From Devosia sediminis (GTDB lineage: Bacteria; Pseudomonadota; Alphaproteobacteria; Rhizobiales; Devosiaceae), in NCBI RefSeq assembly GCF_016411825.1, contig NZ_JAEKMH010000004.1:434001-498000 (forward strand): a stretch of 64,000 nt of DNA, in the 5' to 3' direction. A program made the translations under genes and the position numbers. Every line of letters starts with the position of its first letter. Position 1 is the first letter of the stretch. Below the pieces are notes generated by a model. That model made no database searches, had not been told where the DNA came from, and saw nothing but the letters and a program-made list of their open reading frames with translations. This document shows positions 1-64,000 of the stretch, one piece after another.

Positions 1-179
1 GTCACTTCCACGGCAAGATCGGGCGTATAGCAGAGTTCGAGGAAGTCCCTGGCCTGGGTCCGGGTCTGGCGATACTCGGGCAGATAGCGTCCGGCCTGAC
101 GCATGATCCAGATCGGGGGGCGCTCTTGCCGCTGTCCAAGGACAGTGGCGAGCAATTTCCTGTCGGTCACCGGAGCCAT
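1..179 (-). CDS. hemE: Uroporphyrinogen decarboxylase, N-terminal part (runs off the left edge)
   Basis: Reading the minus strand from the ATG at 179 gives about 59 residues before the window ends. They contain [18 protein letters not shown], the signature near the HemE N-terminus that includes the substrate-binding arginines of the uroporphyrinogen pocket. HemE decarboxylates uroporphyrinogen III to coproporphyrinogen III in heme synthesis, in the cytoplasm. The gene points away from maf. In Caulobacter, Sinorhizobium and Brucella the chromosomal origin lies beside hemE, so this fragment is important for interpreting the next 440 bases. Identification is firm from the motif; the rest of the gene is outside the window. 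Confidence 0.93.
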
Positions 180-367
180 GCGTTCATCCCTTCAAAACCC
201 GATAAAGAGTCTTTCTTAGCTTCGCTTCTTTATCTTTATGGCGGTGTTTAGCTGGAATTCAGCGTCACCCACAATCTCGGCCTTCGGTGACACTTGCGCG
301 CAGGCGGAAGTTAACGAGGTGTGAACAGCTCTTAAACCTTACCCAAAGCTTAACGCCGCCACACCTC

Positions 368-382
368 TTAACGAGAGGTTAA
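368..382. promoter_or_regulatory. Perfect CtrA-type box (TTAA-N7-TTAA)
   Basis: TTAA at 368-371, seven bases, TTAA at 379-382. This is the full consensus of the cell-cycle regulator CtrA, which represses initiation by binding such boxes at the Caulobacter origin. Further TTAA half-sites lie at 311, 332 and 350. Confidence 0.6.
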
Positions 383-388
383 TCCGCC

Positions 389-413
389 GACTCCCGAGTC
401 AACGATTCGATTC
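389..413. promoter_or_regulatory. Cluster of four CcrM methylation sites (GANTC)
   Basis: GACTC 389-393, GAGTC 396-400, GATTC 404-408 and GATTC 409-413 fall within 25 bases, directly right of the CtrA box. GANTC is the target of the alphaproteobacterial cell-cycle DNA methyltransferase CcrM. Such density is far above chance spacing of several hundred bases. Confidence 0.6.
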
Positions 414-602
414 AGGCTGTGGACGGGGCTGCGTATATCCCTTCCGCGCTCCGGACCGCTTTCCCCAGAGCTTTCCACCGGGCCTCGGCAGCACCCGTCG
501 AAACCATCTGTTAACAAATTATGAGCGAGGTCGAACAAGTCCGCTCCCCTCGAAAACTTGCTCCCATTCGTCCACAGTTCGGCCTTGAGCTGGGGATGAC
601 TG

Positions 603-611
603 TGTGGAAAA
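603..611 (-). promoter_or_regulatory. DnaA-box-like sequence
   Basis: TTTTCCACA on the minus strand differs from the DnaA box TTATCCACA at one position. It lies 10 bases before the maf start, at the right end of the candidate origin. Confidence 0.45.
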
Positions 612-620
612 ACTCGTCCC

Positions 621-1223
621 ATGCTTATCCTCGCTTCCGCCAGTGCCACCCGCAAAGCCCTGCTGGACAAGGCCGGGTTGCGCTTCCTCAGCGCTGCGGC
701 GACCATCGACGAACGTGGTCTCGAAACCGTGGCGCTCGAGGCTGGTGGCGATGCGCGGGATGTCGCTTTGCTGCTGGCGCGGCGCAAGGCCGAGGGGATT
801 TCCGCGCTCCATCCCGGCGCCATCGTGATCGGCGCCGACCAGACCCTGGCGCTGGGGCCGGAGCTTTTGCACAAGCCATCCTCGCGCCAGGAGGCCGAGG
901 CCCAGCTCGACCGGTTGCGCGGCAAGACCCATCGCCTCCATGCCGCCGTGACACTGGTGCGGGACGGGATCATGCTGTGGTCGGATCTGCAGACAGCCGA
1001 GCTGACGATGCGCAGCTTTTCCACCGAGGAGCGCGACCAGGTACTCGATCTCGAAGGCGGTGCCATTCTTGCCTCGGTCGGCAGTTATCGGCTCGAAGGC
1101 CCGAGCATCAGGCTCTTTGACACCGTCAGCGGCGATTATTTCACCATTCTCGGGCTGCCGCTGCTTCCTCTGCTTGCGGCATTGCGCGATATCGCACCCG
1201 AACTCCTTGAACATCAGGACTGA
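621..1223 (+). CDS. maf: Maf-like nucleoside triphosphate pyrophosphatase
   Basis: A 200-residue protein of the Maf/HAM1 superfold, which hydrolyses non-canonical or modified NTPs in the cytoplasm. The N-terminal phosphate-binding motif SASATRK (residues 6-12) and the GADQT motif (71-75, with D73 as likely metal/base residue) are present, and the ASVGSYRLEG segment (151-160) corresponds to the conserved second half of the active site. Length fits the family. No strong ribosome site precedes the ATG at 621, but it begins exactly at the conserved first strand. It is first in a tight run maf-aroE-coaE-dnaQ (3-base gap, 3-base gap, 4-base overlap), a common order beside hemE in alphaproteobacteria. 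Confidence 0.93.
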   Translation: MLILASASATRKALLDKAGLRFLSAAATIDERGLETVALEAGGDARDVALLLARRKAEGISALHPGAIVIGADQTLALGPELLHKPSSRQEAEAQLDRLRGKTHRLHAAVTLVRDGIMLWSDLQTAELTMRSFSTEERDQVLDLEGGAILASVGSYRLEGPSIRLFDTVSGDYFTILGLPLLPLLAALRDIAPELLEHQD

Positions 1224-1226
1224 GCG

Positions 1227-2057
1227 TTGACCACCAGGGCCTTCGTCATCGGGCATCCCATCGCCCACTCCCGTTCCCCGCTGATTCACGGCACCTGGCT
1301 GGCCGAGCACGGCATCGATGGCAGCTACGAGGCCATCGACGTGGCGCCGGCCGACCTGCCGGCCTTTTTCGAGCGGCTGCGCGCCGGGGAATTTGCCGGC
1401 GGCAATGTGACCATTCCCCACAAGGAAGCGGTCTTTGCCCTGTGTGACAGCGTCGACGACCTCGCCCGCATGATCGGCGCCGTCAACACGCTTGTGGTTC
1501 GCGACGGCAAGGTGCACGGCACTAATACCGACTATCTGGGCTTTCTCGGCAATCTCGACGCCAATGCCCCTACTTGGTCGGATGGTCCCAAGGACGCCCT
1601 CATCATCGGCGCCGGTGGGGCGGCACGGGCCGTGCTTGTGGCGCTGCGGCGCCGCAATGGCGGCCAGGTCCACGTCCTCAACCGCACCCTGGCTAATGCC
1701 CAGGCGCTGATCGAGGAGATCGATGGTCCCTTCGAGGCGCACGGCTTCGAGGCCTTCGACGAATTGGCGCCGCGCATCGGCCTTGTGGTCAATACCAGCT
1801 CCATCGGCATGCATGGCACGCGGTTCGACTGGCTCGACATGGGCCTGTTGCCCAGGACTACGCTCGTAACCGACATCGTCTATACGCCACTCGAAACCCC
1901 GCTCCTGGCCGAGGCGCGCGCGCATGGCCTGCGCACCGTGGATGGCTTGGGCATGCTGCTGCACCAGGCCGTGCCCGGCTTTGCCGCCTGGTTCGGCGTC
2001 ACCCCCACCGTCACCCCGCAATTACGGGCGCTGGTGGAAAAAACGCTGGATCACTGA
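1227..2057 (+). CDS. aroE: Shikimate dehydrogenase (NADP+)
   Basis: 276 residues. It reduces 3-dehydroshikimate to shikimate in aromatic amino-acid synthesis. The N-terminal substrate site GHPIAHSRSPLIH (9-21, with the two substrate-contacting serines S15 and S17), the catalytic lysine K66 in NVTIPHKE, the NTD motif (100-102) and the NADP-binding GAGGAA loop (about 128-133) are all intact. The start is a TTG at 1227, three bases after the maf stop. The first conserved strand begins at residue 5, so no later start is possible without losing it. Translational coupling with maf is likely. Confidence 0.95.
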   Translation: MTTRAFVIGHPIAHSRSPLIHGTWLAEHGIDGSYEAIDVAPADLPAFFERLRAGEFAGGNVTIPHKEAVFALCDSVDDLARMIGAVNTLVVRDGKVHGTNTDYLGFLGNLDANAPTWSDGPKDALIIGAGGAARAVLVALRRRNGGQVHVLNRTLANAQALIEEIDGPFEAHGFEAFDELAPRIGLVVNTSSIGMHGTRFDWLDMGLLPRTTLVTDIVYTPLETPLLAEARAHGLRTVDGLGMLLHQAVPGFAAWFGVTPTVTPQLRALVEKTLDH

Positions 2058-2060
2058 GCC

Positions 2061-2651
2061 ATGCAGCGGATCGGCGTCACCGGCTCGATCGCCACCGGCA
2101 AGTCGACCCTGCTTGAGGCCTTTGCTGCCGTTGGCGTGCCGGTCTTTTCCGCCGATGCGGCGGTGGCCGCGCTTTATGCCGGCGAGGCAGTGGCCCCGGT
2201 GGAGGCGCTGTTTCCAGGTGTGAGCCGCGACGGCATCATCGACCGCCAGGAGCTGTCGCGCCGTCTTGCCGCCGATTCTTCCGGGTTCAAGCGGCTCGAG
2301 GCCGTGGTGCATCCCCTGGTCCGCCGGAAAATTGCAGACTTCCTCGATGCCGCCGAGCGTGACGGGCACGTGGCGGCCGCGGTGGAAGTGCCGCTATTGT
2401 TCGAAAGCGGCCATGACTATGGGTTTGATGCCATTGCCGTCACCCATGTCGACGACACGATCCAGCGCCAACGGGTTCTGGCCCGGCCGGGCATGACCGT
2501 GGAAAAGCTCGAGACCCTCCTTGCCCGTCAGATGCCACAGGCCGAAAAGAAGCGACGGGCCACCTGGCTCTTCGATACGGCGCAGGCGCCCGAGCAGATC
2601 GAAGCACAGGTCGCCGACCTCGTGGCGGACTTGAGACGGCAGGATCCATGA
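2061..2651 (+). CDS. coaE: Dephospho-CoA kinase
   Basis: 196 residues, usual CoaE length. It phosphorylates the 3'-hydroxyl of dephospho-CoA, the last step of coenzyme A synthesis. The P-loop GSIATGKST (8-16) opens the protein and is followed by a family-typical SADA segment near residue 31 and the VEVPLLFES segment near residue 110. It begins three bases after aroE and overlaps dnaQ by four bases (ATGA), so the four genes are probably one transcript. The type I pantothenate kinase gene for the first step of the same pathway lies at 13404. Confidence 0.95.
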
Positions 2652-3358
2652 TCAGGGAAATCGTACTCGACACCGAAACCACGGGCCTTTCGCCAACCGG
2701 CGGCGATCGGCTGGTGGAAATCGGCTGTGTCGAACTGATCAACCACATTCCCACCGGCAAGAACTTTCACGTCTACATCAATCCCCAGCGCTCCATGCCC
2801 GAAGAGGCGTTTCGCGTGCATGGGCTCAGCGAGGAATTCCTGGCCGATAAGCCTGTCTTCAGGGACGTAGCCGACGATTTTCTCGCCTTTATCGGCGACG
2901 CGACCCTCGTCATCCACAATGCCCCCTTCGACATGGGCTTTCTCAACCACCAGCTTGAGCTCATCGGCCGCAAGACGCTCGACAATGCGGTGATCGACAC
3001 GGTCATGGTGGCCCGCCAGAAGCATCCGGGCGCCCGCGTCAGCCTCGATGCGCTCTGCAAGCATTACGGCATCGATAATTCCCGCCGCACCCTGCATGGA
3101 GCGCTGCTCGACAGCGAAATCCTCGCGGAAGTCTATCTGGAGCTGATCGGCGGCAAGCAGGTTAGCCTGGCGCTGGTGGCCGAAGTGGAAACCACGGTTT
3201 CGGGCGCGACCGTGGCGCGCATCGCCGTGGCGCAGCGGCCGGTCGCCCTGCCCAGTCGCATTTCCGACGCCGAGGCGGTGGCGCACGCTGCTTTCGTGGC
3301 CAAGATGGGCGAAAGCGCCATCTGGGCGCAGTATGAAGAGCAGGCCGCGGCCGAATAG
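2648..3358 (+). CDS. dnaQ: DNA polymerase III epsilon subunit (3'-5' proofreading exonuclease)
   Basis: 236 residues of the DnaQ/DEDDh family. Exo I (LDTETTG, acidic D8 and E10), Exo II (HNAPFD, 90-95) and Exo III (H150, D155) carry the metal-binding and catalytic residues. The C-terminal tail beyond residue 190 would hold the polymerase-contact segment. The start overlaps the coaE stop by four bases. A strong bidirectional terminator follows at 3382-3409, ending the maf-dnaQ operon. Confidence 0.95.
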
Positions 3359-3381
3359 GCTATCCACCCACTGGCAAAAAG

Positions 3382-3409
3382 AAAAACCCCGGTTCGCACC
3401 GGGGTTTTT
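3382..3409. terminator. Bidirectional rho-independent terminator between dnaQ and secB
   Basis: An 11-base perfect inverted repeat (AAAAACCCCGG at 3382-3392, CCGGGGTTTTT at 3399-3409) with a six-base loop. A-tract and T-tract flank the GC stem, so it can stop both the (+) dnaQ and the (-) secB transcripts, which converge here. Confidence 0.9.
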
Positions 3410-3430
3410 GGTTTGTGACTGATGTCGCGA

Positions 3431-3946
3431 TCAGTTCGGCTTGGCCGGCTCGACCAGCGGCGCAGCAGTGCCGCCATTCTGCTGGGCCAGCTTGGCCAGG
3501 TTCTGCCGATAGATGGCGGAGAAATCGACCGGCTCCATCATCAGCGGCGGGAAGCCGCCCTGCTGGGTGACGCTGGCCAGGACCTGGCGGGCAAACGGGA
3601 AGATCAGCCGCGGGCATTCGATCATCAGCAACGGCGAAAGCTGGTTTTCCGGCACGTTCTTGAGGCGGAAGATGCCGCCATAGACGAGCTCGACATTGAA
3701 CAGCACGGTTTCGTCGCGATTGGCCTTGGCATTGAGCGTCAGCTCGACCGCATAGATTTCGTCGTTCTGCTTCTTGACGCCAACCGAGATCGAGACGTTG
3801 AAGGCCGGATTGGCGCCGCCGCTGAGCAGCGTGGTCGGCGCGCCGGGATTTTCGAAGGAAAGGTCGCGGATATACTGACCCACAAGGTTCATGCTGGGCG
3901 CTTGGCCGGGCTGCGGCGCTGCCGCGCCCTGGTTTTCATCGGCCAT
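3431..3946 (-). CDS. secB: Protein-export chaperone SecB
   Basis: 171 residues. SecB is a homotetrameric cytosolic chaperone that keeps preproteins unfolded and hands them to SecA. The typical alphaproteobacterial features are visible: a polar, proline- and glutamine-rich N-terminus, the NLVGQYIRDLSFENP segment (about 21-35), the ECPRLIFPFARQ segment in the second half and the GGFPPLMMEPVDF end. The ATG at 3946 is preceded by AAAAGGA. Convergent to dnaQ; conserved neighbour of dnaQ in related genomes. Confidence 0.95.
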   Translation of the reverse strand: MADENQGAAAPQPGQAPSMNLVGQYIRDLSFENPGAPTTLLSGGANPAFNVSISVGVKKQNDEIYAVELTLNAKANRDETVLFNVELVYGGIFRLKNVPENQLSPLLMIECPRLIFPFARQVLASVTQQGGFPPLMMEPVDFSAIYRQNLAKLAQQNGGTAAPLVEPAKPN

Positions 3947-4027
3947 TATCTGGTCCTTTTAAGTGGCGAGTTCAGGCAATTGGGCGAGTGGCTAACACTT
4001 TTGGCTGAGACGGACAAGCCAAGCGGC

Positions 4028-4492
4028 CTAGTCGCGCTTGTCACGCCAGTCCTCATCGCGGAGCTCGATTGATCGGATCTCGTCATCCGGGTATGCGGTG
4101 GGTTGCTCGTAGCGGCGATAGGTCGTCGTGGTCTCGACTACCCGGACCCGTCCGGCGAGGGACGAGAACAGCCAGCCGCGAACCGGGGGCGCGAGCAGGG
4201 TCAGCGCCACGAGGTCGCTGAGGAAACCCGGAACGATCAACAGGATTCCCGCCAGCCCGACCAGCATGCCGTCGAACATGGTGCGGCCGGGAATGGTGCC
4301 GGCGCTGACATTGTTCCTGAGGCGGGCAATTGCCTGCAGGCCCTGCTGGCGCAGGATAAGCCCGCCGGCAATGCCGGCAAGGATCACGAGGCCCAGCGTC
4401 GGCAGGAGGCCAATCGTCCGTCCGACGACGATGAACAGCGCGATCTCGATCAGCGGCAGCAGCAGAAAACAAATACCGATCAGGCGGCCCAA
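4028..4492 (-). CDS. fxsA: FxsA-family inner-membrane protein
   Basis: From the TTG at 4492 the protein is 154 residues and starts GRLIGICFLLLPLIEIALF, which matches the usual FxsA start (a first membrane helix at the very N-terminus). An upstream TTG at 4549 in the same frame would add 19 charged residues and is less likely. Two further hydrophobic segments and a hydrophilic C-terminal tail follow. FxsA was named for suppressing phage exclusion by F; its cellular role is not settled. The gene is divergent from the Tim44-like gene and downstream of nothing obvious on its strand. Confidence 0.85.
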   Translation of the reverse strand: MGRLIGICFLLLPLIEIALFIVVGRTIGLLPTLGLVILAGIAGGLILRQQGLQAIARLRNNVSAGTIPGRTMFDGMLVGLAGILLIVPGFLSDLVALTLLAPPVRGWLFSSLAGRVRVVETTTTYRRYEQPTAYPDDEIRSIELRDEDWRDKRD

Positions 4493-4572
4493 GGTCTTAT
4501 CTCTGTCTCTTCGCGCGGTGGGGCGCGGCAAAAACGCAACTCGCCCCAACGTGAACTGGTTTCGGGCTAAAG

Positions 4573-4593
4573 CTTTCCCTATATATAGGAAAG
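4573..4593. promoter_or_regulatory. Palindrome CTTTCC-N9-GGAAAG in the fxsA / Tim44-like divergent promoter region
   Basis: CTTTCC (4573-4578) and its exact complement GGAAAG (4588-4593) flank the spacer CTATATATA. The AT core resembles a -10 element, so this could be an operator over a promoter of either divergent gene. Function is inference. Confidence 0.4.
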
Positions 4594-4659
4594 TCGCGGC
4601 GCAGAACGAGCGCCCCCATCAGTTTTTTGTCGACGCTTCCCGCGCAAGGTGCCCATTTC

Positions 4660-5382
4660 ATGGACGGTTTCCTCGATCTGCCGACACTCATCGCCATTGC
4701 CGTTGCTGTTTTCGTGCTGTTCCGGCTGCGGTCGGTGCTCGGCACCCGTACAGGCAATGAACGCCCGCCTGTGGATCGCACGCGCTCGTCGCGCCCGGAC
4801 AAGCCGACGGATGCCAAGGACGAAACGGTGGTGCCATTGCGGCCGCGTCCCGCCCAGCCGGACCTTGATGATGAACGCCGCGCCCGCAAGACCGAGGCCG
4901 AGATTGAACAGGCTGCCGCCGGCAATGCCGAGCTCGCGGCCGGCCTGCGCGCCGTGGTCGAGGCTGATTCCACCTTCTCGCCCAAGGGTTTCCTTGAAGG
5001 CGCCAAGCAGGCCTATGAGATGATCGTGACGGCCTATGCGGCCGGCGATCGCCAGACCCTGCGCGATCTCCTCGACAAGCCGATCTTCGAAAGCTTCCAG
5101 CGCGCCATCGCCGATCGTGAAGCCGCCGGCCACACGGTCGACTTTACCTTTGTCGGCCTGCCCAAGATCGCCATCGTCGATGCCGAATACGACCGCAAGG
5201 ACGTCACCGTCACGGTCGATTTCCACGCCGAAGTGGTTTCGGCCACGCGCGACAAGGACGGCAATCTCGTCGAGGGCAATGCCGACCAGGTCCAGACCAT
5301 CGCCGATGAATGGACCTTTGCGCGCAATCCCAAGTCGCGCGATCCGAACTGGAAGGTCGTGGCAACCAGCCAGCTCGATTGA
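4660..5382 (+). CDS. Tim44-like domain membrane protein
   Basis: 240 residues. A single N-terminal membrane helix (about 5-22, LPTLIAIAVAVFVLF) is followed by a charged low-complexity linker rich in Arg, Lys and Glu (to about 95) and a C-terminal Tim44-like domain (about 100-240, including KGFLEGAKQAYEMIV). Bacterial Tim44-like proteins are inner-membrane proteins related to the mitochondrial import motor subunit; their job in bacteria is poorly defined. The ATG at 4660 is preferred over a TTG at 4627 because it starts just before the helix. It lies 22 bases before an Smr-domain gene, a common alphaproteobacterial pair, but the mltA gene often found between them is missing here. Confidence 0.85.
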   Translation: MDGFLDLPTLIAIAVAVFVLFRLRSVLGTRTGNERPPVDRTRSSRPDKPTDAKDETVVPLRPRPAQPDLDDERRARKTEAEIEQAAAGNAELAAGLRAVVEADSTFSPKGFLEGAKQAYEMIVTAYAAGDRQTLRDLLDKPIFESFQRAIADREAAGHTVDFTFVGLPKIAIVDAEYDRKDVTVTVDFHAEVVSATRDKDGNLVEGNADQVQTIADEWTFARNPKSRDPNWKVVATSQLD

Positions 5383-5404
5383 TCTTCTCCCGGCAGGCCC
5401 GACC

Positions 5405-5986
5405 ATGTCCAAGCGCCACTCGAAGCGCCTGCCGCACGACTTCCATCTCTGGACCACGGTCGCCGAGACCGTGGAACCGCTGCGGCGCAAGGGTCTCTTG
5501 AAACTGGGTCACGGCACCTTGCCTGTACCCGAGCCGGACCCAGCCCCACGGGTTAAGTCACCGCCCAAGCCGCTCACATCCGGCAAGCCTTTTCTCGCGC
5601 CTTACCAGGCGCCGGCCAGCCCGGTCCCGGTGGTGGAAAAGGGTGTCGATCCCGCCATCCACAAGAAGGTCCGGCGTGGCCGCATCGATATCGATGGCAG
5701 GATCGACCTTCATGGCATGACCCAGAACGAGGCCCGCGAGACGCTGCGGCGCTTCATCGGTGCGCGGGCGGCTCGCGGCGACCGCACCGTGCTGGTCATC
5801 ACCGGCAAGGGGGTCAAGACCGACAATGACTACATCGCCGCCATGACCGAGCGCGGCATCCTCAGAACCATGCTGCCGATCTGGCTCAGCGAGCCGGGCC
5901 TGTCGCATCTGATCTCGGGCTGGAGCGTGGCGGCGCGTGGCCATGGCGGAGAGGGGGCGTGGTATGTGCGCCTGCGGCGCCAATGA
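5405..5986 (+). CDS. Smr-domain protein (MutS2/SmrA-type putative endonuclease)
   Basis: 193 residues. A basic, proline-rich N-terminal half (about 1-100) precedes a C-terminal Smr domain (about 100-193) with the DLHGMTQNEA signature and the ITGKG motif (LVITGKGV), hallmark residues of Smr DNA/RNA-binding nucleases. Catalytic activity is not proved by sequence. The ATG at 5405 follows the Tim44-like gene by 22 bases; an earlier in-frame start would overlap that gene completely. The stop overlaps the next start by ATGA, so the helix-turn-helix gene is coupled to it. Confidence 0.88.
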   Translation: MSKRHSKRLPHDFHLWTTVAETVEPLRRKGLLKLGHGTLPVPEPDPAPRVKSPPKPLTSGKPFLAPYQAPASPVPVVEKGVDPAIHKKVRRGRIDIDGRIDLHGMTQNEARETLRRFIGARAARGDRTVLVITGKGVKTDNDYIAAMTERGILRTMLPIWLSEPGLSHLISGWSVAARGHGGEGAWYVRLRRQ

Positions 5987-6351
5987 CCCCGCTCGGCGCC
6001 AAATTGCGGGCCCTGCGCGAGGCGCGCGGCATTTCCCTCAAGGAAATGGCGGCGGCTCTGAATGTGTCCTCGGCCTATCTGTCTGCCCTCGAACACGGTA
6101 AGCGCGGCCAGCCGACGAGCTTCCTCCTCCACCGCATGATCGCCTATTTCAATGTCATCTGGGACGAAGCCGAGGAACTGCAGCGCCTGGCCGAAATCTC
6201 CGATCCCAAGGTCACCATCGACACGGGCGGCCTCGTGCCCGAGGCGACGGAACTGGCCAACCGCCTGCGCGACAATATCGAGCGGTTGGAGCCCGAGGAC
6301 TTGCGATTTCTGCGCGATGAACTGGTGAAGCGGGCGGCGCGGAAGCGCTAA
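5983..6351 (+). CDS. Helix-turn-helix (XRE-family) transcriptional regulator
   Basis: 122 residues. An N-terminal HTH_3 domain (about 5-60, LRALREARGISLKEMAAALN then SSAYLSALEHGKRG) is followed by an acidic helical tail ending in a run of basic residues. The start is the ATG overlapping the smr stop (ATGA), giving MTPLGAKL; an earlier ATG at 5959 lies inside smr. Small XRE regulators of this kind are found after smr in related genomes; their targets are unknown. It ends the operon, before a repeat-rich gap. Confidence 0.85.
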   Translation: MTPLGAKLRALREARGISLKEMAAALNVSSAYLSALEHGKRGQPTSFLLHRMIAYFNVIWDEAEELQRLAEISDPKVTIDTGGLVPEATELANRLRDNIERLEPEDLRFLRDELVKRAARKR

Positions 6352-6373
6352 TCGCGGCAGACACCCCAAGCAC

Positions 6374-6475
6374 GATGTCATCCCGGCGTAGGCCGGGATC
6401 CATGCTGCGTGCTGTCCGGGAGTTCAGAGCCGACCTGTGATCGGATATGGGTTCCGGCCTGCACCGGGATGACCC
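6374..6475. repeat. REP-like palindromic repeat pair (family A)
   Basis: Contains TGTCATCCCGGC...GCCGGGATCC and, inverted further on, ACCGGGATGAC. The same unit recurs at 9841 and 12995. It lies between the HTH gene and the hslU terminator. Confidence 0.7.
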
Positions 6476-6511
6476 GGTGGGTGTCGCCAGTTTTGGTGCT
6501 CCACATGAAAA

Positions 6512-6534
6512 CACCCCGGGCTCGGCCCGGGGTG
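6512..6534 (-). terminator. Terminator of hslU
   Basis: Perfect 10-base stem CACCCCGGGC / GCCCGGGGTG with a three-base loop. On the minus strand it is followed by TTTTCATG, giving a short U tract, so it fits the end of the hslV-hslU transcript. Confidence 0.75.
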
Positions 6535-6558
6535 GCACTGTGTAGCTGATGCCTTGGC

Positions 6559-7869
6559 CTACAACACGAACTTGCTCAAATCCGTATCCCCGGCCAGCAC
6601 GCCGACCTTTTCGCGGACAAAGGCGGCGTCGATGGTGATGGTCTGGCCGTTACGGTCAGGCGCGTCGAAGCTGATCTCCTCGACCAGCCGTTCCATCACC
6701 GTCTGCAGGCGACGGGCGCCGATATTCTCGACGCTGGAATTGACCTTCACCGCGGCATCGGCAATCGCCTCGATGGCGTCCTGCGTCACGCTGAGGGTCA
6801 CGCCCTCGGTGCCCATCAATGCCACATATTGCTTGATGAGGCTGGCCTCGGTGTCGCTCAGAATGCCGATGAAATCCTCGCGCGTCAGCGCCTTGAGTTC
6901 CACCCGGATCGGCAGGCGGCCCTGCAATTCGGGCAGCAGGTCCGAGGGCTTGCTCACATGGAAGGCGCCCGAGGCGATGAAGAGAATATGGTCGGTCTTG
7001 ACCGGTCCATACTTGGTCGCGACGGTCGTGCCTTCGATCAGCGGCAGCAGGTCCCGCTGCACGCCTTCGCGCGACGGGCCGCCCTGCACGCCACCCTCAC
7101 GGGCCGCGACCTTATCGATCTCGTCGATAAAGACGATGCCGTGATTTTCCACCAGCTCGATGGCCTCGGCCTTGAGCTGGTCCTGGTCGAGCAGCTTGTC
7201 GGCTTCCTCGGCGATCAGCGGCTCATAGGCATCCTTGACCTTGATCTTGCGCTTGACCCCGCGCCCGCCCATGGCCTGCTTGAACATGTCGGAAAGATTG
7301 ATCATGCCGATGCCGCCATTGGGCATGCCGGGGATTTCGAAGCCGCCGGCGCCGGGCGAGGGCTGCATCTCGATCTCGACTTCCTTGTCGTCGAGTTCGT
7401 TGTCCCTCAGCTTCTTGCGGAAGCTCTCGCGGGTCGACGGCGTCGCGGACGTGCCGACCAGGGCGTCGAGCACCCGCTCCTCGGCATTGTGGTGCGCCTG
7501 GGCCTGCACGTCGCGCCGGCGCTTGTCGCGCAAGACGGTGATGCCGGCTTCGACGAGGTCACGGACGATCTGCTCGACGTCGCGGCCGACATAGCCGACC
7601 TCGGTGAACTTGGTCGCTTCGACCTTGACGAAGGGCGCCTGCGCCAGCCGGGCGAGGCGGCGCGAGATCTCGGTCTTGCCGACACCGGTCGGTCCGATCA
7701 TCAGAATGTTCTTGGGGCTCACCTCGCGGCGGAGTTCGGCCGGCAATTGCTGCCGGCGCCAGCGATTGCGCAAGGCAACGGCGACTGCGCGCTTGGCGTC
7801 GGCCTGTCCCACGATGTGGCGATCGAGCTCGGAGACGATCTCGCGCGGCGAAAAATTGGTTTCACTCAT
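6559..7869 (-). CDS. hslU: HslU, ATPase/unfoldase subunit of the HslUV protease
   Basis: 436 residues, normal length. AAA+ Walker A GPTGVGKT (59-66) and Walker [10 protein letters not shown] (near 250) are intact. The insertion (I) domain spans roughly 110-240 and includes a Gly/Pro-rich loop. The C-terminal DLSKFVL, which docks into HslV, is present. HslU hexamers unfold substrates and feed them to HslV. The ATG overlaps the stop of the preceding acetyltransferase gene by eight bases, so translation is probably coupled. Expression is likely heat-shock controlled through the promoter before hslV. Confidence 0.97.
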
Positions 7870-8386
7870 TGCTTGTCTTTCCTGGTGCCTTGTCGAGAAA
7901 GCGCACCATCAGGTGTTCGTCGATGTATCGACCGTTCACGAAGAGATAGCGGGGCTCGGTGCCATAGGTTTGGAAGCCGAGCTTCTGGTAGAGGCGGATG
8001 GCCGGTTCGTTCTCCGACCAGACGCCGAGATGGATCTGGATCACCTGACTCCTCGCGTGATCGACCAGATGTTCGACCAGCGCCCGGGACATGCCGGTGC
8101 CGCGATGTTCGGGCCGCACATAGACCTGGATCATCCAGCCGCGATGCCGCTCCTTGGCGCCGCCATCGCGCAGGAAGGCATTGATGCCACCCAGGCGTCC
8201 ATCGGGCAGGATCGCCCCGAAGACGGTCAGCGTTTCCAGCGTCTGCCGGATCTCATCGTCGCCTTTCTGCGCAAAGGCCTCCGCCGTGGCGACAAAGGCC
8301 TCCGGATGATTCGCCAGGGCCTCGTGGCGAATTGCGCGATAGGCGGCCAAGTCCTCCGCGCCCAGGCGTCTGATCGAATAGGTCAC
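7862..8386 (-). CDS. GNAT-family N-acetyltransferase located between hslV and hslU
   Basis: 174 residues with the GNAT fold. The acetyl-CoA-binding segment [20 protein letters not shown] (motif A, with the R/Q-x-x-G-x-G/A pattern) is clear near residues 90-110, and the C-terminal [20 protein letters not shown] is the usual motif B. Substrate is unknown. The start is GTG at 8386. It begins four bases after hslV and overlaps hslU by eight bases, so it is an integral member of the protease operon; whether it modifies the protease or a substrate cannot be told. Confidence 0.9.
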
Positions 8387-8390
8387 CGGA

Positions 8391-8945
8391 TCAGAACTCG
8401 ATGGTCTCGACCGTCACATTGCCATTGGTATAGACGCAGATTTCCTCGGCAATCTTCATGGCGCGGCGGGCAATGTCCTCGGCATCGAGATCGGTGGCCT
8501 GATGGAGGGCCAGCGCGGCCGAATGCGCATAATTGCCACCCGAGCCGATGGCGATGACGCCATGATCGGGGGTCAGCACGTCGCCATTGCCGGTCAGCAC
8601 CAGCGTGTCCTTGGCATCGGCCACGATCATCATGGCTTCGAGCTTTCTGAGATACCGGTCGGTGCGCCAGTCCTTGGCCAGTTCCACGGCGGCACGCATC
8701 AACTGGTCGGGATACTGCTCGAGCTTGCCTTCGAGGCGCTCGAACAGGGTAAAGGCATCGGCGGTCGATCCGGCAAAGCCGCCGATCACCTTGCCGCCGG
8801 CGAGCCGCCGCACCTTCTTGGCGCCGTGCTTCATCACCGTCTGGCCCATGGAAACCTGGCCGTCGCCAGCCACCACGACCTTGTTGCCCTTTCGCACGGA
8901 AACGATGGTCGTCCCGTGCCAGCCGGGGGATTGATGTTCACTCAT
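8391..8945 (-). CDS. hslV: HslV, proteolytic subunit of the HslUV protease
   Basis: 184 residues. The catalytic N-terminal threonine is T12 after removal of an 11-residue propeptide (GTTIVSVR context), and the [10 protein letters not shown] and [12 protein letters not shown] motifs of the proteasome-beta fold follow. The ATG at 8945 has GGAG ten bases upstream. A longer in-frame reading back to 9158 runs through a palindromic repeat and is spurious. HslV forms double hexamer rings capped by HslU. It is the first gene of hslV-GNAT-hslU and is divergent from hisB. Confidence 0.96.
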
Positions 8946-8975
8946 TGGGGGAATTACTCCGAACTGTTGAGTGAT

Positions 8976-9003
8976 ATTTAGGGCGGCATGAAGCGATTGC
9001 AAC
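8976..9003 (-). promoter_or_regulatory. Probable RpoH (sigma-32) promoter of hslV
   Basis: On the minus strand GTTG, 17 bases, CCTAAAT. This fits the alphaproteobacterial heat-shock pattern CTTG-N17/18-CYTATNT with two changes and matches the promoters found here before dnaK and hrcA. Transcription would start about 20 bases before the hslV ATG. Confidence 0.5.
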
Positions 9004-9012
9004 CGGGTGGAG

Positions 9013-9140
9013 CCCACCTCTCCCTCTGGGGGAGAGGTCGACGCGAAGCGGCGGGTGAGGGGGCCTTTCTCGAAAGCAGCCGATGAGGCCCCCTCACCCG
9101 GTTTGCTCCGCAACCCGACCTCTCCCCCAAAAGGAGAGTG
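9013..9140. repeat. Inverted pair of a GC-rich intergenic repeat (family B)
   Basis: Left arm 9016-9067 (ACCTCTCCCTCTGGGGGAGA onward to GGGTGAGGGGGCC) and right arm 9086-9137 run in opposite orientation. Related copies occur at 10953, 37197 and 39396. Confidence 0.75.
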
Positions 9141-9206
9141 AAGAAACCCAATCTTCACGCGCTCATGCCTATCTGGTACTCAGCGTCCGAATTCCGGAGA
9201 CCTGCC

Positions 9207-9794
9207 ATGCGCACCGCAAAAATCGCCCGCAAGACCAACGAGACCGAGATCTCCGTCTCGATCGATCTCGACGGCACCGGCGCGCACAAGATGGCGACCG
9301 GCGTCGGCTTTTTCGATCACATGCTCGACCAGCTCTCGCGCCACTCGCTCATCGACATGGACGTGACCTGCAAGGGCGACCTGCACATCGATTTTCACCA
9401 CACGGTGGAAGATGTCGGCATTGCCCTGGGCCAGGCCATTAAGGAGGCGCTGGGCGACAAGAAGGGCATCCGCCGCTATGCGAGCTGCGACCTGCCCATG
9501 GACGGCACGCTGACCCGCGCCGCGCTGGACGTCTCCGGCCGCGCTTTCCTCGTCTTCAAGGCCGAGTTTTCGCAAGGCAAGATCGGCGACATCGACACCG
9601 AGCTGTTCCGCGAATTCTTCCAGGCTTTTGCCGTCAATGCCGGCATCACGCTCCACATCGAAAACTTCTATTTCGATAACAATCACCACCTGGCCGAGTC
9701 CATGTTCAAGGCCGTCGCCCGCGCCTTGCGCGATGCCGTCGAGATCGATCCCCGCACGGCCGACCGCGTGCCGAGCACCAAGGGCGTGCTCTAG
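9207..9794 (+). CDS. hisB: Imidazoleglycerol-phosphate dehydratase
   Basis: 195 residues, the monofunctional dehydratase form without a phosphatase domain. It removes water from imidazoleglycerol phosphate in histidine synthesis. The metal-binding motifs [13 protein letters not shown] (near 30-45), [10 protein letters not shown] (near 60-75) and [13 protein letters not shown] (near 155-170) are intact. The ATG at 9207 has CCGGAGA upstream; longer readings start inside the repeat. Divergent from hslV and first of the his cluster hisB-DUF2628-hisH-hisA-(membrane protein)-hisF-hisE. Confidence 0.97.
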
Positions 9795-9840
9795 CCCTTT
9801 CACTGCGGGCGCTTTTGCACTAAGTCACCCCCAACCACGG

Positions 9841-9912
9841 GTGTCACCCCGGCTTTGAGCCGGGGCCCATCCTGAGATCTCAAGATGGATCCCGGCTTTC
9901 GCCGGGATGACA
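9841..9912. repeat. REP-like repeat (family A) with ATCCTGAGATCTCAAG core
   Basis: Two inverted CCGGC/GCCGG units flank a 16-base core, at 9869-9884, that is identical to the one at 13021-13036. It lies between hisB and the DUF2628 gene. The inner TGAGATCTCA is itself a perfect palindrome. Confidence 0.75.
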
Positions 9913-9932
9913 TCGGGGTTTTGGAGACAATT

Positions 9933-10289
9933 GTGACCCTCTACGCCATCCTCGCGCCCAAGCCCGGAACCGAGGCCCTGCCCCAGGCGGTGCCGGAAAA
10001 GTTCTCCTGGTCCGCGACGCTGCTGCCGCCCGTCCATGCCTTGGCCCATCGCCTCTGGGATCAGTTGGCGCTGTTCGTGCTCGGCCTGGGGAGCATCGTC
10101 GTGGCCGCGCGCTGGACCGGACCGGATGCTGCCATCTGGCTCTATATCCTCCTGGCGATCGCCTGCGGCTTTGCCGCGCCCGGGGCCCTGCGCCGGTCCT
10201 GGCAGCGGCGCGGCTATCGGCCCGAAGGCTATCGCTTTGCCACCGATGCCGATCTGGCGCGGATTGCAGTTCTGGAGGCCGCGAAATGA
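9933..10289 (+). CDS. DUF2628-type small membrane protein in the his operon
   Basis: 118 residues. The start TLYAILAPK followed by two hydrophobic segments (about 45-62 and 70-90, [15 protein letters not shown] and [16 protein letters not shown]) and an RRGYRPEGY tail fits the DUF2628 family, whose role is unknown. The GTG at 9933 has GGAG nine bases upstream. Starting at 9885 would add residues encoded by the repeat (MDPGFRRDD), which is a typical false extension. It overlaps hisH by ATGA. DUF2628 genes are regular partners of hisH in alphaproteobacteria, but no histidine-related function is established. Confidence 0.8.
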
Positions 10290-10939
10290 CGACCGTCGCC
10301 ATCATCGACTATGGCGCGGGCAATTTGCGCTCCGCCGCCAATGCTTTCGAGCGTGTCGCCGCCGAACGCGGCCAGAGCGATGTCATCACCGTCACCGCTG
10401 ATCCCGATGTGGTGCGCAAGGCCGATCGCATCATGCTGCCCGGCGTCGGTGCCTTTGCCGATTGCATGGCCGGCCTCGAGGCCGTTCCCGGCATGATCGA
10501 CCTGCTTGACGAGCGCGTCATCCGCGGCGGCACGCCTTTCCTCGGCGTCTGCGTGGGCATGCAGCTCCTGGCCAGCGAGGGCCGCGAAAAGGTTGTCACC
10601 AAGGGCCTCGGCTGGATTCCCGGCGCCGTCGAAAAGATCGCGCCATCGGATCGCGGCCTCAAGATCCCGCATATGGGCTGGAACACGATTTTTCCCGCGC
10701 GCCCGCATGTCCTGCTCGATGGCATCGAGACAGGCGAGAATGGGCTCCACGCCTACTTCGTCCACTCCTATCACCTGAAGACGGACAATCCTTCCGACCT
10801 CGTCGCCACCACCAATTACGGTGGCGCGCTGACCGCCTGCGTCGGCCGCGACAACATTTTCGGCACCCAGTTCCACCCCGAAAAGAGCCAAGCCTTGGGC
10901 CTGAAACTGATCGAGAATTTTTTGGGATGGGCGCCGTGA
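10286..10939 (+). CDS. hisH: Imidazole glycerol phosphate synthase, glutaminase subunit
   Basis: 217 residues of the class I glutamine amidotransferase fold. The nucleophile C89 (GVCVGMQ), and H197 and E199 (QFHPEKS) form the catalytic triad. It releases ammonia from glutamine and channels it to HisF, whose gene lies 1.2 kb downstream. The ATG overlaps the DUF2628 stop by four bases. A family B repeat separates it from hisA. Confidence 0.97.
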
Positions 10940-10952
10940 TGATGGCCCCACC

Positions 10953-11084
10953 AAGGCCCCCTCACCCGGGCCTTCGACCCGACCTCTCCCCCCAGGGAGA
11001 GGTGGTAGGAGGGCGCCGTCGCTTCTTCACCTCTCCCTTTGGGGGAGAGGTCGCCGCGCAGCGGCGGGTGAGGGGGCCTTTTTC
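10953..11084. repeat. Inverted pair of family B repeat between hisH and hisA
   Basis: AGGCCCCCTCACCCG...GACCTCTCCCC on the left and its inverse CTCTCCC...GGGTGAGGGGGCCTT on the right. The pair could form a long stem in the his transcript. Confidence 0.75.
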
Positions 11085-11102
11085 CATGCCGGAGTCGTTT
11101 GC

Positions 11103-11831
11103 ATGATCCTCTTCCCCGCCATCGACCTGAAAGACGGCCAGTGCGTGCGCCTCAAGCTCGGCGACATGGACCAGGCCACCGTCTTCAACGACGACCCCGC
11201 TGCCCAGGCCAAGTCGTTCGAAGACCAGGGTTTTGAATATCTCCACGTCGTCGACCTCAACGGTGCCTTTGCCGGCGAGAGCGTCAATGGCGCTGCGGTG
11301 GAAGCCATCCTCAAGACGGTGAACTTTCCGGTGCAGCTCGGTGGCGGCATTCGCACGCTCGGACATATCGAGGCCTGGCTCGACAAGGGTCTCGCCCGCG
11401 TCATCCTCGGCACCGTCGCCGTGCGCAATCCCGAGCTGGTCAAGGAAGCCGCGAACAAGTGGCCGGGCCAGGTGGCCGTCGGCACCGACGCCAAGGGCGG
11501 CATGGTGGCGGTTGAGGGCTGGGCCGAGACCTCTGAGCTCTCCATTATCGAACTGGCCAAGCGCTTCGAAGGCGCCGGCGTCGCCGCCATCATCTATACC
11601 GATATAGACCGCGACGGCATTCTCGCCGGCATCAACTGGCCCTCGACCCTGGAGCTCGCACGCTCCACCTCAATCCCGGTCATTGCCTCGGGCGGCCTTG
11701 CCTCGATGGACGATATCGAGCGCATGACCCAGCCGGAATACCAGGTGCTCGAAGGCGCCATTTCCGGCCGCGCCCTTTATGACGGGCGCATTGATTCACG
11801 TGAAGCACTGGCACGGCTGAGGGCTGCATGA
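11103..11831 (+). CDS. hisA: Phosphoribosylformimino-5-aminoimidazole carboxamide ribotide isomerase
   Basis: 242 residues, a (beta/alpha)8 barrel that isomerises ProFAR to PRFAR. D8 (FPAIDLK) is the general base; the second catalytic aspartate lies in the YTDIDRDG segment near residue 163. Gly-rich phosphate loops QLGGGIR and VIASGGLAS are present. The ATG at 11103 follows a GGAG. A parS-like palindrome is embedded in the last codons, at 11792-11807, read as Asp-Ser-Arg-Glu. The stop overlaps the next gene by ATGA. Confidence 0.97.
11792..11807. other. parS-like ParB-binding site inside hisA
   Basis: TGATTCACGTGAAGCA matches the parS consensus TGTTTCACGTGAAACA at 14 of 16 positions with a perfect TTCACGTGAA core. 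It sits in the hisA coding sequence and is the site nearest to the candidate origin. Confidence 0.6.
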
Positions 11832-12154
11832 GCGACAGGCGGCCGGCGCGCTTTCCCTGGCGAACCTATGCGATCCTCTTCGTGGTGATCGCGCTCTTCG
11901 CTGCCGCGCCGCTGCTCTCGGTCTACTTCACCTATCTCGTCGCCGACGCCAATGCCTGCACGGTCAACGAGGCCACTGTCCATCCCTGTATCGTGCTGGG
12001 CATGGACGTGGGCGGCCTTCTCTATTTCACGGGCGTCATGGGCTGGTTCATGCTGGCGACCATTCCCCTTGGGGGTGGCGCGCTGATCGTCTGGCTGGTC
12101 ATTCTCATCATCCATCGCATCGCCTGGGGGCGGATGCAGAAGGCAAATCCATGA
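11828..12154 (+). CDS. Small membrane protein of unknown function between hisA and hisF
   Basis: 108 residues with two predicted membrane helices (about 14-37, [17 protein letters not shown]; about 65-95, [15 protein letters not shown] and [11 protein letters not shown]). Between them is a short loop with two cysteines ([13 protein letters not shown]) that may form a disulfide outside the membrane. No family recognised. It overlaps hisA (ATGA) at its start and hisF (ATGA) at its end, so it is co-translated with the histidine genes, although nothing ties it to the pathway biochemically. Confidence 0.75.
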
Positions 12155-12939
12155 GCCTCAAGACCCGCATTATTCCCTGCCTCGACGTCGCCGGCGGCCG
12201 CGTGGTGAAGGGCGTCAATTTCGTCGACCTGGTCGATGCCGGCGATCCGGTCGAGGCGGCCATGGCCTATGACGCCGCCGGGGCGGACGAGTTGACCTTC
12301 CTCGACATCACCGCCAGCCACGAAGGCCGCGACACGATCTTTGAAGTCGTGGCGCGCACGGCCGAGCATTGCTTCATGCCGGTAACCGTCGGCGGTGGCG
12401 TCCGCTCCATCGACGATATCCGAAAGCTCCTGCTGGCTGGCGCCGACAAGGTCGCGATCAATTCGGCGGCGGTGAGCGATCCCGATTTCATCGCCCGCGC
12501 CGCCGACAAGTTCGGCAATCAGTGCATCGTTGTTTCGGTCGATGCCAAGCAGCGGCTCGATGCGAAAGTGGGCGGCGATAACAGGTCGGAATGGGAAATC
12601 TACACCCATGGCGGGCGCAAGCCGACCGGCATCGATGCGGTGGAATTCGCTGCCCGCATGGTCGAGCGCGGCGCCGGCGAATTGCTGGTGACATCGATGG
12701 ATCGCGACGGCACCAAGTCGGGTTTCGATCTCAAGCTCACCCGCGCCATTGCCGATTCGGTGGAAGTGCCGGTCATCGCCTCGGGCGGCGTCGGCACGCT
12801 GCAAGACCTCGTCGATGGGGTCACGGAAGGCCATGCCAGCGCCGTGCTGGCAGCCTCCATCTTCCACTTCGGCACTTTTACCATTCCGCAGGCCAAGGCC
12901 TATATGGCCGAGCGCGGCATTGCCATGCGCATGGCCTGA
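12151..12939 (+). CDS. hisF: Imidazole glycerol phosphate synthase, cyclase subunit
   Basis: 262 residues, a (beta/alpha)8 barrel homologous to HisA. The catalytic aspartates are D12 (RIIPCLDV) and the one in the [11 protein letters not shown] segment near residue 180. Gly loops VGGGVRS and IASGGVGT bind phosphate. It joins ammonia from HisH to PRFAR, producing IGP and AICAR. The ATG overlaps the preceding small gene by four bases. Confidence 0.97.
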
Positions 12940-12994
12940 GCCGAAGGTTGCGGATGACGACGCCGTTCAACTCATGATCTAAACACCCTCAGAC

Positions 12995-13065
12995 TGTCAT
13001 CCCGGCGAAGGCCGGGATCCATCCTGAGATCTCAAGTTGGGCCCCGGCCTTCGCCGAGGTGACAT
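12995..13065. repeat. REP-like repeat (family A) between hisF and hisE
   Basis: TGTCATCCCGGC...GCCGGGATCC, then the core ATCCTGAGATCTCAAG at 13021-13036 shared exactly with the copy at 9841, then a GCCCCGGCC unit and GGTGACAT. Confidence 0.75.
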
Positions 13066-13086
13066 CCGGTGGATGGGACAAAAAAT

Positions 13087-13404
13087 ATGACCCTTGAAGA
13101 CCTCGAAGCGCGCATTGCCCTGCGCGCTGCCGCCTCTCCCGAGGAGAGCTACACCGCCAAGCTGATCGCCCGCGGCATTGAGAAGGCTGCCCAGAAACTG
13201 GGCGAGGAAGCCACCGAGGCGGTGATCGCGGCGGTGACCCACAACCGGGCCGAGCTCGTCAAGGAAAGTGCCGACGTGCTCTACCACCTGCTGGTTGTGC
13301 TCAAAGCCGAAGGCGTGCCGCTCTCCGAAGTCATGGCCGAGCTCGACGCGCGCACAGCGCAGTCAGGCCTCGTCGAAAAGGCCAATCGGGGGACCGGCGC
13401 GTAA
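13087..13404 (+). CDS. hisE: Phosphoribosyl-ATP pyrophosphatase
   Basis: 105 residues of the all-alpha MazG-like HisE family. It hydrolyses phosphoribosyl-ATP to phosphoribosyl-AMP. The metal-binding signature [13 protein letters not shown] (E-x-x-E) and the [13 protein letters not shown] (E-x-x-D) motif are present. The ATG at 13087 is chosen over one at 13069 because the extra residues come from sequence bordering the repeat. HisI is not fused and is not in this window. The stop overlaps the coaA start by one base (TAATG). Confidence 0.93.
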
Positions 13405-14354
13405 TGGCCAAGCGTGTTCCCGCCCTCGACCCCTACCAGACCTTCACCAAGCAGCAGTGGAGCGATCTGAGGAACGGCCAGCCGATGACGCTCGACGCCG
13501 GCGATATCGAACGGCTGCGCGCCCTGACCGACCCAATCTCGCTGGCCGAAGCCGAGGAAGTCTACCTGCCGCTCTCGCGGCTGCTGGCCTATTATGTCGA
13601 GGCCATCCAGGGTCTCCACCGCGTCTCATCGCGCTTCCTCAACACGCCGGGCGACAAGGTCCCCTTCATCATCGGCGTCGCGGGGTCAGTGGCGGTGGGC
13701 AAGTCGACCACTTCGCGTATCCTCCAGGCGCTGCTGTCGCGCTGGCCTTCGAGCCCAAAAGTCGATCTCGTTACTACCGACGGCTTCCTCCACCCCAACA
13801 AGGTGCTGGAAGATCGTGGCCTCATGCACCGCAAGGGTTTTCCCGAAAGCTATGACCGGGCGCGCTTCGTCAATTTTCTGGCCGATATCAAGTCGGGCAA
13901 GGAAAAGGTCGCCGTGCCGGTCTATTCCCACCTCGTCTATGACGTCGTGGCGGGCGAGGAGGTCATCATCGACCGGCCCGATATCCTCATCGTTGAAGGT
14001 CTCAACATCCTCCAGCCCGGCGAACTGCCGCGCGACGGCAAGCCCATCCTCTTCGCCTCGGACTTCATCGATTTTTCGATCTATATCGACGCCGACGTGG
14101 ACGACCTGCGCGACTGGTATCTCACGCGCTTCTTCCGCCTGCGCGAAACCGCCTTCCGCGATCCCAGTTCCTTCTTCCGCAAGTTCTCGGAAATGAGCGA
14201 GGAAGAGGCCGGCATTTTCGGGCGCAATGTCTGGAAGACCATCAACCTGCCCAACCTGCTCGAAAACGTCCTCCCTACCCGCGGCCGCGCCGACCTGATC
14301 CTGAAAAAGGGCAAGAACCACCGCGTCGAAGAGGTAAAGCTGAAGCGGCTTTAG
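13404..14354 (+). CDS. coaA: Pantothenate kinase, type I
   Basis: 316 residues, normal length for prokaryotic type I PanK. It phosphorylates pantothenate, the first committed step of coenzyme A synthesis, and is normally feedback-inhibited by CoA. The P-loop [13 protein letters not shown] lies near residues 92-104; the [11 protein letters not shown] segment near 127-137 and the LIVEGLNIL strand follow. The start is fused to the hisE stop, so it is the last gene of the his transcript, an arrangement common in rhizobia and relatives. Confidence 0.96.
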
Positions 14355-14375
14355 GACCTGGGCGCGCTCGATCCA

Positions 14376-14513
14376 ACTCCCTCCCCTTGACGGGGAGGGT
14401 TGGGGTGGGGTGCCCACGAACTGGATGTCCGCCATCCCCCCACCCAGCTTCGCTAAGGCTTCGCCAAGCTCCGCTGCCCTCCCCGCAAGGGGGAGGGAGA
14501 AGCTCCGTGGCCG
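14376..14513. repeat. Inverted pair of GC-rich intergenic repeat (family C)
   Basis: CTCCCTCCCCTTGACGGGGA...GGTTGGGGTGGGG, then inverted CCCCCCACCC...CCCTCCCCGCAAGGGGGAGG. It lies between the convergent coaA and VOC genes and may act as a terminator for both. Copies at 34290, 38080 and 48756. Confidence 0.75.
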
Positions 14514-14516
14514 CCC

Positions 14517-14867
14517 CTAATACGTCCCCTGCTGCGGCTGGCTCAAAATGATCAGGTTCCCGTCCGGATCCCTGAGCTTGGCGGTCTTGAAGAAATCTCC
14601 GATCGCCTTGGCCACCGGCTTGATGCCATGAAGCTCGAGCCGCGCCAGTTCCTCGGCAATGTCGTCGACGATCAGCATGACCACGCTCGCCCCGGCCCGG
14701 TCGGCATCGCTCATCACATGCACCCAGCCTCCGCCGGGCAGTTTCCATTCGGCCACGTCGACCATGGTCCGCGCATCGGCCGGGCGGCCGAACAGGTATT
14801 CGTACCAGACCAGGGAGTGGCCGAGGTCTTCCACGGCGACACCGGCCAGCACATTGGTGAGGGTCAT
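14517..14867 (-). CDS. VOC-superfamily (glyoxalase/bleomycin-resistance-like) protein
   Basis: 116 residues, one VOC domain with the paired beta-alpha-beta-beta-beta modules: NVLAGVAVEDLGHSLVWYEY at the start and KLRDPDGNLIILSQ at the end, including the E/D-type metal ligand region near DPDGN. Substrate cannot be assigned. The ATG at 14867 has GAGGCGTCC upstream; an upstream ATG at 14930 would add 21 polar residues without family support. It is isolated between coaA and dapB, on the opposite strand. Confidence 0.85.
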   Translation of the reverse strand: MTLTNVLAGVAVEDLGHSLVWYEYLFGRPADARTMVDVAEWKLPGGGWVHVMSDADRAGASVVMLIVDDIAEELARLELHGIKPVAKAIGDFFKTAKLRDPDGNLIILSQPQQGTY

Positions 14868-14987
14868 GGACGCCTCCACTTCTCTTCTTGGTTTTGCCGA
14901 ATCGTAGCACAGAGCCGGCTGCTGCGGCATCCCGGTTGGCGGCGCGGTGCGGCGCTGCTATAGGCGGGGTGTTTGAGGAGGTACCCC

Positions 14988-15800
14988 ATGACCAGTCTGC
15001 GCATCATCGTGGCCGGAGCGGGCGGACGCATGGGCGCCGCCAATATCGCGGCGGTTGCCGCCCATGACGGCGTCGAGCTGGTGGGCGCGCTGGATCGCGC
15101 CGGTTCGGCGGCCATCGGCAAGGATGCGGGCACGCTTGCCGGTATCGAGGCGCTTGGTGTCCCCGTCACCGACGACGCGTCCGCCCTGCTCGATAAGACT
15201 GACGCCATCATCGACTTCACCGCCCCGGCGGCCAGCGTGGCGCTGGCAAGGCTGGCGGCGGAAAAGGGCCTTGTGCACATCATCGGCACCACCGGCTGCT
15301 CGGAAGCCGACGACGCGGCCATTGCCGCATCGGGCAGTGCCGGCGCCCGCATCGTCAAATCCGGCAATTTCTCGCCCGGCATGGTGGCGCTGACGGCGCT
15401 GGTCGAAAAGGCCGCGCGGGCGCTCAGCGACTACGATGTCGAAATCCTCGAAATGCATCACAACAAGAAGGTGGATGCCCCCTCGGGCACAGCGCTGATG
15501 CTGGGCGAAGCAGCGGCCCAGGGCCGCAATATCGCTTTGAAGGACCATTCGGTGCGCGTGCGCGACGGCCATACCGGCCCGCGTGAAGCCGGCACCATCG
15601 GCTTTGCCACCCTGCGCGGCGGCAATGTCATCGGCGACCACATGGTGATCCTCGCCGGCCCGTCCGAGCGCATCGAGCTCAACCACCGCGCCCAGGACCG
15701 TACCATCTATGCCAATGGCGCCATCAAGGCCGTGCGCTGGGCCGCCGGGCAGCAACCGGGCCTCTATTCCATGGCTGACGTGCTCGGCCTTAGTGACTGA
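14988..15800 (+). CDS. dapB: 4-hydroxy-tetrahydrodipicolinate reductase
   Basis: 270 residues. It reduces the DapA product in lysine and diaminopimelate synthesis using NAD(P)H. The dinucleotide motif GAGGRMG (10-16), the catalytic histidine and lysine in [15 protein letters not shown] (near 155-170) and the C-terminal [11 protein letters not shown] are intact. The ATG at 14988 is preceded by AGGAGGT, a near-perfect ribosome site; an earlier ATG at 14973 is ignored. Confidence 0.97.
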
Positions 15801-15827
15801 ACCAACTTCGATTCAAGGACCAAAAAT

Positions 15828-16442
15828 ATGAGCGGCACGCTGATCCTCGTTCGCCACGGCCAGAGCGAATGGAACCTCAAGAACCTCTTCACCGGCTGGC
15901 GCAATCCGAACCTCACCGAAAAGGGCGAAGGCGAGGCCCGCGCCACGGGCAAGGCGCTGAAGGCCGCCGGTATCGTCCCCGATCTCTACTACACCTCGGC
16001 TCTCCGCCGCGCCCAGCACACGCTCGACCTGATGCTCGAGGAAATGGGCATCCTCAACGTCACCATCACGCGCAATGTCGCTCTGAACGAGCGCGACTAT
16101 GGCGACCTTTCGGGCCTCAACAAGGATGATGCTCGGGTCAAGTGGGGGGAAGAGCAGGTGCTGATCTGGCGCCGGTCCTACGACGTGCCCCCTCCGGGCG
16201 GCGAGTCGCTCAAGGATACGGCAGCCCGCACCCTGCCCTATTACGAGGCTGAAATCCTGCCCCAGCTCAAGGGCGGCAAGACCGTGCTGGTCGCCGCGCA
16301 CGGCAATTCCCTGCGCGCCCTGGTCATGGCCATCGAGGGTCTCACCCCCGACGAAATCCTCGCCCGCGAAATCGGCACCGGCGAGCCGACTACCTATCGC
16401 ATCGGCCCGGATGGCAAGCTGATCGAGCGCGTCACGCTTTAG
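15828..16442 (+). CDS. gpmA: 2,3-bisphosphoglycerate-dependent phosphoglycerate mutase
   Basis: 204 residues. It interconverts 3- and 2-phosphoglycerate. The phosphohistidine motif [10 protein letters not shown] (H10), [10 protein letters not shown] and the second histidine in [13 protein letters not shown] are all present. It is slightly shorter than enterobacterial GpmA (about 250), as usual in alphaproteobacteria. It follows dapB by 27 bases and is probably co-transcribed. Its last 11 bases overlap the convergent transporter gene. Confidence 0.95.
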
Positions 16443-17508
16443 GCGTGCTGGCGGGCGGGGTGATGATCAGGCGCCGCTGTTCGCGGCCCAGCGATACGGC
16501 CCGCCCCTCGCGTGGCTCGACATAGAGCTTGAGCACCAATACCCGTGCCACGGCATAGACCGGCGTCGCCAGGGCGATGCCGGTGATCCCGAACAGTGCG
16601 CCCATTGCGGCCATTATGCTGAGCGACCAGGCGGGCGAAAGCTTGATGATGCGCTGCTGCAGCATCGGGGTGAGGATATAGCCCTCGAGATTCTGGATCA
16701 GAAGCAGGCCGACCGCACCCAGGATCAGCACATTGGTGTCTTCGGCCGCCAGCGTCAGCAGCACCGGTACGGCCGAGAAGATGGGCCCCAGAAACGGGAT
16801 GAAGTTGAGCGATCCCGCCAGCAGCCCCAGCACCAGCGCATTGGGGACCCCCAGCGCCCAGAGCATCAGCCCTACCAGCGTACCGATCAGAACCATCATC
16901 GCCAGCTGCGTCACCATCCAGCCACGCAGGGCCTCGCCCGTTTCCGTCAGCGCCGAGAGTATCAGCGGACGGTGCCGCTGCGGCATCAGCAGCAGGAACC
17001 CGTCGCGATAGACGGCGGGGTTGATGGCAAAGAACAGCCCCAGAAAGATGATCACCACGACATTGCTGAGCACACCCAGTGTGCTGCCGAAGAAGGATCC
17101 TGCCTGCGACACCAGCCCGCCCGGATCCGGCAGGAAGTTCTGCATCATGCTTTCGAGTTCGGCGCGGCTGAACGTATCGAGGACACCCGAATCGATCGCC
17201 AGGTTGTAGAGCCGCATCACTTCCTTGGAGAGCATGCGCCAGAGATCCTGCACCGAAAGAATAAGGCTCACGCCGCCGAACGACAGAGCCGCCAACGCCA
17301 CGGCGAGGATCAGCACGCTGACGATGACCAGCAGCAAGGGTCTTGGCGCCGGAACGAGGCGGCGCAGGCCCCGCACAGCCGCATCCAACACACAGGCAAT
17401 CAGCACCCCGGCGAAAATGATGAGGATCGTGTGTGACAGGAACCATGCCAGCATCAGCGCGGCCGCTACGAAAACGCCGGTGACAATGGCGCGGACTTCC
17501 ACCGGCAT
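16432..17508 (-). CDS. AI-2E family transporter (PerM-like membrane protein)
   Basis: 358 residues with about eight predicted membrane segments, including an N-terminal pair ([31 protein letters not shown]) and the family-typical region [20 protein letters not shown] followed by [21 protein letters not shown]-2E family members are putative efflux carriers; the quorum-signal substrate of the E. coli founder should not be assumed. The ATG at 17508 follows GGGGGG; an earlier start at 17610 adds a non-hydrophobic leader. The 3' end overlaps gpmA by 11 bases on the opposite strand. Confidence 0.9.
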
Positions 17509-17574
17509 GACAGCCCCCCAAGTCGATTGTGCAAGCACTATGCCTTCGAGGACGATTGAGTTCCAGCCTGCTGC

Positions 17575-17590
17575 CGATTCACGTGAAACG
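17575..17590. other. parS-like ParB-binding site, intergenic
   Basis: CGATTCACGTGAAACG, perfect TTCACGTGAA core, 13 of 16 consensus positions. It lies in the gap between the AI-2E transporter gene and the Ada-like gene, both on the minus strand. Confidence 0.6.
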
Positions 17591-17653
17591 TCGAACCGTG
17601 CCGAAGGCAATTCGCTCCGGTGATGATGGCCATGAGAGCAATGCGCGAATGGC

Positions 17654-18523
17654 TCAATGCGCCGCCGAAACCACGCCCGCTTCCCAGCCCAAAATCGCCC
17701 GCTTGCGCGGTACGCCCCAGTGGTAGCCGGTCAGCGCCCCTGACGTACCGACGACGCGATGGCAGGGGACGACGAAGCTGATCGGGTTCTTGCCCACGGC
17801 GGCGCCCACGGCACGCGAGGCGCTGGGCCGGCCGATATGGTTGGCGACACCCGAATAGGTCACCGCCTTCCCCACCGGGATCTTGAGGAGCGTCTCCCAG
17901 ACTTTTACCTCGAAGTCGGTGCCGATCAGCACCACGCGCACCGGCTGGTCGGCTGACCAGCGCTGGGGCTCGAAAATACCAGCCACGAGCGGGGCAATCC
18001 GCGCATCGTCGCGCGTAAACCGCGCCTTGGGCCAGCGATTGGCGAGGTCGGCAAAGGCATCCTCGATGCTCATGTCGGCGTCGGCAAAACCGAGGCCGGA
18101 AATTCCGTAATCGGTCGCCGTCACCACGGCGAGCCCGAAGGGCGACGGCGCGACGCCCCACACCATGTCGATCCCCGCCCCGCCGGCCCGGAACACGCCA
18201 GGCGGCATGGCTTCATAGGTCACGAACAGGTCATGCAGCCGCGAGGTGGACGAGAGCCCCACTTCATAGGTGGTGTCGAGCACGCTGACCTGATCGCGCA
18301 GCAGGCTCTTGGCATGGTCCAACGCCACCGCCTGGGCAAAGCTCTTCGGCGACAGGCCGCACCAGCGGCGGAAAAGGTCGGTCAACTGCCGCTCGGTAAG
18401 GCCGAGGGCGCGGGAAAAGCGCGCAAGATCGGTGGCGTCGGGGCCGTTCTCGCTGAGATAGCGGATGGCAGCGCGAATGGTGTCGTAGTCGCTGTCCGGC
18501 GCAAGCGTCATGTGCTGGTTCAT
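17654..18523 (-). CDS. AraC-type regulator fused to O6-methylguanine-DNA methyltransferase (Ada-like)
   Basis: 289 residues. An N-terminal AraC HTH domain (about 15-100, LSENGPDATDLARFSRALGL, then SPKSFAQAVALDHAKSLL) is joined to a C-terminal methyltransferase domain with the acceptor cysteine C254 in VVPCHRVVG and the GYHWGVPRKRAIL tail. It lacks the Ada N-terminal zinc domain with the methylphosphotriester cysteine, so it should repair O6-methylguanine but sense damage differently from E. coli Ada. The start MNQHMTLAPDSDYD at 18523 is chosen; the upstream in-frame extension overlaps DUF2244 on the same strand. Neighbour of nth, so this is a small DNA-repair patch. Confidence 0.9.
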   Translation of the reverse strand: MNQHMTLAPDSDYDTIRAAIRYLSENGPDATDLARFSRALGLTERQLTDLFRRWCGLSPKSFAQAVALDHAKSLLRDQVSVLDTTYEVGLSSTSRLHDLFVTYEAMPPGVFRAGGAGIDMVWGVAPSPFGLAVVTATDYGISGLGFADADMSIEDAFADLANRWPKARFTRDDARIAPLVAGIFEPQRWSADQPVRVVLIGTDFEVKVWETLLKIPVGKAVTYSGVANHIGRPSASRAVGAAVGKNPISFVVPCHRVVGTSGALTGYHWGVPRKRAILGWEAGVVSAAH

Positions 18524-18602
18524 GTCCGGGTCTTTCCTGTCACGAATGTCCCGACAAATTAGCGCCTGTCGTCGGGGGCCGCGACCCGGTTTTGACTCTG
18601 CG

Positions 18603-19082
18603 CTAGTGGCTGCGCCGTGCCCGGCGCAGGGCCACGCCAAAGGCCTTGGCGAAACTTGATTTGTCGGCGGTGGACAAGAACGCCCCGAGTTCCACTTCCC
18701 CCTGGCCCGAGCGCAGGAAAACGCCGGTCGTCCGCTCGAACGAATCGCGTTGCAGCCGCAGCCGTACCTGGGCCGGGTCGAAACGCTGCAATTGCCGCTC
18801 GAGGCCCGGAGCACTCGTGGTCACTTCCAACTGGTCGGGCCAGAGCGTCACCTGCTGGCTGACGCGTTGCTGGCGCGATTGCCGGAGACTCATGGCCACG
18901 AGCCCGCCGGCGGCGAGGCCATAGGCGACAAGGCCGGGCACCACGAATTCGGGAATGGCAATGAGGAAGGGCGTGCCCACGATCGCGGCAACCACCAGCG
19001 CAATCCATCCGCCTGTCGTGCGGAGCGATCCATCGGGCCGCAGGGTGGCGGCAAATAGCGGGCTGGTTGTGGTGACTTGCAT
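18603..19082 (-). CDS. DUF2244 membrane protein
   Basis: 159 residues. Two hydrophobic segments (about 25-42, GWIALVVAAIVGTPFLIA, and 46-65) are followed by a soluble half with basic residues (RLQRDSFERTTGVFLRSGQG). This fits DUF2244, a family of inner-membrane proteins of unknown role that is often encoded beside nth in alphaproteobacteria. The ATG at 19082 faces the nth start across 48 bases, so the two share a promoter region. Long antisense reading upstream of this start lies over nth and is not real. Confidence 0.85.
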   Translation of the reverse strand: MQVTTTSPLFAATLRPDGSLRTTGGWIALVVAAIVGTPFLIAIPEFVVPGLVAYGLAAGGLVAMSLRQSRQQRVSQQVTLWPDQLEVTTSAPGLERQLQRFDPAQVRLRLQRDSFERTTGVFLRSGQGEVELGAFLSTADKSSFAKAFGVALRRARRSH

Positions 19083-19130
19083 CGCTTCGCCTCTTGGCTG
19101 AAATACTGCCAGAAAAACGGGGCCGAGAGA

Positions 19131-19805
19131 ATGCCGAGACCCAAAAAAGTGAAAATGCTGGGCCGGGCGGCGGCGGAAGCCATCTTCGAGCGCTTCCACG
19201 AGATCGAGCCAGAGCCCAAGGGCGAGCTCGATTATGTCAATGCCTTCACCCTCCTTGTGGCGGTGGTGCTCTCGGCCCAGGCTACCGATGCGGGAGTGAA
19301 CAAGGCGACCAAACGCCTCTTCGAATTGGCGCCGTCTCCCGAGGCCATGGTGGTGCTGGGCGTCGAACAGATCACCGAACTGGTCAAGACCATCGGGCTT
19401 TATCGTGGCAAGGCGAAGAACGTCTTCGCCCTCTCCCAACTGCTGATCGAACGGCATGGCGGCGAAGTCCCTGCCGACCGCGAAGCCCTCGAAGCGCTGC
19501 CCGGCGTCGGCCGCAAGACCGCCAATGTGGTGCTCAATATCTACTTCAAGCAGCCGACCATCGCGGTGGATACCCACCTCTTCCGCGTCGGCAATCGCAC
19601 CGGCCTCGCGCCCGGCAAGACGCCGCTCGATGTGGAAAAGGCGCTGACCAAACAGGTGCCCGAGCGCTTCATGCTCCACGCCCATCACTGGCTGATCCTG
19701 CATGGCCGCTATATCTGTAAGGCCCGCAAGCCCGAATGCTGGCGCTGCCCGATCCGGGAGTGGTGCCTGTTCAAGCCCAAGACGCCCTTGCCGGTGGGAC
19801 GGTAG
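19131..19805 (+). CDS. nth: Endonuclease III (DNA glycosylase / AP lyase)
   Basis: 224 residues. It removes oxidised pyrimidines and nicks AP sites. The helix-hairpin-helix LPGVGRKTANVVL carries the Schiff-base lysine K129; the catalytic aspartate is D147 in VDTHLFRV. Four cysteines C196, C203, C206 and C212 (C-x6-C-x2-C-x5-C) bind the 4Fe-4S cluster. The ATG at 19131 follows GAGAGA; earlier in-frame starts overlap the divergent promoter region and add no conserved sequence. Confidence 0.97.
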   Translation: MPRPKKVKMLGRAAAEAIFERFHEIEPEPKGELDYVNAFTLLVAVVLSAQATDAGVNKATKRLFELAPSPEAMVVLGVEQITELVKTIGLYRGKAKNVFALSQLLIERHGGEVPADREALEALPGVGRKTANVVLNIYFKQPTIAVDTHLFRVGNRTGLAPGKTPLDVEKALTKQVPERFMLHAHHWLILHGRYICKARKPECWRCPIREWCLFKPKTPLPVGR

Positions 19806-19821
19806 CAGGGCTCATATGTTC

Positions 19822-19889
19822 GTCGTCACCACCCGGCTTGACCGGGTGGTCCATGGATTGCCCGGTCAAGCCGGGCAATGACGAAGGAA
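19822..19889. repeat. REP-like repeat pair (family A', CCCGGnnnnnCCGGG type)
   Basis: CACCACCCGGCTTGACCGGG and TTGCCCGGTCAAGCCGGGCA flank a short spacer, between the convergent nth and DUF2214 genes. Related copies lie at 28695 and 29058. Confidence 0.65.
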
Positions 19890-19914
19890 GTGATGGCGTT
19901 CCGAAGGTGCGGGG

Positions 19915-20367
19915 CTAGCTCCCATAGCCCCGCGCCATCATCGCGGCAAAGATCGGGATCAGCACCAGCACTGCGGCCTGGAGGTGCAGGAAGCGTCGGT
20001 TGCGGGAAATCTCCTCGGCGGGCGGAGCATATTCGGCAATGCCTTCCCCGGCTTTGACCCAGCGCCGCACCGCCATGGTCGGCGGCATGGTGAGGAGGCC
20101 CATGACGAGGAACGCGCCCATCTTGCCCCAGAAGGCGTGGTTGCCGACATAATATTCCCAGCCGACGGCTCCGAAGATCACCCGGATGATGCCCACCACG
20201 ATGACTACGCCCGCCACCGCGCCATAAGCGGCGTCGATCCGCGCGAGCTGCCCGATCCGGGCGCCGGCAAGGCCGGGCCGCAGCAGCGCGAACTCGGCGG
20301 CAAAAAGGGCCACAAGGGTAAAGACCGCCAGGTGATGCGCCGAGGCCAGAACCAGATCCCAATCCAT
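19915..20367 (-). CDS. DUF2214 family membrane protein
   Basis: 150 residues with about four predicted helices (LAVFTLVALFAAEFALL, AVAGVVIVVGIIRVIFGA, GAFLVMGLLTMPPTMAV, AAVLVLIPIFAAMMA). The N-terminal SAHHLAVF and the GNHAFWGKM loop are typical of DUF2214; function unknown. The ATG at 20367 lies 11 bases from a large inverted repeat shared with the divergent TetR gene, so this membrane protein is the likely target of that regulator. Confidence 0.82.
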   Translation of the reverse strand: MDWDLVLASAHHLAVFTLVALFAAEFALLRPGLAGARIGQLARIDAAYGAVAGVVIVVGIIRVIFGAVGWEYYVGNHAFWGKMGAFLVMGLLTMPPTMAVRRWVKAGEGIAEYAPPAEEISRNRRFLHLQAAVLVLIPIFAAMMARGYGS

Positions 20368-20378
20368 GCCTTGGCTCC

Positions 20379-20427
20379 ATGTTGACAGTGCTTACAATTT
20401 GAATCAGCATGTAATCAATGTCAACAT
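20379..20427. promoter_or_regulatory. Large inverted repeat: probable TetR operator
   Basis: Arms ATGTTGACAGTGCTTAC (20379-20395) and GTAATCAATGTCAACAT (20411-20427) match at 15 of 17 positions, separated by 15 bases. The repeat spans the whole gap between the divergent DUF2214 and TetR genes and covers the TetR start codon at 20418, which fits autorepression together with control of the neighbour. Confidence 0.65.
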
Positions 20428-20981
20428 CACCTTCCAACGGCCCCTATCACCATGGCAACCTGCGCCAGGCGCTGCTTGAGGCAGCGTTGATCATCCTCGA
20501 CAAGCAGGGCGAGGCCGGGCTCGGACTGCGCGATCTGGCGCGCGCCGTCGGCGTGTCGCCGGCCGCCCCCTATCGTCACTTCGACAGCCGCGCCGCCCTG
20601 CTCGAAGCGCTGGCCGTAACTGGCTTCCAGCGTTTTTCGGCGCGCATGGAGGCAGTGGCGGCTTCCGAGCCGGAAAATCCGATGGCGGCCATGGGCAAGA
20701 CCTATGTCGTCTTTGCCCTTCAAAACGCCAATCTCTTTCGCCTGATGTTCTCGCCGCAGTTGAAGAAGGACGCCCGGCCGGGCCTGGCCATGGCCGCTAA
20801 TGCCGCCTTCGATACGTTGCGTCATGTCATCGGCGGCGATGTCGGCTCGGGCCGCATCAGGGCGCTGGCCGCCTGGGCCAAGGTCCATGGCCTTGCCGTG
20901 CTGCTGCTCGATGGTCAGATCGCCTTGCGCGCCGGCGAAGACACCGAGGCGTTGATCGAGGAAATTCTGTCGAGCCTTTGA
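20418..20981 (+). CDS. TetR/AcrR-family regulator with WHG-type ligand domain
   Basis: 187 residues. The N-terminal TetR HTH (about 12-60, YHHGNLRQALLEAALII, then AVGVSPAAPYRHFDSRAALL) is followed by a C-terminal domain of the WHG type (AWAKVHGLAVLLLDGQI near 155). Ligand unknown. The ATG at 20418 lies inside the right arm of the inverted repeat. It most likely represses itself and the divergent DUF2214 gene. Confidence 0.9.
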   Translation: MSTSPSNGPYHHGNLRQALLEAALIILDKQGEAGLGLRDLARAVGVSPAAPYRHFDSRAALLEALAVTGFQRFSARMEAVAASEPENPMAAMGKTYVVFALQNANLFRLMFSPQLKKDARPGLAMAANAAFDTLRHVIGGDVGSGRIRALAAWAKVHGLAVLLLDGQIALRAGEDTEALIEEILSSL

Positions 20982-20986
20982 CCTGT

Positions 20987-21232
20987 TCAGGCGGCGTTGG
21001 CGGTCCGATCGCGCACTTGCTCGATGAGGCGGCGGTAATAGACGATGATCGAGCCGATACGCTTGGCGTGATCGGGGTGCTGCAACCCCAGGTCGACCAG
21101 CTCGCGCGCCTCGTCGTGGAGGATGTCGATAATGTCCTCCTTCTGCGTCGATACCGTGCTCATCCAGGCCCAGGCGCGCAGCTTGCGGCATGAATGTTTC
21201 AGCCTGTTGTCCAGCTCCTGGGAAGTCAGCAT
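20987..21232 (-). CDS. Small helical protein of unknown function
   Basis: From the ATG at 21232 the protein has 81 residues, is charged and probably all helical (DIIDILHDEARELVDLGL, then IIVYYRRLIEQVRDR). No domain recognised. An earlier in-frame start at 21343 adds a proline-rich leader without coding character. It converges on the TetR gene with a five-base gap and is divergent from adenosine kinase. The reading frame is clean and the internal sequence looks coding, but no homologue could be named. Confidence 0.55.
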   Translation of the reverse strand: MLTSQELDNRLKHSCRKLRAWAWMSTVSTQKEDIIDILHDEARELVDLGLQHPDHAKRIGSIIVYYRRLIEQVRDRTANAA

Positions 21233-21435
21233 GGCGTGTCCCTGTCTCCTGTCAGCGAAAACCTTGGACGCCGACGTCAGTTCCCCCGCCAGGATGACAT
21301 GGTGAACGAGAGGTTGACGGCACGGTCCTGCGGCCGGCGGCACATACCGGAATGCCCGGAAACCGTTGCCCGCTGCGCCATCATGCTCTAAACCGGCTCA
21401 CGGCCCTTTTGACCCAAACCCGGACCGTCCCCCAC

Positions 21436-22467
21436 ATGACCCAGACCCGCTTCGACGTGCTGACCATCGGCAATGCCATTGTCGACATCATCGCTCCGGT
21501 CGAACCCGGCTTTATCGAGCGCGAGGGCATGAAAGAGGGGATCATGCACCTGATCGATACCGATCGGGCCGAGGACCTCTATTCCAAGATGCCGCTGGGC
21601 CGGCAGCAGATTTCCGGTGGCTCGGCCGCCAATACCGCCGCGGGTGTCGCCTCGCTGGGCGGCCGTGCCGCGTTTGTCGGCAAGGTGGCCGACGATCCCC
21701 TGGGCGACGTGTTCGATGCCGACCTCACCCAGATCGGTGTCCACTACAATACCTCGCGCCTCAAGAATGGCGCGCTCACCGCCCGTTCGATGATCTTCGT
21801 CTCACCCGATGGCGAGCGCACCATGAATACCTATCTCGGTGCCTGCCACGAACTGACCGAGCGCGACATCAACCCCGATGAAATCGGCGGCTCGGCCATC
21901 ACCTATATGGAAGGCTTTTTGTGGGATCCGGTCGAGGCCAAGAAAGCCTTCGTCCTGGCCGCCCACTATGCCCACAAGAACGAGCGCGCTGCCGCCTTCA
22001 CTCTGTCCGACCCGTTCTGTGTCGATCGCTATCGCGCCGAATTCCTCGATCTCATCCGCTCGAAGACCATCGACTACGTCTTTGCCAATGTGAATGAGCT
22101 CAAGTCCCTGTACGAAACCGATGACCTCGGCACCGCCGTGCGCGAAATCGCCAAGGATGCGGAAGTCGCCGCCATCACCATGGGCGCCGAGGGCGCCATG
22201 GCCGTGTTCAATGGCGAAGTCATCTCGGTCCCGGCCTACCCGGTCGACAAGGTGGTGGATGCCACCGGCGCCGGCGACCTCTTCGCCTCCGGCTTCCTCC
22301 TCGGCCTCGCCCGCGGCCAGACAATGGATTCGGCACTCAAGACCGGATGCCTCGCCGCCTCCGAAGTCATCAGCCACATCGGCGCAAGGCCGCAGATCGA
22401 CCTGTCCGAACTGACCCAGAAGCACGGGCTGGTGGGGTACGACTACTCGCCTCTAGGCAATCAATAG
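21436..22467 (+). CDS. PfkB-family sugar/nucleoside kinase, probably adenosine kinase
   Basis: 343 residues of the ribokinase fold. The N-terminal GNAIVDIIAPV, the GGSAANTAAGVASLGG motif (PfkB signature 1) near residue 60 and the VVDATGAGDLFASGFLLGL motif (signature 2, with the catalytic aspartate) near residue 275 are intact. Alphaproteobacterial proteins of this length and sequence are usually named adenosine kinase; substrate specificity is inferred. The ATG at 21436 starts at the first conserved strand; an upstream ATG at 21352 adds an unrelated leader. Confidence 0.88.
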   Translation: MTQTRFDVLTIGNAIVDIIAPVEPGFIEREGMKEGIMHLIDTDRAEDLYSKMPLGRQQISGGSAANTAAGVASLGGRAAFVGKVADDPLGDVFDADLTQIGVHYNTSRLKNGALTARSMIFVSPDGERTMNTYLGACHELTERDINPDEIGGSAITYMEGFLWDPVEAKKAFVLAAHYAHKNERAAAFTLSDPFCVDRYRAEFLDLIRSKTIDYVFANVNELKSLYETDDLGTAVREIAKDAEVAAITMGAEGAMAVFNGEVISVPAYPVDKVVDATGAGDLFASGFLLGLARGQTMDSALKTGCLAASEVISHIGARPQIDLSELTQKHGLVGYDYSPLGNQ

Positions 22468-22571
22468 CGCCAACTTGGTGCGGCGCATTGCAAGCGCAGA
22501 CCCGGTGAACACAGTCGGCCTGTGCCACTGGTGAAGTAGCCGACTTATCCACCCATCCGGCTGCAATGCGA

Positions 22572-22593
22572 TCATCCCGTTCCAACGGGGTGA
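22572..22593. repeat. Short hairpin downstream of the adenosine kinase gene
   Basis: TCATCCCGTT and AACGGGGTGA pair at nine of ten positions around a two-base loop. It may end the kinase transcript. Otherwise 22468-22670 shows nothing recognisable. Confidence 0.35.
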
Positions 22594-22670
22594 TCAACTC
22601 TTGCGGCAGGCCATGAGACTCGCGATACGATACCCCAACGCCACCATCTACATCATTGAGATCAAACCCA

Positions 22671-23374
22671 ATGACCACAATCGTTGAGGTCAAGCGCTGG
22701 ACGCGCCCGTTCCTGGCGCGCCATCCTGATTTCGCTCAGATCGGCCGACTGATCGTTCTGCCTGAGGTGGATCATTTCATTCGGGTTTCTTCATCGACCG
22801 GACCAGCTCGAAACAGCTGGCAACAGTGCATTGTTTTGATGATCCGCTATACGAAATGCACCATGTGCCTGCATTCATGTGGAGCAGACAGTTGGATGTC
22901 CCGCCTTCCGACGATCCGAGCTTTCAAAAGCAATTCGAGATGGCTCTTGAGGACGGCCTTCGATTGGGCTTAGCGGAAATTACGTCTATTGAGGCGTTTG
23001 TCGAAGAAAACAGCAGGGTCAGTTCGCGGTTTTTTGGTCCAAGTGCCTTGCCGAATTACAACGGCCGCTATGGTCGGGCCTTGGCCGCTATGGGCCGTTT
23101 CGATGAAGCCGAGCCCCTGCTTGCGCAGGACTTGGCTGACGATCCCGTATCACGGCGGGCGGCAAACCCAGGCATGCCGGCGCGGTATTTCGATGTGGCG
23201 CCGGACGGTGTGGAATGCCATGCCTATCACGCACAGCTGCTGGACCTGGTGCGAGCGAGGGACGGCAACAGGGTTGCCGTTCTGCTCAGGGAATGTGAGA
23301 GGCTTCAGGCCGAGCGTTGGAAGGTGGGACACCTTTGGAGGCCAATCGCGTTTCCGGTGGAGGGGTTCGCCTGA
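22671..23374 (+). pseudogene. Frameshifted gene of unknown function (one base missing near 22782-22785)
   Basis: The ATG at 22671 opens a frame reading TTIVEVKRWTRPFLARHP to VDHFIR; the following protein sequence FFIDRTSSKQLATVHCFDD continues in another frame up to the stop at 23374. Adding one G to the CGGG run at 22782-22785 gives a single frame of about 234 residues through both parts (VDHFIRG-FFIDRTSS). The second part contains a TPR-like helix pair (YGRALAAMGRFDEAEPLL). No family recognised. Base composition is visibly less GC-rich than the neighbours, which suggests later acquisition. It may be a true pseudogene or a sequencing error; the downstream frame could also be translated from the ATG at 22826. 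Confidence 0.6.
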
Positions 23375-23382
23375 GAGCGCTT

Positions 23383-24093
23383 CTAAGCCACGCTCACCCG
23401 TTGCCCCGTCTTCCCATCCATCTCCGCCAAAATCGCTTTCGCCGCTGCGGCGGGATCGGCGGCGCCGATGATCGGGCGCGCCACCACCAGGTGCGAGGCG
23501 CCGGCATTGAGCGCGTCGACCGGAGTCATGGCGCGCTTCTGATCGCCGAGTTCCGCGCCGACGGGACGGATGCCGGGCGTCACGACAGCCATTTTCGAGC
23601 CGACAATGGTGCGCACCATTTCGGCTTCCTGCCCGGAGGCGACGATGCCGCCTATGCCGGCTTCCTTGGCCTGCTGGGCGCGGAGCGCCACGAGACCGGA
23701 CGCGTCGCGGGCATAGCCGGCTTCCTTGACGTCCTCGTCGTCCATCGAGGTCAGCACGGTGACGCCGAGCACGGTCAGGCTCGATCCTTGGGCCGCCTTC
23801 TGCGCGGCGCGCATGGTTTTGGGATAGGCGTGGACGGTCAGCATGGCCGCGCCGGTTTCGGCAAAGGCGGCGACGCCCTTTTCGACGGTGTTGTCGATGT
23901 CGAGCAGTTTGAGATCGAAGAACACCTTCTTGCCCGCCGCGATCAGCGCCTTGCCCAGGTTGTAGCCGTCTGCGCCATAAAAGCACTGGTAGCCGATCTT
24001 GTAGAAGTCGACGCTGTCTCCCAGCAGTGCGACGATCTCCTCCGCGCGCGCGCGTGACGAAACGTCGAGGCCCACGATCAACTGGCCAGCCAT
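23383..24093 (-). CDS. pyrF: Orotidine 5'-phosphate decarboxylase
   Basis: 236 residues. It decarboxylates OMP to UMP in pyrimidine synthesis. The catalytic Asp-Lys-Asp array is in [13 protein letters not shown] (near 56-68), with KIGYQCFYG before it and GIRP and VVARPII phosphate loops after it. AAAGGA sits eight bases before the ATG at 24093; two earlier ATGs (24102, 24132) are in frame but the ribosome site overlaps or follows them. Divergent from the MarR gene across a region with two palindromes. Confidence 0.96.
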
Positions 24094-24166
24094 GGTCTTC
24101 ATCCTTTGTGCTGATTTGCTCTCCGCTCTCACACATCGCTCGCAAGAGCAAGCCCCGTCTTGATCC

Positions 24167-24210
24167 TATGGCGCCATAACGGGCTTGCGGCGCCTTGCTA
24201 TGGCGTCATA
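24167..24210. promoter_or_regulatory. Two near-identical palindromes: probable MarR operators
   Basis: TATGGCGCCATA (24167-24178) is a perfect 12-base palindrome. TATGGCGTCATA (24199-24210) differs by one base. Centres are 32 bases apart, about three DNA turns, so dimers would bind on one face. They lie 37-80 bases before the MarR-family start. Confidence 0.6.
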
Positions 24211-24246
24211 TCAGGCGGCTTTCGCTTGGGCTTTCAGGATTTTGAC

Positions 24247-24684
24247 ATGCAGCAGCAGGCATTGGCGGCCATGGTGGCCTGGATGCGGCTCGACACCGCT
24301 CTCAAGGCCTTCGAACTCGATCTCAAGCGGCGATACAACATCACCACGCTGCAACTGGCCGTGCTGCACATCGTCTCCGAGCGTCCGCACATTCCCCTCG
24401 CCGCCCTGCGCAAGGCGCTGCTGGCCCATGCCGCGACCCTCGGGCAGGCGGTCGATGATTTGCGACGCAAGGGCTTGTGCCAGGTGCGCTCCAATCCCGA
24501 GGACCGGCGCGCCCGCAATGTCTCGATCACCGAAGCCGGGTCGGCGCTGGTTGCCGCCATGCCCATGGCCGGCCCCATGCGGTTGCGCGATGTCGAGGGC
24601 GAAACCGACCGCCTTGATCGGCTCGCCCCGGCCCTTGGCGACGCGCTGGAGCTTTTTGGCCTCGAGCCTTGGACCGGGCGATAG
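24247..24684 (+). CDS. MarR-family winged-helix regulator
   Basis: 145 residues. The winged helix is visible as ITTLQLAVLHIVSERPHIPL, LRKALLAHAATLGQAVDDLR and the wing NPEDRRARNVSITEAG, typical of MarR. The ATG at 24247 (MQQQALAAMVAWM) is preferred to an in-frame start at 24160 because the earlier one would translate through the two palindromes. Targets are probably itself and possibly the divergent pyrF side; signal unknown. Confidence 0.87.
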   Translation: MQQQALAAMVAWMRLDTALKAFELDLKRRYNITTLQLAVLHIVSERPHIPLAALRKALLAHAATLGQAVDDLRRKGLCQVRSNPEDRRARNVSITEAGSALVAAMPMAGPMRLRDVEGETDRLDRLAPALGDALELFGLEPWTGR

Positions 24685-24687
24685 GGT

Positions 24688-25293
24688 TCAGGCGAACCAG
24701 TCGCGTCCGATTTCCTCCATCGGCGTCCAGTCGGTCAGCAACTGCTTGGTCGCGAGATCGAAGAGAAAGCCATTGCCGCCGCCTGGCGCGCCGATCCTGC
24801 CCTGGTCTTCCTCGCGCGAAATCCGCCGATCGCCGATCCGGCATTTGAGCAGAGTGCCCACCGCGCCATGGCCGCAGAAGATCACCGACGTCCCAACCGG
24901 GACCGAGGCCAATGCGGTGCGCACGGTGGCAACGATCCGCGCCTGGGCGTCAATGGCCCGCTCCCAGCCATCGGCGCTTTGCTGCGGCTGGGCAAAGAAC
25001 CGGTCGGCATGGGCTTCAAATAAAGCCGGCGGCAGGAAGCCGGTGGCGCTGCGGTCGTTCTCGCCCATCTGGTGGTCCGACATGACGGGCGTGCCGGCAG
25101 CGGCGGCGACGAGCTCGGCCAGTTCCAGTGCCTTGGTCTCGCGGCTCGAAAACACCATGGCCCCTATAGGGATCACCCCACGCCCGGCAAAGGCCTCGGC
25201 ACGGGCCCGGCCGACGGGAGACAGCCCCCACAGCGGCACCGGTACGGCCGCATCGATCTGGACCTGGGGATGGGTGAGATAGAGCGCGCGCAA
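24688..25293 (-). CDS. Histidine-phosphatase-family protein with atypical motif
   Basis: 201 residues. The N-terminal LYLTHPQVQID takes the place of the usual LxRHG: the phospho-acceptor histidine is kept (H8) but the arginine before it is replaced by threonine and the glycine by proline. The later FSSRETKALELAELV and the second histidine in IFCGHGAVG are normal for the fold. A THP-type subgroup exists in alphaproteobacteria; activity is unproved. The start is TTG at 25293, two bases after the stop of the upstream flavin reductase gene, so the two are coupled. Confidence 0.82.
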   Translation of the reverse strand: MRALYLTHPQVQIDAAVPVPLWGLSPVGRARAEAFAGRGVIPIGAMVFSSRETKALELAELVAAAAGTPVMSDHQMGENDRSATGFLPPALFEAHADRFFAQPQQSADGWERAIDAQARIVATVRTALASVPVGTSVIFCGHGAVGTLLKCRIGDRRISREEDQGRIGAPGGGNGFLFDLATKQLLTDWTPMEEIGRDWFA

Positions 25294-25295
25294 TC

Positions 25296-25841
25296 CTATC
25301 CCCGGCTGAAATGGGTGAGTTCGCTGACCATTTGGTCGACCTTGCGGATGATGGCCGGCTCCACCGGGTCGCCCTTGGCGTCGAAGGCATCCTCGGCCGG
25401 GCCGATGCCGAGCAGCGTCGGGACAATCAGTGTCCCCACCTTGGTGAGGCTGTCACGCAGGTGGCTCAAGGACCATATGGTGCCATACTTTCCCGAGGAA
25501 ACGCCGCCAATGCCGAACACGGCGTGGCGGAACGGGCTCGGCTTCTGCCGCGAGAGCCAGGTCACGGTATTGACCAAGAGCGGCGGCACGCCGCCATTAT
25601 ATTCGGGCGTGGCGATGAAGACGATGTCGTGGCTGCGCCACATCTCGGCCAGCCGCCCTGCCGCCTCGGGCACATTGTCCGGCTCGAGATCCTCGTTGAA
25701 GATGGGCATGTCGAAATCCGCGAGGTCGATTTCGGTCACCGCCACGCCGGCAGCGCCGAGCTTGCGACCCATATGCTGTTGCAGCACGCGGTTATAGGAC
25801 CCCTTGCGGATGGACCCCGAAAGGGTGAGCGCCGTCTTCAT
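25296..25841 (-). CDS. NADPH-dependent FMN reductase family protein
   Basis: 181 residues of the flavodoxin-like fold. The N-terminal LSGSIRKGSYNRVLQQ phosphate loop and the ATPEYNGGVPPLLVNTVTWL motif (FMN ring contact) are diagnostic for the NADPH-dependent FMN/azo-reductase family. Physiological acceptor unknown. The ATG at 25841 follows GGAGACG; an earlier start at 25910 is unsupported. It is transcribed with the histidine phosphatase gene. Confidence 0.92.
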   Translation of the reverse strand: MKTALTLSGSIRKGSYNRVLQQHMGRKLGAAGVAVTEIDLADFDMPIFNEDLEPDNVPEAAGRLAEMWRSHDIVFIATPEYNGGVPPLLVNTVTWLSRQKPSPFRHAVFGIGGVSSGKYGTIWSLSHLRDSLTKVGTLIVPTLLGIGPAEDAFDAKGDPVEPAIIRKVDQMVSELTHFSRG

Positions 25842-25945
25842 TTCGTCTCCGTCGATAATCAATGTCGAACCCGGCGCCGCTCCCTCGTCGCCTTGGCAGA
25901 GCGACTGCACGAAGCTAGGCTCATCAGATCATTGAGGAAACCATC

Positions 25946-26353
25946 ATGTCCACGTCGATTTTCATCAACGTCCCCGTGCGCGATCTTGAAGCCTCCAAGG
26001 CCTATTTCAAGGCGCTGGGTTTCGACCACAATCCCCAGTTCACCGACGAGACCGCGGCTTCCATCGTCATCAGCGACACGATCTACGTGATGCTCTTGAC
26101 TCACGATAAGTTCACCGAGTTTTCCGGCAAGCCGGTTCCCGATGCCAGGACGCAGATCGCTGCGCTCTATGCCCTCACCTGCGACAGCCGCGAACATGTC
26201 GACCGCCTTGCCGACGCCGCGCTCAAGGCTGGTGGCACCGAGCAGCGGGAGGCTCAGGACTACGGCTTCATGTATGGCCGCGCCATCGCCGATCTCGATG
26301 GCCATGTCTGGGAATATACCTGGATGGACATGAGCCAGTTCCCGACCGAATAA
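25946..26353 (+). CDS. VOC-superfamily protein (glyoxalase-like)
   Basis: 135 residues, one VOC domain. It begins TSIFINVPVRDLEASKAYFK and ends in DLDGHVWEYTWMDMSQFP, where the glutamate of HVWEYTW is a likely metal ligand. Proteins of this set are often annotated as lactoylglutathione lyase-like, but no substrate can be assigned. The ATG at 25946 is preceded by GAGGAAACC. Divergent from the flavin reductase gene. Confidence 0.88.
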   Translation: MSTSIFINVPVRDLEASKAYFKALGFDHNPQFTDETAASIVISDTIYVMLLTHDKFTEFSGKPVPDARTQIAALYALTCDSREHVDRLADAALKAGGTEQREAQDYGFMYGRAIADLDGHVWEYTWMDMSQFPTE

Positions 26354-26386
26354 GACCGGTGCGGGGCCGGTCTGGCCGGCCCTGCC

Positions 26387-27241
26387 CTAACCGAGGCGAA
26401 GCCAGCGCCGGACGAGCCGCTTATATTGCTCGCGCTGGTAGCGGTAGAAGTGGGCATTGGTCATCAGGTGCCGGTAGGTGCGCTTGAAGGCGACGCGCGA
26501 CCAGGGCCACCAGGGCCGGCTGTCCGACGAATAGTGCAGGATGTGCGGGTCGAAGACCTCATGCGCCGGCTCGGGATTCTGCATGTTCCAGCGCGGATCG
26601 AGCTCCAGGAACTGCCCCTTCAGCACATAGTTGAGAATGTCCTGGTCGTAGTAGAACTGCTCCAGCTCCTCGGCCGGCAGCGCGCTGATGCCGGCGACGA
26701 AGTCGATCCTCGCATAGCGCTCGAGATCGATCAGCATGACCCCGGCATTGTAATAGGGCTCGGTCATGGAAAAGGCCGAACGCGCCCGAAGGTCGGTGCC
26801 GGCAATGCAATGCATCCGGTCCGGCTGCAGCACGGCGGCTATGACCTTGCCCTGCATGTCCATCGAAAGGAGATTTTCGATCGGATTGCGCACAAAGGTA
26901 TCGGCGTCGATATAAAGGACGCGTTTCGTCTCTGCCGGCAGCATTTCCGCCAGGAACAGCCGCACATAGACGATTGGGTTGAGCCGCTTCATGCGGATGC
27001 GCGGAAAGGCGGCGATGCGCCCGCCCAGGATGTCGCTTTCCTTGAGATCCACCAGCCGGACCTCGGCGCCATAGTCCGCGGCGATGGATTCGATCGGCGC
27101 ACGGTTCTCCGGCAGAAGACCGGTATGGAACACGTGGAAGCGCAGGCTCTTCGGGTCGCGGCTGGTGAGGCAGAGCGAGCGCATGGTCGCATAGCCCGGT
27201 CCCCAGAAATTGTCGTCAAAGGTCAGGACGATGTCATGCAC
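26387..27241 (-). CDS. Glycosyltransferase family 8 protein
   Basis: 284 residues of the GT-A fold. It starts HDIVLTFDDNFWGPGYATM (donor-site loop), has the D-x-D metal motif in YIDADTF (D112, D114) and the PYYNAGVMLIDLERY segment typical of GT8 galactosyl/glucosyltransferases such as lipopolysaccharide enzymes. Donor and acceptor are unknown. The start is GTG at 27241. The C-terminal end is strongly basic (RREQYKRLVRRWLRL), which suggests peripheral membrane binding. Monocistronic, convergent to the VOC gene. Confidence 0.88.
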   Translation of the reverse strand: MHDIVLTFDDNFWGPGYATMRSLCLTSRDPKSLRFHVFHTGLLPENRAPIESIAADYGAEVRLVDLKESDILGGRIAAFPRIRMKRLNPIVYVRLFLAEMLPAETKRVLYIDADTFVRNPIENLLSMDMQGKVIAAVLQPDRMHCIAGTDLRARSAFSMTEPYYNAGVMLIDLERYARIDFVAGISALPAEELEQFYYDQDILNYVLKGQFLELDPRWNMQNPEPAHEVFDPHILHYSSDSRPWWPWSRVAFKRTYRHLMTNAHFYRYQREQYKRLVRRWLRLG

Positions 27242-27330
27242 GGCGTGTGGTCCCCCAGACCTGCTGCGCGGGGCCCGAGTGAGCCGCGCCTTCGTGCCAC
27301 TCGACCTTAGGTCTCGTGGCCTTGAGCCCT

Positions 27331-27355
27331 CAAATCACGCCACTGGCGTGATTTG
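27331..27355. terminator. Perfect hairpin between dnaJ and the glycosyltransferase gene
   Basis: CAAATCACGCC / GGCGTGATTTG, 11-base perfect stem with a three-base loop. It lies just downstream of dnaJ. There is no clear U tract beyond the TTTG of the stem, so termination is likely but not certain. Confidence 0.5.
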
Positions 27356-27371
27356 GCGCGCAGCGCCGGGC

Positions 27372-28508
27372 TCAAGCCTCGAACATTTTCTTGAGCTTGT
27401 CGAAGAAGCCGCCCGAGGTCGGGTTGGTCTCCTCGGTTTCGAGCCGCGCGAATTCTTCCAGCAGCTCGCGCTGGCGCTTGCTGAGGTTCTGCGGCGTCTC
27501 GATGTCGAGCTGCACATAGAGATCGCCGACATCCTTCGAACGCAGCACCGGCATGCCCTTGCCCTTGAGGCGGACGCGCTGGCCCGGCTGGGTGCCGGCC
27601 GGCACCTTCACCTTGGCGCGCGACTGGTCGAGCGTCGGCACTTCGAATTCGCCGCCCAGGGCCGCCGTGGTCATGGCAATGGGCACGCGGGCATAAAGGT
27701 CGGCGCCATCGCGCTGGAACAATTGGTGCGGCTTGATCGAAACAAAGATGTAGAGGTCGCCCGGCGGTCCGCCGCGCAAGCCGGCCTCGCCTTCATTGGC
27801 AAGCCGGATGCGGGTGCCGTCCTCGATGCCCTTGGGCACGTCGACCGAAAGCTTCCGGTTCTGCTGCCTGCGGCCCTGGCCACCGCAATCGGTGCAGGGC
27901 TGGTCCATCATCTGGCCACGGCCCTGGCAGACCGGGCAGGTGCGCTCGATGGTGAAAAAGCCCTGGGCTGCACGCACCTTGCCATGGCCGTTGCACTGCC
28001 GGCAGGTATGGGTGCCGGTGCCGGGCTTGGCGCCGGAACCCTCGCAGGTCTCGCAGGATGCCAGGGTCGGCACGTCGATCTCGACGGTGCGGCCCTCGAA
28101 ACTTTCCTCGAGGTCGATCTCGAGATTGTACCTGAGGTCCGAGCCCCGCATCCGCGCGGCGCCACCGCCTCCACCGCGGCGGCCTCCGCCACCCATGAAG
28201 TCGCCGAAAATGTCCTCGAAAATGTCGGACATGGACGAGGTGAATTCAGGCCCGAAGCCACCGCCGCCGCCCCGGCCGCCATTCTCGAAGGCCGCGTGGC
28301 CGAAGCGGTCATAGGCGGCGCGCTTCTGCGGGTCCTTCAGCGTGTCATAAGCTTCGTTGATTTCCTTGAACTTGCCTTCCGCCTCTGCATTGCCCGGATT
28401 GCGGTCCGGGTGAAACTGCATGGCGAGCTTGCGATAGGCACTCTTGAGGGCCGCGTCGTCGGCGCCCTTCTGGCAGCCGAGCACCTCGTAGAAATCGCGT
28501 TTGGCCAA
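27372..28508 (-). CDS. dnaJ: Chaperone DnaJ (Hsp40)
   Basis: 378 residues with every classical region: J-domain with HPD (33-35), a Gly/Phe-rich linker (about 75-110), four CxxCxGxG zinc repeats ([32 protein letters not shown]) near 145-210, and two C-terminal substrate-binding domains. It delivers unfolded proteins to DnaK and stimulates its ATPase. It lies downstream of dnaK on the same strand, but the pair is separated by 730 bases that hold a GIY-YIG gene and repeats. Confidence 0.97.
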
Positions 28509-28643
28509 GGTCTATTCTTTCAAATTCGCCGCGCCGGTCTGGTCGTCGCGCTGGTGGGAATATGCAAAAGCCGGCTAGGCCGGCCCGTTTACCCGCATAT
28601 GGGCAGGCGCGCGGGTATTAGCAAGGGTGGCGGGGCGGGACAA

Positions 28644-28659
28644 GGATTCACGTGAAACG
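28644..28659. other. parS-like ParB-binding site between dnaJ and the GIY-YIG gene
   Basis: GGATTCACGTGAAACG, perfect TTCACGTGAA core, 13 of 16 consensus positions. Located in non-coding DNA. Confidence 0.6.
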
Positions 28660-28694
28660 AAGAAGTGTGGGCGGGCCATGGCGGATCCACGAAT

Positions 28695-28742
28695 CCCTCC
28701 ATTCCCTCGTCGTTGCCCGGCTCGTCCGGGCAATCCATGCCA
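28695..28742. repeat. REP-like repeat (family A')
   Basis: TTGCCCGGCTCGTCCGGGCA hairpin followed by ATCCATGCC, related to the units at 19822 and 29058. It lies directly downstream of the GIY-YIG gene. Confidence 0.6.
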
Positions 28743-28746
28743 TGCC

Positions 28747-29043
28747 TCAAATTCCCAACAACCAGTCCGAAACGTCTTTCCACTCGGGATTGGCGGCCTC
28801 GATGAGGTTGACCTTCCATTGCCGAGGCCACCGATTGATTTCTTTTTCTCGCCGGATGGCCGCAACCACGAGATCATGCTGCTCGATCCAGACTAGTGTT
28901 TTGACGCCGTAGCGAGACGTAAATCCCGGCGTCAGGCTGTGCTGGTGCTCGAACCAGCGACGCGAAGGGTTGGAGGTCACGCCTGTATAGAGCGTGCCGT
29001 TTTTCTTGGACGCGAGAATGTAGACGTATCCCCCCTCATGCAA
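28747..29043 (-). CDS. GIY-YIG nuclease-superfamily protein
   Basis: 98 residues. The start gives GGYVYILASKKNGTLYTGVT, containing the G-Y-V-Y...Y-T-G variant of the GIY-YIG motif, with the catalytic arginine region SRRWFEHQ and the glutamate in AIRREKEINRW. Such single-domain proteins (UPF0213-like) are widespread and of unknown role. The TTG at 29043 is chosen because the sequence further upstream is translated repeat. It sits between dnaK and dnaJ, flanked by REP-like repeats on both sides, which suggests insertion into the chaperone locus. Confidence 0.85.
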   Translation of the reverse strand: MHEGGYVYILASKKNGTLYTGVTSNPSRRWFEHQHSLTPGFTSRYGVKTLVWIEQHDLVVAAIRREKEINRWPRQWKVNLIEAANPEWKDVSDWLLGI

Positions 29044-29057
29044 TGAGCTTGCCGCGA

Positions 29058-29165
29058 AATGGACCACCCGGACAAGCCGGGTGGTGACGATGGGGGTGGA
29101 AGCGGGGACTGTCCCCGCCTTCGTCATTGCCGGCTATCCTCGGGCCTGACCCGGGGACCGGCAAT
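29058..29165. repeat. REP-like repeat array (family A')
   Basis: ACCACCCGGACAAGCCGGGT, then GGGGACTGTCCCC, then CATTGCCGG...CCGGCAATCC. Three hairpin units between dnaK and the GIY-YIG gene. Confidence 0.6.
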
Positions 29166-29195
29166 CCACCTTCCTTGTCCCCCAAAAACAAAGAC

Positions 29196-29215
29196 CCCGG
29201 TGTTTCCACCGGGGC
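29196..29215 (-). terminator. Rho-independent terminator of dnaK
   Basis: CCCCGGTG / CACCGGGG with loop TTTC. On the minus strand it is followed by TCTTTGTTTTTGG, a good U-rich tract. It implies that most dnaK transcripts stop before dnaJ. Confidence 0.85.
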
Positions 29216-29238
29216 CTCGTCATTCACTCAGATCAAAC

Positions 29239-31155
<1,917 letters not shown>

Positions 31156-31279
31156 AACTCTTGCCTCTCATTCAGCGAACCCACCACGAAGCCCTCTCAG
31201 CGAAAGCAGCTTCCTGGCCCCTCTAAGGGCCGGGGTCCCTCGTAGGTTTCAAATCGCCCCCTTCGGGGCCTCGGGGGGT

Positions 31280-31308
31280 ATATAGGGGGGTGCCGGGAAG
31301 GCTTCAAG
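31280..31308 (-). promoter_or_regulatory. RpoH (sigma-32) promoter of dnaK
   Basis: On the minus strand CTTGAA, 16 bases, CCTATAT (CTTG-N18-CCTATAT). This fits the alphaproteobacterial heat-shock consensus CTTG-N17/18-CYTATNT. The 5' leader would be about 120 bases and contains two GC-rich hairpins (CCCCGAAGGGG and GGCCC...GGGGCC). Confidence 0.75.
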
Positions 31309-31393
31309 CACGGCGCGGAAGCGTTTCGAGCAAAAGTGGCAGGGGCAGGCTGTACGTGGGCCGCCCGATTGCGTCAGGCGGCCCGTCGCTGGA

Positions 31394-31726
31394 TCAGTCG
31401 TTGATCGTATAGGAATTGAGGCTGCAGATATCGATCGACGGTTCGATCAGTTCGGCGCCGTTGTCCATCACGAACTTGAAGTCATAGAGGCACTGGTCGG
31501 AGCCGTCGCCAATGGTGGCGGTCGCCTGGTAGCCGGCTTCGAGAATGCCGCTATCGCCCAGCAGGTCCTCGCCCCAGTAGTCCTCGTTGCTCGGTGTCGT
31601 GTAGAAATAGTGCAGGTCGTAGGAAGAGTTGTTGATGACCGTGAATTCCACGGTCTGTGCCGCGGCGGGCGCAATGCCGGCCACGAGCGCAAGGGCGGCA
31701 AGGCCACCCAGCAGATGCGTTTTCAT
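31394..31726 (-). CDS. Small secreted protein of unknown function
   Basis: 110 residues. A Sec signal peptide (about 1-22, MKTHLLGGLAALALVAGIAP then AAAQ cleavage) is followed by a mature part rich in beta-strand residues, starting VEFTVINNSSYDLHYFY, with two cysteines (QCLYDF and DICSLN) likely to form a disulfide in the periplasm. Homologues are common as uncharacterised alphaproteobacterial proteins. The ATG at 31726 starts the signal peptide; an earlier start at 31780 is unlikely. Divergent from pabBC. Confidence 0.8.
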   Translation of the reverse strand: MKTHLLGGLAALALVAGIAPAAAQTVEFTVINNSSYDLHYFYTTPSNEDYWGEDLLGDSGILEAGYQATATIGDGSDQCLYDFKFVMDNGAELIEPSIDICSLNSYTIND

Positions 31727-31871
31727 GATGTGTCCCTCAAACCGGACGCGTTCTGCCCCCGGATCAGTATTATCTGCCACTGCCGAAGTAAGTCGCCAAG
31801 CCCCCGTCGCGGGGCGCGGTTAACCGCAGGAGCGCATTCCGCCGGTCCGCGAAATTGGCTAGAAGCGGGCC

Positions 31872-33650
31872 ATGACCACACCCGGCACCGTGCTGCTGCA
31901 CGACAATCTTGATCCCGACGGCCAAAGCCTGCTGTTTTCGCGGCCCCGCGAAGTGCTGGTGGCCCATGATGCCGCCGGGGCGCGCCAGGCCCTCGCCCGC
32001 CTCGCCGAGGCCGGCAGGGACGGTCTGTGGGCCGCCGGCTACCTGGCCTACGAACTGGGCTTCCTGTTCGAGGAGCGGCTGGAAGCGCTGTTGCCCGAGC
32101 GAAGCGCCACGCCGCTTCTGTGGTTCGGGCTTTACGACGCGCCCGAGCGCCCCAACGTCGCCGGCGTCGCGACGCTGCTCGATGGCGCTGCCGAGGGCAG
32201 AGCCACTGGGCTTTCACCCTCGCTTGACTTCGAAACCTATAGGCAGGCCTTCGAGCGGGTCGAGGCACTAATCGCGGCCGGCGATACCTATCAGGTCAAC
32301 CTCACCCTGCGCGCCCGCTTTGCGCTTGAGGGCGATCCTCTCGGCCTCTACCGGACCCTCGCCCAGAGCCAGCGCGTCGCCTATGGCGCCTATATCCATG
32401 CCGGCGATCATTATGCCTTGTCGCGTTCGCCCGAGCTTTTCGTCTCCGGCACAGGGGACCGGCTCAAGGCGCGCCCGATGAAGGGCACCTTGAAACGCGG
32501 CCGCACCCTGGCCGAGGACGAAGCCGGCCGCGTCGCCCTGGCCGCCGACGAGAAAAATCGCGCCGAAAACCTGATGATCGTCGATCTTCTGCGCAACGAT
32601 CTCGGCCGCATCGCCCGAGTGGGCTCGGTCGAGGTCACCGACCTCTTCACGGTGGAAACCTTTTCGAGCCTTCACACCATGACCTCTGGGATCGAGGCGC
32701 GCAAACTGCCCGATATCGGCATTCTCGACGTGCTGGAAAATCTCTTTCCCTGCGGCTCGGTCACCGGCGCCCCCAAATTGCGGGCCATGGAGATCATCCA
32801 CGAGGTGGAGACCGAGGCCCGCGGCCTCTATACCGGTTCGGTCGGCTATATCGCGCCCGATGGCGATTTCGCCTTCAACGTTGCCATCCGCACCGCCGTC
32901 ATCGATGCGTCCGGCAATGGGGTCATCGGCATCGGCGGCGGCATTGTCGCCGATTCCACGGCGCGCGACGAATATGACGAGGCGCTGCTCAAGCTCAAAT
33001 TCCTGTCCGATCCCGCCCCGCCGGTGACGCTGATCGAAACCTTCAAATGGACGCCGGACGAAGGCTACGCGCTCCTTGATCGCCACCTCGACCGGCTCCT
33101 CGGCTCCGCCACCTATTTCGCCCTGCCCGTCACCCGCGCCTCCGCCACGGCTTTTCTTGCGGAGAAAGCCGGGGACTGGACCGGCCCCATGCGTGTGCGC
33201 CTGACGCTTGGCGGCACGGGCCTTGGCCTCACCGCCGTGCCCCTGCCCCCGACCCCGGAAAAGTTCCGCTTCGCCATTGCGGAGCACCGTCTCGATTCGG
33301 CCTCGATCTGGCTCGCGCACAAGACGACCAACCGCGCCTTTTACGACGAGCCGCGCCAGCGCGCCCATGACGAGAGGGGGCTCGACGAAGTCGTCTTCCT
33401 CAACGAGCGCGGCGAGCTGACCGAAGGCAGTTTTACCAATCTCTTCGTCGAGCGGGCCGGCCGCCTCGTCACCCCGCCGCTCGCCTCCGGCCTCCTCCCC
33501 GGCACGTTGCGGGCCGAGCTCCTCGCCACGGGCAAGGCAGAAGAAGGGGTCCTCACCCTTGCCGACCTTCGCCTTGCCGAGGCAATCTGGCTGGGCAATT
33601 CCGTGCGCGGCCTCGTGCCGGCAGAATGGGTAGACCGGGAGACCACATGA
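31872..33650 (+). CDS. pabB: Aminodeoxychorismate synthase component I fused to aminodeoxychorismate lyase (PabB-PabC)
   Basis: 592 residues in two domains. The first (about 1-380) is a chorismate-binding enzyme with RPMKGTLKRG, AENLMIVDLLRNDLGRI and the GSVTGAPKLRAMEII segment, as in PabB; it makes 4-amino-4-deoxychorismate. The second (about 385-592) is a class IV PLP aminotransferase fold, with the lysine of AHKTTNRAFYDEP and LNERGELTEGSFTNLF, as in PabC, which releases pyruvate to give p-aminobenzoate for folate. The glutaminase PabA must be encoded elsewhere. The downstream pncA start overlaps the stop (ATGA). Confidence 0.93.
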   Translation: MTTPGTVLLHDNLDPDGQSLLFSRPREVLVAHDAAGARQALARLAEAGRDGLWAAGYLAYELGFLFEERLEALLPERSATPLLWFGLYDAPERPNVAGVATLLDGAAEGRATGLSPSLDFETYRQAFERVEALIAAGDTYQVNLTLRARFALEGDPLGLYRTLAQSQRVAYGAYIHAGDHYALSRSPELFVSGTGDRLKARPMKGTLKRGRTLAEDEAGRVALAADEKNRAENLMIVDLLRNDLGRIARVGSVEVTDLFTVETFSSLHTMTSGIEARKLPDIGILDVLENLFPCGSVTGAPKLRAMEIIHEVETEARGLYTGSVGYIAPDGDFAFNVAIRTAVIDASGNGVIGIGGGIVADSTARDEYDEALLKLKFLSDPAPPVTLIETFKWTPDEGYALLDRHLDRLLGSATYFALPVTRASATAFLAEKAGDWTGPMRVRLTLGGTGLGLTAVPLPPTPEKFRFAIAEHRLDSASIWLAHKTTNRAFYDEPRQRAHDERGLDEVVFLNERGELTEGSFTNLFVERAGRLVTPPLASGLLPGTLRAELLATGKAEEGVLTLADLRLAEAIWLGNSVRGLVPAEWVDRETT

Positions 33651-34282
33651 CCATTGCCATAAGCCCCGAAGACGTCCTCGTCGTCGTCGACGTGCAATAC
33701 GATTTCCTGCCCGGCGGCAGTCTCGCCGTAGCGGGTGGCGACGAGATCGTGCCGCTGATCAACCAGCTTGCCACGCGCTTCTCGCATGTCATCCTCACAC
33801 AGGACTGGCACCCGGCCGACCACATTTCCTTTGCCAGCCAGCATCCCGGCAAGGCACCCTTCGAGACCACGGAACTCCATTACGGCACCCAGGTGCTCTG
33901 GCCCGACCATTGCGTCTGGCAGACCCGCGGCGCCGAGATCTCGCACGACCTCAAAATCCCCCACGCCCAACTGATCATCCGCAAGGGCCATAACCGGAGC
34001 ATCGACAGCTATTCCGGCTTCCAGGAAGCCGACCGTGAAACCCTGACCGGCCTTGCCGGCTATCTTGGGGAACGCGATGTCGGCCGGCTTTACATCGTCG
34101 GCCTCGCTACTGATTTCTGCGTCGCCTGGACCGCGCTGGACGCCGCCGCCGGCGGCTTTGATGTCACCGTCATCGAGGACGCGACCCGCGCCATCGATTC
34201 CAACGGATCACTGGCAAGGGCCTGGACCGACATGGAAGAAGCCGGCGTCGAGCGGGTCATCAGCCGCGAGATTTTGGGGTAG
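33647..34282 (+). CDS. pncA: Nicotinamidase (pyrazinamidase)
   Basis: 211 residues of the isochorismatase-like hydrolase fold. The triad is D15 (VVVDVQYDF), K113 (IIRKGHN) and C158 (GLATDFCVAW). The metal site is in TQDWHPADH (D53, H55, H59). It converts nicotinamide to nicotinate for NAD salvage. The start overlaps the pabBC stop by four bases, so the two are translated together, although the pathways are unrelated. A family C repeat follows. Confidence 0.95.
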   Translation: MTIAISPEDVLVVVDVQYDFLPGGSLAVAGGDEIVPLINQLATRFSHVILTQDWHPADHISFASQHPGKAPFETTELHYGTQVLWPDHCVWQTRGAEISHDLKIPHAQLIIRKGHNRSIDSYSGFQEADRETLTGLAGYLGERDVGRLYIVGLATDFCVAWTALDAAAGGFDVTVIEDATRAIDSNGSLARAWTDMEEAGVERVISREILG

Positions 34283-34289
34283 CCCTCTT

Positions 34290-34419
34290 CACCCTCCCCC
34301 TTGCGGGGAGGGTAGCGCCGCTAGGCCGCCAGGCCTTAGCAAAGCTAGGGAGGGGGACCGGCTCGCACCTTGCTTGTGGCGCACCCCCTCCCAACCTCCC
34401 CCGTCACGGGGGAGGCGCC
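34290..34419. repeat. Family C repeat pair between pncA and grpE
   Basis: CACCCTCCCCCTTGCGGGGA...AGCTAGGGAGGGGG and a second unit CCCCCTCCCAACCTCCCCCG...GGGGGAGGC. It separates the convergent pncA and grpE genes. Confidence 0.7.
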
Positions 34420-34454
34420 GGATCGAGTTTGTGGCGATCCCCCACCCACAACAA

Positions 34455-34479
34455 AAAGGGCGCCCGCCGGACGCCCTTT
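34455..34479 (-). terminator. Rho-independent terminator of grpE
   Basis: AAAGGGCG / CGCCCTTT stem with a nine-base loop. On the minus strand it is followed by TTTTTGTTG, a U-rich tract 23 bases after the grpE stop. Confidence 0.8.
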
Positions 34480-34501
34480 CCAAATCCGCAATCCCAAAAT
34501 C

Positions 34502-35086
34502 TCAGGCGCTCTTGTCGACGCCATCGTCGCCGGCAGGGGCAGCCGCGCCGCCCTTCGCCACGCCCACCATGGCCGGACGCAGCACGCGCTCGCCGATGGC
34601 AAAGCCTTCCTGCACCACCTGCACCACCGTTCCCTCGGGAACATTGGGGTTGGGCACTTCGAACATGGCCTGGTGCTTGTGCGGGTCGAACTTCTGGCCC
34701 GCCGCTTCGATCGGCTTGACGCCATGCTTGGCCAAAAGCCGCTGCATTTCGCGGTCGGCAAGCTCGATGCCGTCGATCAGGCTCTTGAGCGACCCATCGG
34801 CGGTTTCGCGCACTTCGGCCGGGATCACCATCAGCGCGCGGCTCAGCGCATCGGTGGCGGTCAGCATGTCGCGGGCAAAGCCGGCAATGGCATAGGATCG
34901 CGTATCGGCCACGTCGCGCTCGGTGCGCTTGCGGAGGTTTTCCATCTCGGCATGGCTGCGCAGGACGCGATCCTTGAGCTCGGCATTCTCGGCGCGCAGC
35001 GCCTCGACGGGATCGACTTCCGGCGTCTCGGTCGCGGGGATTTCGGTTTCCGGCGTATCGCCCTGGGCGGCGTTTTCGTCGCTCAT
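34502..35086 (-). CDS. grpE: Nucleotide exchange factor GrpE
   Basis: 194 residues. An acidic N-terminal tail (about 1-30), a long coiled-coil (about 30-85, [20 protein letters not shown] then NLRKRTERD) and the C-terminal beta-wing domain ([19 protein letters not shown] ... [20 protein letters not shown]) are all present. It releases ADP from DnaK. It follows hrcA on the same strand with a 158-base gap that contains the short hairpin CGCTCCA-G-TGGAGCG (35181-35195) and is the second gene of the heat-shock pair. Confidence 0.96.
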
Positions 35087-35244
35087 CTGGTCTTCTTTCC
35101 CAATTGGGTAAATCTCTTGCCCGCCATATCGGCCAAGCGGCTGGAAGTTTCAACCCTTGCCGCCGTCCCGCAGGGCAAATCGCTCCAGTGGAGCGACTTG
35201 AGGCGGGAAGGCCACGAAGGCCATGCCTGAGGGGCGGCGCGTGA

Positions 35245-36324
35245 CTATTTCCGCTTCCGCGCCATCATCGAGGAGATGACATTGGCGGTATAGTCCACGA
35301 CAGGCACGATACGCGCATAATTGAGCCGCGTCGGCCCGATCACCCCAAGCACGCCCACGATCCGGTCATTGGCATCCTTGTAGGGGGAAAGGATCACCGA
35401 CGAGCCGGACAGCGAAAAGAGCTTGTTTTCCGAGCCGATAAAGATGCGCACGCCCTGGCCCCGCTCGGCATCGCCCAGGAGGTCGAGCAGCCCGTCCTTG
35501 CTTTCCAGCTCGTCGAACAATTGCCGCATGCGCAACAGCTCGTCGCTGGCCATGGCGTCGTTGATGAGATTGGCCCGGCCACGCACGATCACCGTCGGCG
35601 CATTGTTCCCATCCGGCGCGGACAGCGTCGCGATGCCGGCATCGACCAGCTTCTGCGTCAGCTCGTCCAGCTCCGCCCGCTGCTCGGCGCGGCGCTCGTT
35701 GAGCACTTTTCGCGCTTCCGACAGCGTCCTGCCCACGACATAATTGGCGAGGTAATTGCCCGCCTGTTGCAGTGCGCTGGCGGTATAGCCCGGCGGCAGG
35801 TCAAGAATGCGGTTCTCCACCTGTCCGTCCTCGCCCACCAGGATCGCCATGGCGCGAGAGGCATCGAGCCGCACGAATTCGATATGCTTGAGCACCATGT
35901 CGGCCTTGGTGGCGATCACCACGCCTGCCCCCTGGCTGAGGCCCGACAGGAGTGATGACGCTTCAGCCAGCACATCCTCGACCCGGGCATGTCCCGCCGT
36001 GCCTTCGATATGGCGCGAAATCTGGCTGCGTTCGCTCTCGTTGACGGTGCCGATTTCGAGCATGGAATCGACAAAGAACCGCAGGCCCTGCTGGGTTGGC
36101 GCCCGGCCCGCAGAGGTGTGCGGCGCTGCGATCAGCCCCAGGTCTTCGAGGTCGGCCATCACATTTCGGACAGAGGCGGGGGAGAGCTCCACCTGCAGGA
36201 GGCGGCTCAGGTCGCGCGACCCCACCGGCACCCCGGTATCGAGATAACGCTCGACCAGGCGCCGGAAAATCTCCTGGCTGCGGGAATTGAGCACCGAGAG
36301 GAAGTCTTCGGCCGGCCGTGTCAT
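35245..36324 (-). CDS. hrcA: Heat-inducible transcriptional repressor HrcA
   Basis: 359 residues, normal length. The N-terminal winged helix (about 10-80, RSQEIFRRLVERYLDTGVPV, DLEDLGLIAAPHTSAGRAPT) is followed by the GAF-like and dimerisation domains. HrcA binds CIRCE elements (classically before groESL) and depends on GroEL. No CIRCE is present in this window, so its target lies elsewhere. The ATG at 36324 is preceded by an RpoH-like promoter, which would place the repressor itself under the heat-shock sigma factor. Confidence 0.96.
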   Translation of the reverse strand: MTRPAEDFLSVLNSRSQEIFRRLVERYLDTGVPVGSRDLSRLLQVELSPASVRNVMADLEDLGLIAAPHTSAGRAPTQQGLRFFVDSMLEIGTVNESERSQISRHIEGTAGHARVEDVLAEASSLLSGLSQGAGVVIATKADMVLKHIEFVRLDASRAMAILVGEDGQVENRILDLPPGYTASALQQAGNYLANYVVGRTLSEARKVLNERRAEQRAELDELTQKLVDAGIATLSAPDGNNAPTVIVRGRANLINDAMASDELLRMRQLFDELESKDGLLDLLGDAERGQGVRIFIGSENKLFSLSGSSVILSPYKDANDRIVGVLGVIGPTRLNYARIVPVVDYTANVISSMMARKRK

Positions 36325-36365
36325 GGTGCTTTGATTAAACTTCTCGACTTTAACCCTGACCCTTC

Positions 36366-36394
36366 ATTTAGGCCCTTCGTCCCCATCCGCCAAG
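36366..36394 (-). promoter_or_regulatory. Probable RpoH promoter of hrcA-grpE
   Basis: On the minus strand CTTG, 18 bases, CCTAAAT, the same layout as the dnaK and hslV promoters. It lies 42 to 70 bases before the hrcA start. Confidence 0.55.
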
Positions 36395-36426
36395 CGCCGG
36401 GCGCTTGTGAGCGGGCCCCATGAGGG

Positions 36427-36441
36427 TTAAGAGGCGGTTAA
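36427..36441. promoter_or_regulatory. Perfect CtrA-type box (TTAA-N7-TTAA) before rph
   Basis: TTAA 36427-36430, seven bases, TTAA 36438-36441, starting 38 bases before the rph start codon and so positioned over the rph promoter. Confidence 0.5.
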
Positions 36442-36464
36442 CTGCAATTATTTCTGGAATCATG

Positions 36465-37181
36465 ATGCGGCCATCCGGACGTCAGCCGAGCGATATGCGG
36501 GCGGTAACCCTCGAGCGCAATGTCGCCATGAAGGCCGAAGGCTCCTGCCTCGTCGCCTTCGGCAATACCAAGGTCCTCTGCACCGCTTCGGTCGAAACCA
36601 GTGTCCCCGGTTGGCTGCGCGGCAAGGGCCAGGGCTGGGTCACCGCCGAATATGGCATGCTGCCCCGTGCCACCGGTTCGCGCACCCGTCGTGAGGCGAC
36701 CGCCGGCAAGCAATCCGGCCGCACCCAGGAAATCCAGCGCCTCATCGGCCGCTCGCTGCGCGCCGTGGTCGATCTCGAAGCGCTGGGCGAAGTTCAGGTC
36801 ACGCTCGATTGCGACGTGCTGGAGGCCGATGGCGGCACCCGCACCGCCTCCATCACCGGCGCCTATGTGGCTCTGGTTGATGCGATCCGCTGGATGGACG
36901 AGCGCAAGCTCACCAAGGGCCAGGTGCTCAAGGATTCGGTCGCTGCCGTTTCCTGCGGCATTTATCGCGGCACGCCGGTGCTCGATCTCGATTATCTCGA
37001 AGACGTCGAAGCCGAGACCGACGCCAATTTCGTTATGACCGGCTCGGGCAAGTTCGTCGAAATCCAGGGCACTGCCGAAGGCGCGCCGTTCAGTCGGGAG
37101 GAACTCGCCAGCCTCATGGCCCTGGCCGAACAGGGCATCGGCGAACTCTCCGCCCTGCAGAAGGCGGCGCTGGACGCATGA
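36465..37181 (+). CDS. rph: Ribonuclease PH
   Basis: 238 residues. It trims tRNA 3' ends phosphorolytically. It opens with the family-typical [13 protein letters not shown]; the [14 protein letters not shown] segment, the [20 protein letters not shown] segment (phosphate-binding arginines) and [20 protein letters not shown] are all present. The ATG at 36465 is chosen (ATG at 36462 is directly adjacent); an earlier start at 36420 would run through the CtrA box. Divergent from hrcA; rph-rdgB-hemW after hrcA is a conserved alphaproteobacterial order. Confidence 0.96.
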
Positions 37182-37196
37182 TGTTTTTCCGGTTCA

Positions 37197-37329
37197 AGGC
37201 CCCCTCACCCGCCGGCTCCGCCGTCGACCTCTCCCCCCAGGGAGAGGTGCAGGGGGTGCATGGCGTCTCGCAGCGACACCTCTCCCTCTGGGGGAGAGGT
37301 CGCCGCAACGCAGCGGGTGAGGGAGCCTT
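37197..37329. repeat. Family B repeat pair between rph and rdgB
   Basis: GCCCCCTCACCCGCCGGC...GACCTCTCCCCCCAGGGAGA and its inverse ACCTCTCCCTCTGGGGGAGA...GGGTGAGGGAGCC. An in-frame reading (37178-37405) crosses it and links the two genes. Confidence 0.75.
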
Positions 37330-37401
37330 CCGTCAGGACGCAGCCTTTGACCAGCAGAACTGCGCCATCTGGAACGACATCCGCCGCGCGCTGGAGGCCA
37401 A

Positions 37402-38049
37402 ATGACCACCATTCCCCGCCTACGCCCCGGCGATCGCCTCTGCATCGCCACCCACAACGCCGGTAAGCTCCGCGAATTCCGAGACTTGTTCGAACCCTTC
37501 GGCCTCGAACTGGTCTCCGCCGGCGAACTGGGCCTGCCCGAGCCGGAAGAAACCGGCACCACTTTTGCCGAAAACGCCCGCACCAAGGCCCATGCGGCGG
37601 CGCGGGGCGCCAACATGCTGGCGCTGTCAGATGATTCGGGTCTGTGCGTCGATGCACTCAACGGCGATCCCGGCGTCTATACAGCCGACTGGGCCGGTGT
37701 GCCGCGCGACTTCACCCGCGCCATGAAGCGCGTCGAAGATGCCCTCCAGGCCGCCGGCGCCATTTCGCCGGGCCAGCGGCGCGGCTCGTTCAACGCCACG
37801 CTTTGCCTCGCCCATCCCGACGGACGCGATGTGCTTTATGTCGGCCGCTGCGACGGCACCCTGGTCTGGCCGCCGCGCGGCGATATCGGCCATGGCTACG
37901 ATCCCATGTTCATGCCCGACGGCCACGACCAGACCTTTGGGGAAATGGCCGCCGAAACCAAGCATTCCTGGTCTCCGGGCCAGCAGGGCCTGTCCCACCG
38001 CGCCCGCGCCTTCGCGCAGTTTGTCGAGCAGCAGATTGAACATGGGTGA
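37402..38049 (+). CDS. rdgB: Non-canonical purine NTP pyrophosphatase (RdgB/HAM1)
   Basis: 215 residues. It hydrolyses dITP, ITP and XTP to keep them out of DNA. ATHNAGKLREF (substrate loop), ETGTTFAENARTKA, ALSDDSGLCVDALNGDPGV (metal-binding aspartates) and the C-terminal SHRARAF (base recognition) are intact. The ATG at 37402 overlaps, as ATGA, the stop of the reading that crosses the repeat. It belongs to the rph-rdgB-hemW set. Confidence 0.97.
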   Translation: MTTIPRLRPGDRLCIATHNAGKLREFRDLFEPFGLELVSAGELGLPEPEETGTTFAENARTKAHAAARGANMLALSDDSGLCVDALNGDPGVYTADWAGVPRDFTRAMKRVEDALQAAGAISPGQRRGSFNATLCLAHPDGRDVLYVGRCDGTLVWPPRGDIGHGYDPMFMPDGHDQTFGEMAAETKHSWSPGQQGLSHRARAFAQFVEQQIEHG

Positions 38050-38079
38050 CAACAACGCCCAGCAGCTTTGGCGCGTGCT

Positions 38080-38210
38080 CACCCTCCCCCTTGAGGGGAG
38101 GGTAGCGCCGCTGGGTCCGAAGGACCCTAGCAGAGCTGGGGAGGGGGTCGTTGTCGTGTCCCACCTCACCACCCCCCACCCCAACCCTCCCCCTCAAGGG
38201 GGGAGGGAGG
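38080..38210. repeat. Family C repeat pair between rdgB and hemW
   Basis: CACCCTCCCCCTTGAGGGGA...AGCTGGGGAGGGGG and CCCCCCACCCCAACCCTCCC...GGGGGGAGGGAGG, the same architecture as at 34290. Confidence 0.75.
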
Positions 38211-38229
38211 CCATGTCGCGAGGTCGAAG

Positions 38230-39384
38230 ATGACCAACCCCAACGACCTCTTCGGCATCTACGTCCACTGGCCCTTCTGCGCCTCGAAATGCCCCTATTG
38301 CGATTTCAATTCGCACGTCCATCGCGGCCCCTTCGACGAGGACGCCTTTGTCGAGGGCTACAAGCGTGAGATCGCCCATATGGCGGCGCTGTCCCCGGGG
38401 CGGCTGGTGCAGTCGGTGTTTTTTGGCGGCGGCACGCCCTCGTTGATGTCGCCCAAGGCCGTTGGCACCATTCTCGATGCCATTGCCGAAGAGTGGCAGA
38501 TCGACCGCAATGCCGAGATCACGCTGGAGGCCAACCCGACCTCGGTCGAGGTCGATCGCTTCCGGGGTTTCCGCGCCGCCGGCATCAACCGCGTGTCGCT
38601 CGGCGTGCAATCTCTGCGCGAAGGCCCGCTGGCCGAACTCGGGCGCCGCCACACAGTCGACGAGGCCGTCGCCGCCGTGCGCATTGCCCAGTCGGTGTTC
38701 GACCGCTCGAGCTTCGATCTCATCTATGGGCGTCCCAAGCAGACGCTGGAAGATTGGGAGGACGAGCTCAAGGAAGGTCTCTGGCTCGCCCAAGGCCATA
38801 TCAGCCTCTATATGCTCACCATCGAGCAGGGCACGCGCTATTTCGACCTGCATCAGGCCGGCAAGCTCAAAATGCCCGACGAGGACCTGGCCGCCGATTT
38901 CTATGAGCTCACCGCAGAGCTGACGGCGCAGGCCGGCCTGCCGGCCTATGAGATTTCCAATCATGCCGTGCCGGGCCAGGAATCGCGGCACAACATGCTC
39001 TATTGGCGCTACGGCGAATATGCCGGCATCGGCCCGGGCGCCCACGGCCGCCTCATGGTCAACCACCAGCGCCACGCCACCGCCACCGAGCGCATGCCCT
39101 TTGAATGGCTGAAACTGGTCAACAGCCAGGGCCATGGCATGGTCACCGATGACGTGCTGACCTGGGAAGAACAGGGCGACGAGTTCCTGGTCATGGGCCT
39201 GAGGCTCAAGGAAGGCATCTCGCCCAGCCGTTTCATGTCCATTTCCGGCCGCGGCATTTCCGAGCAACAGATCATGGCCTTGAAGGGCTACGGCTTCGTC
39301 GAAACTCTCCCTAACGGCAATATCCGCGTCACGGATAAGGGTTTTCCGGTGCTGGACGCCGTGGTCGCGGACCTCGCGGCTTAG
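38230..39384 (+). CDS. hemW: Radical SAM heme chaperone HemW (HemN-like)
   Basis: 384 residues. The radical SAM cluster motif is C-x3-C-x2-C (C17, C21, C24 in CASKCPYCDF). VFFGGGTPSLM, GVQSL and the YEISNHAVPGQESRHNM segment fit HemW rather than true HemN, which has an additional N-terminal cysteine upstream of the motif. HemW transfers heme and does not act as coproporphyrinogen oxidase in studied cases. The ATG at 38230 starts one or two strands before the motif. Confidence 0.94.
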   Translation: MTNPNDLFGIYVHWPFCASKCPYCDFNSHVHRGPFDEDAFVEGYKREIAHMAALSPGRLVQSVFFGGGTPSLMSPKAVGTILDAIAEEWQIDRNAEITLEANPTSVEVDRFRGFRAAGINRVSLGVQSLREGPLAELGRRHTVDEAVAAVRIAQSVFDRSSFDLIYGRPKQTLEDWEDELKEGLWLAQGHISLYMLTIEQGTRYFDLHQAGKLKMPDEDLAADFYELTAELTAQAGLPAYEISNHAVPGQESRHNMLYWRYGEYAGIGPGAHGRLMVNHQRHATATERMPFEWLKLVNSQGHGMVTDDVLTWEEQGDEFLVMGLRLKEGISPSRFMSISGRGISEQQIMALKGYGFVETLPNGNIRVTDKGFPVLDAVVADLAA

Positions 39385-39395
39385 TCGCGCAGCGA

Positions 39396-39444
39396 CACCT
39401 CTCCCTCTGGGGAGAGGTCGGCCGAAGGCCGGGTGAGGGGGCCT
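39396..39444. repeat. Single family B repeat unit after hemW
   Basis: ACACCTCTCCCTCTGGGGAG...GGGTGAGGGGGCC between the convergent hemW and lpoA genes; only one unit, not an inverted pair. Confidence 0.65.
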
Positions 39445-39455
39445 TCATAGGAACC

Positions 39456-40694
39456 CTAAAGCTTCGCCGCATCCGCAACGCTGACCACGCCCCCTGCCCC
39501 GATCTTCTTGATCACCAGCGCATAATCGCTGCGGCCGTTGCTGTTGAAGCGGAACAGCCCATCGCGGCCCGCAAAGCCGGATGGATTGGTCATGAGCTGC
39601 GGATTATACGGCGGCGTGGCCATGGAAAGCGTGTTCACATTGGCGAGGATCGTCGCCGTATAGGCAATGGTGGCCATCTGCGGCGGTGCTGAGCCGAACC
39701 GGCCCTGGTAGTCCGCCCTGATCGCGTTGAGCCCGACCTCGTCCACAGCCGGGAACACGGCGCCGACCAGCGCCGGATTGGCAAGGAGGCCCGGATCATT
39801 GGCCCAATCGGCCGAGCCGACCAATTGCACATCGTCCGGCCGCACGCCCGATTGCGCAAGAAGGCCCGCAAAGGTCGGGGCGCTGGCCCGGTCGGGGATG
39901 AACAGGGCGTCGAGCATGCCCTTGTCCACGATCGGCTTGGCCTGGGCAATGATCGATTGCGCTTCGCTGATATCGGAAAAGGTATAGACGGCGCTGGGAT
40001 TGAAGCCGACGGCAATGGCCTGGGTGCGGAAGGCGGCGGCCAGCGCCTCGCCATAGGGTGTCGACGGAAAAATGCCGGCCGGTCCCCGCCGGCCCTGGCT
40101 CATCATATAGGTCAGCGCCCGCTTCATCTCTGCTTCGGGCAAGACATTGAGCACGTAGACGTTTGCACCGGCGACGCTGCCATTATTGGCAAAGCCGATC
40201 ATCGGGATATTGGCCGGGCGGGTCACCCCCGCTGCCGCCGTGATCTGTTCGGAGGTCAGCGGACCCAGCACCAGCTTGGCCCCCTCGGCGACGGCGGCCT
40301 GGGCGGCACTCGTGGCGCCGGCCGCCGTGCTGCCGGTGTCGCGCAGCGAGATGGTGATGTTCTCCGCGATATTGGGATTGGCTTCGATAAACCCGATGGC
40401 CAGCTTGGAGGCATTGGCCAGCGCCAGGCCAAGTTGCGCCAGCGTGGGCTCGCCCGAAAGCGGCAGCAGCAAGGCTACCGTCACCGGACCGCGCCCGAAC
40501 CGCTCCGACGGGGTCGTGGCCATGGGCGTCATGGCGCCCGCGCCCGTGTCAGCGCCGGCACCGCCGCCCCAGGGCAGGCTGAGCGATCGCGATCCCCATT
40601 GCATTCCGCCCGGCGAACAGGCGGCAAGCGAAGCCGCCAGCCCGAGCAGAACCGAGCGGCGCGTCAGCCTCCCCGCGATTTCACCTTTTCCCAC
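39456..40694 (-). CDS. Penicillin-binding-protein activator, LpoA-like lipoprotein
   Basis: 412 residues. A lipoprotein signal ends at the lipobox LAAC (C26) after a basic TRR start. The rest is a type 1 periplasmic-binding fold (VTVALLLPLSGEPTLAQLG ... ITAAAGVTRPANIPMIGFAN), the family that includes LpoA, an outer-membrane activator of peptidoglycan synthase PBP1A, and Leu/Ile/Val-binding proteins. The N-terminal TPR part of E. coli LpoA is absent. Start is GTG at 40694. It is divergent from rsmI, as in other proteobacteria where lpoA, rsmI and yraN cluster. Confidence 0.88.
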   Translation of the reverse strand: MGKGEIAGRLTRRSVLLGLAASLAACSPGGMQWGSRSLSLPWGGGAGADTGAGAMTPMATTPSERFGRGPVTVALLLPLSGEPTLAQLGLALANASKLAIGFIEANPNIAENITISLRDTGSTAAGATSAAQAAVAEGAKLVLGPLTSEQITAAAGVTRPANIPMIGFANNGSVAGANVYVLNVLPEAEMKRALTYMMSQGRRGPAGIFPSTPYGEALAAAFRTQAIAVGFNPSAVYTFSDISEAQSIIAQAKPIVDKGMLDALFIPDRASAPTFAGLLAQSGVRPDDVQLVGSADWANDPGLLANPALVGAVFPAVDEVGLNAIRADYQGRFGSAPPQMATIAYTATILANVNTLSMATPPYNPQLMTNPSGFAGRDGLFRFNSNGRSDYALVIKKIGAGGVVSVADAAKL

Positions 40695-40745
40695 TGAATG
40701 CGGTCCCTAGCGCTCACAGTCTGTTAACAAATTCCTCCCAATTGA

Positions 40746-40760
40746 TTAACCAAGGGTTGA
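40746..40760. promoter_or_regulatory. Near-perfect CtrA-type box before rsmI
   Basis: TTAA-N7-TTGA, one change from the consensus, 18 bases before the rsmI start. The 14-mer TCTGTTAACAAATT at 40720-40733 nearby also occurs in the candidate origin at 507-520. Confidence 0.35.
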
Positions 40761-40777
40761 GAACGGAAAGGCGCGGC

Positions 40778-41665
40778 ATGGGCGAGGAAAACACCGACTA
40801 TTTCATCGCCGGCAGCCGTTTCACCGCCCCTGCCCTGGCGCCGGGCCTTTATGTCGTGGCCACCCCCATCGGCAATCTGCGCGATATCACCCTCCGCGCC
40901 CTGGAAACCCTGGCCGCTGTGGAACTTGTCCTCTGCGAGGACACGCGTACATCGGCCAAGCTGCTCGACCACTATGGCATCTCGGCAAAACGCCAGGCTT
41001 TTCATGAGCATAACGAGCGCGACAAGGCCGACTACATTGCCGGCCGCATTGCTGGCGGCGCGGCCATCGCGCTGATTTCCGACGCCGGAACACCCCTCCT
41101 TTCCGATCCTGGCTTCCCGCTTTTGCGCACCCTCGCCGAACAGAGCCTTCCGGTCTTTCCCATTCCCGGCGCTTCCGCCCTGCTCTCCGCGCTGGTCGTT
41201 GCGGGCCTGCCCACCGATGCCTTTGCCTTCCATGGTTTCTTGCCCCCCAAGGCCGGTGCCCGCGCCAACGCGTTGAAGAAGCACGTCGATTCACGTGAAA
41301 CACTGGTCTTTTATGAGTCCCCCCGGCGCCTGGCCGACACCCTGGCTGCCATGAATGAACAGTTGGGCGAACGACAGGCCGCCGTCTCCCTCGAGCTGAC
41401 CAAGCGTTTCGAGCGCACATTTCGCGGCACTCTCGCGGAGCTCGCGGCCCAGTTCGCTGCCGAAGAAACCAAGGGCGAAGCGGTCATCTCGGTGGCCGGT
41501 GCCGCCGAGCCCAGCGGGCCTTCCGCCGAGGATTGGCAATCGGCCCTGTCTCAGGCCATGACGGACCAGCCGCTGCGCGCTGCGGTCGACGAGGTGTCCA
41601 CCCGGTTCGGTCTCAAGCGCAAGGACGTCTACGATGCCGCGCTCGCCCTCAAAAACGCCCAGTAG
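40778..41665 (+). CDS. rsmI: 16S rRNA (cytidine(1402)-2'-O)-methyltransferase RsmI
   Basis: 295 residues. SAM-dependent methyltransferase of the tetrapyrrole-methylase fold. LYVVATPIGNLRDITLRAL, LCEDTRTSAKLLDHYGI, ALISDAGTPLLSDPG and FYESPRRL are the family motifs. The ATG at 40778 has GGAAAGG before it. A parS-like palindrome lies inside at 41287-41302, read as Asp-Ser-Arg-Glu directly before the TLVFYESP motif. The 3' end overlaps yraN by 32 bases. Confidence 0.96.
   Translation: MGEENTDYFIAGSRFTAPALAPGLYVVATPIGNLRDITLRALETLAAVELVLCEDTRTSAKLLDHYGISAKRQAFHEHNERDKADYIAGRIAGGAAIALISDAGTPLLSDPGFPLLRTLAEQSLPVFPIPGASALLSALVVAGLPTDAFAFHGFLPPKAGARANALKKHVDSRETLVFYESPRRLADTLAAMNEQLGERQAAVSLELTKRFERTFRGTLAELAAQFAAEETKGEAVISVAGAAEPSGPSAEDWQSALSQAMTDQPLRAAVDEVSTRFGLKRKDVYDAALALKNAQ
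41287..41302. other. parS-like ParB-binding site inside rsmI
   Basis: CGATTCACGTGAAACA, perfect TTCACGTGAA core, 14 of 16 consensus positions, inside the rsmI coding sequence. Confidence 0.6.
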
Positions 41666-42020
41666 CAAGCGCCTCGCCGCCTACCAGCGCGGCCATCGCG
41701 GCGAAGCGCTGGCGGCGCTCTGGCTGCAGGCAAAGCTCTACCGCATCCGCGAGCGACGCTTCAAAACCGCGCCGGGCGAGATCGACCTCGTCGCCGAAAA
41801 GGGCAAGACCATCGTCTTCGTCGAGGTCAAGCAAAGAGCCCGCGACGCCGACGAGGCGCTGACCTATGCCTCCATCCACCGCGACCGCATCATCCGCGCG
41901 GCGCATCTGTGGCTGGCGAAAAATCCCGAGGCGCAGGGCCGCGATTTCCGCTTCGACGTAATTCTGCTTGCGCCCGGCCGCTGGCCGCGCCATCTCATCA
42001 ATGCCTTTTCCGCTTACTGA
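41634..42020 (+). CDS. YraN-family (UPF0102) endonuclease-like protein
   Basis: 128 residues. The restriction-endonuclease-like core is visible: [14 protein letters not shown], then [16 protein letters not shown]...[10 protein letters not shown], giving the E...D-x(n)-E-x-K arrangement of Mg-dependent nucleases (E in GHRGEA, D in GEIDLV, EVK). Function unknown, linked to recombination or repair in some bacteria. The ATG at 41634 lies in the last codons of rsmI; a later start would cut conserved residues. The rsmI-yraN-gshB order is conserved. Confidence 0.9.
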
Positions 42021-42028
42021 GAAATCTC

Positions 42029-42973
42029 ATGACGCTCAAAGTCGCCGTCCAGATGGACCATGTCGCAACCATCAATCCGCGCGGCGATTCGACCTTCGCC
42101 ATGATGCTCGAAGCGCAGGCGCGCGGACATGAACTGCTGCACTATACGCCCGACACCCTCTCCATGCGCGACAACAAGGTCTCTGCGCTGGCCCAGCCCA
42201 TCACGGTGACCGACGCGGAAAAGGGCCAGCATTTTACTTTGGGCGACGCGCGGCGGGTGGATTTGTCCACCCAGGACGTGGTGCTGATGCGCCAGGACCC
42301 GCCCTTCGACATGAACTACATCACGCTTACCCACCTGCTCGAGCGCATCCATCCCAAGACCCTCGTGGTCAACCCGCCCGCAGCCGTGCGCAATGCGCCG
42401 GAAAAAATTCTCGTCACCGAATTCCCCGACCTGATGCCGCCGACCCTCGTGACGCGCGACCGGGCCGAGATTCACGCCTTCCGCAAGGAGCACGGCAACA
42501 TCATCGTCAAGCCGCTCTACGGCAATGGCGGGGCCGGCGTCTTCTTCATCCAGGAAGGCGACCATAACCTGGCGAGCCTGCTTGAGCTGTTCGAGCAGAA
42601 TTATCGCGAGCCGTTCATGATCCAGAAATACCTGCCGGACGTGCGCAAGGGCGACAAGCGCATCATCATCATCGATGGCGAGCCGGTCATGGGTCTCAAT
42701 CGCATTCCCGCCGATGGCGAGGCGCGCTCCAACATGCATGTCGGCGGCCGCCCTGAACTCAGCCCGCTCACCGAGCGCGAGCAGGAGATCTGCGCCGCCA
42801 TCCGTCCGGCGCTGAAAGAGCGCGACATGATCTTTGTCGGCATCGACGTCATCGGCGGCTACCTCACCGAGATCAACGTCACCTCACCCACCGGCATTCG
42901 CGAGATCAAGCGTTTTGGCGGACCCGATATTGCCGTCTTGATCTGGGACGCCATCGAGAAGCGCCGCAGCTAG
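42029..42973 (+). CDS. gshB: Glutathione synthetase
   Basis: 314 residues of the ATP-grasp fold. It ligates glycine to gamma-glutamylcysteine. The N-terminal [19 protein letters not shown], the [19 protein letters not shown] loop and the [15 protein letters not shown]-terminal segment are diagnostic. The ATG at 42029 follows yraN by eight bases. The gene ends the rsmI-yraN-gshB unit. Confidence 0.96.
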
Positions 42974-43034
42974 CGCCAGACTTGGCGCGACGGGGCAAAT
43001 GCCCTAGTGCTTTGCTTTGGGTCCGGGGGCAGAG

Positions 43035-43661
43035 ATGAACACCTTCCTTGTCGCATTCGCCACGCTGTTCGCGACGGTCGGCGTTGCCGACATCGCCTTT
43101 ATCTTCGCGGCGCTCACCAAGGACAATACGCCCGAGCAACGGCGCATCTTCGCGACCCGTGGTGTGCTCGTGGCGCTCGGCATCCTGCTGTTCTTCGCTG
43201 TGCTCGGCAATGCCATCCTCGATGTCTTCGGCATCACTATTCCGGCGCTGCGTACGGCCGGCGGCATCCTCCTCCTGCTCATCGCCATCGACATGGTGTT
43301 CGCCCGTCATTCGGGCGGCACCGGCACGACCGACGAGGAAGAAAGCGAAGCGCGCCAGAGCCACGACATTTCGGTCTTTCCGCTCGCCATGCCGCTGATG
43401 GCTGGCCCAGGCGCAATCTCGGCGGTCATCCTGCTCACCACCGGCGCCAAGTCCGATCTCGAATTCTGGCTGGTGCTGGCCGCCATTGTCGTCATCCTGG
43501 CGCTGTGCTGGCTGACCCTGCTGATCGCCATCCCGATCCAGCGGCTGCTCGGCCTCACCGGCCTGTCCGTCGTTTCGCGCATGGTCGGCATTCTGCTCGC
43601 GGCGCTGGCCGTGCAGTTCGTGTTCGACGGCATCAAGTCGAGCGGTCTACTCGGCGCCTGA
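43035..43661 (+). CDS. MarC-family integral membrane protein
   Basis: 208 residues with six predicted helices (FLVAFATLFATVGVADIAFIFA and following, TAGGILLLLIAIDMVFA, FPLAMPLMAGPGAISAVI, LVLAAIVVILALCWLTLL and others). The segment FPLAMPLMAGPGAISAVILL is the MarC family hallmark. Despite the name it is not a proven antibiotic transporter; function unknown. The ATG at 43035 follows GGGGGC. Downstream is a CtrA box. Confidence 0.9.
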   Translation: MNTFLVAFATLFATVGVADIAFIFAALTKDNTPEQRRIFATRGVLVALGILLFFAVLGNAILDVFGITIPALRTAGGILLLLIAIDMVFARHSGGTGTTDEEESEARQSHDISVFPLAMPLMAGPGAISAVILLTTGAKSDLEFWLVLAAIVVILALCWLTLLIAIPIQRLLGLTGLSVVSRMVGILLAALAVQFVFDGIKSSGLLGA

Positions 43662-43696
43662 CGGGATTTTCGTCAAATTTCTGAAAACTTTAGACG

Positions 43697-43711
43697 TTAA
43701 GCAAAGCTTAA
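43697..43711. promoter_or_regulatory. Perfect CtrA-type box (TTAA-N7-TTAA)
   Basis: TTAA 43697-43700, GCAAAGC, TTAA 43708-43711. The 13-mer CAAAGCTTAACGC here also occurs in the candidate origin at 344-356. It is 54 bases before the start of a small secreted peptide gene. Confidence 0.55.
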
Positions 43712-43764
43712 CGCTGTCGTTGCAACCCGCTGCCTGGAGGCGCAAGGAAGTCGCAGCAATCCCA

Positions 43765-43902
43765 ATGGGAAAATTCCCTATGCGTCTTGCCGCTGCTCTG
43801 GTTCTGCTGATTTTTGCCATCATGGCCACGAGCGTGGCCGGGACCGGCGCCGCGCGGTCCGAAATGCTGTCACCGATCGCCGAGGCCGTCGGCCCTTATT
43901 GA
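43765..43902 (+). CDS. Very small secreted peptide, possibly CtrA-controlled
   Basis: 45 residues from the ATG at 43765 (an ATG at 43780 is also possible). A basic start and hydrophobic core MRLAAALVLLIFAIMATSVA form a Sec signal peptide; cleavage near AAR-SE would leave a mature peptide of about 14 residues ending EAVGPY. A perfect CtrA box lies upstream. The last seven bases overlap the convergent SGNH hydrolase gene. No family recognised; the signal-peptide pattern and the CtrA box are the only evidence that it is real. Confidence 0.5.
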   Translation: MGKFPMRLAAALVLLIFAIMATSVAGTGAARSEMLSPIAEAVGPY

Positions 43903-45080
43903 GCCTCGCCCGCGTTCGGCGCGTCGTCCTCGCCCGGGACGATACCCAGGCCAAACGCATCGACCCGGCCGACCGGCGCCTGGATCAACTGCTCGAGCGG
44001 AAAAGCCGGCGCGACCTCGCGGAAGTCCGCATTGACCACCAGGTCGGTGGCACGATCCGGCGCGCGACTGAGGGGAGTGACCGCCCCCGCCACTTCCAGA
44101 AGCCGGATCTGACCCAGGCCCTGATAGGGCGGGCGCAACATGCTGGCGGCGTCGGTGCCCTGCAACGGATCGACCACCGCGACGCTCACCCTGCCGCCGC
44201 GATAAAAGGTGCGCATCGACTGGCTGATGTAAAAGGCCAGCTTGTCCGATCCGGCGGCGGAATAGTGGATGCCGTCATCCTTGCGCATCAGCGCATTCTG
44301 CCCGTTCACGTCAGGACCATAGGCGGCATACTTGCCCTCCTGGTCGGCAAAGCGGTCAAAAATGTCGATGAATTCGGCGCCGCCCGAAAAGGCCGCCATG
44401 CGATGGAGGGCACTGATCTGGTTGATGGCGGCCGAATACTGGCTGCGCGCCATGGGCGGCAGGCCCATCCAGATCACCGGCTTCCGAGCCGCCCGAAGTT
44501 GCCCGAGAAAGGCGTTGATGCGGCCCTGGTAGACCGTGTTCCATCCATCGCTGAGCGGCTCGTAGGTCTGCCCATTGGCGGTGATTTCCTGGCGGTCGTT
44601 GATGCCGATGATGACCACGGCAATGTCAAAACTGTCGGCCGCGATCTGTTCGGCAATGGCGGCATTCCAGTCGAAAAAGTCGTCGCGCACGAAGCCCGAG
44701 GAACTGACACCCTGCCCGATCACCACCAGATTGGGATCCTCGGCGTAAAAGCGCTCCAGCGCCTTGGTGAGGTCGATGGCCAGCGAATCGCCGAACACGG
44801 CGAGCCGCGTGGCATCGGCCGCCTTGTCGATGGCCGGCGCCGCGGGAGGCGGAGCCGGAGCGGGTGCTGCCGAAGGCTGTGGCTGGGCTCGCGGCTGTGT
44901 CTGCTGGACCTGTGGCGCCGGCTGCGGCTCCTCGCCGAACAGCAGATCGAACAGCGTGCGCCGGCGCCCCTCCTCGGCTTGGGCGACGACCAGTGTGTCA
45001 TCGGCCGCTTGCGCCAGAGCCGGGCCGGCCTCGGCCAGCGCCAGGACGCCAATCAGGATAGCCAGAACGAGCCGCTTCAT
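43896..45080 (-). CDS. Exported SGNH/GDSL hydrolase (DUF459)
   Basis: 394 residues. A signal peptide (about 1-24, MKRLVLAILIGVLALAEA), a proline/glutamine-rich linker (about 50-85) and an SGNH hydrolase domain follow. The nucleophile serine is S99 in VFGDSLA; the glycine block is VSSSGFVRDDFFDW, the asparagine block IGINDRQE, and the Asp/His dyad is DGIHYS. The DUF459 family is periplasmic and may deacetylate cell-wall or surface polysaccharide; substrate unproved. It precedes a lytic transglycosylase gene 73 bases away on the same strand, supporting a cell-wall role. Confidence 0.88.
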   Translation of the reverse strand: MKRLVLAILIGVLALAEAGPALAQAADDTLVVAQAEEGRRRTLFDLLFGEEPQPAPQVQQTQPRAQPQPSAAPAPAPPPAAPAIDKAADATRLAVFGDSLAIDLTKALERFYAEDPNLVVIGQGVSSSGFVRDDFFDWNAAIAEQIAADSFDIAVVIIGINDRQEITANGQTYEPLSDGWNTVYQGRINAFLGQLRAARKPVIWMGLPPMARSQYSAAINQISALHRMAAFSGGAEFIDIFDRFADQEGKYAAYGPDVNGQNALMRKDDGIHYSAAGSDKLAFYISQSMRTFYRGGRVSVAVVDPLQGTDAASMLRPPYQGLGQIRLLEVAGAVTPLSRAPDRATDLVVNADFREVAPAFPLEQLIQAPVGRVDAFGLGIVPGEDDAPNAGEAQ

Positions 45081-45153
45081 ACTTTTGTCCGCATCAGCAT
45101 GGGTGCCTTTTTAACACCGGTCCCACCGCAAGGCCACGTTGATCGCTCGAGCG

Positions 45154-46350
45154 TTACCGCGCCGCGGCCACGAGGGCGGCGTGGGAGGCACGGGTGACAA
45201 ACCCGTCGGCAACTTGGCCCTGCATGGCCTGGAAGCGCGCATAGGCTGCCTGGGTGACCGGCCCGATGCGGCCATCCACCACCCCGTCATAGAGCCCGAG
45301 CGTCACCAGGGCCTGCTGGATTTCCCGGCGCTGCGCCAGGTCGGGGAATTGCGTCTGGCGCGGCCACGGGGTGGCAAAGGACCCGCCACCCTTGAGGCGG
45401 TCGGTCAGGTGGGCAATCGCCAGCGCATAGCTGTCGGAAAAGTTGTAGCCCTTGAACACCAGGTAATTGCCGGTCATCAGGAATTTCGGCCCGTCCTTGC
45501 CTGCCGGGACATAAAGGAAGACAGGCGTCGACAGCTCGGAAAACTGCCGCCCGCTTACCCTGACGATGCCGCGCTCGGCAAAGAACGAGATGGGCCGCAA
45601 CTGATCGCGCGTTGCCAAGAGATAGTCGAAGCCCTCAGGCACCTCGACCTCGAAACCCCAGTCCATGCCCGGCTGGTAGCCGAGGCGGCGCAGATAGGCG
45701 GCGCTGGTGGCCAGGGCATCGGGGAGCGAATTGTGGAGGTCGACGCGCCCGTCGCCGTCCCCATCGGTGCCATTCGCGACCACGTTGGAGGGATTGACCT
45801 GCAAGTGCCCGATGGCGCCGGCCCAGGAGCCGATGGGCGACACACCGCCATTGGCCGCCGCCAGCTTCAGCGCCGCCACGAAATCGGCCTTGTCCTCGAC
45901 AAAGCGGCTGCGGCGCTGCCAGGCTACGGTGGCCAGCGAGCGCACGATGGGCCGGATCAGCCGGTCATTGCCCAGCACCGCGCCATAGTCGGTTTCCATG
46001 CCCCAGATGGCGCCCAGCACATAGGGATCGACGCCATAGGCCTGGCCGACCTGGCTGAAGAGCGCGGAATTGCGCGCCATGGCCGCCTTGCCGCGCTCGA
46101 TGCGCCCGGCATTGATGCGGGTGTCGAGATAGTCCCAGACCGGCGTGGTGAATTCGGGCTGGGTCTCGACGAGGTTGGGCACGCTGGGATCGGGCGTCAG
46201 CCCCGCAGTTATGGCGTCATAGAAGGCGCCGTCGACCCCTTGCGCCACGGCCTCGGCGCGAAACTGCGCGAGGAAACCGGCAAAGCTGTCCACCGGTTGG
46301 GAGAGAGCCGGCGCCGTCAGCGCCAGCCAGATCAGGACCATCCACCGCAT
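45154..46350 (-). CDS. Lytic murein transglycosylase, MltB-like, with C-terminal peptidoglycan-binding domain
   Basis: 398 residues. A signal peptide (about 1-18, MRWMVLIWLALTAPALSQ) leads to the SLT domain with catalytic E119 in IWGMETDYG, followed by AGAIGHLQVNPSNV and LGYQPGMDWG, typical of MltB/SltB3. A PG_binding_1 domain ends the protein (about 335-398, DLAQRREIQQALVTLGLYDG). It cleaves murein strands to 1,6-anhydro products in the periplasm. The ATG at 46350 directly opens the signal peptide. Confidence 0.92.
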   Translation of the reverse strand: MRWMVLIWLALTAPALSQPVDSFAGFLAQFRAEAVAQGVDGAFYDAITAGLTPDPSVPNLVETQPEFTTPVWDYLDTRINAGRIERGKAAMARNSALFSQVGQAYGVDPYVLGAIWGMETDYGAVLGNDRLIRPIVRSLATVAWQRRSRFVEDKADFVAALKLAAANGGVSPIGSWAGAIGHLQVNPSNVVANGTDGDGDGRVDLHNSLPDALATSAAYLRRLGYQPGMDWGFEVEVPEGFDYLLATRDQLRPISFFAERGIVRVSGRQFSELSTPVFLYVPAGKDGPKFLMTGNYLVFKGYNFSDSYALAIAHLTDRLKGGGSFATPWPRQTQFPDLAQRREIQQALVTLGLYDGVVDGRIGPVTQAAYARFQAMQGQVADGFVTRASHAALVAAAR

Positions 46351-46405
46351 GGATCGAACTCCCCTCTACCTGCTTTGTCGCGTGGCCACCTTTGCCGAGA
46401 ACGCC

Positions 46406-47392
46406 CTAGCGGTTGCGCGTCAGCAGGTGGCGCTCCCAGGAATAGGCGGTTTCGACGATTTCATCGAGCGCATCATGCCGGGGCACCCAGCCGAGGAGGC
46501 TCCTGACCTTCTCACCCGTCGCGGTGATCGAGGGCGGATCGCCGGCCCGGCGCGGACCCTCGTCGGCCCTGAGGTCGATCCCGGAAACCTTGCGCACCGT
46601 GTCGACCACTTCGCGCACCGAATAGCCGCGCCCATAGGCGCAGTTGAGCGTGGTGCTCTCGCCACCGGCGCGCAGGTGCTTGAGCAGCAGCGCATGGGCG
46701 GCGATCAGGTCGGTGACGTGGATATAGTCGCGCACGCAGGTGCCGTCGGGCGTTTCGTAGTCGGTGCCGAAAATGTCCATCTTCTCGCGCGAGCCCAGCG
46801 CCGTCTGGCAGGCCACCTTGATAAGATGGGTCGCCTCGGGCGTGGACTGGCCCGAGCGGCGGCCCGGATCGGCCCCGGCAACGTTGAAATAGCGCAGGAC
46901 GCCATAGGTGATGTCATGGGCGGCGGCGACGTCGGCCAGCATCCATTCGGTCATCAGCTTGCTTCGCCCATAGGGCGACATCGGATTGAGCGGCGTGTCC
47001 TCGACCACGGGCGCGAGCCCGGTCATGCCATAAACGGCGGCGGTGGAGGAAAAGATGAAGTGCTTCACGCCGCCCTTGACCGCGGCCTCGATGAGATTGC
47101 GGGAGGTGGCGGTGTTGTTGGCATAGTATTTGAGCGGATTTGTCACCGATTCCGGGACCACGATAGAACCGGCAAAGTGGATGATTTCGGTGATGCCGTG
47201 TTTTTCGATCAGCTTGACCACATGGTCGATGTCGCCGGCATTGCCGGGCTCGAACGTAGCCCGACCGTCGATGGCCCAGTCGAAGCCGGTCACGAGGTTG
47301 TCCAGCACCACGACGTTTTCGCCGGCATCGGCCAGTTCGAGCACCATGTGGCTGCCGATATAGCCGGCGCCGCCGGTTACCAGGACGGTCAT
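46406..47392 (-). CDS. galE: UDP-glucose 4-epimerase
   Basis: 328 residues of the SDR extended family. TVLVTGGAGYIGSHMV (NAD loop G7-G13), DNLVTGFDWAI, the catalytic SPYGRSK (Y-x3-K) near 150 and NVAGADPGRRSGQS are present. It interconverts UDP-glucose and UDP-galactose. The ATG at 47392 starts right at the conserved strand; an earlier ATG at 47431 adds a polar leader. Divergent from galU, so UDP-sugar supply is organised here. Confidence 0.95.
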   Translation of the reverse strand: MTVLVTGGAGYIGSHMVLELADAGENVVVLDNLVTGFDWAIDGRATFEPGNAGDIDHVVKLIEKHGITEIIHFAGSIVVPESVTNPLKYYANNTATSRNLIEAAVKGGVKHFIFSSTAAVYGMTGLAPVVEDTPLNPMSPYGRSKLMTEWMLADVAAAHDITYGVLRYFNVAGADPGRRSGQSTPEATHLIKVACQTALGSREKMDIFGTDYETPDGTCVRDYIHVTDLIAAHALLLKHLRAGGESTTLNCAYGRGYSVREVVDTVRKVSGIDLRADEGPRRAGDPPSITATGEKVRSLLGWVPRHDALDEIVETAYSWERHLLTRNR

Positions 47393-47494
47393 GCTTTGTC
47401 TCTCCGTTTCGGAAATGCTATTGGGCAGCAACTATATATGCCAGACGTTGATTTAGCTTTATGACCGATCGGCGTCCATCAGGGAGAAAGCCTC

Positions 47495-48379
47495 TTGTCC
47501 AACCGCGTTCGCACTGCCGTTTTCCCCGTCGCGGGCCTGGGAACCCGTTTCCTGCCGGCCACCAAGGCCATGCCCAAGGAAATGCTCACGGTAGTCGACC
47601 GGCCCCTGATCCAATATGCGGTGGATGAGGCCCGCGAGGCGGGCATCGAGCACTTCGTCTTCGTGACGGGCCGCAACAAGGGCGTCATCGAGGACCACTT
47701 CGATCGCCAGTTCGAGCTCGAGGCAACGCTGGAAAGCCGCGGCAAGAGCGCCGCGCTCGACGAATTGCGCAAGGATCTGCCATCGGCGGGACGGACCAGT
47801 TTTACCCGCCAGCAGGAGCCCCTGGGCCTGGGCCATGCCGTGTGGTGCGCCCGCGACATCGTCGGCAACCAGCCCTTTGCCCTCCTCCTCCCCGACATGA
47901 TCTTCCAGGCCAAGCCCGGCGTGCTCCGGCAGATGATGGACGCCTATGAGGAAAGCGCCGGCAATGTCATCGGCGTCGAGGAATGCGCCTGGGAGGACGT
48001 TTCCTCCTATGGCGTCGTGGTGCGCGGCGACGGCCCCGATACCGGCTTTGCCATCAACGGCATGGTGGAAAAGCCGGCCCGCGACCAGGCGCCGTCAAAC
48101 CTCTTCATTTCCGGCCGCTACATCCTGCAGCCCGAAATCTTTGCCCTTCTGGCCGAGCAGACCCGCGGCGCCGGCGGCGAGATCCAGCTCACCGACGCCA
48201 TGCAGACGCTGATGGGCCAGCAGCGCTTCACCGGCGTGAAGTATCAGGGCAAGGTCTATGACTGCGGCTCCAAGCTTGGCTTTCTTACCGCCAATGTGGT
48301 CTTCGCCCTCGATCGCGACGATATCCGCCCCGGTTTCATCGACGAGCTGAAAAAGCTCGATCTGGGTGACGAGCTCTAA
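47495..48379 (+). CDS. galU: UTP-glucose-1-phosphate uridylyltransferase
   Basis: 294 residues. [20 protein letters not shown] (nucleotide loop) and [13 protein letters not shown] (with [14 protein letters not shown]) are diagnostic. It makes UDP-glucose for galactose metabolism and exopolysaccharide. The start is TTG at 47495 with AGGGAG six bases upstream; no ATG exists before the conserved region. A perfect 18-base palindrome (48427-48444) follows after 47 bases and may terminate it. Confidence 0.95.
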
Positions 48380-48810
48380 ATAGTCCTCGGTCATCGCAGC
48401 CAAGGCGATGGTTCAAAGATCCTTCCGCCTGCCCGCGGGCAGGCCGAAGCCCCGGACAAGCTGCCGCTTCCCGGTGACGTTTGGACGATGAGAGCTCCGA
48501 GACGGCTTTCGCCTCCGAGATTTTGGTATAGTGAGACGAGAACCGCCTCGGGGCGCCGGGCTTTCTGACAGGGGGTTTCGCTAGGGCCGGCTCACACCGG
48601 AATTTCCCATCCCCGGCCCCAGGCTCCGTAACAATTCAGAGCCCTCCCGACTGTCGCCGGACGGTTGATCGTTGCAACCCCATCTCCACCCGGCTGATGT
48701 GGGGAGAATACGGGGTGTATTGCGGGCGGGGGATAAGTTTGGCTGACACGGTGCCGCTCCTCCCCGTAGCCGGGGGAGGATGGGTGGGGGTGGCGCCCGC
48801 TTATGGCGCC
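48380..48810. other. 431-base gap between galU and the outer-membrane gene
   Basis: No credible coding frame. Contents: the palindrome GCCTGCCCGCGGGCAGGC (48427-48444); a repeated CTCCGAG heptamer (48495 and 48513); a TATAGT hexamer (48527-48532) with no good -35; a family C repeat unit at 48756-48795. No tRNA, SRP RNA, RNase P RNA or 6S RNA could be recognised. A small RNA is possible but unsupported. Confidence 0.5.
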
Positions 48811-50061
48811 CTAGCGCCGAACCGTCAGGCCGAGGCTGACCGTGTGGCTGTCGAACGTGCCGGACAGGCTGTTGTCGCGGTGCACATAGCCGTAGTCGGC
48901 CGATAGCGTGGCGCGGGAATTGAAGCGATAATCGGCGCCGGCGCCAAGGCCGTGGCTGGTTTCGGTTTCACCACTGCCTTCGATGCGCGCATGGCCCCAA
49001 TCGGCCGAGGCGCGCAGCCGCAGCCAGGAATTGATCGTATAGCTGGCATCGGCCGACGCCGTGTGCGCGACTTTCGCCGTGCCACCGGTATCGGCGCCCG
49101 TGGGCGTGATGGCGGTGGCGAGGGCCGCCGTGAGGCTGACGGTCGAGTCGGGCGAATAGGTGATGCTGGCGTCGTAGAGCTGGGTGGTGATGTCGGTGAG
49201 GCCGGCATTGTCGAAATCATGCTGGCCGACGCCGAACGAGGCGCTGGCCGACCAGATGCCGTTCCACTGGCCCGCTATGCCGGCGCGCAAACTGCGGCTG
49301 GTGGCATCGGCGCCCCGCTGGTCGAACCAGTCGCGGCCGAGGCCCGCCTCGCCGAACACTTCGATGATGGGCGTGGCCGCAAAGCCGAGCCGCAATGTGC
49401 CATCGCCTTCCCAGACATTCTGCTGCCCATTGTCGGTGAGGCCAGTATCGCGCCGTGTGGTGGGACCATAGAGCGTGCGCTCGAGGTTGCCCTTGAGCCC
49501 GACATTGAAGCGGCCGAACTGCCGATCGAGTCCCCCGCCCAGCGTGCCGGTCAAGACCTGCGGCGGCACGCTGACCAGCGGATTGGCGCCCGGCAGGCCC
49601 GGCAGATCCTGCGTCAGCCTGAGGCCGGCCGTGCCTGATACGGTCGTGTCGCTGCCGAGCATGGTGGTGCCGTCGAGCTTGAGGCTCAGCGCGTCAACCA
49701 CAAAGCTGCCATCGGGAGCCCGCGCCAGTTCGGCACTGCCATCAAGCACGAGGTCGGTGCGTACGCCCTGATGCGTCGCCGTGAAGGCGGGCTTGAGCGT
49801 GGTGACGAAGGCGTTGCCGGCGCTTGAGGCCGTGTAGCTGCCCTTGAGCCCGACCGACCAGTCGATCTCGACTGGCGGATGGCTCGGTTCGCTGGGCACC
49901 GAAAAGCCTTCGGGCATGGGCGCAGATGGGTATATTCCCGGTGTCAGGCGGTCATTGGCAAGGGCGGTTTCGTCGATGATCAGCGGGTCGGCCTGCACCA
50001 TGCCGGGCAGCGCTACGCTTCCCGCCAAAAGGCTCAGCACTCCAAGAAATCGCCGGCCCAC
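48811..50061 (-). CDS. Outer-membrane beta-barrel protein
   Basis: 416 residues. A signal peptide (about 1-24, LGVLSLLAGSVALPGMVQA then D) is followed by many alternating amphipathic strands (VGLKGSYTASS, LRLRASADWGHARI, ATLSADYGYVHRDN) and ends SHTVSLGLTVRR, although the terminal aromatic of classical BAM substrates is replaced by arginine. It resembles alphaproteobacterial BBP2/DUF2460-type barrels annotated only as outer-membrane beta-barrel. Start is GTG at 50061. Not obviously in an operon. Confidence 0.8.
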   Translation of the reverse strand: MGRRFLGVLSLLAGSVALPGMVQADPLIIDETALANDRLTPGIYPSAPMPEGFSVPSEPSHPPVEIDWSVGLKGSYTASSAGNAFVTTLKPAFTATHQGVRTDLVLDGSAELARAPDGSFVVDALSLKLDGTTMLGSDTTVSGTAGLRLTQDLPGLPGANPLVSVPPQVLTGTLGGGLDRQFGRFNVGLKGNLERTLYGPTTRRDTGLTDNGQQNVWEGDGTLRLGFAATPIIEVFGEAGLGRDWFDQRGADATSRSLRAGIAGQWNGIWSASASFGVGQHDFDNAGLTDITTQLYDASITYSPDSTVSLTAALATAITPTGADTGGTAKVAHTASADASYTINSWLRLRASADWGHARIEGSGETETSHGLGAGADYRFNSRATLSADYGYVHRDNSLSGTFDSHTVSLGLTVRR

Positions 50062-50162
50062 GCCCTGCTCCGCTCGTCAACGGCAGGCAAAGAAACGCCG
50101 GCCGTGCCCCTTGGGGCCGTCGCGGCATCCTTTCAGTTTATGGTTAATGAACCCTTGCGGGG

Positions 50163-50612
50163 TTACACGGCCTCGACCCGCAGCACCGGTCCCTCGGCGC
50201 TGACGATCCGTACCCTCTGGCCGACGGGCAGGTCTGGGCCGGCAATGCGCCAGATGCTGTCGCCCAGCGCCAGCCGTCCGAACCCGCCTTCTATGGGCCG
50301 GTCGAGCACTGCTTCCTGCCCGATGAACTGCTCGGCCCGATGGTTGAGCAGTGGCCGGTCGGTCTGGCTGCCGCGTCGGCGCGACACCCGCACCCAGATC
50401 AGGATGGACACCAGCGACAGCACACCGAAGACCAGCCATTGCAGCGGCCAGTCCAGCGGCTGGAACATGACGAGGAGGCCCGTCAGAATGCCGGCAATGC
50501 CCATCCAGAGCAGGTAGCCGCCCGGCACCACGAGTTCGAGCGCCAAGAGCACGAGGCCGGCAATCATCCAGCTCCAGGGGGCGTTCTGACCCAGATAGGC
50601 GATGATCTGCAT
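50163..50612 (-). CDS. NfeD-family membrane protein
   Basis: 149 residues. Three or four hydrophobic segments (WSWMIAGLVLLALELVVPG, LLWMGIAGILTGLLVMF, LQWLVFGVLSLVSILIWV) precede a C-terminal OB-fold (QFIGQEAVLDRPIEGGFGRL to GPVLRVEAV). This is the short NfeD form, without the protease domain. NfeD proteins work with SPFH proteins, and the SPFH gene lies immediately upstream on the same strand (9-base gap). Confidence 0.92.
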   Translation of the reverse strand: MQIIAYLGQNAPWSWMIAGLVLLALELVVPGGYLLWMGIAGILTGLLVMFQPLDWPLQWLVFGVLSLVSILIWVRVSRRRGSQTDRPLLNHRAEQFIGQEAVLDRPIEGGFGRLALGDSIWRIAGPDLPVGQRVRIVSAEGPVLRVEAV

Positions 50613-50621
50613 GGGCCTGCC

Positions 50622-51623
50622 TCAGCCCCGGTCCGGCGCGGATGAGGGCGGCCGGCTCGACGCACGCGGCGGCTGGGCAGGCTTGTCGGTGCCAAAAGTC
50701 TCGCGCGCGATCTCGGCAATGCCGCCAATGGCGCCGATGACGCTGGCCGCCTCGACCGGCAGCATCAGCAGCTTCTGGTTGGGCGCGGTGGCGATGCCCT
50801 CCAGCGCCTTGATGTAGTTGTTGGCGACGAAATAGTTGATGGCCTGGACATTGCCCGAGGCGATGGCGTCGGACACGAGCTGGGTCGCCTTGGCCTCGGC
50901 TTCAGCCGCGCGCTCGCGGGCCTCGGCGTCGCGGAAGGCCGCTTCGCGCCGGCCCTCGGCTTCCAGCACCTGCGCCTGCTTTTCGCCCTCGGCCTTGAGA
51001 ATGGCGGCCTGCCTTCGGCCTTCGGCTTCGAGAATGGTGGCGCGCTTTTCGCGCTCCGCCTTCATCTGCCTGCCCATGGAATCGACGAGGTCCTTGGGCG
51101 GATCGATATCCTTGATCTCGATGCGGGTGATCTTGATGCCCCAGGGCGCCACCGCCGTATCGACGACGCGCAGTACCCGGTCATTGATCTGATCGCGATG
51201 GCTGAGGAGTTCGTCGAGATCCATCGAGCCCATGACCGAGCGGATATTGGTCATGGTGAGGTTGAGGATGGCATGTTCGAGATGGGTCACCTCATAGGCC
51301 GCCGAAGCGGCATCGAGGATCTGGTAGAAGGTGACGCCATTGGCGGTCACCGTGGCATTGTCGCGGGTGATGACTTCCTGGTGCGGCACGTCCAGCACCT
51401 GCTCCATCACGTTCATCTTCTTGCCGATCGTATCGATGAACGGCACGATCAGATTGAGCCCGGGCTTCAGCGTGCGGGTATATTTGCCGAAGCGCTCGAT
51501 GGTGTAGTTGTAGCCTTGCGGCACCGTCTTGGCGCCGGCGAACAGCACCAGAATGGCGAGGATGCCGAGGCCGATCAGCACGATGCTGAGCCCGTCGAGG
51601 CCAAAGTCACTGAGAAAATCCAT
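50622..51623 (-). CDS. SPFH/band-7 (stomatin-like) membrane protein
   Basis: 333 residues. One N-terminal helix (about 10-30, LSIVLIGLGILAILVLFAGA) anchors the protein; the band-7 domain follows (VPQGYNYTIERFGKYTRTL, then ITRDNATVTANGVTFYQI) and a long Ala/Glu-rich coiled coil (about 190-270, EAEGRRQAAILKAEGEKQAQ). It is expected to form large membrane rings with NfeD in membrane quality control. Start ATG 51623; an earlier start adds an Arg-rich leader without support. Confidence 0.93.
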   Translation of the reverse strand: MDFLSDFGLDGLSIVLIGLGILAILVLFAGAKTVPQGYNYTIERFGKYTRTLKPGLNLIVPFIDTIGKKMNVMEQVLDVPHQEVITRDNATVTANGVTFYQILDAASAAYEVTHLEHAILNLTMTNIRSVMGSMDLDELLSHRDQINDRVLRVVDTAVAPWGIKITRIEIKDIDPPKDLVDSMGRQMKAEREKRATILEAEGRRQAAILKAEGEKQAQVLEAEGRREAAFRDAEARERAAEAEAKATQLVSDAIASGNVQAINYFVANNYIKALEGIATAPNQKLLMLPVEAASVIGAIGGIAEIARETFGTDKPAQPPRASSRPPSSAPDRG

Positions 51624-51702
51624 CCGCCGCTCCCTTCCTGCCCTGCGCACCGCAATTTATGTGGCGCGGCCGGGCTTGAGTAGCCGCTTTTTGGACCGGG
51701 GC

Positions 51703-52539
51703 CTACTTGGCCGGCAGACAGCGGCCGGTGGCCTGGAGGGCGGCGACGGCACGCGGGTCGCAGCCGGTATAGAGGAACATCAGCCAGTCCTCGGTCGAGC
51801 CGTAATAGACATTGCGGTCGACTTCCCCGCGAACGCCGGGCACCACGCCGGTCTGGGTGTATTGCCAGAAGGTCCAGGGGCGGTTGTTGTAGCGCTCGTG
51901 CGGCTCGGCAGCGGTCGAGCGCAGCCAGAAGGCATTGGGGAAATACTCGCCGTCGAGAATGTCGCGGTGGAAGTTCATGTCGGTATAGATGATCGGCAAC
52001 TTGCCGGTATGCCGCTCCATCGCATCGAGCATGAAGCGGATCTTTTCGAGCGCATCGGCCTTGCTCGGCTTGGTCTTGCAGCTCGAGTGATTGTTCCATT
52101 CGAGATCGAGCACCGGCGGCAGGGCGCTGGGGTCGAAGGGCACGTTCTGGGCAAACCAGGCGGCCTGTTCCGACGCCAGCGAGCACCAGGTCATGAAGTG
52201 ATAAGCGCCGCGTGGCATGCCGGCATCGCGGGCCCGGACCCAGTTGGCGCGGAAATCGGGGTCGATATAGTCCCTGCCCTCAGTCGCCTTCATGAAGACG
52301 AAATGGATACCGGCGGCGCGGGCCTTGGCGAAATCGACATTTTCCTGGTAGCGCGCCACGTCGATCCCCTGGATCGGCATGCCGCGGGCCCGGTCGACCT
52401 TGGCATGGGGCCGGTTGTCGCCGGGAATGGCATTATAGAGCCCGCCCACGCTGCCGCAGGCGACCAGCGCCACAACGGCGAGGCTCAGAACGGCGCCACG
52501 CAGAGCGGCGGAGACGGAGCGGCGGGCAGTAAGGGCCAT
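51703..52539 (-). CDS. Lipoprotein glycoside hydrolase family 25 (lysozyme-like)
   Basis: 278 residues. From the ATG at 52539 a lipoprotein signal ends at lipobox LVAC (C28). The GH25 barrel shows IQGIDVARYQ (first catalytic-site Asp), IHFVFMKATEG, GAYHFMTW and LPPVLDLEWNN (the D-x-E catalytic pair), then FWQYTQTGVVPGV. GH25 enzymes cut between MurNAc and GlcNAc. In a Gram-negative a periplasmic or surface lipoprotein form would act on its own wall or on competitors. An alternative start at 52587 would lack the basic start of the signal. Confidence 0.88.
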   Translation of the reverse strand: MALTARRSVSAALRGAVLSLAVVALVACGSVGGLYNAIPGDNRPHAKVDRARGMPIQGIDVARYQENVDFAKARAAGIHFVFMKATEGRDYIDPDFRANWVRARDAGMPRGAYHFMTWCSLASEQAAWFAQNVPFDPSALPPVLDLEWNNHSSCKTKPSKADALEKIRFMLDAMERHTGKLPIIYTDMNFHRDILDGEYFPNAFWLRSTAAEPHERYNNRPWTFWQYTQTGVVPGVRGEVDRNVYYGSTEDWLMFLYTGCDPRAVAALQATGRCLPAK

Positions 52540-52594
52540 GGGTCGGAATACTCGGAACGCAAAACTGGACTGCCATTGATTCAACATGGCGCGG

Positions 52595-52609
52595 TTAATG
52601 GAGTTTTAG
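52595..52609. promoter_or_regulatory. Near-perfect CtrA-type box in the GH25 / comM gap
   Basis: TTAA-N7-TTAG, one change from the consensus, between the divergent lysozyme-like and comM genes. Confidence 0.3.
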
Positions 52610-52721
52610 GGTAACCAGTGTGGCAGCGCGGATGGTTAACGTTCCGTTTTCTGTTCGCTATACGTTCTTGCTGAGCCCTGCTTACTCTGCTAGCCTCAGG
52701 CCAGGGTTGGGGGCTCGGCAA

Positions 52722-54248
52722 ATGGTCGCGCGCGTAACGACTGTGGCGTTTCAGGGCATCGAGGCGGTGCCGGTCGATGTGCAGGCGCATATCGCCCCCG
52801 GATTTCCCGCACTCGTGCTCGTCGGCTTGCCCGACAAGGCGGTGCGTGAAAGTGGCGAGCGGGTGCGTGCGGCGCTGACCGCGTCCGGCCTCGGCCTGCC
52901 GCCCAAGCGCATCACCATCAATCTGGCCCCGGCGGACCTGCCCAAGGAAGGCAGTCATTACGACCTTCCCATTGCCCTGGCGCTGATGGGCGCCCTGGGC
53001 GCGATCCCGCAGGATGCACTCGATGGCTATATGGCGCTGGGCGAGCTGGGGCTCGACGGGCGCATCGCGCATGTCGGCGGCGTCCTGCCGGCGGCCATGG
53101 CCGCCAGCGCCAGGGGCATGGGGATCGTTTGCCCCACTGCCTCGGGCCCGGAAGCCGCCTGGGCCGGCGAGGAAATCGACATCATCGCGGCCGACAGCCT
53201 CATCGCGCTGGCCAATCACCTGACCGGGCATCAGTTGCAGGCGCGGCCAAAGCCGGGAAGGCAACTGGCCGCTCCCGGCGACCTGCCCGATCTCGTGGAT
53301 GTGCGCGGGCAGGCGGTCGCCCGCCGGGCGCTGGAAGTGGCGGCAGCGGGCGGCCACAACCTCCTGATGATCGGTCCGCCCGGCGCCGGCAAGTCCATGC
53401 TGGCGGCCCGTCTCCCCTCCATCCTGCCGCCGCTTTCCCCGCGCGAGCTGCTCGATGTTTCCATGATCCAGTCCATTGCCGGGGAACTGGCCAATGGCGC
53501 CCTGTCCGATCGCCGGCCCTTCCGCGCGCCGCACCATTCCGCCTCGATGGCCGCCCTCGTCGGCGGTGGGTTGAAGGTGCGGCCGGGCGAAGCGAGCCTT
53601 GCGCATAATGGCGTGCTGTTTCTCGATGAACTGCCTGAATTCGCGCCCAGCGTGCTCGACAGCCTGCGCCAGCCGCTGGAAAGCGGCGAAACCGTTATCG
53701 CCCGGGCCAACGCGCGGGTTGCCTATCCCAGCCGCTTCCAGCTCGTGGCGGCGATGAATCCGTGCAAATGCGGTATGGCCGGCACGCCCGGCCATATCTG
53801 CAAGCGCGGGCCCGCCTGTGCCGCGGACTATCAGGCGCGCTTGTCTGGCCCCTTTCTCGATCGCATCGATATCCGCATCGACTTGCCCGCCGTGTCTGCC
53901 GCCGACATGATCGCGCCCAGTGCTCCGCCCGAAAGTTCGGCCGAAGTGGCGAGGCGCGTTGCCGGCGCGCGCCAGCGTCAGGCGGAGCGCTATGCCTCGG
54001 CCGGCCACCCGCAGATTTGGACCAATGCCGCGGCGCCGTCCGCTGTCATCGAAAAGCTGGTGGCGCCGGATCGCGAGAGCCAGTCGCTGCTCCTCCAGGC
54101 TGCGGAGCGCTTCAATCTCTCGGCCCGCGCCTATCACCGGGTGCTCAAGGTGGCGCGTACCCTTGCCGATCTCTCTGCCTCCGATAAGGTCGCCCGACCC
54201 CATATTGCCGAGGCCCTGAGCTATCGGCTCAATTTCGGCGCCGCCTGA
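52722..54248 (+). CDS. comM: YifB/ComM-family Mg-chelatase-like AAA+ ATPase
   Basis: 508 residues. An N-terminal Lon-protease-like fold domain (about 1-170, VAFQGIEAVPVDVQAHIAPG, then RITINLAPADLPKEG) is followed by the Mg-chelatase AAA+ domain with Walker A IGPPGAGKSM near 220, FLDELPEF (Walker B) and the sensor region MNPCKCGMAGTPGH with a four-cysteine cluster. ComM promotes branch migration in natural transformation in some species; here that role is inference. The ATG at 52722 starts the conserved strand; earlier in-frame starts do not. Confidence 0.93.
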   Translation: MVARVTTVAFQGIEAVPVDVQAHIAPGFPALVLVGLPDKAVRESGERVRAALTASGLGLPPKRITINLAPADLPKEGSHYDLPIALALMGALGAIPQDALDGYMALGELGLDGRIAHVGGVLPAAMAASARGMGIVCPTASGPEAAWAGEEIDIIAADSLIALANHLTGHQLQARPKPGRQLAAPGDLPDLVDVRGQAVARRALEVAAAGGHNLLMIGPPGAGKSMLAARLPSILPPLSPRELLDVSMIQSIAGELANGALSDRRPFRAPHHSASMAALVGGGLKVRPGEASLAHNGVLFLDELPEFAPSVLDSLRQPLESGETVIARANARVAYPSRFQLVAAMNPCKCGMAGTPGHICKRGPACAADYQARLSGPFLDRIDIRIDLPAVSAADMIAPSAPPESSAEVARRVAGARQRQAERYASAGHPQIWTNAAAPSAVIEKLVAPDRESQSLLLQAAERFNLSARAYHRVLKVARTLADLSASDKVARPHIAEALSYRLNFGAA

Positions 54249-54259
54249 TCGGACCCTCG

Positions 54260-54712
54260 ATGAAGCATCGCATTTCTGCCGGCGTTCTGGCGCTGCGCGA
54301 CAACCGCATCCTGCTGGTCCGGCACTTTCGGCCCGGCAGGCACGATTTCTGGGCCGGTCCCGGCGGTGGCGTGGAGGGCAGCGAAGAATTGCATCAGGCC
54401 GCCGAGCGCGAGGCCTTTGAAGAGGCCGGCATCCGCGTCCGGACGCGCAACATGGCCTATATCGATGAGCTGGTCGACGGCTGGGGCCGGATCGTGAAAT
54501 TCTGGTTCCTCGCCGACTATGTTTCGGGCGAAATCGACGTTTCTGCCAACCCGGCCGAGGGCGAAGCCATCAGCGAAGCGGGCTGGTTCGCGCGCGACGC
54601 CCTGCCCCAGGGCCACGTCTTCCCCGAAGTGCTCCGCACCCGCTTCTGGGACGAGCTCGCGACCGGCTTTCCGGCACCGATCAAACTGCCTTTGCGGCGG
54701 TCGATCTTTTGA
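54260..54712 (+). CDS. Nudix hydrolase
   Basis: 150 residues with a perfect Nudix box G-x5-E-x7-R-E-U-x-E-E-x-G-U at about 37-58 (GGVEGSEELHQAAEREAFEE then AGI). Family members hydrolyse nucleoside diphosphates linked to another group; the substrate cannot be told. It begins 11 bases after comM and is probably in its transcript. Confidence 0.92.
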   Translation: MKHRISAGVLALRDNRILLVRHFRPGRHDFWAGPGGGVEGSEELHQAAEREAFEEAGIRVRTRNMAYIDELVDGWGRIVKFWFLADYVSGEIDVSANPAEGEAISEAGWFARDALPQGHVFPEVLRTRFWDELATGFPAPIKLPLRRSIF

Positions 54713-54790
54713 GCGCAATTGCCGACTCGCCCTGACAGCCTCGTTAATCCTCGTGTCTTAGCCTTGGGCTGAGGTACCTCGGAGGATGAC

Positions 54791-55450
54791 ATGCCGGAAC
54801 ATGGGCTGCTGGTGCAATGGAATGACGAGCGCGGCTTCGGCTTTGTCGAAGGCCGCGATGGCCAAAGGCATTTCGTTCATATTTCGGCCATCGCCCGCAT
54901 TGCCACCCGGCCGCGCATCGGCGACAGCGTCTCCTTTGTCCCGGCGCGCGGCGAAGACGGACGACTCCAGGCCCGAGCAGTAGAGATTCTGGGTGCCAAT
55001 CCAGCGCCCGGGCTCGCAATCCGCCGCCGCGGTGCCGTCGCGACGCCGGCCACGTCCCTGAACTGGCGCTATCCGCTGTCCCTGATCCTGATCGTCTTCG
55101 TCGTTGCGGGGGTCGCTCTCGACCGATTGCCCATTGCCGTAGCGCTGGCCTATCTCGGCATGGGGATCATTTCCTTCCTCGCCTGCCACGCCGACAAGCG
55201 CTACGCCGAGAACGGCCACTGGCGCATCAGCGAGGTGACGCTTCTGGGCCTCGACCTCGCTTTCGGCATTGTGGGTGGCCTCCTTGGTCAGGCCACCTTC
55301 CGCCACAAGACCCGCAAGCCAGGTTATGTCACCGCGACCGTGCTGATCTTGGCTGTGCATCTGCTCTGGCTGGTTGGCTTTGCGACCGGGCTGGTCGATG
55401 CCCGGCAGCTCGTCGCAGACATGGCTCCGATCCTGGGCATCAGTGGATAA
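54791..55450 (+). CDS. Cold-shock-domain / DUF1294 fusion membrane protein
   Basis: 219 residues in two parts. The N-terminal cold-shock domain (about 1-66) has HGLLVQWNDERGFGFVEG and RHFVHISAI, the RNP-1 and RNP-2 type nucleic-acid-binding motifs. The C-terminal DUF1294 part (about 90-219) has about four helices (LILIVFVVAGVALDRLPIAV, FGIVGGLLGQATFRHKTRKP, ATVLILAVHLLWLVGFATGL). The fusion tethers an RNA-binding module to the membrane; function unknown but the architecture is recurrent. ATG at 54791 follows CGGAGGATGAC. DnaA-box-like sequences and a parS-like site overlap and follow the stop. Confidence 0.88.
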   Translation: MPEHGLLVQWNDERGFGFVEGRDGQRHFVHISAIARIATRPRIGDSVSFVPARGEDGRLQARAVEILGANPAPGLAIRRRGAVATPATSLNWRYPLSLILIVFVVAGVALDRLPIAVALAYLGMGIISFLACHADKRYAENGHWRISEVTLLGLDLAFGIVGGLLGQATFRHKTRKPGYVTATVLILAVHLLWLVGFATGLVDARQLVADMAPILGISG

Positions 55451-55461
55451 GCTGTGGACAA
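55442..55461 (-). promoter_or_regulatory. Two adjacent DnaA-box-like sequences
   Basis: On the minus strand TTATCCACT (55442-55450) and TTGTCCACA (55453-55461) each differ from TTATCCACA by one base, are in the same orientation and lie two bases apart, immediately before a parS-like site. Confidence 0.5.
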
Positions 55462-55462
55462 G

Positions 55463-55478
55463 TGTTTCACGTGAATCG
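55463..55478. other. parS-like ParB-binding site, intergenic
   Basis: TGTTTCACGTGAATCG, perfect core, 14 of 16 consensus positions. It directly follows two DnaA-box-like sequences between the cold-shock/DUF1294 gene and aceA. Confidence 0.62.
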
Positions 55479-55503
55479 GCGGGACGCCTTGAACGACCCG
55501 CCG
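55477..55503. terminator. Hairpin between the DUF1294 gene and aceA
   Basis: CGGCGGG / CCCGCCG stem with a 13-base loop between convergent genes. No U tract, so the call is tentative. Confidence 0.4.
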
Positions 55504-55510
55504 GTGCGGC

Positions 55511-56806
55511 TCAGTGGAATTGCGCCGCTTCGGTGCTCTCCGCCATGGCGGTGGTGGCGCTCTGTCCCTCGCTGACGGTCAGCGACACGGCATCGAAATA
55601 GCTGGTGCCCACTTCGCGCTGGTGCCGCACCGCGGAAAAGCCATGGGTTTCGGCGGCGAATTCGGCCTGTTGCAGTTTCGAGTAACCGGCCATGCCGCTC
55701 TCCTTGTAGCTGCGTGCCAGCTCGAACGTGGTGAGGCTGAGATTGTGAAAGCCAGCCAGTGTGATGAACTGGTATTTGTAGCCCATGGCGCCCAGTTCGC
55801 TCTGGAATTTTGCCATGTCGGCCTCGTCCATATGCTTGGCCCAGTTGAAGCTGGGCGAGCAGTTATAGGCCAGCATCTGCTCGGGAAACTTCGCGCGGAT
55901 GGCTTCGGCGAACCGCCTGGCTTCACCAAGGTCGGGCTTTGACGTCTCGCACCAGATGAGATCGGCATAGGGCGCATAGGCGAGGCCCCTTGCGATGGCG
56001 CAGTCGAGCCCGCCCTTGAGCCGATAGAACCCTTCGGCCGTGCGCTCGCCGGTGACGAAGGGCCGGTCGCAGTCGTCGATGTCGGAGGTGATGAGCCGCG
56101 CCGCTTCGGCATCGGTGCGGGCCATGATCAGCGTCGGCACGCCCATGACATCGGCGGCGAGCCGCGCCGCATTGAGGGTGCGGATGAACTGGCTGGTCGG
56201 CACCAGCACCTTGCCGCCCAGATGCCCGCATTTCTTTTCCGAGGCCAACTGGTCCTCGAAATGCACGGCGGCCGCCCCGGCCTCGATCATGGCCTTCATC
56301 AGCTCGAACACGTTGAGCGCGCCGCCAAACCCGGCTTCGGCATCGGCAATAATGGGCACGAAGAAATCGAGATCGGTGGTCGCCACGCCGTCGTGGCGCT
56401 CCATGGCCTGGATCTGGTCGGCGCGTTGCAGCGCCTTGTTGATGCGCGTGACCACTGATGGCACGCTGTCGACCGGATAAAGCGACTGGTCGGGATACAT
56501 GTTGCCCGAGGAATTGGCATCGGCCGCCACCTGCCAGCCGGAAAGGTAGATGGCCTTCAACCCCGCCTTGACCTGCTGCACCGCCTGGTTGCCGGTAAAC
56601 GTGCCCAGCGTTGGCACAAAGACTTCCGAGTGCAGCAATTGCCAGAGTTTTTTCGCGCCATTCTCGGCCAACGAATGGCGGATCGGCAGCGATCCGGCGA
56701 GGCGCCGCACGTCATCGGGTGAATAGGTGCGGGCGATATTGCGCCAGCGATCGGGCGCATAATCCGGCGCCGGAAAGCTCTCTGGTTGGTTGGGTTTGTC
56801 GAGCAT
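55511..56806 (-). CDS. aceA: Isocitrate lyase
   Basis: 431 residues. It splits isocitrate into glyoxylate and succinate in the glyoxylate shunt. The catalytic KKCGHLGGK loop with the nucleophilic cysteine lies near residue 190, and [19 protein letters not shown] and [14 protein letters not shown] are typical. The ATG at 56806 has GAGGAG seven bases upstream; an earlier ATG at 56827 lies before that ribosome site. A parS-like site lies 50 bases upstream of the start. Divergent regulator ScfR lies beyond a 75-residue gene. Confidence 0.97.
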
Positions 56807-56856
56807 ATCTGTCTCCTCATTGGACATGGCTGTACTGGTGCTGCGCCAGGCAACAC

Positions 56857-56872
56857 GGATTCACGTGGAACA
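56857..56872. other. parS-like site (one core change) before aceA
   Basis: GGATTCACGTGGAACA. The core has one change (TTCACGTGGA); 13 of 16 consensus positions. It lies between the aceA start and the 75-residue gene. Confidence 0.5.
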
Positions 56873-56906
56873 TTTTGGGTTTGGGGGGTCCGGCGGACGC
56901 GGGTCG

Positions 56907-57134
56907 CTAGATGGCCACTTTCCGGCAGAAGGTGGCGGCGATCATGCCAGCGCCGGAGAACAGTTCCTGCGCATCTTCCCCGCCCACAAGGGTGAACTGA
57001 TGCCTGCCGATCCTGCCGGCAATCGCAAAGCCCTGTTCGCTCAGACCCCGCGCCTTGAACTGTGCCATGGCTTCGGTCGCGGTGGGGGCGATGATGGTGA
57101 TGTACTCGTCGCGCTGCTCGATCATGGGGGACAT
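56907..57134 (-). CDS. Small protein of unknown function upstream of aceA
   Basis: 75 residues starting MSPMIEQRDEYITIIAPTAT. It looks like a compact alpha/beta fold, with no known domain. The ATG at 57134 has GAGGAG seven bases before it, an excellent ribosome site, better than for the internal ATG at residue 4. It is transcribed in the same direction as aceA and starts from the region with four CTGTAAA-type repeats, so it may be first in the aceA transcript and share its regulator. Confidence 0.7.
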   Translation of the reverse strand: MSPMIEQRDEYITIIAPTATEAMAQFKARGLSEQGFAIAGRIGRHQFTLVGGEDAQELFSGAGMIAATFCRKVAI

Positions 57135-57154
57135 TCATTTCTCCTCGCTGCTGG

Positions 57155-57265
57155 TTGTAAATATTTGACAACAACGCCGGATATGCAAGAAATAGCCGCA
57201 AGAGGCGCAGTAAAGCTGTAAATCGACAGTCAAGGATCGATCAGTTTCTGTAAATCTCTGTAAAG
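57155..57265. promoter_or_regulatory. Array of TGTAAA repeats: candidate ScfR binding region
   Basis: TTGTAAAT at 57155, CTGTAAAT at 57216, CTGTAAAT at 57248 and CTGTAAAG at 57258, all in the same orientation; the last two are exactly 10 bases apart and a CAGTAAA lies at 57208. They fill the gap between the divergent aceA-side gene and scfR. Confidence 0.5.
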
Positions 57266-57274
57266 GAGAGGGCG

Positions 57275-58681
57275 ATGGACGCGGGGGAAAACCAGGTCGG
57301 CGGGCGTATCAGACGGCTGCGGCGGCAGCGCCATCTCAATCAGGCGGATCTGGCGCAGGCGCTGGGCATTTCCGCCAGCTATCTCAATCTCATCGAGCAC
57401 AATCGCCGCAAGGTCACCGTGCCGCTGCTGTTTTCCATCGCCGGCTATTTCGGCGTCGAGCCCGGCGAGCTGGTCGATGGCGACGAGGGCCGGCTGGCCG
57501 GTGACCTGATGGAAGTTTTCGGAGACGACATCTTTGCCGATAGCGACCTGACCAATCTCGAAATCCGTGACCTTGCCCAAGCCAATCCGGCGGCGGCCCG
57601 CGCCGTGCTCAAGCTCTACGATCGCTATCGGCTCGCCACCGCGGGCGCCCCGGCGCCGCAGACGACCGGCGACGGGGAGCACTTTCACCTCGCCACGGAC
57701 GCGATTTCCGACTTCCTCCAGGAGAACGCCAACCACTTTCCTCTTCTCGAGGACAGCGCGGATCGGGTGCGCGAGGATATCGATACGTCAGGTGACAGTT
57801 TCGAGGCCGGCCTCCGCACCTATCTCTTCAATGTCTTCGGCCTCGAAGTGCGCCTCGCCTCCCTGCCCCACGGCATTGCCCGGCAGCTCGACGCAAACAG
57901 GCGGCACTTGCTGATTTCCGATCTGCTGCCGGCAGAGAGCGCCAATTTTCTCCTCGCCCAGCAGGTCGGGCAATTGGCGGCACAGGGCGAAATCACCGAC
58001 ATCATCGCGCAATCGGATCTGGCAGAGGGCGATGCGCCAGCCCTGGCGCGCAACGTGCTCTCGGCCTATTTCGCCGCCGCCCTGATCATGCCCTATGCGC
58101 CTTTCCTCAAGGCCTGTCGTGATTATCGCTACGATATCGAGCGGCTGGGAAGGCGCTTCGGCGCCAGCTTCGAGCAGGTCTGCCACCGCATGACGACGCT
58201 GCAGCGGAAGGGTGCTTCGGGCATTCCGCTGCACCTGGTGCGCACCGACATTGCCGGCAATATTTCCAAGCGCTTCTCGCTCTCGGGCATCCATATTCCG
58301 CGCCATTCCGGCGCCTGTCCCCGCTGGAACATCTACGCGGCATTCCTCGCGCCCGAGCGCATCAATGTGCAGGTCAGCCAGATGCCCGATGGGCAGAGCT
58401 TCTTCTGCATCGCGCGAACCATCACCAAGGGTGACTATCGCTACAATGCGCCCAGGCGCTACCTGTCGGTTGGCCTTGGCTGCGCCGTCCATCACGCGCG
58501 CGAGATGATCTATTCCGACGGCATCGATTTTTCGAGCCAGCAGCAGGTCGTGCCGATCGGGGTCGGCTGCCGCATCTGTCCGCGCATGGAATGCGGGCAG
58601 CGGGCCCATCCCCCCGCCTATCACCGGTTTCGCATCGACGATACGGTCCGGCCCGAAAGCCTCTACGCGCGGATGCGCTAG
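57275..58681 (+). CDS. ScfR/RamB-type short-chain fatty acyl regulator (HTH plus DUF2083)
   Basis: 468 residues. An N-terminal XRE helix-turn-helix (about 9-60, IRRLRRQRHLNQADLAQALG, SASYLNLIEHNRR) is followed by a central ImmA/IrrE-like region (about 150-320) and a C-terminal domain with paired cysteines (CRICPRMECGQRAH). This is the family of short-chain fatty acyl-CoA regulators and of RamB, which control glyoxylate-shunt genes. The gene's position divergent from aceA fits that role here. ATG at 57275 has AAAGGAGAGGGCG upstream. Confidence 0.92.
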   Translation: MDAGENQVGGRIRRLRRQRHLNQADLAQALGISASYLNLIEHNRRKVTVPLLFSIAGYFGVEPGELVDGDEGRLAGDLMEVFGDDIFADSDLTNLEIRDLAQANPAAARAVLKLYDRYRLATAGAPAPQTTGDGEHFHLATDAISDFLQENANHFPLLEDSADRVREDIDTSGDSFEAGLRTYLFNVFGLEVRLASLPHGIARQLDANRRHLLISDLLPAESANFLLAQQVGQLAAQGEITDIIAQSDLAEGDAPALARNVLSAYFAAALIMPYAPFLKACRDYRYDIERLGRRFGASFEQVCHRMTTLQRKGASGIPLHLVRTDIAGNISKRFSLSGIHIPRHSGACPRWNIYAAFLAPERINVQVSQMPDGQSFFCIARTITKGDYRYNAPRRYLSVGLGCAVHHAREMIYSDGIDFSSQQQVVPIGVGCRICPRMECGQRAHPPAYHRFRIDDTVRPESLYARMR

Positions 58682-58701
58682 AGGGTTTCGGCTTTGACGG
58701 A

Positions 58702-59424
58702 TCAGGAGCCGGTGTCACCGGCCTCGCTGTCCTGGTGGCGGCGATCGTTGACCCAGCTCGCCCGCCATTCCCGCTCCAGCGTCGAGCGGCGCTTGCCGTA
58801 GCGCTCCTCGGTGATGGTGAGGCAGACAATGCGGTCGGTGCGGAAATTGCGGAAGTCGTTGCGCAACAGGCACCAGGCGGCAATGGTCTGCTTTCCTTCG
58901 TAGAATGCCAGACCCACCGGCCAGATGGTGCGAGTCGTGGGCCGCCCCTGCTCGTCCGCATAGTCGATGGAAACGGCCTTTTCCTGCCGCATGGCGAGGC
59001 GGATATCGCCCAGCACCGGGATCGGCTTGCGCTGGCCCCAGATGGCCACCGGCCAGAGCGCGGTATCGCTGATGCGGTCGCGCAGGTCCTCGGGCGAGGC
59101 GGTCGCAATCTTGGCCAGCGCATTGCGCGCCGCGGCGCCCAGGCCATCGTCCGGCTGCGTCTCGACCCAGCGCGCGCCCAGCACCAGGGCCTCGAGCTCT
59201 TCCGGGCTGAACATCAGCGGCGGCAGGAAAAATCCGGACTTGAGCATATAGCCCACGCCCGCTTCGCCATCGATCGGGGCGCCGAGGCCGATCAGGGTCT
59301 GGATGTCGCGATAAAGGGTGCGGACCGAGACATTCTGCTCTTCGGCCAGCGCCGCAGCCGTGATCGGCCGGCGATGCCGCCTCAGCGCATCCATGATGGA
59401 AAACAGCCGTTCAGTCTTGTCCAT
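58702..59424 (-). CDS. HTH_11/WYL-domain transcriptional regulator (YafY-like)
   Basis: 240 residues. A DeoR-like HTH (about 1-55, RLFSIMDALRRHRRPITAAA, then VSVRTLYRDIQTL) is followed by a WYL domain (about 135-225, with IWPVGLAFYEGKQTIAAWC). WYL domains bind nucleic acid or small ligands in regulators, including DNA-damage and some defence systems, but nothing nearby suggests defence. ATG 59424 directly starts the HTH. Convergent to scfR. Confidence 0.9.
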   Translation of the reverse strand: MDKTERLFSIMDALRRHRRPITAAALAEEQNVSVRTLYRDIQTLIGLGAPIDGEAGVGYMLKSGFFLPPLMFSPEELEALVLGARWVETQPDDGLGAAARNALAKIATASPEDLRDRISDTALWPVAIWGQRKPIPVLGDIRLAMRQEKAVSIDYADEQGRPTTRTIWPVGLAFYEGKQTIAAWCLLRNDFRNFRTDRIVCLTITEERYGKRRSTLEREWRASWVNDRRHQDSEAGDTGS

Positions 59425-59529
59425 GAGATGTCTCCGCCGCGTCCGCTTCGTTCACAGGAGCGTGAGCATCGCTGTCACATCTGACGGAAAATGTCAGCAG
59501 GCTGCGCACCTCGGGGAAGTCGGCAGTCC

Positions 59530-60540
59530 TCACGCGATCTCGAATTCGCACCAATGGCTATAGGGCCGGTCGGGCGAATGGATGACATTGGGGAAGTGCG
59601 GATTGTTGACCGCATCGGCCGGGCTCTGGTCCTCGAGGCAGAAGCCGGCATGCTTCTTATACGTCCTGCCGTTGAGACCGGGCACCGGCACGTCGGTCCA
59701 GACGCCATTATAGACCTGGACGCCCGGGCGGTCGCTCCAGAGCCTCAGGGTCAGGTCCCTATCGGGCGAAACCACGGTGGCGATCGGGTCACCGTGGCGG
59801 CGGCCGGTGTCGAGCACCATGCCGATATCGTAGTCGACCGGCGCGCCATTGGCATCGCGCATGGTGCGGGGCGCGCGGAGATCATAGATCGTGTTCTTCG
59901 AGGGCAGGATGGCGCCGGTGGGCGCGAGGTTGCCGCCGAGCTCGGTATAGGCCGAGGAATTGACCTGATAGAGGTGGTCGAGAACGGTGTCCGTGGTGCC
60001 GAGGTTGAAATACTGGTGCTGGACAAGGCTGATCGGGGTCGGCCGGTCGGTCGTGGCGCTGAGCTCGAGCCGGAGGCGATTGCCATCCAGCGTATAGGTC
60101 GCGGCAAAGTTGACATTGCCCGGATAGCCCATGGCGCCATCGGGCGAAAAATGCGTGAACCGGACCGTGTTGTTGGCGCTGTCGGCCTCGCCCTGCCAGA
60201 CCTGGCGTCCCAGCCCCTCGGCGCCGCCATGCAATTGCAGATCGCCGGCATTGGGGGGCAGTTGGTAGGTCACGCCATCGAGGTCGAAGCGCGCATTGGA
60301 AATGCGGTTGGCGACGCGGCCGGCCAGCGAGCCGAAATGCGGGCTGTGGGCCGGATAGGCTTCAAATTGGTCAAAGCCGAGAACAACGGAGCGCTCGCCG
60401 CCGGAAACGGGCACCCGCCAGTCGCGCACGGCGACGCCATAGCCGATGATGTCGACGGTGACGCCGGTATCGCTGGTGAGGCGGAACTGGTCCACCCGCT
60501 GTCCGGCATGTTCGCCAAAGGTTGAAACCGCGATGGCCAT
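59530..60540 (-). CDS. galM: Aldose 1-epimerase (mutarotase)
   Basis: 336 residues. The beta-sandwich fold shows HFGSLAGRVANRISNARF, the proton-donor histidine in LVQHQYFNLGT, and the C-terminal FCLEDQSPADAVNNPHFPN containing the catalytic glutamate. It interconverts anomers of hexoses and probably xylose. It is divergent from the LacI regulator and the xylose genes, so it likely belongs to the same sugar regulon. Confidence 0.93.
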   Translation of the reverse strand: MAIAVSTFGEHAGQRVDQFRLTSDTGVTVDIIGYGVAVRDWRVPVSGGERSVVLGFDQFEAYPAHSPHFGSLAGRVANRISNARFDLDGVTYQLPPNAGDLQLHGGAEGLGRQVWQGEADSANNTVRFTHFSPDGAMGYPGNVNFAATYTLDGNRLRLELSATTDRPTPISLVQHQYFNLGTTDTVLDHLYQVNSSAYTELGGNLAPTGAILPSKNTIYDLRAPRTMRDANGAPVDYDIGMVLDTGRRHGDPIATVVSPDRDLTLRLWSDRPGVQVYNGVWTDVPVPGLNGRTYKKHAGFCLEDQSPADAVNNPHFPNVIHSPDRPYSHWCEFEIA

Positions 60541-60674
60541 TGTGATCTCCCGTCCCTCTCGCTCCGGGCGGGAGCTGTAGCGCTATTCGCCCCCCGGCCG
60601 CAACGCCGCACTTGACCTTTGCGTGAGGCGTGGGGAGTGTGAAGGCCGAGGCGGCATGGCCGGGGGGAAGCGGT

Positions 60675-61718
60675 TTGAGCGAAGAAACGATGCGGCGCCG
60701 GGCGACGGTCCATGACGTGGCGCGAGCGGCGGGCGTTTCGCTGGCCACCGTCGACCGTGTGCTCAACGGCCGCCCGGGCGTGCGGGCAGCGACGGCCGAA
60801 AAGGTCGAGGCGGCCATTGCCCAGCTCGGTTTCTCGCGCGATCTCAATGCCTCGCTGATGGCGCGGGCGCGCGATCTTTCAGTGGTTTTCTTCATCCCCG
60901 ACGGGTCCAACGAATTCATGGACAGCCTCGCCCAGGCGGTGGAGCGCCGCTCTGCGTCGGCCCTGGCCGACCGCATGCATCTCGACATGCGCCGGGTGCG
61001 GGCGCTCGATGCCGAGGCGCTGGCCGAAGGGCTCGATGGCCTTGATCCGCGCCAATGCGACTGCGCCGTGGTGGTCTCCAGCGACGAACCCAAGGTCATA
61101 TCAGCCATCGAGGCCGCGCATCGGCGCGGCATCGTCGTCATGACCCTGGTCTCCGATCTGCCGGGCTCGGCACGACAAAGGTTCATCGGCATCGACAATG
61201 TCGCAGCCGGACGCACCGCGGCCTCGCTGCTGGGCCGCTTCCTCCCCGGCGGTGGCAAGGTGGCCGTGGTGGCCGGCTCGCTGCATCTGCGCGACCATGC
61301 CGAGCGGCTCGAAGGCTTTGAAGCCGCGCTCGGCGCGGAGTTTCCGGCAATTTCCATCATTGGCCCGGTGGAAGGGCATGATGAGCGCACCGAAACCGCC
61401 GCCATCGTCGCCCGGCTCCTGGCCAGGCATGCCGATCTCGCCGGGATCTACAATCTCGGCGCCGGCAATGCCGGCCTGGTCGAGGCCCTGGAAGCCTCGG
61501 GTCGTGCTGGCGCGCTGCGTGTCATTGCTCACGAATTGACGGCGTCGACGCGCGCCGGCCTCCGAAGCGGCGCCATCGACGTGGTGCTCGACCAGAATCC
61601 CGATGGCGAAATTCGCGAAGCCATCGCTGCCGCGCGAGCCCTGGCGCTGCAGGCCGGGCGGGCGGCGGCAGCGGATGCCATTGAAATTGGGATTTTCCTG
61701 CGCGACAATCTGCGCTAA
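60675..61718 (+). CDS. LacI-family regulator of the xylose operon
   Basis: About 347 residues from the TTG at 60675, which has GGGGGGAAG upstream (ATG at 60690 is an alternative). The LacI HTH is ATVHDVARAAGVSLATVDRV with the hinge NGRPGVRAAT; the effector-binding domain follows with family-typical VVVSSDEPKVISAIEAA and RFIGIDNVAAGRTAASLL. It sits 91 bases upstream of xylB, so it is probably the xylose-responsive repressor. Confidence 0.88.
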   Translation: MSEETMRRRATVHDVARAAGVSLATVDRVLNGRPGVRAATAEKVEAAIAQLGFSRDLNASLMARARDLSVVFFIPDGSNEFMDSLAQAVERRSASALADRMHLDMRRVRALDAEALAEGLDGLDPRQCDCAVVVSSDEPKVISAIEAAHRRGIVVMTLVSDLPGSARQRFIGIDNVAAGRTAASLLGRFLPGGGKVAVVAGSLHLRDHAERLEGFEAALGAEFPAISIIGPVEGHDERTETAAIVARLLARHADLAGIYNLGAGNAGLVEALEASGRAGALRVIAHELTASTRAGLRSGAIDVVLDQNPDGEIREAIAAARALALQAGRAAAADAIEIGIFLRDNLR

Positions 61719-61795
61719 ACACGACGCCAATCTTGAAATCGGCGTGGCCCCGAAGGGGGTGGGAGGACGTTCGGATGTTTCGGTTTGATGTGAAT

Positions 61796-61809
61796 GAGGT
61801 ACGTGCCTC
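61796..61809. promoter_or_regulatory. Short near-palindrome directly before xylB
   Basis: GAGGTACGTGCCTC is palindromic at 12 of 14 positions and ends at the base before the xylB ATG. Its GAGG doubles as the ribosome site, so binding of a regulator here would block translation start or transcription. Weak evidence. Confidence 0.3.
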
Positions 61810-63273
61810 ATGACCTTTCTCGGTATTGATATCGGTACGTCAGGCGTCAAGGCGCTGCTGATCGATGACAACGGCAGGGCAATCGGCGAGGCCTCCGCTC
61901 CCGCCGTCGAGCCGGTTCGCCCTCAGCCAGGCTGGTCGGAGCAGAACCCGGCCGACTGGTGGACGGCAACGCTCGATGCGGTGGACAAGCTCCAGCAAAG
62001 CCATGGCAAGGCGCTGGCCGCGGTCAAGGGTATCGGCCTTTCCGGTCACATGCATGGCGCAACGCTGCTGGGCGACAATGACGACGTGCTGCGGCCCTGC
62101 ATCCTCTGGAATGACGGGCGCTCGGCTGCCGAATGCGGCGAGATGGAACAGGCACTTCCGAGCCTCAGGAAAATCGCCGGCAATATCGCCATGCCCGGCT
62201 TCACCGCACCCAAGATCGCCTGGGTCCGGAAGCACGAGCCCGACATCTATGCCCGCATCCGCAAGGTGCTGTTGCCGAAAGCCTATGTGCGGCTGTTGCT
62301 GACGGGCGAGCATGTCGAGGACATGTCCGACGCATCAGGCACGCTGTGGCTCGATGTCGCCAAGCGCGACTGGTCCGATGCGCTGCTGGGCGTGACCGGC
62401 CTCACCCGCGATCACATGCCGCGCCTTGTGGAAGGCTCGGCTGTGTCGGCGCAGTTGAAGCCGGAATTCGTTTCCCGCTGGGGCATGAGCGGCCCGGTGG
62501 TCGTGGCCGGCGGCGCCGGCGACAATGCGGCAGCCGCCTGCGGCATTGGCGCCATCCGCCCAGGCGAAGGCTTTGTCTCGCTCGGCACCTCGGGCGTGCT
62601 CTTCGTTTCCAACGAAACATTCAGCCCCAATACCGAAGGGGCGGTGCACGCCTTCTGCCACGCCATTCCCGACACCTGGCACCAGATGGGCGTCATCCTC
62701 TCGGCCACGGATTCGCTCAACTGGCTTTCCCGCATTACCGGCAAGAAGCAGGCCGAACTTTCGGGCGAAGCCGAGGCGCAATTCATCGGGCCGGGCGAAG
62801 CGATCTTCCTGCCCTATCTCTCGGGCGAACGCACGCCGCACAACAATGCCGGCGCGCGCGGCTCCTTCACCGGCCTTTCGCAATCCACCGATACGGCCCA
62901 ACTGGCCCAGGCGGTGATGGAAGGCGTGAGCTTTGCCATGCGCGATTGCCAGCGCGTCCTTGCCGATGCCGGCACCTCCATCAATCGCCTGCTGGCGGTG
63001 GGCGGGGGCTCGAAGTCGAACCTGTGGCTCAACATGCTGGCCACCAATCTCGACATGGAAATCGCCCTGCCCGAAGACGGCGATTTCGGTGGCGCGCTGG
63101 GCGCGGCCCGGCTCGGCCTCTGTGCCGCCACCGGGGCGAAAGCGGCGGAGGTCATGACCATGCCGCCCGTCAGAACCACGATTGCGCCCGACACGAAGCT
63201 GTCGGCCGCCTATTCCGATCAATATGCGCGATATCGCGCCCTTTATCCCGCCATCGAGGAGGCACGGCAGTGA
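61810..63273 (+). CDS. xylB: Xylulokinase
   Basis: 487 residues of the FGGY kinase family. [18 protein letters not shown] is the phosphate-1 motif, [12 protein letters not shown] contacts substrate, and [19 protein letters not shown] and [17 protein letters not shown] are the C-terminal ATP motifs. It phosphorylates D-xylulose for entry into the pentose phosphate pathway. It precedes xylA, overlapping by four bases. Confidence 0.96.
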
Positions 63274-64000
63274 GCGATTTTTTCAAGGGCCTGAGCAAGG
63301 TCAAGTATGAAGGCGAGACCAGCAAGAACCCGCTGGCCTTCCGTCACTACAACAAGGACGAGATCGTCGCCGGCAAAAGGATGGAAGACCATATCCGCCC
63401 GGCCATCGCCTATTGGCACACCTTTGCCCAGGAAGGCGGCGACCCCTTTGGCGGCAGAACCTTCGATCGCCCCTGGTTCGACAAGGGCATCGAGGGCGCC
63501 AAGCTCAAGGCCGAAGTGGCGTTTGAATTCTTCGACCTGATCGATGTGCCCTATTACTGCTTCCACGACGTCGACATTGCCCCCGAAGGCGCGACGCTGG
63601 CCGAATCGAACAAGAATGTCCGCGTCATCGGCGACATCTTTGCCAGGAAGATGCAGGAGACCGGCAAGAAGCTGCTCTGGGGCACGGCCAACCTCTTCTC
63701 CAACCGCCGCTACATGGCGGGCGCCGCCACCAATCCCGATCCGGAAGTCTTCGCCTATGCCGCCGGCCAGGTGCAGAACGTGCTGGAGCTGACCCATGAA
63801 CTGGGCGGCGAAAATTATGTGCTCTGGGGCGGCCGCGAGGGCTACGAAACCCTGCTCAACACCAAGGTCGGCCAGGAAGCCGACCAGATGGCAAAGTTCC
63901 TGAGCCTCGTCATCGAGCATGCCGACAAGATCGGCTTCAAGGGCCAGATCCTGATCGAGCCCAAGCCGCAGGAGCCATCCAAGCACCAGTATGACTTCGA
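63270..64000 (+). CDS. xylA: Xylose isomerase, N-terminal part (runs off the right edge)
   Basis: 243 residues are visible of about 435. The start is GTG at 63270 (overlapping the xylB stop as GTGA) with GAGGAGG upstream. The metal and catalytic histidine region is [11 protein letters not shown] (H99, D102), followed by [35 protein letters not shown] and [14 protein letters not shown], all diagnostic. It isomerises D-xylose to D-xylulose. Regulator, kinase and isomerase form a complete xylose-entry operon. Confidence 0.96.

What the first reader, a model, noticed from the sequence alone, without database searches (positions are those of the whole stretch)
180..620. hemE-maf gap carries the hallmarks of the chromosomal origin
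A 441-base gene-free region has a perfect CtrA box, three more TTAA half-sites in 60 bases, five GANTC sites, an AT-rich stretch and a DnaA-box-like sequence. The hemE-side location of oriC is established for Caulobacter, Sinorhizobium and Brucella. Here RP001 (DUF299), usually between origin and maf, is missing.
Basis: partly seen in the sequence, partly recalled or inferred. Interest (0 to 1): 0.75.

Follow-up and report, generated by a model that had tools for sequence, protein, structure and literature searches.

The report
Devosia chromosome origin beside hemE
The 441-base gap between two housekeeping genes of a Devosia bacterium is very probably where it starts copying its chromosome; it is a known kind of origin, but it has lost its usual neighbour gene and sits oddly far from the point where the segregation signals turn round.

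Summary
Window 180-620 is the divergent hemE-maf gap of a Devosia chromosome. The gap is 432-442 bp in 36 of 36 Devosia loci, each with a perfect CtrA box at nearly the same offset. Ten parS-like sites lie within 56 kb, the best four 4-7 kb away. Strand-corrected T-A skew, pooled over five genomes, changes sign at +10 kb (95% -30 to +40). It is very probably oriC of the known hemE-linked kind.

RP001 (DUF299) is absent from this genome and from every sampled family member; so is canonical pyruvate phosphate dikinase, its substrate by recall, so the loss looks metabolic.

Two oddities. The CtrA box is constant here, whereas the S. meliloti origin is reported not bound by CtrA. The KOPS-type octamer GGGCAGGG does not turn at the gap in any of five genomes: it turns at about +55 to +147 kb in four; the fifth contig ends first.

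The parts
1..179 (-). 5' end of hemE (uroporphyrinogen decarboxylase), transcribed away from the gap
   Evidence: ORF L001:645-1679:-, 344 aa; matches in 73 of 75 genomes of the genus at E <= 1e-60. Gene name by recognition of the sequence.
180..620 (.). proposed oriC, the whole hemE-maf gap (441 bp)
191..240 (.). AT-rich stretch, candidate unwinding region, with a conserved CTTTATCTTTATGGCGGTGTTTAG-like block at about 228-250
   Evidence: 66% AT, 13 of 63950 windows at least as AT-rich; conserved columns
265..273 (+). DnaA-like site TCACCCACA (2 mismatches); 16 of 29 aligned species have a <=2-mismatch site here
311..325 (+). second CtrA site, TTAACGAGGTGTGAA (1 mismatch); perfect in many relatives
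339..347 (+). DnaA-like site TTACCCAAA (2 mismatches), in a variable stretch and not conserved; may be chance
368..382 (+). perfect CtrA box TTAACGAGAGGTTAA
   Evidence: a perfect box at offset 178-188 from hemE in 36 of 36 loci
389..413 (.). four GANTC (CcrM-type) sites at 389, 396, 404 and 409; a fifth at 207
568..576 (+). DnaA-like site TCGTCCACA (2 mismatches); 7 of 29 species have one here
591..599 (-). DnaA-like site TCATCCCCA (2 mismatches); a <=2-mismatch site here in 29 of 29 species
603..611 (-). DnaA box TTTTCCACA (1 mismatch); a <=2-mismatch site in 29 of 29 species, once as perfect TTATCCACA
621..1223 (+). maf, directly right of the gap; in the other-family loci RP001/DUF299 lies between

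Best explanation
The gap is the chromosomal replication origin (oriC) of this Devosia, orthologous to the hemE-linked origins of Caulobacter and other Alphaproteobacteria. Inferred mechanism: DnaA binds the array of weak boxes, above all the two minus-strand boxes next to maf that all aligned species keep, and opens the AT-rich stretch next to hemE. Phosphorylated CtrA on the central 368-382 box (and on 311-325) blocks initiation. The GANTC cluster next to it ties firing to CcrM methylation state. Shown here: anatomy, conservation, genomic setting, and presence of dnaA, ctrA-type and CcrM-type genes. Inferred: binding, opening, repression and firing. RP001 was lost between oriC and maf in this family without visible change of the origin.
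For: Gap length 432-442 bp and a perfect CtrA box at offset 178-188 in 36 of 36 Devosia loci. Two DnaA-box columns occupied in 29 of 29 non-redundant species. Site enrichment over shuffles. The only DnaA-box cluster (>=3 within 400 bp, <=1 mismatch) in 2.13 Mb of five genomes lies in this gap, though in one genome only (G053). No DnaA box within 1 mismatch in the 3.5 kb held around own dnaA, which lies on another contig. All 10 parS-like sites of the genome are on this contig, at -43 to +55 kb, the best four at -4.3 to -6.6 kb; four relatives show the same core cluster. Pooled T-A skew change-point at +10 kb, bootstrap 95% -30 to +40. Devosia gap profile hits other families' hemE-RP001 gaps (best E 1.3e-4). 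CtrA-family gene 425 bits against cut-off 350; RAMA-domain (CcrM-type) gene 64.8 bits against 35.2.
Against: GC skew has no minimum here in G032 (sampled minimum about +0.75 Mb) and no usable change-point. GGGCAGGG stays in left-arm orientation across the gap (0 forward, 41 reverse from 0 to +40 kb in five genomes; the wider GGGNAGGG 28 and 77) and turns only at +55 kb or more. The T-A signal is a pooled one: in G028 it does not change sign, and in G032 it is near zero from 0 to +60 kb and from -400 to -100 kb; orthologous genes of five genomes are not independent, so the bootstrap interval is too narrow. DnaA boxes are weak: none perfect, one within 1 mismatch. GANTC clusters as dense occur elsewhere. 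Length constancy alone is not unique: 4 of 47 other gaps of >=120 bp vary by <=10 bp. No replication data.
Confidence: 0.9

Rival explanations
1. The true origin lies to the right, at the turning point of KOPS polarity (about +55 to +95 kb); the hemE-maf gap is only a CtrA/DnaA-controlled promoter region or a retired origin.
For: With [CG]GGGCAGGG, polarity turns at +55-74 kb (G053), +80-91 (G013), +89-94 or +122 (G032), +124-147 (G028, where comM is split by about 75 kb of extra DNA) and not before +63 kb in the own contig, which ends at +80. In family f40 (G218) the 9-mer GGGGCAGGG turns within -45 to +17 kb of the gap, so the motif can mark an origin. Raw GC skew in the window changes from mostly negative to mostly positive near +44 kb.
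Against: T-A skew change-points at +60 to +90 kb are worse than the best by 10.6-13.6 log-likelihood units, at +50 kb by 6.6 (pooled, genes not independent). No DnaA-box cluster there in any of five genomes. parS-like sites lie around hemE, best ones at -4 to -7 kb; only G028 has weak ones at +123 and +137 kb. Conservation of the gap. Single-genome turning points are rough: GGGGCAGGG alone gives +210 kb in G053.
Confidence: 0.06
2. The origin lies next to dnaA, about 210 kb away, where several complete Devosia contigs seem to begin.
For: In G032 dnaA sits at the contig start, about 209 kb right of hemE; hemE lies about 200 kb from a contig end in several single-contig genomes.
Against: Contig start at dnaA is a rotation convention (recalled). 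No DnaA box within 1 mismatch around own dnaA, no cluster around G032 dnaA, no parS-like site there. T-A change-points at +150 to +190 kb are 17-21 units worse than the best; +210 kb itself was outside the grid.
Confidence: 0.02
3. Purely a long divergent promoter region for hemE and maf with CtrA and GANTC control; no origin function.
For: Divergent genes; CtrA boxes also occur in promoters (recalled); 4 of 47 other gaps are as constant in length.
Against: DnaA-site array, parS setting and skew change-point; of the five other gaps of >=400 bp in the own region none is constant in length; hemE-linked origins are described in other Alphaproteobacteria (PMC1914354 passages).
Confidence: 0.02

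Closest known systems
Caulobacter crescentus Cori (hemE / COG1806 origin)
   Same: hemE on one side, AT-rich stretch, DnaA boxes, CtrA TTAA-N7-TTAA sites; similar size (404 bp in a Table 1 passage of PMC1914354)
   Different: COG1806 (RP001) is missing and maf abuts the origin; one perfect and one near-perfect CtrA site rather than five (PMC1914354 passages); four GANTC beside the CtrA box (not compared with Cori here)
Rickettsia / Wolbachia hemE-linked origins
   Same: hemE boundary with DnaA and CtrA sites; Wolbachia also lacks COG1806 as the other boundary (PMC1914354 passages)
   Different: Wolbachia has COG1253 there; Devosia has maf
hemE-RP001 gaps of other families of the order (L058-L087), with S. 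meliloti as a studied member of the order
   Same: Same place; weak sequence similarity of the gap; at least two DnaA-like sites at <=2 mismatches in each of 28 measurable gaps
   Different: Perfect CtrA box in 12 of 28, at most one mismatch in 21 of 28, against perfect in 36 of 36 in Devosia; the S. meliloti origin is reported to lack CtrA motifs and CtrA binding (PMC4433202 passages)

Membership tests
hemE-linked alphaproteobacterial oriC | hemE as one boundary gene, transcribed away | tested here: met
   divergent hemE in 36 of 36
hemE-linked alphaproteobacterial oriC | DnaA boxes clustered in the region | tested here: met
   five sites <=2 mismatches, 0 of 1000 shuffles; two columns in 29 of 29 species. 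All are weak in this genome; >=3 at <=1 mismatch only in G053 of five.
hemE-linked alphaproteobacterial oriC | CtrA sites TTAA-N7-TTAA (usual, not universal) | tested here: met
hemE-linked alphaproteobacterial oriC | AT-rich stretch | tested here: met
hemE-linked alphaproteobacterial oriC | COG1806/RP001 as the other boundary (usual, not defining: Wolbachia lacks it) | tested here: not met
   no PF03618 in the genome; no member of this family among 246 positives of 297
hemE-linked alphaproteobacterial oriC | shift of GC skew (listed in PMC1914354 as one of seven elements, not all needed) | tested here: not met
   T-A skew does shift in the pooled data
hemE-linked alphaproteobacterial oriC | parS-like sites close by | tested here: met
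   the par genes themselves were not searched for
hemE-linked alphaproteobacterial oriC | IHF site | not tested
   consensus judged too weak to score usefully
hemE-linked alphaproteobacterial oriC | autonomous replication / start of replication in vivo | not testable with these tools
   needs an experiment

The most novel reading that the evidence does not exclude
In Devosia the replication origin and the turning point of the FtsK-orienting (KOPS-type) motifs are uncoupled. oriC stays at hemE, but the whole parS-bearing origin domain, and at least 55 kb to its right, carries the octamer GGGCAGGG almost only in one orientation (0 forward, 41 reverse in the first 40 kb right of the gap), so the segregation polarity boundary lies at or beyond the right edge of the origin domain. 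Near-origin polarity would then be kept by something other than replication direction.
Probability: 0.4. Interest if true: 0.6.

Novelty: new member of a known kind. Interest (0 to 1): 0.42.

Why it matters
It places the origin in a genus for which two literature searches showed me no described origin (14 papers listed; 10 of 462 listed, many caught by the word heme; listings only, so weak evidence of absence) and in which GC skew fails. It gives a genus of the order whose origin keeps a constant CtrA box, unlike S. meliloti, so direct CtrA control of initiation can be tested within the order. The association between loss of RP001 and loss of canonical PPDK offers an account of the missing gene that needs no change in replication. 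The displaced KOPS turning point is a testable case of origin and segregation polarity disagreeing.

Tried and rejected
GC skew as origin marker: the sampled minimum in the complete relative G032 falls near +0.75 Mb and fourfold-site G-C shows no change-point; rejected as uninformative in this genus. Oligomer skew trained on distal G032 arms and applied near hemE gave its lowest value at the far right end, with the steep decline ending near -40 kb; not used. A second origin at the KOPS turning point: looked for DnaA clusters in five genomes, none found there. Origin at dnaA: rejected. Length constancy as sole proof: rejected, 4 of 47 other gaps are as constant (that call lists 48 gaps, one of them the hemE-maf gap itself, misread as 339 bp because my crude ORF caller took a spurious ORF beside it). 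Reading the Brassinga 2002 paper: not held.

Rows dropped: the Planomonospora locus L027 was left out of the gap comparison. Only the best 30 of 73 hemE matches came as loci, so the more distant Devosia were not compared. The 36 loci include near-identical ones and one genome twice; 29 were kept for the alignment. 2 of 30 other-family loci had no measurable gap. Genes at +46 to +121 kb of G028 were left out of the change-point fit and later ones shifted by 75 kb.

Full report
What it is. The window lies at G000:C11:434001-498000 of a 4.09-Mb draft genome in 16 contigs. Named relatives are Devosia (D. ureilytica, D. equisanguinis, D. elaeis and others). The family name Devosiaceae is recalled; the tool calls it f1. 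hemE reads left from 179, maf reads right from 621, and the gap 180-620 is 441 bp. Gene names are by recognition of the translated sequences.

Is it more than chance? In the gap of this genome: one perfect CtrA box (4 of 1000 dinucleotide shuffles have one); six TTAA (2 of 1000 reach six); five GANTC (45 of 1000 reach five); five DnaA-like sites at <=2 mismatches (0 of 1000) and one at <=1 mismatch (40 of 1000). Over 29 non-redundant species the means are 1.48 perfect CtrA boxes, 5.83 GANTC and 5.59 DnaA-like sites, against shuffle means of 0.00, 1.80 and 0.92. The 50 bp at 191-240 are 66% AT, a level reached by 13 of 63950 windows, overlapping ones included. Against: one other 441-bp place in the own 160 kb also has five GANTC, and the window as a whole is not enriched for <=1-mismatch DnaA boxes.

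Conservation. 36 Devosia loci were compared: five (the sixth hit, Planomonospora, dropped), the 30 loci returned of 73 genomes with a HemE match, and a second copy of G032. In 36 of 36 the gap is 432-442 bp, the genes are divergent, and a perfect CtrA box lies at offset 178-188 from hemE. HemE identity to the own protein runs from 75 to 87% in the relatives, and gap identity from 57 to 73% in the 29-row alignment, so the constancy is not recency. Two minus-strand DnaA-like sites next to maf (591-599, 603-611) occur in 29 of 29; sites at 418 and 459 occur in 19 and 20 of 29 but not in this genome at <=2 mismatches; the own site at 339 is not conserved. As a control, 47 other gaps of >=120 bp were measured in own and three or four relatives with crude ORF calls: 4 vary by <=10 bp, the longest of these 298 bp in the own genome, and the five of >=400 bp all vary by hundreds of bases. 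So length constancy is unusual but not unique.

Setting. All ten parS-like sites (<=2 mismatches) of the genome lie on this contig within -43 to +55 kb of the gap, the four best at -4.3 to -6.6 kb. Four relatives show the same core cluster; G028 also has weak sites at +123 and +137 kb. dnaA is on another contig and in G032 about 209 kb right of hemE. In 2.13 Mb around hemE in five genomes, the only place with three DnaA boxes (<=1 mismatch) within 400 bp is this gap, in G053; the gaps of the other four do not reach that threshold.

Compositional evidence, for and against. Raw GC skew does not support the site: in the window it is mostly negative up to 44 kb and then mostly weakly positive, and in sampled G032 the cumulative minimum falls near +0.75 Mb. 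At fourfold-degenerate sites, corrected for gene strand, G-C shows no usable change-point while pooled T-A does: best at +10 kb, bootstrap 95% -30 to +40 kb, the position 0 being 1.5 log-likelihood units below the best, +50 kb 6.6 below and +60 to +90 kb 10.6 to 13.6 below (1425 genes, five genomes, G028 corrected for an insertion). This rests on pooling: by genome, G028 shows no sign change and G032 is near zero from 0 to +60 kb, and orthologous genes are not independent. KOPS-type motifs disagree: GGGCAGGG has 0 forward and 41 reverse copies from 0 to +40 kb, and GGGNAGGG 28 and 77. With [CG]GGGCAGGG the best single turning point is +55-74 kb in G053, +80-91 in G013, +89-94 or +122 in G032, +124-147 in G028, and not before +63 in the own contig, which ends at +80; with GGGGCAGGG alone G053 gives +210 kb, so single-genome estimates are rough. 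In the window itself GGGCAGGG occurs 13 times, all reverse. Outside Devosia, read by eye from the listed positions, G218 turns between -45 and +17 kb, and G199 either at +5 to +21 or at +54 to +167 kb; the list for G219 stopped before its hemE region and could not be used. KOPS as GGGNAGGG pointing from ori to dif is seen in passages of PMC13342612. PMC5993296 passages say such motifs normally gain strand bias towards the terminus, which makes strong polarity beside the origin odd.

Relation to other families. A profile of the Devosia gap searched against 30 RP001 loci of other families gives 16 hits at E <= 10. Two (family f40, E 1.3e-4 and 5.2e-4, scores 15.8 and 13.8 with biases 8.4 and 11.7) pass the inclusion threshold. 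By their coordinates all 16 fall in the hemE-RP001 gap, some on the opposite strand (gap limits). This is weak similarity in the right place. In 28 measurable gaps, 12 have a perfect CtrA box and 21 one with at most one mismatch. For S. [quoted passage not shown] A gene of the CtrA family model (425 bits, cut-off 350) and a RAMA-domain gene, the CcrM type by recall, are present here.

The missing RP001. PF03618 has no match in this genome. In the order it is found in 246 of 297 genomes; none of the positives is in this family, and 13 family members are among the listed negatives (31 negatives are not listed). RP001 is DUF299, the PPDK regulatory protein by recall. In this family 0 of 61 genomes have pyruvate phosphate dikinase over the TIGR01828 cut-off; in 59 of 61 the best match runs from profile position 273-340 to 862-865, so the N-terminal part is missing or diverged, and in the own genome the open frame is 769 residues. 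In 101 genomes of the order, 87 pass. Tabulated by hand: both present 81, only RP001 absent 6, only PPDK absent 6, both absent 8; Fisher p 3e-5, or 0.009 without the four members of this family, relatedness not corrected. So the loss at the origin's edge is best read as metabolic.

How it works (inferred): DnaA fills the weak boxes near maf and opens the AT-rich stretch near hemE; CtrA on the central box keeps it shut until CtrA is removed; GANTC methylation reports whether the origin has been copied. None of these steps was observed here. Verdict: a hemE-linked alphaproteobacterial oriC, a new member of a known kind, with one unexplained feature (the displaced KOPS turning point) that deserves a marker-frequency experiment.

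Noticed in passing
window 55442-55478 (between comM/cold-shock-like genes and aceA, names by recognition): Two tandem DnaA-like boxes directly abut a parS-like site (AGTGGATAAGCTGTGGACAAG-TGTTTCACGTGAATCG). A parS-like site with at least one DnaA-like box beside it lies at the corresponding place in G032, G013 and G028; in G053 the DnaA part is degenerate. The other nine parS-like sites of the own contig have no DnaA box within 1 mismatch in the 100 bp on either side.
   Followed up: partly
window 1-64000 and 354-514 kb of own contig: GGGCAGGG occurs 13 times in the window, all on the minus strand; its polarity does not turn at the hemE-maf gap in any of five Devosia genomes but at +55 kb or more, and not within the own contig.
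   Followed up: partly
G000:C9:436015-437649: 0 of 61 genomes of the family have pyruvate phosphate dikinase over the family cut-off; in 59 the best match starts at profile position 273-340. Lack of canonical PPDK goes with lack of its regulator RP001 in the order.
   Followed up: partly
G028, +46 to +121 kb from the gap: The comM gene is split into pieces at +45, +81 and +121 kb, as if large insertions had entered it.
   Followed up: no
own contig about +79 kb, and window about 4388-4660: Two further intergenic gaps of near-constant length in own and four relatives (273 bp in all five; 268-272 bp) by crude ORF calls; not examined for RNA genes or sites.
   Followed up: no
window 36427-36441 and 43697-43711: The two other perfect CtrA boxes of the window; boxes at similar distances (+31 to +45 kb) occur in the four other Devosia genomes, probably promoters.
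   Followed up: no
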